From a virus, in the IMG/VR virus record IMGVR_UViG_3300046167_000734, positions 1 to 35,962 of that record: DNA of 35,962 bases; one strand, given 5' to 3'. Positions 1-35,962 of the stretch are shown here, in pieces. A model generated the notes under the pieces. The model had not been told where the DNA came from, did not search any database, and saw only the letters and a list, made by a program, of their open reading frames with translations. Positions within the stretch are counted from its first letter, which is position 1. Each line of letters begins with the position of its first letter. A program made the translations under genes and the position numbers.

Positions 1-261
1 TAAAAAAGAATAAACAGGTTCGAATTGGGCACGAGTAAGAGGATTATAGGTAATTCCTATTTTTAATTTTTCTCCTACTATACTACGACTAACGACTCTG
101 CCGCTATTTGTTCGAGACATCATAGTAGGTTGATCTTTTGAAAAACTTACAGAGGCAAAGCCAGGTCCATAATTAGCTGTCGAATTTGCGTTTTGTCCTG
201 CTTCATCTATTCCATAAGCAGGATCTGGTAATCTATTTGCAAAGCTACTGAATGCTCCCAT
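1..261 (-). CDS. Partial minor tail protein downstream of tape measure
   Basis: An ATG at 261 on the minus strand directly follows the tape measure stop (TAA at 262-264), and the frame stays open to the window edge, so only the first 87 codons are present. The protein starts MGAFSSFANRLPDPAYG and contains a segment ITYNPLTRAQFEPVYSF. Its place right after the tape measure is that of distal-tail or minor tail proteins in siphoviruses. The family is not recognised beyond that; the tail role is inferred from position. Confidence 0.6.
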   Translation of the reverse strand, partial: MGAFSSFANRLPDPAYGIDEAGQNANSTANYGPGFASVSFSKDQPTMMSRTNSGRVVSRSIVGEKLKIGITYNPLTRAQFEPVYSFL

Positions 262-3200
262 TTATCTCTCCGTATACCCAACATTTACATCAGGTAAAAA
301 ATCTTGTCCATAGGAGTTAGCGGCATCTCTTATTGCTCCAACTACTGCTCCTTGATTGTTTGTTAATACTTCTTGTACGCTTGCTCCATCTAGTGCGTTT
401 ACATTGAAAGTTAAGTTCATATTTTTTGAACCACCTAGTTCATAATTTGGAATTACTTCATTTTCAGTTACAACTTCTGGTCCTCTTTCTCCAACTAACA
501 TTCCACCATCTGCGTATCCTTTTCTTCCCATTGCTCCACCTGGTGTAAAGTTATTAGCATTGGATCCGACTCCTTGGCTTCCTCGTAAAAATGCAGTTTC
601 TCCAGATGACATTCCTTGAGATACGTCTACTCTATTGCTTCGTTGTCCTCCAACATTTATTTCAGAAGGTGGTTTTGATGCTCCAGAAGAGTCTCCACCT
701 TGGAAAGTTGTTTTCTTAATCAAGGCAACCTGAGCTAAACCAAGAGCTGTAATTGCAGCGGCTAATGCTATTCCTAAAGGCCCTGGCATTGCTGAATAAG
801 CCATTGCTGCCGCTGTTGCAGTAGAAATAATTGCTGTTGCTATTTTGATTTTCTTGTCTTGTTCAAAAGCTTTCTTTTGGATAGCAAGTTTTTTAGCTTC
901 CATTTGTGCTATTTTTGCCAAAGATTCTTTTGATTTACCGTCCATTTTCTTTTCGGCAGAAATCATATTGTCAATTTCTTTTACACGAGATTGAGCAAAT
1001 CCTTGTTGCGCAGCTCCAAATGCTGATATAGCACTACCGACTGCTTGAGCTCCTGCTATAGCTCCTGCTACTTGTTCGTTTGAAAGACCGATTTTATCAA
1101 AAAGTGGTTCTTCTCCCATAACTGTTGTTATGTTTGCTATTGTTTCTGACATATTTGATATTTGTGTAACCATTTGAGTAAGAAACCCTATTGAAGCTCC
1201 AAATCCTTCATTTAGTTTTCCAATAGCTTCGCCCATTTGGTTAAACGCTGTTGTAGCAACTGCTGTTCTAGCGGCAACTTTATCTGTTCCTTCGTCCATT
1301 TGTGAAAAAGCTGTTATAGTTGTAAATAGATCATCACTTACTAGCCCTTTTGTAATTTCACTTTTTACTTTACTTTGTGCATTTTCTTTTCTTTTCTTGT
1401 TTAGTTTGTCTTCTGCGTCTATTACATCATTAACTCTGGCAATAGTTGCATCGTAAGCGTCTAACTCTTCTTGTGTGAAATCTTCAAAGTTAAAAGCTGC
1501 AAAAGCATCTGCTTTTATTTGTTTTTGTGTATTTAGGAACTTCTCATGTTGTTTATCAAGTAAATCTTGTTCTTCTTTAGCCAGTGCTTTCGCATTAGAT
1601 ATAGCACGTAAAGTCATTGACATTTCACTTGCTTGAGCTCCTGATAGCGCTGCTCTATATGCCATATCTGAGTCTGCAATACTTCTATTTAATTTTGCTA
1701 TTTGTTGAGTATTTTTTAAATCTTGTAAGGATAAATTTATTCTAACTTCTTCTATTGCTAATAATTCTTGAGCGGTATCTAATTGCTGATTTTTTAGTAT
1801 AGTATTTTGTGTTTCAAGACCTGTAATTTGTGCTAAAAGACCTTCATTGTCTTTTGTTTCTGCGGCTAGCTCTTTTAATACTTTTATCTGTACATTATTT
1901 GCTTCTATTTCTGCTTCACTTCTATCTTTTGTTAGTTTTAGTGTTCGTGATGCGCCTTCTACACTTAGTTTTTCAAATTGTTTTGCTACTTTTATTGCAG
2001 CATCCATTCCTTTTAAAGTTGTTTGTAAGTTAATTGCATTTTTTTGCAATTCTTTAAAAGCTTTAGATAATTCAGGAAGTCTTGTTGCTGCATTCTCTGC
2101 TGTTAAACCAAACTTTTTTGCTTGGGTTCCCATTCCTTCTAATATTTCTTCGATTTCTCCTTTATCTGTTGTATCTTTTAGTTGTCCAATTGTTTTGTCC
2201 ATTGCCTCAAAAGAAGATAGTGCATCATCAAATTTTGTTTTCTTTTCAAATGTTTGAAAGAATTTACCAAAGACTCTTTCATTGTCTGATACTTGTTTTT
2301 GTAGACTTACTAGTTCCCCATTTATTTTGTCAACTTCTTTACTTGCGCCTTTGAATAAATCTACTATTTCTTGTACGGATGCCTTCGTTCCTCCGTCTTC
2401 GTCTAAGACTATTCCTGCTTTAGTAGCAGTATCTATAATTGATTTTCTTAGAAGTTCTCCTTCTTTGCTTTGGTCTGCGAATATTTCTTTTAGATTTTCT
2501 TGGAGTCCTTGTTGTGTTTTTTGTTCAATTTTTAGTGCTGCTTTAGCTCTGTTCTCTATAAGTCTTTCATTAGTGTCTACTTCGCCTGATCCCATTGATC
2601 GAGTTTGTGAAGCTCGTAGACGCTTTTCAGTTGCTTCCTGAAGCTTTTCCATTTCTACTTTAGCATTAAGAGATTCATTGGATAGTTCTTGTAAAATACC
2701 AGATGTTACTTTAAACTTTTTAATACTTGCTTCGCCAGCTGATACGCCTGTTTTATTAATAGCATTTCTTAGTTGTTCAAACTTTTCGGGCATACTTTCT
2801 ACAATTTCCCCTAGCCCTTTTAATGCCTTAATAGGAGGATCAACCATATCTTTTACTTTTGTAAAGACAGTACTAAGTACACCAAAAGCAAATATAGCTT
2901 GACCTATAAAAGGAATCATGTTTAGTAGTGCTGATCCAAAGAATTTAATTCCTACACTTGCTAGTTTTGCATTTCTTCCTATCATTGGAAACACTGCTGC
3001 AAGTTTTCCTCCAGTTGCTGCTGAAGTATTTGCATTTTTTCTAAAGTCTTTGAATTGTTTATTGGCTTCTTTGAAACCACCAATAGGGCCTGCTTGATTA
3101 ATTGCGCTAAGACCTGTACTAGTTCTATCTGCCATGTCTACTTGAGAAGCAGCTGTATTCATTGCAGGTAAGACATCCATAGCCCCTTTATTTGCCTGTT

Positions 3201-3640
3201 GTAATTCTTTTAAAGATTGTATTTCTGCTTTAGTTACTGCTATTCTTGCTTTTGCATTCTTTTTTACTGTTTCTGTTCCTTTTCCTTGGGAAGTTTTTCT
3301 AGCGGATGTTAGTCTTTTTTCTGCATTTACTAATTCTTTTTTAATTCGTTTTTCATCAACTGACCCTTTCTTTAAGTCTTTTTGAAATTTTTTCATACTT
3401 GCTGTAGGTTTTTCAATAGCTAGTATTTGATTTCGAGAAGCCACTACACTTTCATCTGCACTTTCACTTAAAGCAGTTGCAACTGAATGTTGATGTTCTG
3501 CAGCTTCTTGTGCTCGTTGAGACATTTGTCCAAGAGCTGGAATCATTGAAGTTAAGATTGTACTTCCAAAAAGTACAAGTCCACCTATCATGGCACTTCC
3601 TGATCCTGAGAATAAGTTTGCAATAGGAATAAGTACGGTG
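262..3640 (-). CDS. Tape measure protein, C-terminal part (after apparent frameshift)
   Basis: This is the larger piece of the tail tape measure protein, which sets tail length and is ejected with DNA. The uninterrupted frame has an internal ATG at 3591, but coding clearly continues upstream to about 3640, where it joins the gene at 3641-4480 in a +1-shifted frame. Visible features are long alpha-helical, Lys/Glu/Ala-rich stretches, hydrophobic helices (around the GSALLNMIPFIGQAIFAFGV segment and an Ala/Gly-rich one near the C-terminus), and a Gly-rich C-terminal region with a GGMLVGERGPEVV motif typical of tape measure proteins. Corrected for one base, 262-4480 encodes about 1405 residues, a normal size. 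The break most likely reflects a one-base excess at the AAAA run at about 3642. Confidence 0.85.
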
Positions 3641-4480
3641 TTTTATAGCAGTAAGTCCTTCTTTTGAAAGATCAGTAAAAGCTGCTGCTAGTTTATCGTA
3701 GGGGTTGACATCAATTGCATCAGCAATATCACCATATTTTTTGGCTCCTTGCTCATTAATTGCGTTTAAAAATGCTTGTTGTCTTTGAAATTGTGTTAAC
3801 TGATTTGCACTTTTATTCAAAGTAGTTGCATAGGCTTCTGTAGCATCATCAAGACGAACCATAATACCCAATTCATCCAAAATTTCAGGTTCTAGCTTGA
3901 TAGCACCTCGTGTTAACCTATCAAGAGCGTCTCCCATGTCTCTACCAAGAGCAAGAGAAGCTCCTTTTGCAACTCGAGTTAATCCTTCCATTTCTGCAAC
4001 ACCGAAGCCCGCACTTGTTGAAAGCGCAGCTGTACGCATAGCCTGTTCTAGAGACACTGCGTTACCTGTTACTTCTTTTAATTTTTCGGCTACGAGATCA
4101 AGGGATTGACCTGTTTGATTTCCAAAAGCTGTTAAACCTTCTCCGAGTTTTTCTACTGCGGCTGCATTTCTTAATGCACTAAATGCTGCTGTTGCCGCAA
4201 AGACGTTAGCAGCTAATAAAGCATATGTAGATACTAAGGCACCAGATCCATTGGATCCTCCAATAGTCTGGTTTAATTTTGAGAAGTTTTTTGTTCCATT
4301 AGCAGTCTGGATCATGGCCTGTTGTTGACGGCCATAACCTTTATCTCTCTGCTTATCTAGATTCTTCTGTGAAGTAGTTGTCTTATCAATTTCGTTTCGA
4401 AGATTTTTTTGTTGTTTGTTAACAATATTAAAACCTTTTGCAGTTGCGACTACTTCAAATATTACCTTGTTATCTGCCAT
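3641..4480 (-). CDS. Tape measure protein, N-terminal part
   Basis: Starts MADNKVIFEVVATAKG at 4480, next to the small gene that ends at 4481. It shows the usual tape measure start: a short beta segment, then helices and a hydrophobic Ala-rich stretch (about residues 80-105, ALVSTYALLAANVFAATAAF). The reading frame formally runs on to 3464, but after about residue 280 it turns into Cys/Ser/Thr-rich nonsense (RTYSYCKLILRIRKC), while the alternative frame gives a sensible continuation (TVLIPIANLFSGSGSAMIGG). This marks the frameshift point near 3638-3645. An intron or programmed slip is less likely, because programmed frameshifts in tail operons lie in the chaperone genes upstream. Confidence 0.85.
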
Positions 4481-4804
4481 TTATTTTCTTTTTAGTCTAT
4501 CGTGCTCAGCTTTTAATCTTTTCTGAGATTGTTCGATACCTCTTGATTCTAGAAATAATATTACTTCATGAATCCATTCTATTTGGTGTTCTTCTACTTC
4601 ATATATTTTGAGTAAAAAATTAAAGTTTGTATAATCTTTGCCTGTAAACCCTACATCAGCAAAAACTCTATCTCCTAGAGAGTTATATATGTTTAATCCA
4701 GTTATTACTGAATCTGGGAAGTCTTCCCAGTCTGAAGGACATTTGTCCCAATCGGGTTCTTCACCCATTTGTTCCATCATTTCCAAGTATTGATCCTTGG
4801 TCAT
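4481..4804 (-). CDS. Putative tail assembly chaperone, second component
   Basis: A 107-residue acidic protein between the gene at 4815 and the tape measure. It has a Trp/Asp-rich N-terminus (EEPDWDKCPSDWEDFP) and a helical Lys/Arg-rich C-terminus. In siphoviruses this slot is held by the downstream half of the tail assembly chaperone pair (lambda G/GT type), often made by ribosomal frameshifting. The frame is open for about 30 codons upstream of its ATG, overlapping the end of the previous gene in the +1 (or -2) frame, so frameshifted production is possible, though I see no classic slippery heptamer. The role is inferred from position; the family is not recognised by sequence. Confidence 0.55.
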   Translation of the reverse strand: MTKDQYLEMMEQMGEEPDWDKCPSDWEDFPDSVITGLNIYNSLGDRVFADVGFTGKDYTNFNFLLKIYEVEEHQIEWIHEVILFLESRGIEQSQKRLKAEHDRLKRK

Positions 4805-4814
4805 TCCAATGTCA

Positions 4815-5264
4815 CTATTCTCCAGATTTAACTTTAGTTTCTCCAGTACTGTCTTTTTGTTCTCTACTACGAAAATTTTCTAAATCAAAGACTACCTCAT
4901 TGAGCCAGTTATCAAATTCAGATGAATTTTCTACTAATTGTTGAGCATTTTCTTCAGTGAATTCCATTTCAGCTTCAGGATCTTGTCCTTTTAGATCAAC
5001 TAATAGTAAGTCTTCAAGATATGATAATTTCATTCCTTTCCAACCCTTTACTGTTGCTTTTGTGAATTCAACTACGAATTTCTCATCATTGAGTTCATCT
5101 TCAAATTGACGAGTTTTTCTATTAAATTTATTTATAGTACACTTTTTTCTTAAGTTTACTAATTCTTTTCTTGATAGATTTGCAAGTTCTACTTCAAATC
5201 CAAGTAATCCTGGGAATTCTACCCAAGTAGTTTTACTATCTACTAGTAATGATTTTAAATCCAT
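4815..5264 (-). CDS. Putative tail assembly chaperone, first component
   Basis: A 149-residue protein starting MDLKSLLVDSKTTWVEFPGL. It resembles small tail assembly chaperones: a short N-terminal part referring to a folded core (FEVELANLSRKELVNLRKKC), then a helical acidic C-terminus. It lies between a tail tube-like gene (5279-6181) and the 107-residue gene before the tape measure, the canonical G position. The stop TAG at 4815-4817 lies 10 nt before the next ATG. Confidence 0.6.
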   Translation of the reverse strand: MDLKSLLVDSKTTWVEFPGLLGFEVELANLSRKELVNLRKKCTINKFNRKTRQFEDELNDEKFVVEFTKATVKGWKGMKLSYLEDLLLVDLKGQDPEAEMEFTEENAQQLVENSSEFDNWLNEVVFDLENFRSREQKDSTGETKVKSGE

Positions 5265-5278
5265 GTTGTTATATTCTC

Positions 5279-6181
5279 CTAATATGTTATAACGGTTGAT
5301 AAATTTGCAGGATTGCCTATCAAACGATAGTCAAAAGCCTGCGTAAATACTTCGTTTTGAGACATTCTTTTAGTAAACATACAATTTGCTAAGTTTGCGT
5401 CTAAGAATGTGCTACCATTAACGAGAGTTTTAATACGAACAGCTGTGTCCGCACTAAAGCTTTGCACTGTACTAGAATTATTACTGGTAATATATTGTAC
5501 TATATTGCCAGAAACAACTCTTCTTCCGAGAGTAAACCCAGAAGGATACATTGCGTTTGAAGCATTTGTAACTGAAAGACTATTATGTAATGTTTCATAA
5601 GGTGTCCATGATATTTCATTTTGAACACTTAATGTTGCGGAAATAATGTTAGATACACTAGTTCCTCCAACTGATACATCAATAATGTTTGTGGTGGGAG
5701 TTCTTGTTGAACTAGCACTAGCCAAAGAGTTTGGTAGTGAATAACTTTCATCTCCTACTCGTTCTAACTTACTTGCCTCTCCTGAGACATTTAAAGTTAG
5801 TGGTGAACCTTTTGATAGATTGAAGTCGCCATTTGTAATAACACATTCATCTAATTTAAAAGTACTCTCTCCAGTTACAATATAAAGATCAAAACTTTTT
5901 ATATTTGATCCTGTTGCATCATAATCAGTTAAAAGTGCTTTTACTATTGTTTCATCTTTTTCTGTTGTTATAGAAACTGAGAAACTAAAGTTCGCAGGAT
6001 TTGCTTTTGTTATGCTTGTTCCCTGAAACATTTTTGTTTGATCGTGCAAAGTCTTTACTTCGTATGCATCTTCCGCAAATGTCTGTGAGAACGATACATC
6101 AGGAGCCGTTTTTAATAAGTAACGACTCCCTCCGTATACGAGGTGTACATTACTTTCTCTAAGAAAGTTGTACGATGTCAT
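5279..6181 (-). CDS. Tail protein (second tail tube-like or tail component)
   Basis: A 300-residue Ser/Thr/Asn-rich, beta-strand-rich protein beginning MTSYNFLRESNVHLVYGG. Motifs such as SFSQTFAEDAYEVKTLHDQ and ANPANFSFSVSIT, and the beta-sandwich pattern, resemble phage tail tube or tube-initiator proteins from marine siphoviruses. It is flanked by another tail protein (6184-7804) and the chaperones. The structural role is inferred from composition and position; which of the two neighbours forms the main tube cannot be settled here. Confidence 0.65.
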   Translation of the reverse strand: MTSYNFLRESNVHLVYGGSRYLLKTAPDVSFSQTFAEDAYEVKTLHDQTKMFQGTSITKANPANFSFSVSITTEKDETIVKALLTDYDATGSNIKSFDLYIVTGESTFKLDECVITNGDFNLSKGSPLTLNVSGEASKLERVGDESYSLPNSLASASSTRTPTTNIIDVSVGGTSVSNIISATLSVQNEISWTPYETLHNSLSVTNASNAMYPSGFTLGRRVVSGNIVQYITSNNSSTVQSFSADTAVRIKTLVNGSTFLDANLANCMFTKRMSQNEVFTQAFDYRLIGNPANLSTVITY

Positions 6182-6183
6182 TG

Positions 6184-7804
6184 TTATACAGTGTAGTCTG
6201 TGGCGTACTGAGAGTCTGAATGAGAAGTTAATCCCTTATATTTGACAGTCATTTCGTCGCCTGTTAGTAGGTCTGTTCCGTGAGCTGCAAACTCTACTGA
6301 AGTAGAGATCAGATCTCCAGTTTCGATTGTTGGTACAGTCATATGTGCTTTTGGAATATCAAATTCAACAACTGGTACAGCACTTGAAGCGCCTCCCATG
6401 AATAAGCTCATATTAAATACGTTAGTAACTAAGTCGGTTGCACCAGCTAAGTCAGTAAGTAATTGGTTAGAACCATTGTCTTTTGTATCCAAATAACATG
6501 TTAAGTTACCAGTAATCTGCCTAGATCCTGTAAAAGATCCAATTGGTTTGTCAATAATACCTAGTGTTTCAGGTGTTACATATGTAACATTATTAGCGAT
6601 AGTAATAGAACCACCAGTAATATTAATGTCATATGTTGTTGCATCTAATCCACCAGAACTTGAACCACCACCTTGTGCTAGACAGGATAGTGTTAATGTT
6701 GACAACTTGTTTCTTAAATAATCAGCATCGTCTGGTCCAGTACAATCAGCATAGTTATAACCTTCTACATAAGTAGCTGTTGTAACTGAACTATCTGTTC
6801 CATTTAGAGCAGTAGTAGTATTGTGATTAGCAGTTGTATTTCCTGCTTGAACATGAAGTGTTTTTGAAGGATCTTCGATTGCTGTTGAAACTTGGTCAAT
6901 TGTTGTTGCATTTCCAGACCATGTTAACTGAGCAATACCATCAATTGAGAAGTCAATCTCACACTGATTTACCTGTGCTTCGTTCAAACGATAAGTTGTA
7001 TTTTCTAGAGCGAAATATATTGAAAGTTTCAATAATTCGTGATGTTCTGATCTTGCAAAAGATACATCAGCGTCTGTAGAATCTACAGTAACTGCTGCTG
7101 CAGATGTGGTTGCTAAAGAACCATCTGTAATATCTTTACCTGCTATAGAAGCCCAAAGAATATTTTCTACCATATCCATGTCACCACTTTGTCTCCAACT
7201 ATTTGTTCCATGCTTAAAAGGTCTTACATATGTTCCGAAAGACCATTCTGCAGGTGGTAAAGAGTCGTTGAATCGTTTTGAACCACGGTTAGGTGCGGCA
7301 CCAGCTTCGTTAATTGTAACGTCTGTGCTCTCACTTCCTTGTGAAAAACTATAACCATCTAAAACACCGACTCTGAAAGTATTAATTTTCTTAGCCTGGG
7401 CGTTCCCACTATGAGTACCATTACCTTTGAATAGTCCCAATGCTGTTCTTGAGTTATCAGTTGTTGTTGTACTTGTAACACCATTTACTGTAACTACAAG
7501 ACCATCAGTACCACTTCCAGAAGATCCTGTTGAAGTTGCAGTTTCATTGTCTACAAATCCAGAACCCCTAAAATTATTTGGTAAATAGAGTTCTGTAACT
7601 TTTCCACTATTTACAGCAGCAACGATTGCTTTTAGTCCTGAACCAGATGCACTAGGTTGTACCAAAAGTAATAACATCGCCCACAGCGTGATTAGCGTTA
7701 ACTCCTGAAAATAAATCCAAAGTATTAACTGACCCACCACTTGCGTGTACTCCATTTACAGAGCTGACAAATACCTTAGTATTTCTCGATAAATTTAAAG
7801 CCAT
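6184..7804 (-). CDS. Major tail tube-like protein (frameshifted near 7655)
   Basis: The uninterrupted frame begins at 7755, but its first 30 residues look out of frame (hydrophobic nonsense). The natural start is ATG 7804, preceded by GGAG 8 nt away, giving MALNLSRNTKVFVSSVNG, a typical N-terminus of phage major tail proteins. That frame hits TAG at 7652-7654; dropping one base of a CC pair at 7655-7656 continues as TTSASGSGLKAIVAAVN in the long frame. The corrected product is 539 residues, rich in Thr/Ser/Gly/Asn and beta strands, with repeated VTVNGVTSTTT-like segments. It is probably a tail tube subunit or an enlarged tube with immunoglobulin-like decoration. The break is probably a sequencing indel. 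Confidence 0.7.
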
Positions 7805-7868
7805 TTTGCTTTCTCCGTTTTTATAATGGAAAGGGTGCGGCTACATTTTTATGTGCCTTACCTGTTTC

Positions 7869-8315
7869 CTAATATCGTATTCTGACTGTCATTTCTCCAA
7901 TTCCTAAAGGAGCAATAACTCCTTCATCAGTACTTATACTTCCTATTGTTAAAGAAGTTGCACTTTGATTTGGATCGACACTATCATCATACACTAAATT
8001 ATCATTGTCGTCTATGACTCTTTCGATGTCCTCTAACAATAATGCCAATTCTTCTTGAGCATCTTCTTCGTTTTTAACGTATGCTCGTATTCCTATATCT
8101 AAAAATCTCCACTTGAACTCGCCAGGTTGATACTCTCTTGTTTCATTTCCTGCGACTACACAAACTTTTGGATATTGTTGTATTTCATCCAAAAATATCA
8201 TTTTTCCTTTTACATTGTCAAATACATTTGTGTTAAAAGGGTGATTTCCGTCTATTAACTTTAACTTTTCAACGATAGCTTCTATTACTTTTTTTCGTTT
8301 TGTTCTTGCTACCAT
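7869..8315 (-). CDS. Tail terminator-like protein
   Basis: A 148-residue protein whose layout matches tail terminator (gpU-like) proteins. A basic N-terminal helix (RTKRKKVIEAIVEKLKLI) is followed by a YPKVCVVAGNETREYQPG strand region, FLDIGIRAYVKNEEDAQEELALLLEDIERVID, and a C-terminal ISTDEGVIAPLGIGEMTVRIRY. Terminators cap the tail tube and join it to the head. It overlaps the start of its upstream neighbour by one base at 8315 and precedes the tail tube gene, as expected. Confidence 0.7.
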   Translation of the reverse strand: MVARTKRKKVIEAIVEKLKLIDGNHPFNTNVFDNVKGKMIFLDEIQQYPKVCVVAGNETREYQPGEFKWRFLDIGIRAYVKNEEDAQEELALLLEDIERVIDDNDNLVYDDSVDPNQSATSLTIGSISTDEGVIAPLGIGEMTVRIRY

Positions 8316-9889
8316 TATATTCTCCTAAGTACGAATTTTGTTTCTAGTTGTCTCGTTGCCAACTCTCTTATACTTTTTTCTATAACCTTTCTTGGGTCAA
8401 AAGCACTTGGGTATCCGTACCCTCCTTCAAATACTTGATAAGGATCTTTTTGGTAGGTATAATCAATTTGATTTAATCCTGCTCTTGTTGGTATTACAGC
8501 AAGTACTTGTGCTGAATTCGCAAACCTACCTGAATCACTTCTTAAAGCAGGTCGTCCCATATTTCTTTCTACTTGATTTCCTAAATCTTTATTTAGTTGT
8601 CCTAGTAGTACTCCTGGATCAGTAGCTGCTCTTTCAAGAGGCTTCTTCTTTTGTTGTCCTTTTCTATCAGCTACAAGTTTTTGTTGTAGTGCTGCTTTTA
8701 AGAAAGTTCCTCCGCCTATTGTTCTTATAGGAATTTTTCTTTTCTGTTCAAAGGTACCTCTTTTTCTTGGTCCTTTATCGTTTAATTTTGTATTTTTACC
8801 TTTAAAATTTACACTAACATTTTTATTTCCTTTAAATCTATTAAAGAAATAAAGACGTAGAGCATCTTCATAAGCCTCGTATTGACTTGGAGAACCTGCT
8901 GCTTTCGGGTTTTCTGCAATTTCTAATAATATTGCTTTTAACTCTCTTATTGCGGCCGATTCTGCTTTGGCATCTGTTCTATTTCCACTTTTATCTTGTA
9001 AAGATAACACAGGTATAAATTCATTACTAAAGTTGCCTTTATCATCTACTATCATGTTATGTTGAATAGATAGATTTGCAAGTCCTTGAACCTTGCTAAT
9101 AAGAGCTCCTAGTATGTCTTTTTCAGCTATAGATAAACTGCCACCATGCCGTTTCATTGTAGCCGCTTGAGCTCTAGCAACATCAATCTGAGAAGTTGCT
9201 ATTCCAAACTGTCCGTGTCCAACTTCAAAAAAGGTAGAGGGACCAAGCTTATCGATTACTTTTCCATCTGGACCTTTTCTTTTTGCATCACGATCTGCAG
9301 TTCCTTTAGCATATTTTATATCTTCAACGTTTCCATATGCTTTATCAAGTGCGCCTTTTATTGCACCAGCAGTTTTTCCTTTATTCTTTTTTACTTCAGT
9401 TGCTCTTGCATAAGTACCGATAGACATTATAATATCATCTTTCTTTATTGGGGGTACTCCTTCTACTTTAAATGCTTTAGTACCTGAAGTTTTTCTTAGT
9501 GTTTGTATTGTATCTTTTACAATTCCTGTTGGAGGACTATTCTTTTCTTCTAATAGTGCTGCCTTTCCTACTTCATCCCACAACTTCTCGAACTTGTCGC
9601 TATCCTGAATAACTGAATCGTCTTTTCCTAAACCTGCTGCTTGTTCGAATTTTGCTAATCCTGCTTTAAACTCTTCTTTAGTTATAACAAGTATATGTCC
9701 TTCGACTCTTTCGTATTCTTTTCTTCCTGTTTGACGACCTGCTGTTTTTTGTTGCCCAAACTTTTTACTTTTTGGATTTTCTTCAATTATAGCATTTCCA
9801 TCATCATCAAACTTTAATGCTTTTGCGGAAAGTCTTTTATACTCTTTTACAAAAAAATCTGCAGCTTTACCTAAGTTAGCTGTACCCAT
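8315..9889 (-). CDS. Large neck or tail-completion protein (HK97 gp10-like slot)
   Basis: A 524-residue Lys-rich protein between the head-tail connector and the tail terminator, the place of HK97 gp10-like head-closure or tail-completion proteins. It is far longer than the usual 100-200 residues. The C-terminal third (SGRFANSAQVLAVIPTRAG, then YTYQKDPYQVFEGGYGYP and a helical FDPRKVIEKSIRELATRQ) is consistent with a gp10-like core. The N-terminal 350 residues are helical and charged and may be an added domain. Start at 9889 overlaps the previous stop. Exact function is inferred. Confidence 0.55.
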   Translation of the reverse strand: MGTANLGKAADFFVKEYKRLSAKALKFDDDGNAIIEENPKSKKFGQQKTAGRQTGRKEYERVEGHILVITKEEFKAGLAKFEQAAGLGKDDSVIQDSDKFEKLWDEVGKAALLEEKNSPPTGIVKDTIQTLRKTSGTKAFKVEGVPPIKKDDIIMSIGTYARATEVKKNKGKTAGAIKGALDKAYGNVEDIKYAKGTADRDAKRKGPDGKVIDKLGPSTFFEVGHGQFGIATSQIDVARAQAATMKRHGGSLSIAEKDILGALISKVQGLANLSIQHNMIVDDKGNFSNEFIPVLSLQDKSGNRTDAKAESAAIRELKAILLEIAENPKAAGSPSQYEAYEDALRLYFFNRFKGNKNVSVNFKGKNTKLNDKGPRKRGTFEQKRKIPIRTIGGGTFLKAALQQKLVADRKGQQKKKPLERAATDPGVLLGQLNKDLGNQVERNMGRPALRSDSGRFANSAQVLAVIPTRAGLNQIDYTYQKDPYQVFEGGYGYPSAFDPRKVIEKSIRELATRQLETKFVLRRI

Positions 9890-10500
9890 TACTTATGAAC
9901 TTTATAGAAATCTAGTATCCTTTTAATATGGTCTGGGAATCCTATATTTTCTCTCAGACTTGTAGATACAGAGTTCTGTATCGAAGCTCCTGCAATTGCG
10001 AGTCTATCTTTTCTTTCGTCTTTCAAATAATATTTTACTAAATCAAAACATGCCAGTTTTAAATCTTCGGGTGTCGAAGCATAACCTGACCTATATATAA
10101 CTTTTACTGCTGCTCTTCCTTTTGGAAAAGCTTTATCTGCAGTTGCAGTTGTTCTATAAATAGTATCTAGTTCAGTGTCTACTACGTATTCGTACTTACC
10201 ACTAGAATCTGAGTTACCAGTTATTAGAGTTGTATAAGAGTCATCTTGTCCAGATCTTTCTGCTACGAGAGAGACGCTGACAAGTGGGCTTTCATCCACT
10301 AAAATAGCATTTGTATAATCATCAAGAATATCAAAATACTCTGTTTTATCTGTTGAGTAATAATCAACAAATGACGTGCCACAGTAAGTTTTTACTGCTT
10401 GACTTATGGCAGGCACTATAACATTAATTTTCGCATTTTCACTTTCTCCAGTGATCCCTGCGAAGTCCTTATACTGTTGTAATGTTACTAAATTTGCCAT
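9889..10500 (-). CDS. Head-tail connector (gp6-like)
   Basis: A 203-residue protein starting MANLVTLQQYKDFAGITGESEN. It is typical of phage gp6-like head-tail connectors: an N-terminal helix bundle (INVIVPAISQAVKTYCG), a beta-rich middle part, then a helical KLACFDLVKYYLKDERKDRLAIAG segment. It forms the adaptor ring beneath the portal. It is the first gene after the capsid gene, behind a terminator-like hairpin at 10511-10534, and ends overlapping the next start. Confidence 0.75.
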   Translation of the reverse strand: MANLVTLQQYKDFAGITGESENAKINVIVPAISQAVKTYCGTSFVDYYSTDKTEYFDILDDYTNAILVDESPLVSVSLVAERSGQDDSYTTLITGNSDSSGKYEYVVDTELDTIYRTTATADKAFPKGRAAVKVIYRSGYASTPEDLKLACFDLVKYYLKDERKDRLAIAGASIQNSVSTSLRENIGFPDHIKRILDFYKVHK

Positions 10501-10510
10501 AATTAAAAGT

Positions 10511-10534
10511 GTGGGGCGATTAAGGCCGCCCCAC
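10511..10534 (-). terminator. Hairpin after capsid gene, terminator-like
   Basis: A perfect 8-bp inverted repeat (GTGGGGCG / CGCCCCAC, 8-nt loop) lies between the capsid stop and the connector start. On the minus strand it is followed by ACTTTTAATT. It is probably a partial (leaky) terminator or RNA-end stabiliser that lets capsid mRNA exceed downstream tail mRNA. Confidence 0.65.
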
Positions 10535-10554
10535 GAATCCTGTCTAAGCCGATA

Positions 10555-12025
10555 TTAGCTAGCTTTGTACATGTGTCCCCATTTAGAAGTAACACCATCG
10601 ATTAGATCGGTGAAGCCAATTCTTTGTGAAGCGACAAGCACTCTGCGTTGAGCAGCAACTTCGTAGTCAGACTCAACGGTTACACCTCTAAGTCTTGGTA
10701 ATACGTAGTTTCTAGGGTTAACAGCGATAGCTGCGAATTTAGATACTGCTGGAGTAGCGAACTCATCACATAATAGTACTCTTGATCCGAATACTTGTCC
10801 GATTTCACCACTTAGTTTAGTAGCCATGTCGCCTACTAAATTAGCATCTTGGAATTCAGCATCTTCTAGTAGTTCAAAGTATGTTCTTTGTGACACAATA
10901 TAAACTACGTCTGCTGGGTTAACACCATATTTACCCATATTTTTTCTCATTGAAAGAAGTTCTGCAGCTGTAACTGTATCAGAAGCAAAAGCAGTAGTTG
11001 ACTGTGTGAAATCACTGTCATTTCTTGCTAAGTGTAGAAGCCCTTCAAAAGCAGCTCCACTTGTTCCGTATACACCATCAGCATCATCACCAGCTAGGAT
11101 AGCATTTTCGATACCTCTAGCATGAGATCTTACCATAGATTCTCTGATCAAAGGAAGAATAGGCATGATTGCATCTTCTTCTGTCTCGTTTCCTAAGTAT
11201 GATTGTGAAATCAATTTCTTAGTTGAAAGAGTTCTTTCAGTCATAGTAACACCAGTATAAGGTGATCCGTATGTGTCGCCTCTGGTCTCTAAGTTACCAT
11301 AAGGAGATGAACCTGAAGCAGCTTGGCTAGAAGTAAATTCTGCATAACCTGCATCTGGTAAGATTGGGATAATCATATTCGCAGAAGTCATAGCAATTTC
11401 TCTAAATAGAGGAGCTAGAACTAATTCGTTTTCGATATCTCTTTCGATATTTGTTGAAACAACTTGTTCGAAATCAGCAGATGAAACTTCAACACCTGAA
11501 TGTTGATTTACTTTTTCCATCAAAGATTTTGCCATTGGAGTGTCCCATCCTTTTCCAGTAGCTAGACCAGCAAATTTAGCATCTGCAATGTCTGACTCGA
11601 AGGATTTCTTCCAATCGCCGTTGTTACCTTGTCTGTCAGAGAAATGTCTTTTTGACTCACGAATGTTCATGATTTCTTCAGACTTCTCAGCAAGTTGTGC
11701 TTCAAGTGATTTAACGACACAGTTCTAAGTTAGAATAGTCTTCTTTCACTCTGGACTCAACGTCAGACATTAATTTTTCAGCACCTGTTAATCCAGCTTG
11801 GATAACAGTTTTTTGCTCTTCCTGTTTTGCTTCCTCGGAGGCTTTTTGAACTTCAGCTTCTTCAGTTGCTTTTTGAGCAGCTTCATCAGCAGCCTTCTGT
11901 TCAGCAGCTTTAAGTTCAGCTTGTTTCATTGCATACTGAGCAACTGCTTTTTCAGCAGCTTCTGCAGCAAATGACTCAAGATTAAACTCTGGGTTGCTCT
12001 CAGGAGATGTTTTTTCTTTTGACAT
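10555..12025 (-). CDS. Major capsid protein, HK97 fold, with N-terminal scaffold-like domain
   Basis: The uninterrupted capsid frame is 10555-11670 (371 residues, MNIRESKRHFSD start). It has the HK97-fold pattern: an N-terminal arm, an E-loop region, TSANMIIPILPDAGYAEF, a central P-domain helix and a C-terminal DYEVAAQRRVLVASQRIGFTDLI motif. The frame is open upstream and joins, after one base is removed near 11716-11727, a helical Ala/Glu/Lys-rich segment ending VKEDYSNLE. An ATG at 12025 (MSKEKTSPESNPEF) with GGAG 6 nt upstream would give a 489-residue precursor with an approximately 130-residue delta or scaffold domain, the usual size of such capsid precursors. It lies in the same frame as the protease (see next entry). 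Confidence 0.85.
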
Positions 12026-12613
12026 ATTTGTCTCCATTTCTTTGGCTTTCGCCGTACTTGGCTGCTCAATTTCAACAGCGTCTGCTGAATCGTTTGAGTT
12101 AGCCGTATAAAAAGTGTGCTTATACTTGTTGTATTCTTCCATAGAATCAAATGACTTGCTTAGTCCAAAAGTTGCCCCTTGGTTGCAAGGTATTGATACA
12201 ACAGAAACTTCAAAAAGCTCCGCGTCCTTTATTTTATATCCGTCAGTTTCAGTCATGTAATCAGCGTCCTTGACTTTGAAACCAACAGAAAAAGCTCCAA
12301 GGACACCGTCTTTAATTAATTGCGTTACATCTCCAGCAGCTTTAGATATCTTTGCAGATATTTCTAAGCCGTTGTCTGTAACTTTCAAATCTTTTGCTCG
12401 ACCAATCGGTTTGTCGTAATTATGGTTGAAAAGAATGATTGGGTTACCTTTATAGTTTTCCAAACCACCTTTTGTCCAAGCGTCAGCCTCGATTATGTCG
12501 CCTGCTCTATCAAGAGCATTAGTACTAGCAGATCCTTTAATATCTACACCACCATCTTCGTTTTCGCCTAGTGATTTAAAAGTGCTAGTCCAATGATAAA
12601 TTTTACTTGACAT
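11711..12613 (-). CDS. Prohead maturation protease (HK97 family), possibly fused to capsid
   Basis: It begins at ATG 12613 (MSSKIYHWTSTFKSLGEN) with GGAG 7 nt upstream, overlapping the preceding gene's end; the longer start at 12676 is out of character. Motifs typical of the HK97 prohead protease family are DIKGSASTNALDRAGDIIE, ILFNHNYDKPIGRAK (catalytic His region), VLGAFSVGFKVKDAD (catalytic Ser region) and AELFEVSVVSIPCNQGATFG. Residues after about 190 are linker and helical scaffold-like sequence shared with the start of the capsid precursor. The frame ends at TAA 11711, but with one base removed it continues into the capsid, a potential 685-residue protease-scaffold-capsid polyprotein with a nested internal start at 12025. 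Confidence 0.85.
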   Translation of the reverse strand: MSSKIYHWTSTFKSLGENEDGGVDIKGSASTNALDRAGDIIEADAWTKGGLENYKGNPIILFNHNYDKPIGRAKDLKVTDNGLEISAKISKAAGDVTQLIKDGVLGAFSVGFKVKDADYMTETDGYKIKDAELFEVSVVSIPCNQGATFGLSKSFDSMEEYNKYKHTFYTANSNDSADAVEIEQPSTAKAKEMETNMSKEKTSPESNPEFNLESFAAEAAEKAVAQYAMKQAELKAAEQKAADEAAQKATEEAEVQKASEEAKQEEQKTVIQAGLTGAEKLMSDVESRVKEDYSNLELCR

Positions 12614-12866
12614 CTTTCTTCTCCGCTTTCTTGGCTTTAGGAGCCTTTGGTGCGGGAGCAGGAGCTGGAGCTTCAACTACAGCGACTGGATGTCTTTTCT
12701 TCATGGCTGAGATTACTCGTTTCCAAGATCCAAATGCTCGTCTGAGCATATAGTCTTTAACAGGAACATCAGTGCCATGGCTTTTGTAGGTTGGTAAATC
12801 CATTGATTCGACTCCTTTTTCAACGAAAAAGTCGGATAATGCTTTGGCCATCATATCTTTTGTCAT
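12603..12866 (-). CDS. Small hypothetical head-region protein
   Basis: An 87-residue protein lying between portal and protease. Its N-terminal two thirds (MTKDMMAKALSDFFVEKGVE, then VPVKDYMLRRAFGSWKRVISAMKK) looks like a small helical domain. The C-terminus is a Pro/Ala/Lys tail (VEAPAPAPAPKAPKAKKAEKK). A Shine-Dalgarno GAGG precedes the ATG, and the gene overlaps the protease start by 11 nt. Family not recognised; a DNA-binding or head-assembly role would be speculation. Confidence 0.7.
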   Translation of the reverse strand: MTKDMMAKALSDFFVEKGVESMDLPTYKSHGTDVPVKDYMLRRAFGSWKRVISAMKKRHPVAVVEAPAPAPAPKAPKAKKAEKKDVK

Positions 12867-12868
12867 AT

Positions 12869-13794
12869 TTATTCTTCCTCTATTGGTGACGACTCTTCTG
12901 GTCGACCTCCCTGTTCGGGGTTAACGGCAGAGCCTGCAATATTTTGCGGGACTCTTGGATCGTCAAATCCATCTACAGGTTCTTTGCCTATTGCTTCTCT
13001 TGCTTCGTTTGGACTTATAATTCCAGTATTAACAAGTGTTGCATAATAAGCTGCTTGGTCTCTCAGTTCTGGTTGTAAAGCAGGTATTCCTGTTACATCC
13101 TCAGATAGTGAGAACCCAAAGTATCGTTCTAATGCATATCCCATCTTTCTTACGATTGGTAAGATAGTTTCAAGATAGTACAGTCTGTGATTGGGTCTTA
13201 TGTTTGCGTTATTACCACCGTCCATTAAGATGGGTGGTATTCCCATGGCTTCTAGTATGATTTTCTCATTTGCTGTTATTGAGCCTTGGAAATCTAGTTC
13301 TTTAAAATTAATATTTGTTAGGCTAGATACTTCTAATCCACCGTCAAGTATGAGAGGGCGTCTGCCTCCTGTTGTTGGATTGTATCTCATGCTCCATGCT
13401 TGTAACATTCTTTCTTTGATTTTCTCAGAAAGAGTATTTGGTGATTTAAGTACTAAACCTGGAACTGCTCCGTTTTTGAAGAAGTTATCTTGAAAACTTC
13501 TCATATTGCTAAGGAGTTGCATAGTCCTATATGCTGGTTTTAATCTTGGTGTTCCTCTATAAATGGAGTTAAAACTATTCTCTTTTATATGTATTATTTC
13601 ATTTACAGAATAGTCAATGCTGTTGTCATACACAAATTTTTCTATGTATGTGTTGTCATCAGTATAAATTGTAACTTTATTTGCTGGTAAGTGGTACATA
13701 TGAGTACCGTCAAAGTATATAAATATATTACCATCAATAAGTAGGTCAATAATTAAGTTTCTTTTAAAAGTACTAATATCCTGAAAAGGGTTAG
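12869..13794 (-). CDS. Portal protein, C-terminal part
   Basis: The open frame with an ATG at 13699 gives 276 residues, but coding continues upstream to 13794 (NPFQDISTFKRNLIIDLLIDGNIFIYFDGTH). It has HK97-type portal signatures: VNEIIHIKENSFNSIYRGTPRLKPA, FFKNGAVPGLVLKSP, MGIPPILMDGG and ISPNEAREAIGKEPVDGFD. The portal dodecamer is the vertex channel for DNA packaging. It joins the N-terminal fragment after one base of a CCC run (13794-13796) is removed, giving a 402-residue protein of normal length with the classic LLN..PNP motif at the junction. Confidence 0.88.
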
Positions 13795-14078
13795 GGTTCT
13801 ATATTTAAAAGTAAGTTAACTTTTGATTTACGAATTTGTTTTAGTATACTGTTTGTTCCAGTTATTTTATCCCCAACTGAAAAAGGGATTTCTGAAACAT
13901 CATCAACAATCATATTTACTGCTCTGTTGACGATTTCTAGTTGTTCGTATGCATTTCGATAGTTTGTAATTATTTCACGCGAGTCTACGGTTAAACCCTC
14001 GTTTCTCGAAATAACATATTGTGAAGGATTCAGCTTTTCTTCGTCGCTTCTTCCTAAAAATCTATCGTACCATGCCAT
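13795..14078 (-). CDS. Portal protein, N-terminal part
   Basis: Begins MAWYDRFLGRSDEEKLNPSQ at 14078 and includes the typical portal segment VNRAVNMIVDDVSEIPF followed by SKVNLLLNIEP. It then hits TAA at 13791-13793 because of an apparent extra C. The start overlaps the end of the HNH gene by 17 nt. The remainder is the entry at 12869. Confidence 0.85.
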
Positions 14079-14436
14079 ATTTTTGTCTCTGCTTCTCGAC
14101 CCAACGTTTTTGTTTCTCTGCTGTTATCAATTTGGGTCTTTTTCCGTATATTGAATGTAATCGTAAATGATGCTTATGGCAGAGGGTTACTGTGTACTCG
14201 TACACTTTCTCCCAATTATCATCAATAAAGGACTTTCGAAGTGCTAGTATGTCTTGCTCATTCTCTATAATATATTTTTCTTTTTTCAACCAAGTTTCTA
14301 GTAGTTCGGTCAGTCCGTAGTAATGATGAAAATCTAAGTCTATATTGCTTTCGCAAATATAACAACTACTTTGTTTCTTATATTTAGATTTAGCTTTATC
14401 TCGTACATATTTAACTAAATCTCTTTTTAATTTCAT
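14062..14436 (-). CDS. HNH endonuclease (packaging-associated)
   Basis: A 124-residue HNH nuclease: a Cys pair CYIC at residues 25-28, DLDFHHYYG (residues 33-41) with the catalytic His region, and a second zinc/HNH part TLCHKHHLRLHSIYG near residue 90. HNH proteins encoded beside terminase and portal in HK97-type phages stimulate terminase cleavage during packaging. The gene has its own sigma-70-type promoter (14456-14485) and overlaps the portal start. Confidence 0.85.
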   Translation of the reverse strand: MKLKRDLVKYVRDKAKSKYKKQSSCYICESNIDLDFHHYYGLTELLETWLKKEKYIIENEQDILALRKSFIDDNWEKVYEYTVTLCHKHHLRLHSIYGKRPKLITAEKQKRWVEKQRQKYGMVR

Positions 14437-14455
14437 ATTTCTACTCTTAATTAGA

Positions 14456-14485
14456 ATTATACCAAAAAGTCACATCATATGTCAA
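14456..14485 (-). promoter_or_regulatory. Sigma-70 promoter for HNH/portal/head operon
   Basis: On the minus strand, TTGACA (complement of 14480-14485) and TATAAT (complement of 14456-14461) are separated by 18 bp. The gene start at 14436 is 19 nt below the -10 box, so the leader would be about 13 nt. Confidence 0.75.
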
Positions 14486-14507
14486 GAACTGTTTTTTACA
14501 GGTCTTA

Positions 14508-15768
14508 TTAAAACGTAGTGGCTGTAGTTTCAAATGTATACAATGCATATCGTAATGCATCAGCCATGTGGGATGACATATTGTGTTTCGGTTTTTCTTT
14601 TAATAAATTAGGGTTTGGATCCCATTGGTATTGATCTAGTGACATCTGCGCTTCCTTACATTTCTGATCAACAATGAGGCAATCATTGTCTACAATTCCT
14701 GCGACATGCCCGATTCCATCAAGTACTGATTTCTTTGCATTAATAGTACTAATATCATAATTTTGTGCAAAGTCATATCTTGTTTGCTGCGCTGCAGAAT
14801 CAATATAAATCCAGTCAATGTCCCATTTATCAATTAATTTTCGTATCTCTATAGCGTGCTGTTCTGTAGTACGTTCTGCGTTCATATATTCATCAACTAA
14901 GTAATACTTTTCTTTATCCCAGTCGTACGCAATAACACAAAAAGCTGTGGGATCTTTATATCCTACGTCAAGTCCTCCAAAGACATCCATTTGACTAGTA
15001 TCTAATTCTGTTAAATCTGCTGTGCATTCCTCATGATTAAATGCCCAGACTTGTCCTTCAAATACATTAAAGTCTGCCATATACTCTTGATTAAATTCTG
15101 CTTGGGACATTGTTTTCTTGGCTTCGATAATATCTGCATCTGAAACTCTTGGATTTTCATGATATGTTGCTTTTATACTACACCACTCTGGAAACTCTTC
15201 TGACCATCCTCTGTAGTAGAATTCTGCAAAATAGTTATTTCTACCACGAGGAGTAGATATAAAGATTGCTTTTGAATTTTCTTTATCTAGTGTAGGTCTG
15301 AGTGCAACATTAAAAGCATCTCTGCCATCTGTTAGTGCTGCTTCATCGAATATAATGAGATCATAACTTCTACCAACTACTGAGTCTACCTGATTGATAG
15401 AACCCATTCGTATTGTAGAACCGTTTGATAGTTCAATAACTTTATCTTTTGCATTGTCTCGTGTTACCTCTAAGTCAAAATGCTTGATGAGATTTCTCTG
15501 TAAGTCAAATGAGATTTGAGATAATGAATAGTTTGGAGACATTAATAGTACATGAGCTCCTGGTACTAAACAGGTTAGCTGTCCTATAATGTTGCTGATA
15601 TATGTTTTTCCTTGTCGTCGTGATACTGCTGCACAGACAAAACGATATTTAGGATTGTTGATTGCATTGATTGATTGCAGTCTGGGAAGTGTTTGGTGTG
15701 ACATTGAGTAAGTTAAGATACCCTTCAATAGGTAGCTTTATGAAACGATGTTCGGGATTCATGTCCAT
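14508..15768 (-). CDS. terL: Terminase large subunit
   Basis: The packaging ATPase/nuclease. It has Walker A SRRQGKT, Walker B LIIFDEAA, a coupling motif FISTPRG and an RNase H-like nuclease with GGLDVGYKDPTAF (first Asp), YIDSAA (second) and HMADALRYALY (third). The uninterrupted frame starts at 15728, but a better N-terminus, MDMNPEHRFIKLPIEGYLNL, starts at ATG 15768 (or 15762) in another frame. It joins after one A is removed from the repeated ATCAATCAATGC stretch near 15665, giving QTAIINAINNPKYRF and 419 residues. The promoter and HNH gene follow. The small subunit is 9.2 kb away (25002-25472). Confidence 0.93.
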
Positions 15769-16049
15769 TAAAGTAGTCTTGCACTACATCGGAACGACTT
15801 ATTTCAATCAATGTAAGGTCTCTTTTTCAAATAGGTTAAAGGGATCGTCGGAATCAAAGAGTCCGTGTTCTTTTGCAAGTTGTAGAAGATATAGGTAGCC
15901 ACCACATAAATCGATAATTTCACTTTCAGCGTAGATGGAGTTATTTCCATTCACTTGTCGTGTTTGAAGTTTCTTTAGACTTCTGCGGCATGCAGGGATA
16001 ATCCTTCTAGCCATACTGCTCTTCGATCTATTACTTTTGGTACTGTCAT
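15725..16049 (-). CDS. Small hypothetical protein upstream of terL (two apparent indels)
   Basis: No single frame explains this stretch. A natural reading is MTVPKVIDRRAVWLEGLSLH from ATG 16049, then KKLQTRQVNGNNSIYAESEI, then EISRSDVVQDYFNGHESRTS, ending at TGA 15725-15727. This needs one base added near 15977 and one near 15802, which gives a whole-codon 108-residue helical protein overlapping terL. If the sequence is taken literally, the middle part is an open frame from ATG 16014 to 15808. It was first considered as the small terminase, but a clear small subunit exists at 25002-25472. Family not recognised. Confidence 0.45.
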
Positions 16050-16390
16050 CCTTTCCTTCTTTTACTTCCAAATCTTCTTTTCTGGGAGCGAGGTGGTCTT
16101 TTCTTTGAACCACCTTTACCTGCCCAAAATACTTTGTTTGCCCAATAGGCTGCGGAAGATTTTCCTTTACGGATATTCTTTCCATGTCTCGCTTTGAAAC
16201 TTCTTCGGGCTTCAGGACTATAATTATGTCCCATGCCTTGTGCTCCAAAGCGAATGATTTTCACTTTGCCACCGACTCTTACAGCTACAACTGCTTTCTT
16301 TGTTCGGTGCTTAGGAGTTCTTTTCGGTTTATTTAGTCCGCTTAGTCCTGCCTTTTTTAGCCTTGCTTTTTCTGCTGTCGTTAGTGCCAT
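16046..16390 (-). CDS. Small basic phage protein (DUF6321-like)
   Basis: A 114-residue, strongly Lys/Arg-rich protein starting MALTTAEKARLKKAGLSGLN. It has KKAVVAVRVGGKVKIIRFGA and GHNYSPEARRSFKARHGKN, then SSAAYWANKVFWAGKGG. This layout is one I associate with a conserved small protein of marine phages (DUF6321-like, from memory). Function unknown; the charge suggests DNA or RNA contact, perhaps inside the capsid. Confidence 0.75.
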   Translation of the reverse strand: MALTTAEKARLKKAGLSGLNKPKRTPKHRTKKAVVAVRVGGKVKIIRFGAQGMGHNYSPEARRSFKARHGKNIRKGKSSAAYWANKVFWAGKGGSKKRPPRSQKRRFGSKRRKG

Positions 16391-16405
16391 TGTGTATCAT
16401 GTTTA

Positions 16406-16446
16406 CGACTTTACTAAGTCGTCCTGCTTTCATAAATTTATGAAAG
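16406..16446. repeat. Two hairpins including a perfect 20-bp palindrome
   Basis: The short gap before the 114-residue gene holds an inverted repeat CGACTT/AAGTCG (16406-16421, TACT loop) and a perfect 20-bp palindrome at 16427-16446 (CTTTCATAAA and its complement). There is no U-tract. They may be RNA processing or attenuation sites or a protein-binding site. A 34-codon ORF (MKAGRLSKVVNMIHNG from 16433) also crosses here and cannot be excluded. Confidence 0.5.
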
Positions 16447-16462
16447 TCTCTGTGAATAATAT

Positions 16463-16726
16463 TTATCTTCTACGTAGTATTCGACCTGCACCTTTTTTGC
16501 CAAATCTAGCCCTTTTGGGGTTGACTGTTTTGCCGAATCTTGGTCCGATTGCTTTCGGGGCAGCTCCGTAGAACCCACCTGGAGTGGATGAAGGAGTCTT
16601 TGTATTTACAAAGTTTCCTGCAGCTGCGTTCATGTCTCTAGTGACACCTCTTTTTAGTACATGCTTTCTTAATTTAGATGTACCGTGAACACTTGGTCCA
16701 CTTAGAAATCCGCCTTGTCTTGCCAT
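16463..16726 (-). CDS. Small basic hypothetical protein
   Basis: An 87-residue Arg/Lys/Gly-rich protein starting MARQGGFLSGPSVHGTSKLR and ending KKGAGRILRRR. There is no recognised domain. It belongs to the run of small basic proteins between the lysis-like gene and terL. The start has AGGAAAAG just upstream. Confidence 0.7.
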   Translation of the reverse strand: MARQGGFLSGPSVHGTSKLRKHVLKRGVTRDMNAAAGNFVNTKTPSSTPGGFYGAAPKAIGPRFGKTVNPKRARFGKKGAGRILRRR

Positions 16727-16738
16727 TTTCTTTTCCTA

Positions 16739-16755
16739 AACAGGCTAAGCCTGTT
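16739..16755 (-). terminator. Short hairpin between small genes
   Basis: AACAGGCT and AGCCTGTT pair around one base, overlapping the end of the 59-residue gene. No clear U-tract follows on the minus strand, so an attenuator or mRNA-stability role is as likely as termination. Confidence 0.35.
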
Positions 16756-16924
16756 CCGTCCCATTTTTTAAATGAGTTTTTAATAATTCTTTATTAGTAT
16801 GTGGAGAATTTAATATTTCTCTGAGCTCTTGACCCCACATGAGTTTATTTTCTAGAGCTAATCCAAATTGTTGAGATAGTTGTACTACTCCCATTATTTC
16901 GGCTATAATTTCTTTTCTGTTCAT
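16745..16924 (-). CDS. 59-residue hypothetical protein
   Basis: A short ORF from ATG 16924 (MNRKEIIAEIMGVVQLSQQF) to TAG 16745, helical and mildly charged. It shows normal amino acid use and fills a gap between basic-protein genes. No family recognised. Confidence 0.6.
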   Translation of the reverse strand: MNRKEIIAEIMGVVQLSQQFGLALENKLMWGQELREILNSPHTNKELLKTHLKNGTEQA

Positions 16925-16955
16925 GCTAGTCCTTATATGACTTAGCTAATGAATT

Positions 16956-17084
16956 TTAGCTTTTAGCTTTTTCTTCCGCTTCAATCATTTTATCTTTGAT
17001 ATCCACTTGGCCATCCCAGTTCTTATCTTTTCCTGAGACAATGTTCACAAATTGTGTCCATTTAATCTTTAACCATTCTACCAT
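16956..17084 (-). CDS. 42-residue micro-protein with EF-hand-like loop
   Basis: ORF from ATG 17084 to TAA 16956, starting MVEWLKIKWTQFVNIVSG. Residues DKNWDGQVDIKD match a 12-residue EF-hand calcium loop (Asp1, Asn3, Asp5, Gly6, hydrophobic 8, Asp9, acidic 12), flanked by a predicted N-terminal and a C-terminal helix. It overlaps the 54-residue gene upstream by 23 nt. The calcium idea rests on the motif only. Confidence 0.55.
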   Translation of the reverse strand: MVEWLKIKWTQFVNIVSGKDKNWDGQVDIKDKMIEAEEKAKS

Positions 17085-17226
17085 TTTCTTCCTCGAATTG
17101 TTTTAATAATTTATAATAATTTTCCCGAAACTCGCCTTGAGAAATTCTTTGAAGAGCCCAGTCAGCAAACTGACGTTCTTTATCTCTTACCTCGTCTAGT
17201 TTTTCTTTTTGCGATTGTTCGAACAT
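17062..17226 (-). CDS. 54-residue hypothetical protein
   Basis: ORF from ATG 17226 (MFEQSQKEKLDEVRDKERQF) to TAA 17062. Highly charged, helical or coiled-coil-like, with ADWALQRISQGEFRENYYKLL. It overlaps both neighbours, as is common in this compact block. Family not recognised. Confidence 0.6.
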   Translation of the reverse strand: MFEQSQKEKLDEVRDKERQFADWALQRISQGEFRENYYKLLKQFEEENGRMVKD

Positions 17227-17458
17227 TTGTTGGTTTACCTCTCACTCCTTGTCTTACTGCTCGTTTTCTACGAACAGCAGATTTCTTTTGAGCTTTGCTC
17301 ATAGTTCTAGCACGAGCTAGAGGTACGCATTTTGGGTAGCCTTTTCTGGAAGTTTTTGCTTTTCCTCTACCACAAGGTTGATATTTGCCTTTCTTTTTAG
17401 GACGACCAATATCCACCCACTTTTCTTTGAACCATTTCTTTAATCCTGTACTAGCCAC
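17180..17458 (-). CDS. Small basic protein, DUF5872-like
   Basis: A 92-residue protein starting MASTGLKKWFKEKWVDIGRP. It has PCGRGKAKTSRKGYPKCVPLARA, then SKAQKKSAVRRKRAVRQGVR and PTNVRTIAKRK. The KWFKEKW...PCGR...YPKCVP signature matches my memory of DUF5872, a virus-associated family of unknown function. The two conserved Cys may bind metal. It overlaps its neighbours on both sides. Confidence 0.75.
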   Translation of the reverse strand: MASTGLKKWFKEKWVDIGRPKKKGKYQPCGRGKAKTSRKGYPKCVPLARARTMSKAQKKSAVRRKRAVRQGVRGKPTNVRTIAKRKTRRGKR

Positions 17459-17633
17459 GACGATACCTCCCGCCAGCTTTTTTATATTCTCTGACTAGAT
17501 ATGCGTTTGCGTATGCACTAGGATAAACTGCAAATTTTCTTTTTGTTTTTGCTTTGATTCTGGCATAAAGTTTTGCGTTAGTAGGTATGTTTCTCTTTTT
17601 ACGAGTACTTCTACTTTTTCTTCTTCTTGCCAC
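17451..17633 (-). CDS. Small basic phage protein (YPSAYANAY motif)
   Basis: I chose a GTG start at 17633 (MARRRKSRSTRKKRNIPTNA), because the longer version starting at a TTG at 17660 overlaps the next small gene heavily. The product is 60 residues with RIKAKTKRKFAVYPSAYANA and LVREYKKAGGRYRRG. This signature is widespread in phage and giant-virus small proteins. Function unknown, probably nucleic-acid associated. Confidence 0.7.
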   Translation of the reverse strand: MARRRKSRSTRKKRNIPTNAKLYARIKAKTKRKFAVYPSAYANAYLVREYKKAGGRYRRG

Positions 17634-17694
17634 GTCTTTTCTTCTTCTTAGGTCTTCCAACCTTTCCGCCGTAAGTTCCTTTACCGTAAGGCAT
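17611..17694 (-). CDS. 27-residue Lys/Arg-rich peptide (MPYGKGTYG type)
   Basis: ORF from ATG 17694 to TAG 17611 starting MPYGKGTYGGKVGRPKKKKR, a short peptide I associate with marine phage genomes. It overlaps the start of the YPSAYANAY gene by 23 nt in another frame. Composition suggests DNA binding in the virion. Confidence 0.65.
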   Translation of the reverse strand: MPYGKGTYGGKVGRPKKKKRRGKKKKK

Positions 17695-17703
17695 ACTCTC
17701 TCC

Positions 17704-17865
17704 CTATGTCCAACGAGGGGGTTCCTCAGGACACTCTGCCCATCTAATTTTTGTTTTGAGGGGCATAAAACAATTACAAACTTTACAGACCTTCCACCTT
17801 TTATCTAGGTTTGGGCATTCTTTGCAGATCTTATAGCGTTCCTCGTGGGAAAGCTTTTTCTTCAT
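17704..17865 (-). CDS. Small zinc-ribbon-like protein (DUF6171-like)
   Basis: A 53-residue ORF from ATG 17865 to TAG 17704, starting MKKKLSHEERYKICKECPNL. It has CKECP, CKVCNCFMPLKTKI and ECPEEPPRW, giving a six-Cys pattern (CxxCP, CxxCxC, CP) that matches my memory of the DUF6171 family. It probably binds zinc. The start overlaps the stop of the 60-residue gene (ATGA). Confidence 0.75.
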   Translation of the reverse strand: MKKKLSHEERYKICKECPNLDKRWKVCKVCNCFMPLKTKIRWAECPEEPPRWT

Positions 17866-18044
17866 CTCAGTTTTTTAGGTATTTTTTGTCTGCGTTGTCG
17901 TCTTAAGTTAGTCTTTCTAGCCATGAGCATTTTTACTCTTTTAGAAAGTTCTTGTGAAGGTTCTGCACCTTCCCCATCAACGACTTTTGTTGAGTCTGTT
18001 TTCTCAACTGCTTTTTTCAAAGCTTCTTCTATACTATTACTCAT
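17862..18044 (-). CDS. 60-residue hypothetical protein
   Basis: Starts MSNSIEEALKKAVEKTDSTK and ends with a basic RKTNLRRQRRQKIPKKLR tail; the N-terminal half is acidic and helical. It overlaps both neighbours by a few bases (translational coupling). Family not recognised. Confidence 0.65.
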   Translation of the reverse strand: MSNSIEEALKKAVEKTDSTKVVDGEGAEPSQELSKRVKMLMARKTNLRRQRRQKIPKKLR

Positions 18045-18222
18045 TTGTTAATCTTGCTAGTGCTATTTTTGCAAATTCCTCAGTAGTGAAGTTTTCTTGT
18101 CCATTTCCCCATTTGAAGCACCATAGTTCTCCATCTTTAAAAATAACACCTTCTTCTCTTTCTACAGGTTTTGCTTTAGTTTTTGATGTTTTCACATCTT
18201 TTGTTTCGTATCCTTTTATCAT
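18037..18222 (-). CDS. 61-residue hypothetical protein
   Basis: Starts MIKGYETKDVKTSKTKAKPV; a short disordered Lys-rich N-terminus is followed by a compact EGVIFKDGELWCFKWGNGQ and a C-terminal helix FTTEEFAKIALARL. It looks like a genuine small folded phage protein of unknown role in the small-gene operon. Confidence 0.7.
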   Translation of the reverse strand: MIKGYETKDVKTSKTKAKPVEREEGVIFKDGELWCFKWGNGQENFTTEEFAKIALARLTNE

Positions 18223-18232
18223 ACTTTTTCCT

Positions 18233-18430
18233 TTAACTGTGCATCATTACTATTGTTCCAATAGTAGATACACCTCCTAATATTAGAGTGCCTGCGACTC
18301 CAATCATTATTGATTCGATTCTATTAATTTGTTTTTCAACATCTGCAAATTTATTAAACGCAGTTTTCCATCTTTCTGCACACACAGCTTCATGTTTCGC
18401 TAAATCTGCAGCGACTTCGTTAAGTTCCAT
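18233..18430 (-). CDS. Holin/XhlA-like small membrane protein
   Basis: A 65-residue protein starting MELNEVAADLAKHEAVCAER. It has an amphipathic helix (WKTAFNKFADVEKQINRIES) followed by one membrane segment (IMIGVAGTLILGGVSTIGTI). This is the layout of haemolysin XhlA-like phage proteins that assist lysis. It is first in the small-gene operon, behind a perfect promoter (18477-18505). No endolysin is present in the window, so the lysis role is inferred. Confidence 0.6.
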   Translation of the reverse strand: MELNEVAADLAKHEAVCAERWKTAFNKFADVEKQINRIESIMIGVAGTLILGGVSTIGTIVMMHS

Positions 18431-18476
18431 ATTGAATTCCCTAATATTCTTGAAGATTTTTCTTCATATGTTCATA

Positions 18477-18505
18477 ATTATATCAAAAGTGAGCAGAAGT
18501 GTCAA
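18477..18505 (-). promoter_or_regulatory. Perfect sigma-70 promoter of small-gene/late operon
   Basis: On the minus strand TTGACA (18500-18505), a 17-bp spacer and TATAAT (18477-18482). Transcription would begin about 18470, 40 nt before the XhlA-like gene, and overlaps the 3' end of the cyclase gene. It separates the cargo cassette from the packaging and structural genes. Confidence 0.85.
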
Positions 18506-18508
18506 GTA

Positions 18509-20290
18509 CTATTTTCTGATGGTGTATATTTTAACTGGTTCCGACTTGCCTTTTACCGTTACTTCATCTAAGAACTCGTAGTCGTATCCGTCAACTAAAC
18601 TGTACTCAGATATGACAAGATCGACATCGTAGTTTTTACATGAGGACTCTAATCGGGCAGCTAAGTTTACAGCATCTCCTAAGACAGAGTAATCAAAACG
18701 ACTACTACTACCAAAGTTACCAACGACGCATAAGCCAGTATTAATTCCTGCTCCTGTATTAATTTGGTCAAGATTTTCTTCTTTAAGTTTTTCATTTAAT
18801 TCTCCTAGTGCCTCGCGCATCTCGAGTACACACTCTGTAGCCTTTCTTTCTTGATCATCGATGTCAAGTGGTGCGTTCCAGAAAGCCATAATACAGTCTC
18901 CCATGTATTTATCTATGGTTCCGCCATGTTTTAGTATGATTTCTGTTTGATTATCCAAAAATCGGTTGATTAATTTTGTAAGACCTTGCGGGTCTTTTTG
19001 GTATTTTTCAGAAATTGGTGTGAATCCTCGAATATCTGAAAAAAGAAAAGTGAGTCGTTTCGTCTCCCCACCCAATCTCAGCAATGTTGGGTCCTCCTGT
19101 AATTTTTTCACGAGGTCTGGAGATACATACGTCCCGAATTGTTGTTTAATTTGTAATCTCAGCAAATACTGCGTAATAAAATTACGGAAACTTTCAATAC
19201 TCCAGAATAAAAACCAGATTATGATAAGGCCTGTGACGTCAAACAAGTAAGAAGATTGAAACAAGTACCAGGCGCCGAACATTGAACCACCAATTAGTGA
19301 AAATATTACAGGCGCACTAATGTAAATGGATGAAACTGTTAAGGCAACAAGTAATAAGCCGAGTGTAAGGCCAAGTAACTCTCCTGCTGGAGCCCAACTA
19401 GGGGTAGAAGGAGCAGAACCATTAATAAGATTATGTAAAATATTTGCTTGAACTTCATGTGGGTATTTTAAACCTGCTGGTGTTGGAGTTGGGTTAACTA
19501 CACCCTCTGCTGTTACTCCAAAAATAACAAAAGGTGCATCTATTGGACTCTCTAAAAACTCTAATCCTGTTTGTTTGTAGAATTTTGTGTTCCAATCTAA
19601 AAATATTCTAGCATTTGCATCTGTTTTCATTAAAGGGTAGCTAGGAACCCTTATCCAATCAATACCTTCTTGTGTTGTTTTTAGCTGGTACGAAGGATCG
19701 TTTACTGCGAGTCTTAAGAGTTCCAAGGCGAAAGCTGGGTAAAGTTTTGACTGCACGTTTACGACTAGGGGAATGCGACGAGTAACCCCGTCTATTTCCG
19801 GCGTAGCGGTTACTAGCCCTAGCCCCTTTCTGCTTAACTCCAGAATAGACTCTGTACGTAAAATTCCTTGGTACTCGTATAGCCATGGTAATGGATCCTC
19901 CCCTAATTGGGCTGTGCCTACATGTAGGCCTTGCTCGGTTGATTGTGCCGAAGCTGCAGATGCTAATACTGTTGGTATTTTGCGCATAGCACTGCTAAAT
20001 AAAGTGTCATTTTCTTTGCCTCGAATATCTGCATCGGGCATTAAGACTGTAATTCCTGGAACTGCATTTGTTTTTTGTATTAGTTCCGCATATAAACTTC
20101 TTGGTAGTGGATATCCTTCGTAAGCTTTTACTAAGTCTTCATCCAAATCTACAATAAGTATATTTTCATTTTGTACTGGTTCAGTAGACATGATAAGAGT
20201 ATCATACCCTTTCAACTCTAAGTATTGAAATGGATATGGATTCCAAATAAATAAAGCAACTAATCCAGTTGCTGTAAGTAGTCTTATCAT
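18509..20290 (-). CDS. CHASE2-domain class III adenylate/guanylate cyclase
   Basis: A 593-residue membrane protein. An N-terminal hydrophobic segment (MIRLLTATGLVALFIWNP) is followed by an extracytoplasmic CHASE2 sensor domain (about residues 25-285; DTLIMSTEPVQNENILIVDL, then GVTRRIPLV and FVIFGVTAEGVVNPT). Then come three hydrophobic segments (about 300-370) and a cytoplasmic class III cyclase domain from about 410. Catalytic features are FSDIRGFT (metal Asp419), DKYMGD (Lys461, Asp465) and LGDAVNLAARLE (Asp539, Asn542, Arg546), so it should be active, more likely making cAMP than cGMP. Its start overlaps the FecR stop by 4 nt, implying coupled translation. Such signalling enzymes are rare in phages. 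Confidence 0.9.
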   Translation of the reverse strand: MIRLLTATGLVALFIWNPYPFQYLELKGYDTLIMSTEPVQNENILIVDLDEDLVKAYEGYPLPRSLYAELIQKTNAVPGITVLMPDADIRGKENDTLFSSAMRKIPTVLASAASAQSTEQGLHVGTAQLGEDPLPWLYEYQGILRTESILELSRKGLGLVTATPEIDGVTRRIPLVVNVQSKLYPAFALELLRLAVNDPSYQLKTTQEGIDWIRVPSYPLMKTDANARIFLDWNTKFYKQTGLEFLESPIDAPFVIFGVTAEGVVNPTPTPAGLKYPHEVQANILHNLINGSAPSTPSWAPAGELLGLTLGLLLVALTVSSIYISAPVIFSLIGGSMFGAWYLFQSSYLFDVTGLIIIWFLFWSIESFRNFITQYLLRLQIKQQFGTYVSPDLVKKLQEDPTLLRLGGETKRLTFLFSDIRGFTPISEKYQKDPQGLTKLINRFLDNQTEIILKHGGTIDKYMGDCIMAFWNAPLDIDDQERKATECVLEMREALGELNEKLKEENLDQINTGAGINTGLCVVGNFGSSSRFDYSVLGDAVNLAARLESSCKNYDVDLVISEYSLVDGYDYEFLDEVTVKGKSEPVKIYTIRK

Positions 20291-21372
20291 TGTTGCCTTA
20301 TAATTATATTAGATGTTCCGCCCTTATTAATAGTAATAAGGTACTCTTTTCCATCTTGTGAAATAGTAATATTTGTACCTGCTTGTGAGTCTACAACAAC
20401 TTTTGCAAAGTCATTTACTTGTCGTTGTACACTTACTGTTTGTGCGTCTACAATAGTAATAATCTGTGTGTTTGGATCTTGTCCAATTATTGTTCCCTCG
20501 ATCTCTGTTTTCCCAACTGCGACTGGTGCTTTCTTTTCGTTTCCTTCTCTTAGTTTGTCGAGTTCTTCTATAACTTCTAGTAAATCTTCAAAGAAGTTAA
20601 CATCTAAGAAATTAATATCGAGTTCTGTAAATTCTAAATCTTCTTCTGCTAATACATCTTCATTGAGTAGATCAATATCAAGATCATTAAAGTCTAAGAA
20701 GTCTGCTGTTTGTACATTATTAATATCTTCTTCAAATACTTCTTCTTCGGGAGGTGTAACAATCAACATATTGTCGATTAAGTCTAATGTAATATCGAGT
20801 GTTACTGGTTCTGCTGGGGCGGTTTCCCAGACGGATGTGGTGGTACTTTCATATGGTTTGTTAAGAATGACCAGTCCCGCTGCGGTCTCCACTGTAATCT
20901 CGCCAGATGATATCCCATTGATATCAGGTAAAAGAATAACCAAGCTACGACCCAACTCGTCAACAGTAACAGTAAAGTCAGTTCCTCGAATACCGATTTG
21001 AGAAGTCGGAGTTTGAATTTTAATATTTTCTTTATTAATTCCACCTATTTTTCCTGTAATAAATCTTGCAGTTCCTGAAGCAAATGTGAGTCCGATTTTA
21101 GACTTAGAAGGATCTGGGTCAAATATAACTTCGTCAAGTATAAGCTTCGAATGCTCAGTAAGACGAACAACGCTGTCATCAATAAAAGTAAGCCCCACCC
21201 GACTATTAGCAGTTCTAACGTCGTCATAAGATTCTACTCCTAATTTTAATTCAGCTGTAAGAGATTCGCCCGACCTTTTGATCTGGGCGTCTCCCTTTAA
21301 TTCGCTAATACTGCCTATATCAGCAGCTTGTAGATGTAGCGTTATCAGACTGATAAACGCAAACGTTCGCAT
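20287..21372 (-). CDS. FecR-domain periplasmic/surface protein
   Basis: I prefer ATG 21372 (MRTFAFISLITLHLQAADIG) over 21390, because it gives a clean signal peptide. Residues 20-180 form a FecR-like beta domain (ISELKGDAQIKRSGES, then VGLTFIDDSVVRLTEHSKLI, FASGTARFITGKIG and PTSQIGIRGTDFTVTV). A very acidic stretch with repeat-like LDIDLLNEDVL and LDINFLDVNFFEDLL follows (about 210-280), and a beta-rich C-terminus ending SNIIIRQQ. FecR domains are often encoded with, or fused to, CHASE2 cyclases in bacteria, so this protein and the cyclase are probably a sensing pair. The gene starts inside the end of the second curlin-like gene. Confidence 0.85.
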   Translation of the reverse strand: MRTFAFISLITLHLQAADIGSISELKGDAQIKRSGESLTAELKLGVESYDDVRTANSRVGLTFIDDSVVRLTEHSKLILDEVIFDPDPSKSKIGLTFASGTARFITGKIGGINKENIKIQTPTSQIGIRGTDFTVTVDELGRSLVILLPDINGISSGEITVETAAGLVILNKPYESTTTSVWETAPAEPVTLDITLDLIDNMLIVTPPEEEVFEEDINNVQTADFLDFNDLDIDLLNEDVLAEEDLEFTELDINFLDVNFFEDLLEVIEELDKLREGNEKKAPVAVGKTEIEGTIIGQDPNTQIITIVDAQTVSVQRQVNDFAKVVVDSQAGTNITISQDGKEYLITINKGGTSNIIIRQQ

Positions 21373-22075
21373 TTGCACTACTTGTACCACTCGTTGTCAT
21401 TTGTAAGTTTAAGTAATCGACAGCACTTGTTGACTGTTGATCAATATTATAGTTAACATAGTCTCCATCTTGGTCTAAGATAAAAGTATGCCCTGTACTA
21501 CCAGATGCATATCCGTCTGCATCGTAGTTTAATGTTCCGTTGTCTCCATTAACATCTACCTCGAAGGTAACGTTATCAGAGTCGATAGTATTAATCCAAG
21601 TATTATAATCACCAGTAATAACTGCATCATAATCTAAGTTTGCTGCGGTGTCTGTGCCTGCAACAGTAACTGTTAAATCAGAATTACTACCTGTAACCGT
21701 AACATCCATCTCACCATTATCAGAAACATTACTTCCATCTGCATCATATTGAATATCAAATTCATTGGTACTACCAGTAAATACAAATTTACCAGTGAAA
21801 GTAGAAGAATCAATATCTCCTCTAAATATGTTGTTATCCCCAATTTGGTCAATATCAATAGTCTGACTATTACCAGTTAATTTAAAGTCACTCACAGGGT
21901 TTGATCCTGAGGCTGCTTCATTACCTTCAACTTCATTTCCTGATCCAATCTGATCGATTTCAATTTGAGCGTTTGTACCGCTCTGTGTTATAAATACTTC
22001 ATTGTCAGCTGCGCTTGCAAAGATTGTAAATACTGCCATAAGTATTAATATTAGATTAGCTCCCACTAATTTCAT
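21320..22075 (-). CDS. Curlin-like secreted amyloid repeat protein (second copy)
   Basis: A 251-residue protein with a signal peptide (MKLVGANLILILMAVFTIFASA) and a mature part rich in Asp, Asn, Gly, Thr and Ser. Its curlin-type repeat motifs are VFITQSGTNAQIEIDQIGSG, then FKLTGNSQTIDIDQIGDNN, and degenerate versions with D.N.G patterns. The repeats alternate residues as in beta-solenoid amyloids. It lies directly behind csgG (20-nt overlap). The C-terminus has two Cys (ANVCVYQSDNATSTSC). Probably a CsgG-secreted amyloid or surface fibre subunit; strict CsgA versus CsgB assignment is not possible. Confidence 0.75.
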   Translation of the reverse strand: MKLVGANLILILMAVFTIFASAADNEVFITQSGTNAQIEIDQIGSGNEVEGNEAASGSNPVSDFKLTGNSQTIDIDQIGDNNIFRGDIDSSTFTGKFVFTGSTNEFDIQYDADGSNVSDNGEMDVTVTGSNSDLTVTVAGTDTAANLDYDAVITGDYNTWINTIDSDNVTFEVDVNGDNGTLNYDADGYASGSTGHTFILDQDGDYVNYNIDQQSTSAVDYLNLQMTTSGTSSANANVCVYQSDNATSTSC

Positions 22076-22916
22076 TTTCTTCCCCTATTAGTACTGTTTC
22101 CCAGTACCCTCTTTTCTCTCCTTCGTAGATTATTTCTAAAACTCCAGTCTCTAAAGCTTTTTGAAGTGCGATAGTTACGCTTTCGTTCTTCGTCACTCCA
22201 TTCTCAACTTCAACTAGTTCAGTTCCGAGTTCTATAAATCTAAACACATCCTGTGATACTCCGACCGAGAGAATGGTCTTTGTAACAAGTGTTTCCATAA
22301 GAACCTCTCCGCTACTAACAGATACAACTCTTATTGAAATAGATACGGTATCTTCACGATATTGTTTCTGTGCCCCAATACCTAAATATCTTGCTCCGAT
22401 ACCTCCTGTTTTTAAATTGGTGTCATATCCAATAACACCACCAGTAAATATTAAACCTGCAAACAATAATGGTAATACAGGTTCTTTTTCATCCAAACTA
22501 TTTCTAGTAGAACGAATTAGTTGTCTTTCTTTTGTAAGATGATCTAACCCAGCTCTTTCGACAACTTTAAAGAACTTTCCTTCTCCTGCGTGTTTTACTG
22601 CTCTTAGTAATAAACTTGCAGGATCCATTGTTACTGCTGTACTAAATAATGCAAAAGTACTATTACTCTTTCTTTGACCTGTTAAGTCTGGAAAGCTGTA
22701 TATCGCTACAACAGGTGCAGGATTACTTACTCTCTTAATATTTGTAAGTTCAGCATTATGTAAAGTACTAATTACAGCACCTTTTTCAACAGTAGTATGT
22801 CTGTTATTATTTATAAAATCTCTGACATCCTTTCCAGGAGTCAGCATACAGCTAGCCGTCAGAGTCGAGACTAAAATCGCCGAAACTACCGATTGGTATA
22901 ATGATTTCTGTAACAT
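22056..22916 (-). CDS. csgG: Curli secretion lipoprotein CsgG
   Basis: A 286-residue outer-membrane lipoprotein forming the curlin secretion pore. It has a signal peptide with a lipobox LTASC (Cys23), then the CsgG signatures VVAIYSFPDLTGQ, FSTAVTMDPASLLLRAVKHA, VIGYDTNLKTGGIGARYLGI, and VVSVSSGEVLMETLVTKTIL with VFRFIELGTELVEVE. The length is close to E. coli CsgG (277). It overlaps csgF by 65 nt and the downstream curlin-like gene by 20 nt. Intact in all segments I can compare, so probably functional. Confidence 0.93.
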   Translation of the reverse strand: MLQKSLYQSVVSAILVSTLTASCMLTPGKDVRDFINNNRHTTVEKGAVISTLHNAELTNIKRVSNPAPVVAIYSFPDLTGQRKSNSTFALFSTAVTMDPASLLLRAVKHAGEGKFFKVVERAGLDHLTKERQLIRSTRNSLDEKEPVLPLLFAGLIFTGGVIGYDTNLKTGGIGARYLGIGAQKQYREDTVSISIRVVSVSSGEVLMETLVTKTILSVGVSQDVFRFIELGTELVEVENGVTKNESVTIALQKALETGVLEIIYEGEKRGYWETVLIGEENEISGS

Positions 22917-23364
22917 TCCCTTCCTCGTCTGTAACTTTGAGTGTAACTGTCACTCCGTCGCTGCTATATTCTATTATATTTCCTTCTAGTTCTATGACAC
23001 CTGCTGCCTCTGTTCCTATTCCATCTGCGAATAGATTGTCTACCAAGTCTCTACTAAGTTGTGAGTAAATTCTTGATTCTAAGTTTTTCATAAATCTAGC
23101 AAGAGTTGTATTCTGTGCATCTCTTTCTAAATCATCAAGTGCTGCTTGCGCGGCTGCTTTAGCATCATCCTTTCTGCTTGTTTCCTGATTTTCTATAGTT
23201 AGATAGTGTGCGGAAACACCTTGTCCATTGAACGAAGGGCTTTTAAATTTATGTACCATTTCATCTGCAAATAGTAACTGGTTTAATCCAAAACCGATAA
23301 GTGCGGCTAAGACTATCCATTTGATTGCAGTTCCCATGCCACTTCCAAAATCGTCTTCTTTCAT
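22852..23364 (-). CDS. csgF: Curli assembly factor CsgF
   Basis: 170 residues; the probable start is either M1 or M10 (MGTAIKWIVLAALIGFGLNQ), giving a signal or anchor segment. The mature part has the CsgF hallmark MVHKFKSPSFNGQGVSAHYL (compare the FxNPxFGG region in E. coli CsgF that plugs the CsgG pore) and a C-terminal beta domain GVTVTLKVTDEEGNVTEIII. It is slightly longer than E. coli CsgF, with an Ala/Asp-rich helical insert. It sits immediately before csgG, as in bacterial curli operons. Confidence 0.88.
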   Translation of the reverse strand: MKEDDFGSGMGTAIKWIVLAALIGFGLNQLLFADEMVHKFKSPSFNGQGVSAHYLTIENQETSRKDDAKAAAQAALDDLERDAQNTTLARFMKNLESRIYSQLSRDLVDNLFADGIGTEAAGVIELEGNIIEYSSDGVTVTLKVTDEEGNVTEIIIPIGSFGDFSLDSDG

Positions 23365-23444
23365 GCTCCTAAATATACCTCTGCTAGTTTGCCGATAGTT
23401 CCAAAAACTATAAAATAAATTAATACTATTTTAGCATCGCTCAT
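23361..23444 (-). CDS. 27-residue membrane micro-peptide in curli cassette
   Basis: ORF from ATG 23444 (MSDAKIVLIYFIVFGTIGKL) to TGA 23361, mostly one membrane segment. Its start overlaps the stop of the curlin-like gene (TAATG) and its stop overlaps the csgF start (ATGA), a coupling pattern that supports real translation. It may help translation continue across the operon or assist membrane steps. Confidence 0.6.
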   Translation of the reverse strand: MSDAKIVLIYFIVFGTIGKLAEVYLGA

Positions 23445-24235
23445 TAGTTTCCTTGTGTTACCGATACTGAGCAACCTCCTACAGTTACACAGTTTTGTGT
23501 TAGACTATAAGATTGTGCAGTATTACTTTGTTGTGTTAAATTCAATGTTGTTGGAGAAGTGCCTGTTAGAGTAATTGTTCCTGTATGTGCTGCATACCCT
23601 GTCTGTTGTACATTTACACTATTCTCATCAGTACGTGAAGTCATTGTAAAAGTTTTAACTCCATCAGTATTCTGATTTACCCAAACTTCATTATCGTCTG
23701 CATAGATGTAAACTGTTGCGGTGTGACCACTCCATACATTTGCACTTCCATTTCTTTGTACTCCAGCAACTTTATTATCGTCTCCATGAATGTCTAAGTT
23801 GAGTTTTGATCCTCCACCTTCATCGCCGTCATGTCCAAAAGTAGTATCATCTATATCATCTAACATACCACCTTGACCCCAACGAACTGTATTATCATTT
23901 CCTAAAACATGAAAACCAACATCACTTTTTGCACAGTTAGAACCTCTTGAACAATACTGATAAAAATGAAGTGAGTTATTATTTCCGTCTAAGTCTCCAC
24001 CCCAAGTTGCTCCTGATCCCCAGTAGTCAATCCATGATACTTCATTATTACTTCCCCACTGATCAATGTCAAGTGAGTTACTCGTACCATCAATAGAAAG
24101 GTCTACTTTATTGATTGTTCCTGCAACTTGATCAATTTCCATTTGCATGTTTGCTCCTGCTTGATCAATATGTACATGGTTGTCGTCTGCTTGTAGGCTA
24201 CTTGCGATTAGTAGTATCAGTACGCTTTTTCTCAT
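23444..24235 (-). CDS. Curlin-like secreted amyloid repeat protein (first copy)
   Basis: A 263-residue protein with a short signal peptide (MRKSVLILLIASSLQA) and a mature part of repeats with D.N.v.v.Q.G-type curlin units. Examples are HVHIDQAGANMQMEIDQVAG, LDIDQWGSNNEVSW, FHVLGNDNTVRWGQGG and VNVQQTGYAAHTG; the C-terminus ends CSVSVTQGN with a Cys pair. It is rich in Trp, Asn, Gly and Asp. It is followed by csgF and csgG, which strongly supports a curlin-type substrate (CsgA/CsgB role). It starts inside the preceding 85-residue gene. Confidence 0.8.
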   Translation of the reverse strand: MRKSVLILLIASSLQADDNHVHIDQAGANMQMEIDQVAGTINKVDLSIDGTSNSLDIDQWGSNNEVSWIDYWGSGATWGGDLDGNNNSLHFYQYCSRGSNCAKSDVGFHVLGNDNTVRWGQGGMLDDIDDTTFGHDGDEGGGSKLNLDIHGDDNKVAGVQRNGSANVWSGHTATVYIYADDNEVWVNQNTDGVKTFTMTSRTDENSVNVQQTGYAAHTGTITLTGTSPTTLNLTQQSNTAQSYSLTQNCVTVGGCSVSVTQGN

Positions 24236-24455
24236 TTTCTTTCATCTGCAGTATAGTGTTTACTTTTTGTTGCAGCCTGATCATATCGTTGTCTAACATT
24301 CGTATTTGATCTATAAGTTTGATTAGTGCAGTATGCATATTCGTTATTGCTGGGCCGATAACATTTATCATCGTGCTCCATACATAGTATACGAAATATC
24401 CTAATCCAACCATTGCTACGATTGGAAATCCGAACTCTGCTATTAATTCTGCCAT
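24198..24455 (-). CDS. Small membrane/coiled-coil protein A
   Basis: An 85-residue protein starting MAELIAEFGFPIVAMVGLGY, with one membrane segment (to about residue 40) and then a coiled-coil tail IDQIRMLDNDMIRLQQKVNT. It shares the pattern of N-terminal membrane helix plus I-x-M-x-N-D-M-I-R-L with the 98-residue protein at 24705-25001, so the two are paralogues. Related small proteins occur in marine phages as I remember. A holin-like or envelope role is possible. Confidence 0.65.
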   Translation of the reverse strand: MAELIAEFGFPIVAMVGLGYFVYYVWSTMINVIGPAITNMHTALIKLIDQIRMLDNDMIRLQQKVNTILQMKENEKKRTDTTNRK

Positions 24456-24721
24456 TAACTAAATCTCTTTTGTATATATTTAAAAATACTGTATATTGTC
24501 AATCCGTAGAAAGCTAATACAGTCATAGGCAAAGCAATGTATGCTAGTTCCCAAGGACTTAGAAAAAGTGTTTGCCATATAAAGTCTATAGCTGCTTGAG
24601 CATCTCCTGTTGGTTGAGTATCATAAAGTGAACTATCAACGTCATAGTCTTCCACTATTTCCCACCATTCGTCTTCTGTAAGACAAATATATTCTTCAGG
24701 GCATTTAATCTCTTCTGACAT
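24455..24721 (-). CDS. Small membrane protein B
   Basis: An 88-residue protein starting MSEEIKCPEEYICLTEDEWW. It has an acidic N-terminal half with two Cys (CPEEYIC) and one or two C-terminal membrane segments (LAYIALPMTVLAFYGLTIYS). It overlaps its downstream neighbour by one base and the upstream one by 17 nt. Function unknown; it lies between the two paralogous membrane proteins. Confidence 0.65.
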   Translation of the reverse strand: MSEEIKCPEEYICLTEDEWWEIVEDYDVDSSLYDTQPTGDAQAAIDFIWQTLFLSPWELAYIALPMTVLAFYGLTIYSIFKYIQKRFS

Positions 24722-25001
24722 CTATACTACCATCCTCTACAAAGTTCTCTGCTCTTGCGATTCTATCTAAATCTGGATTTAATTCCAAAGCTGCGCTCAC
24801 ACTAGTATCTAGTCTGATCATGTCGTTATTCATTGTTTTGATTCTTGTTACAAGCATTTCACAAAAGCCTTGTAGAGTTTTGATTCTCCCTACAACTCCA
24901 TTCATGATTTGTTGCATAATGATAAAAATAAAGAAACCCATAAACAGTGCTCCTGCAATAGGTGCTCCAACATCTGCAATCAGTTGAAATGCAGTGTTCA
25001 C
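24705..25001 (-). CDS. Small membrane/coiled-coil protein C (paralogue of A)
   Basis: 98 residues starting MNTAFQLIADVGAPIAGALF. A membrane segment (PIAGALFMGFFIFIIMQQIM) is followed by IKTMNNDMIRLDTSVSAALE, matching the MLDNDMIRL motif of protein A, and an acidic tail ending DVRRD. It directly follows the terminase small subunit and belongs to the same leaderless transcript. Confidence 0.65.
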   Translation of the reverse strand: MNTAFQLIADVGAPIAGALFMGFFIFIIMQQIMNGVVGRIKTLQGFCEMLVTRIKTMNNDMIRLDTSVSAALELNPDLDRIARAENFVEDGSIDVRRD

Positions 25002-25472
25002 TTACTTTTTATCGTTGAGAAGCTTCTTCATAAGCTCCCCATAGTTTCCTTGCCCGAAAGGCATCTCGCCGCTGTTAATCTGTACATTGTTTTGTGTTTT
25101 GATTGTGGATGCTCGTGCTTTTTCTAATTCAGTTTGCGCTTTGAGTTCATCCATCCTAATCTTATGTGCCATGCCTACTAGATCAGCTAAATCTTTGCTG
25201 GTGTACACTTCACTCTCCTCTGCTTCTTCCATCTTCTTATCAATAAGTGTGTCTAAAGTTTCTGCGAGTTTAAAGCGGTTTCGATATCCAGTATCCAGGT
25301 AGACTTGATCAACGTATGCTTTAACTTCTCTTTTAGCTAAGTACTCCGATGCCTTGGCTTCATCGATTTGAAGTCTGCTACAGACAGCGGGAATACTTCC
25401 GAGTTCTAAGTAAGCATTAGCGATTTCCAGTCCTTCTGGGCTGATTCTTGTAGATATTTGATTCTTTGCCAT
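25002..25472 (-). CDS. terS: Terminase small subunit
   Basis: A 156-residue DNA-recognition subunit. An N-terminal helix-turn-helix-like region (ISPEGLEIANAYLELGSIPA, then VCSRLQIDEAKASEYLAKRE) is followed by VKAYVDQVYLDTGYRNRFKL and a helical oligomerisation region, MAHKIRMDELKAQTELEKAR, then a short tail ending GQGNYGELMKKLLNDKK. This matches small terminases of marine siphoviruses. It starts at ATG 25472, 6 nt below a perfect -10 box, so the mRNA is probably leaderless. It is unusually far from terL (9.2 kb), with cargo in between. Confidence 0.85.
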   Translation of the reverse strand: MAKNQISTRISPEGLEIANAYLELGSIPAVCSRLQIDEAKASEYLAKREVKAYVDQVYLDTGYRNRFKLAETLDTLIDKKMEEAEESEVYTSKDLADLVGMAHKIRMDELKAQTELEKARASTIKTQNNVQINSGEMPFGQGNYGELMKKLLNDKK

Positions 25473-25478
25473 ATGTGA

Positions 25479-25507
25479 ATTATAACAAAAAGTAACATCG
25501 GTGTCAA
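25479..25507 (-). promoter_or_regulatory. Perfect sigma-70 promoter giving leaderless terS mRNA
   Basis: On the minus strand TTGACA (25502-25507), 17 bp, TATAAT (25479-25484). Only 6 nt separate the -10 box from the terS ATG, so transcription would start at or beside the A of the ATG. The promoter sits 3' of the TBDR terminator and would also drive the curli/FecR/cyclase cassette. Confidence 0.85.
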
Positions 25508-25541
25508 GTTATATTTTTGTGTGGGGTAAGAAAATGTGGGT

Positions 25542-25571
25542 AAAAAGAAAGAGGGGACCGAAGCCCCCTCT
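25542..25571 (-). terminator. Rho-independent terminator of the TBDR gene
   Basis: Stem AGAGGGGGC / GTCCCCTCT (9 bp, one G-T pair) with a TTCG loop, read on the minus strand, followed by TTCTTTTT. It lies 12 nt past the TBDR stop (25583) and separates that gene from terS, whose promoter lies 35 nt further on. Confidence 0.9.
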
Positions 25572-25582
25572 TAGGAAGTGCA

Positions 25583-28500
25583 TTAGAATTGGTATTTGAA
25601 TCCTAATTGTATGCGGTATAAACTTCTATAATAGTTTGTGCTTTCATTATGAATTTTATCTAAACTCATTCTGTAAGCTGGTTTATACTCATAAGTGAAG
25701 TTGCCGTCACCTAATGAAACTGGTACGGCCTCTGCGATTGATCTGTCGGAACTAGAAGCTTTTGTTTGTCTTCCATATTCACTGTCGATCAAGTTAAGTA
25801 AATTTTCAACGTCAAGTGTTAAAACAAACTTGTCGTTGTCTGTGAGTCCAAGTCCTGGGAATTCTTGAGTTAGTTTAAAATCAAGTCTATAATTCCAGTC
25901 TGTCTCGAATCCATTAATCGGTGCAAACCCACCTGCATAGCCAGATAGTCCAGCTGCTGCAATGTATGAGTCAAGATCGCTTTGGAAGTATGAAGGGACA
26001 ACTACGTCTCCATTCGGTACATAAAAAGCGGCTGTTGCATCACGAGTTGATTCTTTGTCCAGTCCCCATAGAGCTCCATCTTTGTAGTTTCCAAAAGTAT
26101 AAGAGAAAGGTTCTCCACTTATAGCGGCTCCTACGAAGGTGAATGTTGTTGGGTGATTGTCAAAGAAGTATTTTGTATAGTTTGCTACAAAATTAAAAGT
26201 ATGCTCTCTTGAATAAATTGATCTGTGTAATACATCTTCATTAAAGTTTGCATATTTTGTTGTATATTTAAAGTTTGAGATATTTCTTGAAGAAGAAAGA
26301 TTACCAACTGTTTGAACATCTTGCCATGTATATGAAGCATAGATATCCCAGCTGTCCCAAGCCTTTGCCATAGAAAGACTAACTAGGTCTGAATGACCTT
26401 TATCTGTGTTAGTAAGAAGCATATCATAACCTCTACCATCATAGAATTTCTCCATAGCTTTACCACAGTATGAGTAGTCAGCATAAATAAGTCTGCCGTC
26501 TACAGCTGTACCGATTGGCATGTTAGAAACGCTGTTGCCAATTTCTGGGCAATCAACTGATCCAGCAAATGCAGGATTTCCTAATCTTAGTTGCTTGAAG
26601 TGTAGGTCTGTGTCAGTTTCTGTTTTTAAGTAATCAGCACTGAAGTACCAGCCATCTCCAAGTTCCCAATCCATTCCAATTGACATCTTCATATCTTTTG
26701 GTAATTCAAAGTTAGGATCTAGCATGTCAGCGTATGCTGGTCTGAATCCTGGTTGACCTGGTTGGTAAATGTAAGAATCAAATGGTGTTGTATCAAATCC
26801 ATTAAAGTTTGCTGCTGCACTCAAAGGTACACTTGCATTTTGAATTCCGATTCCATCATTTGAGAAAGTTCCGCCCATCCATACATTTGGTCTGCCACCA
26901 GTGAAGTAACCTAAGCCACCTCGAATAGTAACATCTTTCATCATTCCCATATCACCTTGTTCATATGTGAATCCAAATCTTGGTAGTACAATATCTTTGC
27001 CGTCTAAGCTAGTATCGTTACGAATACCATGATTATCAAATAATGCTGGGTTATACAATGGAGTTTCATCCATTGAGTATTCTTCCATTCTTACACCAAA
27101 CTGTAATGTGAGTCTGTCGCTGTAATCCCATGTGTCTTGAATGTAGTAACTTGTAGTTTCTATTTCAAAAGCTGCTGAACCATCAGCGGGGTTACCAGAA
27201 GGTGAGTTCCTATAGTCAATGCTATATGGAGTTTTGTTTTCAAAGTCTGAAGCACTTGCAAAAAGCAATTCAGCATCTGAGTATGCAACAAATCCATTTG
27301 CGACATCAACCATATTTTTATGAATACCTGCAACTAGTTCATGTGAACCAAGTAGGTAAGACATTTCGAATTCAAATTCGCTTGTGTCTGTTTGTAGAGA
27401 ATTATAGTGTCTGAATACATCAGGTCCCATAATAATCTGTGGACCTCTATCGCCCTCTCCTAACTCAACGACTGCTCTCATGAAATCATCTCCACCGACA
27501 CTTGCTTGCGCAGTATCAACAGTTCTCATTCCATATCTCATAGTAGTTGAAAAACTGTCAGTCCAATCGCTAAAGATTTGGAAACTGTCAGATTGTAGTT
27601 CTGTGGTTTTTGTGTAATTACCACTTGTAAGTGCTAGTACATTTTCTGATCCGCCATATTCTCTTACATCATTGTTATCTGATGTTTGATGTGTATATGT
27701 CATACGTTGGCTATCATTCATGTTCCAGTCAAGTTTAATAAGAAGATCTTCATCAAGTAACTCATTATTCATACCAGAAGCAGAACCTGCATCATAGTTA
27801 TAAACAGATTGTGCTAAGTCAATGATTTCAGTAGCTTGTGCTAATGATACACCTTCGACTTCTCTAAGTGCACCTGAGCCTGCTGCTCCCCATACACCTG
27901 GTTCGGTTTTCTCAAACTTATCGTAGTTAATAAAGAAGAATAGTTTATCAGCTATAACGGGTCCTCCGAAAGTATACCCTATTGTTTCTTCATCAAATTC
28001 TCCAATAGTTACAGATTGATCTTCGATTTGATCTCCGACCCAACTGTCTCCCATTTGAAAACCATATACGCTACCTGCGAATTCATTAGTACCTGATTTA
28101 GTTACAACATTAACATTACCTGCTGTTGAACCTGAATCTCTTACATCGAAGTCTACTACACTTACATTTACTTGCTCTACAGAGTCAAGTGAAATAGGTG
28201 AGCGAACTCCAGGATATCCACCATATTCAAGACCGAAGTCATCTGATTGGCCAATACCATCAACACTAAAAGAACTATACCTGGCATTTGCACCAGCGAT
28301 AGAAATACTTTCTGTGTCATCTCCATTGAAGCTAATGCTGTAAACATTAACAAATGGTTGTGTTGCGACAGCATCTTTAAGATCTCTCTTAACTGATGCA
28401 ATCTTTCCGATCTGATCGGAAGTTAAAGTACTCTTTGGGCCTGTAATAAGACCTGAAGTATTTAACTTTTGTGCAGTCACTACAACTTCTTCTTCAACCG

Positions 28501-28831
28501 TTCTTCCAACAATAAATCTAATCTTGTCAGTTTCTCCGAGTTCTAAAAATACGTTGTCACGAGTTGCGTTTCCTCCAGTGGATGTAACTATCACAGTATA
28601 AGGACCACCAACACGCAAATTACGTGCTAGAAAGATACCTTCGCTGTTTGTTACTTGGGAGGAGGCTGAGCCAGATGGCTCGTGGATTACGGAGACTGAA
28701 GCTCCTGAGATGGCGTTACCAGTTGAACTTAGCACAGTTCCTCTGATTGCCGAAGTGGTTTCTTGGGCAAATGCTGGAATCGCTAGAAAGACGAAAGCAG
28801 ATAACCCAAGGAATAGATTTCTAAAAACCAT
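25583..28831 (-). CDS. Oar-like TonB-dependent outer membrane receptor
   Basis: 1082 residues. It has a Sec signal peptide (cleavage after AIPAFA, residue 22) and a carboxypeptidase-regulatory-like beta domain (about 24-105; TTSAIRGTVLSSTGNAISGA). Next is a hinge EEEVVVTAQKLNT, then a plug domain (about 125-250; LTSDQIGKIASVKRDLKDAV, DGIGQSDDFGLE, VNVVTKSGTNEFAGS) and a long beta-barrel ending in Phe (YRIQLGFKYQF), as required for BAM insertion. This is the Oar/CarboxypepD-TBDR type common in gammaproteobacteria. It may import substrates, replace a host receptor, or block superinfection. It has its own promoter, leader and terminator and appears complete. Very unusual in a phage genome. Confidence 0.92.
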   Translation of the reverse strand: MVFRNLFLGLSAFVFLAIPAFAQETTSAIRGTVLSSTGNAISGASVSVIHEPSGSASSQVTNSEGIFLARNLRVGGPYTVIVTSTGGNATRDNVFLELGETDKIRFIVGRTVEEEVVVTAQKLNTSGLITGPKSTLTSDQIGKIASVKRDLKDAVATQPFVNVYSISFNGDDTESISIAGANARYSSFSVDGIGQSDDFGLEYGGYPGVRSPISLDSVEQVNVSVVDFDVRDSGSTAGNVNVVTKSGTNEFAGSVYGFQMGDSWVGDQIEDQSVTIGEFDEETIGYTFGGPVIADKLFFFINYDKFEKTEPGVWGAAGSGALREVEGVSLAQATEIIDLAQSVYNYDAGSASGMNNELLDEDLLIKLDWNMNDSQRMTYTHQTSDNNDVREYGGSENVLALTSGNYTKTTELQSDSFQIFSDWTDSFSTTMRYGMRTVDTAQASVGGDDFMRAVVELGEGDRGPQIIMGPDVFRHYNSLQTDTSEFEFEMSYLLGSHELVAGIHKNMVDVANGFVAYSDAELLFASASDFENKTPYSIDYRNSPSGNPADGSAAFEIETTSYYIQDTWDYSDRLTLQFGVRMEEYSMDETPLYNPALFDNHGIRNDTSLDGKDIVLPRFGFTYEQGDMGMMKDVTIRGGLGYFTGGRPNVWMGGTFSNDGIGIQNASVPLSAAANFNGFDTTPFDSYIYQPGQPGFRPAYADMLDPNFELPKDMKMSIGMDWELGDGWYFSADYLKTETDTDLHFKQLRLGNPAFAGSVDCPEIGNSVSNMPIGTAVDGRLIYADYSYCGKAMEKFYDGRGYDMLLTNTDKGHSDLVSLSMAKAWDSWDIYASYTWQDVQTVGNLSSSRNISNFKYTTKYANFNEDVLHRSIYSREHTFNFVANYTKYFFDNHPTTFTFVGAAISGEPFSYTFGNYKDGALWGLDKESTRDATAAFYVPNGDVVVPSYFQSDLDSYIAAAGLSGYAGGFAPINGFETDWNYRLDFKLTQEFPGLGLTDNDKFVLTLDVENLLNLIDSEYGRQTKASSSDRSIAEAVPVSLGDGNFTYEYKPAYRMSLDKIHNESTNYYRSLYRIQLGFKYQF

Positions 28832-28879
28832 ATTTTACTCCTTATTACTTATTGTTGTTAACAATAGTTTATTGAAAGC

Positions 28880-28896
28880 GTAGGAAGATTTCCTAC
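28880..28896 (-). promoter_or_regulatory. Palindrome just past TBDR transcription start (operator-like)
   Basis: GTAGGAA-GAT-TTCCTAC, a perfect 7-bp inverted repeat, lies within about 5-20 nt of the predicted TBDR start. It could be an operator for a repressor or a 5' RNA stem protecting the mRNA. Confidence 0.55.
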
Positions 28897-28906
28897 ATAT
28901 GCGTGT

Positions 28907-28935
28907 ATTATAACAAATTTCACCAAGAATGTCAA
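28907..28935 (-). promoter_or_regulatory. Perfect sigma-70 promoter of TBDR
   Basis: Minus-strand TTGACA (28930-28935), 17 bp, TATAAT (28907-28912). It gives a leader of about 70 nt that contains the palindrome at 28880-28896 and an AAGGAGT Shine-Dalgarno site before the ATG at 28831. Confidence 0.88.
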
Positions 28936-29015
28936 GATATATTTTCGAATGCATCGTCACGATGTTCTGTGTGCGTCTTTTATTACTTTTCAAAAAATCC
29001 CAAAGTTGTACGTGT

Positions 29016-29065
29016 GGGGGAGCCCGGCGGGTCAGCCGATGTCAAGTCAACTAACCGCCCCCCTC
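29016..29065. repeat. GC-rich element A after minus-strand unit
   Basis: A GC-rich island directly behind the 84-residue gene. GGCGG (29026-29030) can pair with CCGCC (29055-29059). It contains GGCGGGTCAGCCG, related to the 19-bp repeat shared by elements C and D. Probably a terminator or boundary for the unit; the rest of 28936-29015 has no gene. Confidence 0.45.
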
Positions 29066-29320
29066 CTAGCAGAGATTCTTAATCTTGTCAAGGATTTTAT
29101 ATACACCCTCAACACTTAGACCAGCGATCACATCATCTGTGACCTCTGTTGTATAGCACAACTCCTCGCCGTCAAGGACAGCAATCTCAAAACGATTGAT
29201 ACCCTCGCCACTGATGACACTCGCACCATACCCATTGGGGAAAGAAAACTTTGTTTGGTTCTTTCCATAATAAGAATTCTTTTCTACAATAAAAGAATCC
29301 AAAGCTACATTAATACTCAT
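29066..29320 (-). CDS. 84-residue hypothetical protein
   Basis: Starts MSINVALDSFIVEKNSYYGK; a small mixed alpha/beta protein with FSFPNGYGASVISGEGINRF and a C-terminal helix EGVYKILDKIKNLC. It is the last gene of the 29.07-29.89 kb minus-strand unit. Family not recognised. Confidence 0.65.
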   Translation of the reverse strand: MSINVALDSFIVEKNSYYGKNQTKFSFPNGYGASVISGEGINRFEIAVLDGEELCYTTEVTDDVIAGLSVEGVYKILDKIKNLC

Positions 29321-29508
29321 ATTCTACTCCTTTCAATATTATCAGCTAATTCACAACACGCATCGCAAAGGACACGCCCACCGTCAACATCCGTCTGTCC
29401 ACATTTGGACTTGACTTCACGAAACGAATACATCGTTTCGACATATCGCACAACCTCAGCATTACACTTTGGATTTGGACGAAAACTATATTTAACATCT
29501 ATATACAT
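29317..29508 (-). CDS. 63-residue Cys-containing hypothetical protein
   Basis: Starts MYIDVKYSFRPNPKCNAEVV with GGAG 7 nt upstream. It contains Cys residues in KSKCGQTD and VLCDACCELAD that may bind zinc. It overlaps the next gene by 4 nt. Family not recognised. Confidence 0.6.
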   Translation of the reverse strand: MYIDVKYSFRPNPKCNAEVVRYVETMYSFREVKSKCGQTDVDGGRVLCDACCELADNIERSRI

Positions 29509-29511
29509 ATA

Positions 29512-29601
29512 CTATGCTCCTATCATATTATTAACTGCAATCATACCCACGATTGCACACCACACAATTACAACTAATGACCAACCTATAAAGCTATTCA
29601 T
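29512..29601 (-). CDS. 29-residue membrane micro-protein
   Basis: ORF from ATG 29601 (MNSFIGWSLVVIVWCAIVGM) to TAG 29512, a single membrane segment. Its ATG overlaps the stop of the previous gene (TAATG), typical of real coupled translation. One of four or more membrane micro-proteins in the right third. Confidence 0.55.
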   Translation of the reverse strand: MNSFIGWSLVVIVWCAIVGMIAVNNMIGA

Positions 29602-29795
29602 TACTTGCCACCTCTCAATCTGTAAAGATTAAGATGCTCACTTGCACCTTTAAGAGCCAAGCGTGTGGCTCTTGCCATGCCTTGCTCTACTGTTAGAGAA
29701 GGATTATCAAATGTGACTCCCTCGCTATCAAAAGGCAAATCAGCAATCAAAGATTTTCTTCGATTGATTTTTTGTTTTAATAATTTATTATTCAT
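29601..29795 (-). CDS. Hypothetical early protein, paralogue 1 (MNNKLL type)
   Basis: I use ATG 29795 (MNNKLLKQKINRRKSLIADL) with AGGAG upstream; an earlier alternative start at 29843 only adds Ser/Val-rich out-of-character residues. The 64-residue product contains NPSLTVEQGMARATRLALKG and is a clear paralogue of the protein at 30451-30621, which shares INRRKSLIADLPF and TVEQGMARA. Basic and helical; perhaps a regulator of host functions. Confidence 0.65.
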   Translation of the reverse strand: MNNKLLKQKINRRKSLIADLPFDSEGVTFDNPSLTVEQGMARATRLALKGASEHLNLYRLRGGK

Positions 29796-29890
29796 ACTGA
29801 TACTCCTACTATAACTACTACTACTAACGCTACTAAGAACCAAGCTAATATAGCCTCGTCTTTTTGATTTGTTGTTCTTAATTTTTTCAT
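29792..29890 (-). CDS. 32-residue membrane micro-protein
   Basis: ORF from ATG 29890 (MKKLRTTNQKDEAILAWFLV) to TGA 29792, with one C-terminal membrane segment (ILAWFLVALVVVVIVGVSV). First gene of its unit, preceded by AGGAG. Its stop overlaps the next start. Confidence 0.6.
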   Translation of the reverse strand: MKKLRTTNQKDEAILAWFLVALVVVVIVGVSV

Positions 29891-29913
29891 ATTAACTCCT
29901 ATTTATACTACGT

Positions 29914-29942
29914 ATTATCGCATTTTATAGGGCTACTGTCAA
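29914..29942 (-). promoter_or_regulatory. Promoter of minus-strand unit 1
   Basis: Minus-strand TTGACA (29937-29942), 17 bp, GATAAT (29914-29919). Just upstream lies AGAAAGTTGCTCTTTTTT, identical to the sequence upstream of the unit 2 promoter. Confidence 0.65.
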
Positions 29943-30019
29943 CCCCAATATTGAAAAAAGAGCAACTTTCTGTGATTATCACCGCAGATCAGGGACTTAG
30001 GACGGACGGGCCCGCCCCC
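29937..30019. repeat. Duplicated promoter-upstream/GC element B
   Basis: Aligns with 30675-30773: TTGACA at one edge, then GAGCAACTTTCT (12 bp identical), CCGCA.ATCA..GACTTAG, then a GGGCCCGCCCCC-type GC block. It is followed by the 3' end of unit 2, so the whole promoter-plus-gene block looks tandemly duplicated. Not a CRISPR array. Confidence 0.65.
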
Positions 30020-30048
30020 ACCTTGCCCACTATGTCAAGCCCTCTCAA

Positions 30049-30171
30049 CTAAAAGCTTACTTTAACATCGCCAAACAATAAGGCTACAATTCCAGCTATC
30101 AATACTATATCAGCACAGACAGACCATACTATATACAGCTTGAATAACCACTTACTAATATTAACCCACAT
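30049..30171 (-). CDS. 40-residue membrane micro-protein
   Basis: ORF from ATG 30171 (MWVNISKWLFKLYIVWSVCA) to TAG 30049, with one hydrophobic span (ADIVLIAGIVALLFGDV). ATG overlaps the preceding TAA. It ends just before GC element B. Confidence 0.55.
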   Translation of the reverse strand: MWVNISKWLFKLYIVWSVCADIVLIAGIVALLFGDVKVSF

Positions 30172-30269
30172 TATATATCCCCCAACTCAATTGCTAAACC
30201 AACCATACACCCTGCGATTGCTAGAAAGCACACAGCGAATATCAGACCAAATAAAAATTCATCTCTCAT
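30171..30269 (-). CDS. 32-residue membrane micro-protein
   Basis: ORF from ATG 30269 (MRDEFLFGLIFAVCFLAIAG) to TAA 30171, essentially one membrane span. Both ends overlap neighbouring start/stop codons by 1-4 nt. Confidence 0.55.
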   Translation of the reverse strand: MRDEFLFGLIFAVCFLAIAGCMVGLAIELGDI

Positions 30270-30454
30270 AACTCATCCCTCAATTCAGCGTTAGACAATT
30301 TCATTGCTACAATGTCAATCATTGTATCCCTTGACATCATGCCATTTGTATTGCTTACGCTACCTTTCAATTCTTTTGCTAATTGTTCATTCGACATCTC
30401 AGATGCTTCTTGAATTTTATTCTCAAATAATTCTTGTAATACTAAACTGCTCAT
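30266..30454 (-). CDS. 62-residue hypothetical protein
   Basis: Starts MSSLVLQELFENKIQEASEM, an acidic helical protein with SNEQLAKELKGSVSNTNGMM. Its ATG overlaps the stop of the paralogue gene (ATGA). Family not recognised. Confidence 0.6.
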   Translation of the reverse strand: MSSLVLQELFENKIQEASEMSNEQLAKELKGSVSNTNGMMSRDTMIDIVAMKLSNAELRDEL

Positions 30455-30621
30455 GCTGACACCTCAACACCTTTTAAAGCCAAGCGTTTGGCTCTTGCCA
30501 TACCTTGTTCAACTGTCATTGAAGGATTATTAAAAGAAACACCTTTCAAATCTTTAAAAGGAAGATCAGCAATCAAAGATTTTCTTCGATTGATTTTTTG
30601 TTGTAAAATTTTATTATTCAT
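30451..30621 (-). CDS. Hypothetical early protein, paralogue 2 (MNNKIL type)
   Basis: 56 residues from ATG 30621 (MNNKILQQKINRRKSLIADL) to TGA 30451, too short for most ORF cut-offs. It closely matches the protein at 29601-29795 over its whole length (INRRKSLIADLPF, NNPSMTVEQGMARAKRLALKG). First gene of unit 2, behind promoter 30653-30680. Confidence 0.65.
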   Translation of the reverse strand: MNNKILQQKINRRKSLIADLPFKDLKGVSFNNPSMTVEQGMARAKRLALKGVEVSA

Positions 30622-30652
30622 AAATACTCCTAATTAATTATTTATACCTTTA

Positions 30653-30680
30653 ATTATACGCTCATTTTCAGAATTGTCAA
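30653..30680 (-). promoter_or_regulatory. Promoter of minus-strand unit 2
   Basis: Minus-strand TTGACA (30675-30680), 16 bp, TATAAT (30653-30658). From -35 to past -10 it is strikingly similar to the divergent plus-strand promoter at 31027-31054 (both have GCGTATAATTA and AGGTAT), suggesting one shared regulator. Confidence 0.75.
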
Positions 30681-30773
30681 CACCTAAATGCAAAAAAGAG
30701 CAACTTTCTTTAATTTCAACCGCAAATCAATGACTTAGATCGGCGCCGTTTGGGCCCGGGCTGACCCGCCCCC
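30675..30773. repeat. Duplicated promoter-upstream/GC element C with 19-bp repeat
   Basis: Second copy of element B. The GC part includes the 19 bases at 30755-30773 (CCCGGGCTGACCCGCCCCC), an exact inverted copy of 32652-32670 in element D. GC-rich in an AT-rich genome. Confidence 0.7.
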
Positions 30774-30779
30774 GCCAGC

Positions 30780-30960
30780 CTGAAACCCTTTGCCAGAGCG
30801 TGTTTCAACGATAGGGTCTACTATCAAACAAACCTTATAAACTCATTGAAAACACCTGCTCTGTAGCCCTCTCATAGCAAGGGTTTCAGAGGTGGTCAAA
30901 AAATCTCGTGAAAAAAATCTTGCAAAAATAGGCAAAAACAAGCAAAAAAGACCAAAAAAA
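30780..30960. other. Inverted repeats and phased A-tracts (possible origin/control region)
   Basis: CTGAAACCCTT (30780-30790) and AAGGGTTTCAG (30879-30889) form an 11-bp inverted repeat. Nested inside are CAGAGC/GCTCTG (30794-30799, 30858-30863) and GATAG/CTATC. Six A-tracts of 5-7 bases follow at 30898-30960, the last four spaced about 10.5 bp, which predicts bent DNA. No gene is visible between 30622 and 31060. Confidence 0.5.
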
Positions 30961-31026
30961 GATCAAGCGTAAACTACTGATATGCCGTTATAAATTAAAA
31001 TAATTGCATTATTTTCATTTTAGGGG

Positions 31027-31054
31027 TTTACAATTTCTCAAATAAGCGTATAAT
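31027..31054 (+). promoter_or_regulatory. Promoter of plus-strand early unit
   Basis: TTTACA (31027-31032), 16 bp, TATAAT (31049-31054). The ATG at 31061 is 6 nt below the -10 box (leaderless). Related in sequence to the divergent promoter at 30653-30680. Confidence 0.75.
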
Positions 31055-31060
31055 TAAGGT

Positions 31061-31465
31061 ATGAAAAAAAGCAATAATGCAAAAACCATATATTTAGACT
31101 TGGAGGTCAAAAATGGAAAAATCTGTAAAAGGCAAAAAAGCCGAAAAAACCAAAGCAACTCTATGCAAAGAAATAGGGCAACAAATGAAACTGTCTCAAT
31201 CAGAGATGACTTCATTAGAGAGAACATCCAAAGAGATGTTGCTCAAAATACAAGGTTGGATTTCATAGCCTTGTTAGGTTGGATAGGCTCAATTTTATTG
31301 TGCCTATCCCCTCTTTTCAATTTGGTTGTTTGGTGTTCACTTGCAATATTAGGTTTATCACTCTTGACAATTCAAGCATACAAAAATAAGGTTTACAATC
31401 TTTTATTCTTGAACATCTTTTCAATCATTACTTTTTCAATTAAACTTATAGGAATTACACAATGA
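31061..31465 (+). CDS. Membrane protein with basic N-terminus
   Basis: 134 residues from the leaderless ATG (MKKSNNAKTIYLDLEVKNGK). The first 65 residues are Lys/Arg/Asn/Gln-rich and overlap another ORF (31113-31268). The rest has two or three membrane segments (RLDFIALLGWIGSILLCLSP, NLVVWCSLAILGLSLLTI, LLFLNIFSIITFSIKLIGI). The stop overlaps the HAD start (ATGA). The real start could be further in; the membrane part is the convincing portion. Confidence 0.55.
   Translation: MKKSNNAKTIYLDLEVKNGKICKRQKSRKNQSNSMQRNRATNETVSIRDDFIRENIQRDVAQNTRLDFIALLGWIGSILLCLSPLFNLVVWCSLAILGLSLLTIQAYKNKVYNLLFLNIFSIITFSIKLIGITQ
31113..31268 (+). CDS. 51-residue overlapping hypothetical ORF
   Basis: An alternative frame inside the previous gene from ATG 31113 (MEKSVKGKKAEKTKATLCKE) to TAG 31268, with a strong Shine-Dalgarno GGAGG 7 nt upstream. 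The product is Lys-rich then helical (QMKLSQSEMTSLERTSKEML). The ribosome site favours this ORF over the N-terminal part of the 134-residue frame, but both could be used. Confidence 0.5.
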   Translation: MEKSVKGKKAEKTKATLCKEIGQQMKLSQSEMTSLERTSKEMLLKIQGWIS

Positions 31466-31968
31466 AAAAAACACAAATATTTATTTTCGATTTAGATGAT
31501 ACTGTTATTGACTCTAGCCATAGAGCCACTTTGACTGTTGATAATGGTCAAGTTGTTCTTGACTTGGATGCTTGGCGTAGAGATAGCACACATGAAAACA
31601 TTATGAAAGATAGCTTACTTCCTCTTGCTAACTACATGAGAGAATGTATCAACGCTGAACATACTTTTGTTTGGGTGTGTACTGCTAGAAATATGCAACA
31701 AGCAGATCACGATTTTTTAGCTAGACATGGCTTAACGCCTAACCTTGTATTATCAAGACAACTTGATGATGATACAGCAGACCATATCTTAAAAAGAAAA
31801 ATGATTTCAAAACTGCTTAACTTAAAACCTTTCAAAGATTGCGAAACAATATTTTTTGACGATAAGCCAAAAAATTTGCAAGCCTTAGAAAATATCATTG
31901 ACTTTAACTTAAACGCTAGAGCCATAAATGATATTGGGGCAATACCTGTGGAATGGAGTCAATCATAA
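31462..31968 (+). CDS. HAD-family phosphatase
   Basis: 168 residues with all HAD motifs: motif I FIFDLDDTVID (nucleophile Asp10, acid/base Asp12), motif II VCTARN (Thr), a basic KRKMISK (motif III Lys) and motif IV IFFDDKPKN. The lack of a large cap and the overall size resemble phage polynucleotide 3'-phosphatase or deoxynucleotidase proteins; the substrate cannot be told. It is the middle gene of the early plus-strand unit, with both ends overlapping neighbours. Confidence 0.8.
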   Translation: MKKTQIFIFDLDDTVIDSSHRATLTVDNGQVVLDLDAWRRDSTHENIMKDSLLPLANYMRECINAEHTFVWVCTARNMQQADHDFLARHGLTPNLVLSRQLDDDTADHILKRKMISKLLNLKPFKDCETIFFDDKPKNLQALENIIDFNLNARAINDIGAIPVEWSQS

Positions 31969-32399
31969 TGAATTATCTTTATGTTATGGATACGAATGTA
32001 AAGCCACGATTTAAGGTTGGCGTTTCTAATAATCCGAAAAGGCGTAGACGAGAAATTGAGAGAACAATTCAACAACAACATGGCAACGATAAAATTGTTA
32101 AACTACTTTGGCAAAAAGAATGTGCTGATGCCTATGATGTTGAATTGCAGACTCATGTTTATTTAAAACCTTTCAATGATCAATTCTATACAACAAATGG
32201 TTCTACAGAATGGTTTAACACATCATTGAAAAAAATATATTCAACTATTGGTTCAGCTTTGCGTTGGTATAAACAAAAACCTGCAAAACTTCCAAAAGGA
32301 ATGATAAGAGATAATATAAATGGTCGTATTATCAAAAAAGCTTATTTAACTAAAGACCAAATAACTAAAATTGAGGAAAATAATAATGTCAATATTTAA
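31968..32399 (+). CDS. GIY-YIG-like (T5orf172/MUG113-type) nuclease
   Basis: Start chosen at ATG 31968 (MNYLYVMDTNVKPRFKVGVS), overlapping the HAD stop, with GGAG upstream. YLYVMD and FKVGVSNNPKRRRREIE are the two GIY-YIG-type strands and Arg-rich helix. ADAYDVELQTHVYLKPF and STEWFNTS match the VE..lh..f and TEWF features of the T5orf172/MUG113 branch. A basic tail follows. Likely DNA-cleaving, but the classic first motif is degenerate (YLYVM), so activity is uncertain. Confidence 0.7.
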   Translation: MNYLYVMDTNVKPRFKVGVSNNPKRRRREIERTIQQQHGNDKIVKLLWQKECADAYDVELQTHVYLKPFNDQFYTTNGSTEWFNTSLKKIYSTIGSALRWYKQKPAKLPKGMIRDNINGRIIKKAYLTKDQITKIEENNNVNI

Positions 32400-32811
32400 A
32401 TCAGATGAAGGAGAATTTGCACGCTTTGAAAGACACATGAAACCAATCAGAGCGTTAAACGAAAACAAAAGATTGCGATTAATTCGCGATCAATTGAGAA
32501 AGGATTTACAACTGCAAAGAAAAGGATTAAGAGCCTTGAAATCTGAGCAGGCAATTCTTGAGCAAGAATTAAAAAGCCTTGCCCCTCTACAACTTAGAGC
32601 TACCTCTGAAACGCCCTATTTAAAGGGCGTTTCAGCGTGCCCCGAAAAATCGGGGGCGGGTCAGCCCGGGTCAGCCCGGGCACAGATCTGCCCGGCAACT
32701 TTCATGCCAATAAAACAGCGTGCTCGTGCGCCAAAGTGCAAAAATGAAGTGCTAAAACTAAGTACAAATTCGTACGAAGGCCACGCGCAGTGTTTGACGG
32801 GGTCTCCGTGA
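32386..32811 (+). CDS. Coiled-coil hypothetical protein, C-terminus read through GC element
   Basis: ATG 32386 with GAGG upstream starts MSIFKSDEGEFARFERHMKP. Residues to about 70 form a charged coiled coil (LIRDQLRKDLQLQRKGLRAL, then KSEQAILEQELKSL). After about 32590 the frame runs through GC-rich hairpins and gives low-complexity Pro/Ala/Gly/Arg sequence, so the annotated C-terminus is doubtful even though no stop occurs until 32809-32811. Confidence 0.5.
   Translation: MSIFKSDEGEFARFERHMKPIRALNENKRLRLIRDQLRKDLQLQRKGLRALKSEQAILEQELKSLAPLQLRATSETPYLKGVSACPEKSGAGQPGSARAQICPATFMPIKQRARAPKCKNEVLKLSTNSYEGHAQCLTGSP
32608..32700. repeat. GC element D: hairpins and 19-bp repeat
   Basis: Contains a perfect 10-bp hairpin (GAAACGCCCT/AGGGCGTTTC, 32608-32633), a second hairpin CCCCGA/TCGGGG (32640-32655) and the 19-bp sequence at 32652-32670 that is an exact inverted copy of 30755-30773. 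A TCAGCCCGGG tandem pair lies at 32661-32680. It bounds the plus-strand early unit. Confidence 0.65.
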
Positions 32812-32926
32812 TAGTGAGGACTTACTGCGGGTGCAATGCTTGCCTGCGCCAAAGTGCAAAAGCTAACAGTTCCAAAACTAAGCGCGCGAGCGAAAAGCAG
32901 TGCAAAAATGAAGTGGATAGTCTAAG
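32728..32926. repeat. Iteron-like imperfect direct repeats
   Basis: GCGCCAAAGTGCAAAA begins copies at 32728-32762 and 32846-32882, each ending AAAACTAAG; a third partial copy GTGCAAAAATGAAGTG lies at 32900-32915, followed by CTAAG. The repeats are spaced 50-120 bp apart and could bind a replication or regulatory protein. Confidence 0.5.
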
Positions 32927-32980
32927 TTGGCGACTTAAGCGAGCCTCCGCAACTTTGACTTACCCCTTTCCCACCCGGAT

Positions 32981-33009
32981 ATTATATCAGGTTTTTGCGG
33001 GTTTGTCAA
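32981..33009 (-). promoter_or_regulatory. Perfect sigma-70 promoter on minus strand
   Basis: Minus-strand TTGACA (33004-33009), 17 bp, TATAAT (32981-32986), reading away from the plus-strand genes into the repeat block. Between here and 33135 no gene is apparent. Confidence 0.8.
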
Positions 33010-33135
33010 GAGTTTACGGCAAATTTATGAAGATTTTTTGCGTTTTTCGGAGATTTTGCCACGAAGCTGGCGTGGTTTCGCGTCCTGCCCCTCGGCGTTC
33101 CTCTGTGCATTTTTATAAATAATTCACATTTGTTA

Positions 33136-33164
33136 TTGACAACGCCAATCAATTCAGATATAAT
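33136..33164 (+). promoter_or_regulatory. Perfect sigma-70 promoter
   Basis: TTGACA (33136-33141), 17 bp, TATAAT (33159-33164), serving the ORF at 33194 after a 29-nt gap containing AAAGGAT. Confidence 0.85.
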
Positions 33165-33193
33165 ATTACTATATTTTCAAAAAGGATAAAGAT

Positions 33194-33418
33194 ATGCACA
33201 AAACAGCTAAGGTGGAACAAAGAAAAATACTTCTTGACAAGTCAAACCGATACTGTTATAATATATTTATGTTTAACAAAAGAATGAATGTGGCTAAGGA
33301 ATTAGAACGCATTAAGAAAAAGAAAGCGAACAGGAAACCAGTGCCGTGGCGTATGTTATCTACACATCCACTTACTTGGATACTGTTCATGCTTCTTTTA
33401 ACAGGAGTATTCGGATGA
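33194..33418 (+). CDS. Small membrane-tailed protein with two possible starts
   Basis: The frame from ATG 33194 (MHKTAKVEQRKILLDKSNRY) is 74 residues. A second perfect promoter lies inside it and would give a leaderless start at ATG 33269 (MFNKRMNVAKELERIKKKKA), leaving a 49-residue basic protein with a C-terminal membrane segment (LTWILFMLLLTGVFG). Dual forms are possible. It overlaps the following micro-protein by 4 nt. Confidence 0.55.
   Translation: MHKTAKVEQRKILLDKSNRYCYNIFMFNKRMNVAKELERIKKKKANRKPVPWRMLSTHPLTWILFMLLLTGVFG
33234..33262 (+). promoter_or_regulatory. Perfect sigma-70 promoter giving leaderless mRNA
   Basis: TTGACA (33234-33239), 17 bp, TATAAT (33257-33262); only 6 nt to the ATG at 33269. 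It lies inside the longer frame starting at 33194. Confidence 0.82.
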
Positions 33419-33495
33419 CTGAAGGCAAGTTTTGGCAAATAATGTTAGTATGGGCTATCATAGCGTTCTTTATGGACTTGATAGGTATACTATGA
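33415..33495 (+). CDS. 26-residue membrane micro-protein
   Basis: ORF from ATG 33415 (MTEGKFWQIMLVWAIIAFFM) to TGA 33493-33495. A single hydrophobic span; both ends overlap neighbours (ATGA). Confidence 0.55.
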   Translation: MTEGKFWQIMLVWAIIAFFMDLIGIL

Positions 33496-33704
33496 GCAGA
33501 ACTATGCGTAGGTTAAGGCAACGACAAAGGTCAGTAAACGACAGTATCAGACTTCAAAAAAGAAAGCGTGTGCAAGCTCTAGAAGAGTGGCAGGCAAACC
33601 AAATTCAAATTTGGCACAGAATGAATGACGAGGCTTTACTGAATGAAAAAAGATTAAGAAATGTAAGCCAACCTATTGACAAGCCAGAAGTAAAGTTGAT
33701 ATAA
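33492..33704 (+). CDS. 70-residue basic helical protein
   Basis: I use ATG 33492 (MSRTMRRLRQRQRSVNDSIR), which overlaps the previous stop; a longer frame from 33432 is not needed. Arg/Lys/Gln-rich coiled coil (LQKRKRVQALEEWQANQIQI). May bind nucleic acid. Family not recognised. Confidence 0.6.
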   Translation: MSRTMRRLRQRQRSVNDSIRLQKRKRVQALEEWQANQIQIWHRMNDEALLNEKRLRNVSQPIDKPEVKLI

Positions 33705-33705
33705 T
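33676..33705 (+). promoter_or_regulatory. Sigma-70 promoter, near-leaderless
   Basis: TTGACA (33676-33681), 18 bp, TATAAT (33700-33705), with ATG 33715 nine nt further. It overlaps the end of the previous gene. Confidence 0.75.
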
Positions 33706-33714
33706 ATTATCATA

Positions 33715-34074
33715 ATGAAAACAATTAAACAAATTTACAACAAACTATTTAACAAACAGGAGAACATAATGGCACAAGCTAATTATACAGAACAAATGAC
33801 CTCAAAAATGGTCGCAACTTACACAGCTAATCCTACAAGAGAAACAGTAGACGCACTAGCTAAAGAATTAGGCAAGAACACAAGATCCGTAATTGCCAAG
33901 CTTTCAAGAGAAGGCGTGTACAAAGCACAACCAAGAACAACTAAGACTGGTGAGCCAATAGTACGCAAAGCAGAACTCTTACAAGCTATCGAGACACACT
34001 ATGGCATAGAGCTTCCTTCCCTAGTGAAAGCCAGCAAGGCTGACCTCCAAAGATTGATTGACACAATCAGCTAA
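33715..34074 (+). CDS. Putative HTH DNA-binding protein
   Basis: The longest form (ATG 33715, near-leaderless) starts MKTIKQIYNKLFNKQENIMA. A better SD-supported start is ATG 33769 (MAQANYTEQMTSKMVATYTA) with CAGGAG upstream. The core TRETVDALAKELGKNTRSVI followed by AKLSREGVYK looks like a helix-turn-helix. A C-terminal helical domain IELPSLVKASKADLQRLIDT follows. Similar short regulators appear in marine phages as I remember. Followed by a terminator (34089-34113). It may regulate the neighbouring ncRNA or early genes. Confidence 0.65.
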   Translation: MKTIKQIYNKLFNKQENIMAQANYTEQMTSKMVATYTANPTRETVDALAKELGKNTRSVIAKLSREGVYKAQPRTTKTGEPIVRKAELLQAIETHYGIELPSLVKASKADLQRLIDTIS

Positions 34075-34088
34075 GAAATTGTCAAGGA

Positions 34089-34113
34089 GTGGTGACCTAA
34101 TCACCACCTTTTG
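34089..34113 (+). terminator. Rho-independent terminator of HTH gene
   Basis: GTGGTGA-CCTAA-TCACCAC, a 7-bp stem with a 5-nt loop, then CTTTTGT. It separates the HTH gene from the ncRNA promoter. Confidence 0.8.
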
Positions 34114-34149
34114 TCAAGGTAGATTAAGATAAATAATTCAAAATTTTTC

Positions 34150-34178
34150 TTGACAAATGGTTTCACTTTCAGTATAAT
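34150..34178 (+). promoter_or_regulatory. Perfect sigma-70 promoter of the large ncRNA
   Basis: TTGACA (34150-34155), 17 bp, TATAAT (34173-34178). No start codon with a sizeable frame follows. Predicted start near 34185. Confidence 0.88.
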
Positions 34179-34184
34179 ATATTT

Positions 34185-35320
34185 ATATCGAAAAAAGATA
34201 AAAGACTGACATTTCGTAAATTGGTATCATTCCTATGTGTGTCAGCAACTTGCCGAGAGTGATTGAGGCAGGTAAGTGGTTGGACTATCAATCACCCAAT
34301 CCCCAGCAGTAGTGAACTGATCGACTTCTGCATTATTGGAAGGTCAGCGTGAGGATGAGGAGTAGTATTGCAATACGAAACTTGTGAGGCGTAACAACCC
34401 GTGATTATTAAGCAATGCACGACAACATTTGCTCGCTGGACGCTGACTTTATGTAGCGTTTTCCACAGACACCAGCTAAAAGATCGAGTAGGAAAACAAC
34501 ACTTTTAATAGTATGTAGCAGGGAAACCCCAGCGTGTCAAGGTAAAAAGAAATGATTGAGCAATCGCCAATAAATAAACCTCGCTACCCAACTGCATACT
34601 CTTAAGAGTGGAGGCAGAGGTGTAAGATGAAATACTCTTTGTAAAATCCATTTAAGTCCTCAAAGTAGTAGAACTATCATAAGAACGGCTACTACGCTCT
34701 TAACTAAGTCCCACGCCACCTTACGAGGTGAGGCAGTAGGGCAAAACGCATAGAACTCTCCATAGGTGTTAGTCTGTGAACATAGACTAAGTAAATAAAT
34801 CCTTGTCGAACGATAGATGCGAGTAGTGTTGCAACTACTGTTAAATAAACAGCAAAACGAGGCAGTAAGGCGTGGGCGAGCACAGCAAGCCACATGCAGT
34901 AAGCTTCCCTCAACGATTGAGCACAAGTGCAATAGCATCAACAAAAAGGTAGTGAGGAACAGAGCCTTAAATCGACCTCCGCAGGCAACTGCGTAATCAA
35001 TTATGAAGTAGCGATAATTAATTCTTGGGTTAATCGAATGAAGTAAATACCACCTGCTTACTTGCCACGCACTGATGCATATGTTGTTGGTTGTAGTAAA
35101 GGTTCAAGAAGTATTCACTGTTCGAGACAAGTTATAAGTCTACAGTACATACGCAGACATTTTGTTTGAGTTTAGTCCCCCCTGCGTTAACAATAGGAAC
35201 AAACTCCCACTCAGGTTTTAATGTTTTCTAGTGGAAAAGAGAAAGCATATCGAAAGATGCAATATTAACATTTCCCCCTCTTTACTCGTTAGTCATGATA
35301 GCAAGTTCAGAGGGTTTTTT
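34185..35320 (+). ncRNA. Very large structured non-coding RNA (about 1.1 kb)
   Basis: Between a perfect promoter and a terminator there is no plus-strand frame of note, and only two low-quality frames occur on the minus strand. Many complementary segments are visible: CTGACA/TGTCAG (34206-34211, 34240-34245); GTGATTGA/TCAATCAC (34259-34266, 34288-34295); GTCAGCGT/ACGCTGAC (34343-34350, 34440-34447); GTAGTAG/CTACTAC (34665-34671, 34689-34695); CACCT-TACG-AGGTG (34717-34730); TTAGTCT/AGACTAA (34769-34775, 34784-34790); CGCAG-GCAA-CTGCG with a GNRA loop (34980-34993); ATC-GAAA-GAT (about 35249-35258). Repeated motifs GAGTAGTRTTGCAA (34360, 34821) and GAGGCAGTARGGC (34730, 34859) suggest related subdomains. 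Size and phage context recall GOLLD or ROOL RNAs; class membership is untested. Confidence 0.8.
35276..35320 (+). terminator. Terminator of the large ncRNA
   Basis: CCCTCT (35276-35281) pairs with AGAGGG (35309-35314), directly followed by six T. The loop is 27 nt, longer than usual, and may itself be folded. Confidence 0.65.
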
Positions 35321-35373
35321 ATTTCATACAATTCCCCCACATCAAATTTCTGATGCCAAATCAAAAAAATCTC

Positions 35374-35402
35374 TTGACAAAATTCCTTAACTCCTGTATA
35401 AT
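35374..35402 (+). promoter_or_regulatory. Perfect sigma-70 promoter, near-leaderless
   Basis: TTGACA (35374-35379), 17 bp, TATAAT (35397-35402); ATG 35412 is nine nt beyond the -10 box. Confidence 0.85.
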
Positions 35403-35411
35403 ATTCATATT

Positions 35412-35549
35412 ATGAAAAAGAACAAAAAACAAAATTTAGTAGCGAAGTATGCACGAAAGGTCTGCAGGGCAGTTCGTATGCGAGACAAAACAAAGTACTC
35501 ACGCTACAACAAACACAAAGTCAAATATAACGACAGCGACAATACATAG
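35412..35549 (+). CDS. 45-residue basic protein
   Basis: ORF from ATG 35412 (MKKNKKQNLVAKYARKVCRA) to TAG 35547-35549. Strongly Lys/Arg-rich, with VRMRDKTKYSRYNKHKVKYN. It is first in the right-edge unit; the charge suggests RNA or DNA binding, but no family is recognised. Confidence 0.6.
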   Translation: MKKNKKQNLVAKYARKVCRAVRMRDKTKYSRYNKHKVKYNDSDNT

Positions 35550-35558
35550 GAGGAACAG

Positions 35559-35759
35559 ATGCAGTTATTAGAAATTATGAACATGGACAGCTTAGCATTA
35601 CATTCTCGCGAAGACGAGCAAGGTAGTAGTGGAGCTATGATACGCAAAGAATTACAGCGTAGGAAATCAATCGGCTACTGGAAAGGTGGTTTCGCTAAGT
35701 ACGAAATCAAAGATGACGAAGTAGAGTCAGTAGTAGGAACTGTGAGGATTGTAAAATGA
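35559..35759 (+). CDS. 66-residue hypothetical protein
   Basis: Starts MQLLEIMNMDSLALHSREDE behind a strong AGGAGG site at 35548-35553. It has a mixed composition with IRKELQRRKSIGYWKGGF and a C-terminal beta-like VESVVGTVRIVK. The stop overlaps the next ATG. Family not recognised. Confidence 0.65.
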   Translation: MQLLEIMNMDSLALHSREDEQGSSGAMIRKELQRRKSIGYWKGGFAKYEIKDDEVESVVGTVRIVK

Positions 35760-35962
35760 TTACAGGTAAAGAAATGAAACAAGGCATGGTAGATGTCGAT
35801 AGAGAACACTACTTTATATCTTTCAATGTAGCAGAGATCCGAGAAGAGCTTAGTGAATATGTATGGGCGTTTGATCCAGAAAATGAGGAGTGTCTTGGTA
35901 ATCCCGATGTCATAGTATCAAATCTATGGATTGAAGAAGCTATACTTGGAGTTAGAGATAGC
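35756..35962 (+). CDS. Partial hypothetical protein at right edge
   Basis: ATG 35756 (MITGKEMKQGMVDVDREHYF) opens a frame with 69 codons before the window ends. Acidic, with EIREELSEYVWAFDPENEEC. The start is coupled to the previous stop. Function unknown. Confidence 0.6.
   Translation, partial: MITGKEMKQGMVDVDREHYFISFNVAEIREELSEYVWAFDPENEECLGNPDVIVSNLWIEEAILGVRDS

Follow-up and report, generated by a model that had tools for sequence, protein, structure and literature searches.

The window, by which we mean the whole stretch of 35,962 nucleotides of viral DNA from IMG/VR that was analysed, carries on its minus strand (25583..28831) a stop-free open reading frame for a predicted TonB-dependent receptor (TBDR) of 1082 amino acids. 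Pfam identifies a CarboxypepD_reg domain at residues 29-106 (1.4e-14), a Plug domain at residues 130-223 (1.4e-5) and an OMP_b-brl_4 barrel at residues 360-1014 (7.4e-29), the latter two above the cut-off. Further features were assigned by eye: a signal peptide (MVFRNLFLGLSAFVFLAIPAFA|QE), a TonB-box-like motif, (V)EEEVVVTAQ, at residues ~112-120 ahead of the plug, and a C-terminus (..QLGFKYQF) whose last residue is Phe, with the barrel running up to it. With a plug, a barrel, a TonB box, a signal peptide and a C-terminal aromatic residue, the protein is by its sequence a TonB-dependent receptor, and the first-pass annotation of this DNA, which described a complete receptor of this length with signal peptide, plug, barrel and C-terminal Phe, is borne out by the Pfam domains and by inspection. 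Structure prediction, proposed in that annotation as a check, helped in part: the AlphaFold model is of low confidence (pLDDT 53, pTM 0.55), but a PDB search with it returned a list topped entirely by TonB-dependent transporters, with YddB/PqqU first (E 3.5e-19) and the FhuA-Llp structure 8a60 also among the matches. For mapping loops or a ligand site the model is too poor. A sequence search of solved structures with the window TBDR gave no match, and the single match of an NCBIfam search lay below threshold and was disregarded.

The gene is flanked by transcription signals of its own. A consensus sigma-70 promoter (TTGACA-N17-TATAAT; 28907..28935, minus strand) matches at 12/12 positions and is kept in three further phage contigs, L003, L004 and L008; on the 3' side lies a strong intrinsic terminator with a TTCG loop (AAGAGGGGGCTTCGGTCCCCTCTT followed by TCTTTTT; 25549..25572, minus strand), nearly identical in the same three contigs. 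The 5' leader (28832..28900, minus strand) contains an AAGGAG ribosome-binding site 6-7 nt ahead of the ATG and a short candidate hairpin (GTAGGAA..TTCCTAC) found at the same position in three T5-like copies, with a weak shuffle z of about -2.4 in each. Upstream of the promoter, a phage regulatory region (28940..29012, minus strand), homologous to the region directly upstream of the terminase small subunit gene (TerS) in TBDR-less relatives, contains a box (CACGTACAACTTT..TTTTGAAAA..AAAAGACGC) and an operator-like palindrome (CATCGTGACGATG, 28952-28964). TerS itself (25002..25472, minus strand; phrog_3802, 3e-36) is the first gene of a packaging/curli/structural operon and is served by a second consensus promoter (25479..25507, minus strand), whose core is a repeat of that of the TBDR promoter; the cassette is thus bounded by promoter homology. 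The first-pass annotation had stressed the perfect promoter and the strong TTCG-loop terminator. Both are present, but between 16.5 and 36 kb the window has ten promoters with a perfect 12/12 match, of which this is one, and it is therefore no mark of independence; it belongs by sequence to the standard promoter class of this phage, is not special to the TBDR gene, and is ruled out as proof of autonomy. On the same strand, 1.3 kb further along from the TBDR, lies a curli cassette with CsgF, CsgG, curlin-like proteins, FecR and a cyclase.

By its terminase and capsid the window phage can be classed as T5-like, its TerL matching T5-like phages at 48% and its major head protein the T5-type mhp at 36%. 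Its tape measure, portal and adaptor matched families in PHROGs, there is a weak match to a D5-like regulator, and a tRNA search of the sequence found no tRNAs. A search with TerS recovered 58 loci of this T5-like phage family, and the TBDR was seen in four contigs of the family (the window, L003, L004 and L008) and not in the rest. The closest relative from this search, L028, is 98.7% identical over 7.9 kb and has an empty site: window position 25523, just before the TerS promoter, is joined there to the homologue of window 28896-29060, the stretch upstream of and including the TBDR promoter. Such an empty site in a near-identical phage indicates that the TBDR unit is mobile between phages. 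The TBDR is absent throughout the contigs of 16 relatives, L028 included, although these contigs are fragments and do not constitute proof for each virus.

In cargo-free relatives the box (CACGTACAACTTT...TTTTGAAAA...AAAGACGC) lies ahead of TerS, together with a consensus promoter and, at about -62 to -74, a palindrome (GCATCATAATGATGC). The four contigs of the family that have a TBDR (the window, L003, L004 and L008) carry this region in front of the TBDR and not of TerS, which retains the short core promoter alone. At seven other loci the slot is taken by a C5 DNA methylase gene, by a gene for a PAPS-reductase-like protein or by the two together, behind the palindrome or the box. Judged by gene order, several cargo genes alternate at the head of the packaging/curli/structural operon, the TBDR among them, and the unit as a whole has the make-up of a mobile cassette with its own start and stop, set under an operator-promoter region of the phage. 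Of the autonomous moron proposed earlier, the separate promoter and terminator and the absence from close relatives stand, as the empty site in L028 illustrates, and the word fits the mobility of the unit, but autonomy finds no support in the sequence. Expression independent of the lytic programme is argued against by the position of the gene behind the operator and promoter that, in cargo-free relatives, would drive the terminase and structural operon, and by a promoter of the same class as nine others in the phage. Chimerism at the borders was looked for, and as an assembly artefact it is ruled out by four contigs with the same junctions together with the empty-site contig.

The TBDR is found in eight further viral contigs, at 69-78% identity to the window copy. 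Three of them (L003, L004 and L008) share the gene order of the window, TerS following immediately after the TBDR, and L003 and L004 are near-copies of each other (99.8%). The others (L002, L005, L006, L007 and L009) are T4-like myophage contigs, assigned by their clamp loader, Rz-like spanins, tail lysozyme and fibre, in which a TBDR 69-72% identical to that of the window lies just ahead of a DnaJ gene and a ClpA-like gene. Three of the T4-like copies have a weak T4 late-promoter-like site (TATAAATA) upstream of the TBDR; the motif is mostly missing from other genes of the same contigs, and we take it as a weak hint at most. Disrupted frames in related phages, which the first-pass annotation had named as grounds for doubt, were looked for and the frame is intact in all nine phage copies; the TonB-box-like motif is kept as [DE][DE]xVVV in 9/9, and dN/dS among copies is 0.09-0.16 (the near-identical pair L003/L004 left out). 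Unbroken frames and dN/dS together rule out a decaying pseudogene.

Trees that include bacterial relatives place the nine phage TBDRs in a single clade (100% support) on a stem of ~1.1 changes/site. The T5-like copies of L003 and L004 fall together with four of the T4-like ones (100/98) and not with those of the window and L008, and the AU test rejects both a single T5-like TBDR clade (p 1.3e-5) and a single T4-like TBDR clade (p 1.2e-4). As these trees have it, the TBDR is exchanged between T5-like and T4-like phages, two unrelated groups, and the interleaved copies and AU rejections imply that unrelated phages gain enough from the gene to keep it. L003 combines a T5-like leader, start (MVF) and terminator with a gene body that is nearer to the T4-like copies (80% vs 71%), which suggests gene-body replacement inside the cassette.

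Compared with their bacterial kin, the phage TBDRs are of similar length and show 31-36% identity along almost the entire protein. We found no cell TBDR more than 36% identical to the phage copies in >700 gammaproteobacterial and Bacteroidota-class genomes (sets of 369, 203, 148 and 149, a sample and not an exhaustive collection), nor any above 36% in a peptide scan of genome_contigs, and recent capture from a host is ruled out for the sampled genomes. The phylogeny that was to identify a donor lineage thus places the phage clade inside a bacterial family but offers no close donor. The bacterial relatives belong mainly to one large-genome family and to one order with genomes of 0.7-1.7 Mb, which we presume to be SAR86-like from its genome size and TBDR richness.

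The genes neighbouring the bacterial TBDRs were clustered without prior choice and the recurrent clusters named by Pfam. They are the NupC nucleoside transporter, an Exo_endo_phos protein, a 2OG-Fe(II) oxygenase, alkaline phosphatase, and the enzymes thymidine kinase, pyrimidine nucleoside phosphorylase, cytidine deaminase and uridine kinase. One or more genes for nucleoside transport or salvage occur in the 17-kb neighbourhood of 36/47 bacterial relatives, as against 0/20 random regions drawn from ten of the same genomes [Fisher p 1.5e-9, calculated on related loci that are not independent and with markers drawn from the neighbourhoods tested]. The linkage is present in two separate bacterial groups with different gene partners, in 9/9 and 5/5 loci of the small-genome order and in 14/25 and 8/8 of the large-genome family; for more distant TBDRs a nucleoside gene is nearby in 4/10. 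In the small-genome sister clade, 9/9 loci have NupC and none has a match to Exo_endo_phos or alkaline phosphatase; the loci of the large-genome family have alkaline phosphatase in 15/33 and an Exo_endo_phos protein in 22/33. A PhoB-like regulator lies near two relatives, and PhoD near one small-genome relative. Around four loci that by score are among the nearest large-genome relatives (L117, L118, L122 and L123), none of the listed nucleoside genes occurs. On the tree the small-genome clade with its NupC linkage is the sister group of the phage clade, other linked clades branch further out (support 81-92), and the phage copies come to lie inside a nucleoside-linked bacterial TBDR family; the placement is less than certain owing to the long stems, since this sister relation joins two long branches. 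No nucleoside uptake or salvage genes were identified beside the TBDR in the window or in the phage contigs examined, as is expected for a phage.

We propose, as the best explanation of these patterns and one that we hold about equally likely to be right or wrong, that the phage encodes this receptor for the TonB-dependent import of nucleosides, nucleotides or nucleic-acid fragments. As an exchangeable cargo gene at the head of the terminase/structural operon of a T5-like marine phage, it would be transcribed during infection from the phage sigma-70 promoter behind the conserved operator, with transcription ending at its own terminator. The protein would then be exported by means of its signal peptide, inserted into the host outer membrane, and engaged through its TonB box with the host TonB-ExbB-ExbD complex to import its ligand. 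That ligand is most probably a nucleoside, a nucleotide or a short nucleic-acid fragment, because the bacterial TBDR family adjoins NupC, extracellular nuclease/phosphatases and nucleoside-salvage enzymes, and the import may feed phage DNA synthesis in nutrient-poor water. Feeding of the infected cell, one of the three roles suggested by the first-pass annotation, gains specific support from the same linkage; the other two, competitor exclusion and altered receptor display, stand as rivals. The kinship of the phage TBDR with the bacterial family, on which a reading as an auxiliary metabolic gene draws, is evident in the alignments and trees; the substrate, expression timing, outer-membrane insertion, TonB use and benefit of the phage protein are what we infer. 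With 31-36% identity and so long a stem, the phage substrate may differ from that of the bacterial kin. The TBDR also heads a late-type operon, and three T4-like copies have the weak late-promoter-like site; late synthesis would leave little time for feeding. We suggest more hesitantly, as a possibility that falls somewhat short of even, that unrelated phage groups share a virus-resident receptor lineage for TonB-driven uptake of this kind, and that phage DNA is made in part from what other lysed cells leave behind. Most of the nutrient genes known from phages work within the cell or at its inner membrane; if the proposal is true, marine phages remodel the outer membrane of the cells they infect so as to take in building blocks for nucleic acids, and the vague question of what a phage TBDR is for becomes a direct uptake assay with a named substrate class.

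The main rival to nucleoside uptake, which we regard as unlikely, is superinfection exclusion or receptor remodelling, in which the phage TBDR displaces host TBDRs, competes with them for TonB or for room in the outer membrane, or serves as a decoy, and competitor phages using TBDRs then adsorb or inject poorly. This rival gains some weight from T5-type phages, which rely on TBDRs such as FhuA and keep competitors out by means of the lipoprotein Llp, and from the company that the TBDR keeps: the C5 DNA methylase and PAPS-reductase-like cargo could be DNA-modification genes, and the slot may then hold genes for interaction with hosts or competitors. However, TonB box, plug and barrel are all kept under strong purifying selection, beyond the needs of a passive decoy, the family is linked to nucleoside uptake, and a displayed TBDR could itself act as a receptor through which progeny are lost. 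A general nutrient or phosphorus receptor, importing an organophosphate or other compound and not nucleosides as such, is in our judgement slightly less likely again. The alkaline phosphatase and Exo_endo_phos neighbours in the larger family and the PhoB-like and PhoD neighbours agree with it, but NupC and salvage enzymes are equally common, phosphatases are expected for nucleotide use anyway, and the clade that is sister to the phage copies is the small-genome one, with NupC throughout and no match to Exo_endo_phos or alkaline phosphatase.

We consider it improbable that the TBDR is a selfish passenger that persists by riding a recombination-prone promoter-terminator cassette at little benefit to the phage. 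Its restriction to four T5-like contigs of the family and the repeated, PeSL-like promoter cores at the cassette ends would fit such a history, but a dN/dS of about 0.1 across copies that differ by >20% in protein requires selection for function. An Oar-type transporter is needed for protein secretion in Myxococcus, and by analogy the Oar-like domain make-up of the TBDR and the curli cassette so close by on the same strand could point to a secretion or surface-display channel for the phage curli (type VIII) system; this we hold to be highly improbable, as the curli cassette occurs in most relatives with no TBDR beside it, and the ORFs listed near the TBDR of the T4-like contigs include no curli gene.

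As an auxiliary cargo gene, the TBDR is of an unusual type. The bacterial Oar-like TBDRs of Gammaproteobacteria (CarboxypepD_reg + Plug + OMP_b-brl_4) are the same kind of receptor and of the same length, but the phage copies form their own long-stemmed clade and lack the nucleoside-gene neighbours. The FhuA/Llp exclusion of T5 shares T5-type phage and TBDR biology with the window phage, with the difference that T5 relies on a TBDR of the host, for which it encodes a blocker, whereas the window phage encodes the TBDR itself. A tblastn search against isolate phage records gave a single match, at 26%, in a 6-kb faecal record. In the open-access literature on phage-encoded TBDRs we found one report alone, of the marine megaphage Mar_Mega_1, with a putative SusC-type TonB-dependent receptor proposed to raise uptake in infection (PMC9723777), and none of the present receptor lineage, its exchange between T5-like and T4-like phages or a nucleoside link. 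The Mar_Mega_1 receptor is likewise phage-encoded, but is annotated as SusC and belongs to a megaphage, and we liken the two by description only. The curli cassette of the window has the arrangement reported for the T8SS cassette of pelagiphages (PMC9599517, PMC7029224, PMC9004378), but occurs in a T5-like family and separately from the TBDR. In the account of PMC4503421, which cites Arbiol 2010 and Comeau 2014, the PeSL promoter-terminator cassettes of T4-type phages likewise have an accessory gene flanked by a terminator and a repeated promoter, with possible homology for crossover; set against that account, the TBDR cassette differs in belonging to a T5-like phage family and in having an added operator region, and it offers, in a defined cargo slot with its operator, a route for the exchange of such genes.

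The slot upstream of the terminase small subunit gene (TerS), which holds the TonB-dependent receptor gene in the window, carries other cargo in relatives of the same T5-like phage family: at seven loci (L035, L036, L039, L041, L048, L054 and L061) it encodes a C5 cytosine DNA methylase, a protein resembling PAPS reductase, or the two together, and we regard it as a cargo site worth mining. In the T4-like marine myophage contigs with receptor copies (L002, L005, L006, L007 and L009), DnaJ-like and ClpA-like genes lie directly 3' of the receptor gene.

A conserved palindrome, GCATCATAATGATGC or GTATCATAATGATAC, occurs at window positions 28952-28964 and upstream of TerS in the relatives (L028-L062), accompanied by a box about 45 bp further upstream; in most relatives, the two elements precede the first gene heading the operon. 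Palindrome and box together are likely a site bound by a phage regulator. A candidate for the protein that binds the palindrome is a small product encoded on the plus strand (33715-34074), which weakly matches a T5 D5-like transcriptional regulator (phrog_323, 6e-6) and is kept in many relatives.

On the minus strand of the window, the portal gene (region 12869-14436) seems to be divided between two ORFs (12869-13699 and 13791-14078), accompanied by an HNH-like ORF (14062-14436), and a frameshift, an insertion or an assembly error are possible causes of the split. The tape-measure region, also on the minus strand, consists of two overlapping ORFs in different frames (3464-4480 and 262-3591), possibly reflecting a frameshift or a sequencing error.

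The minus strand also carries a curli (type VIII secretion) cassette (18509-24235) encoding CsgF, CsgG, two curlin-like repeat proteins, FecR and a CHASE2 adenylate cyclase, which is also present in most relatives. Its make-up is the same as that of the pelagiphage curli cassette (PMC9599517), but the cassette in the window, in contrast to those of the pelagiphages, belongs to a T5-like phage family.
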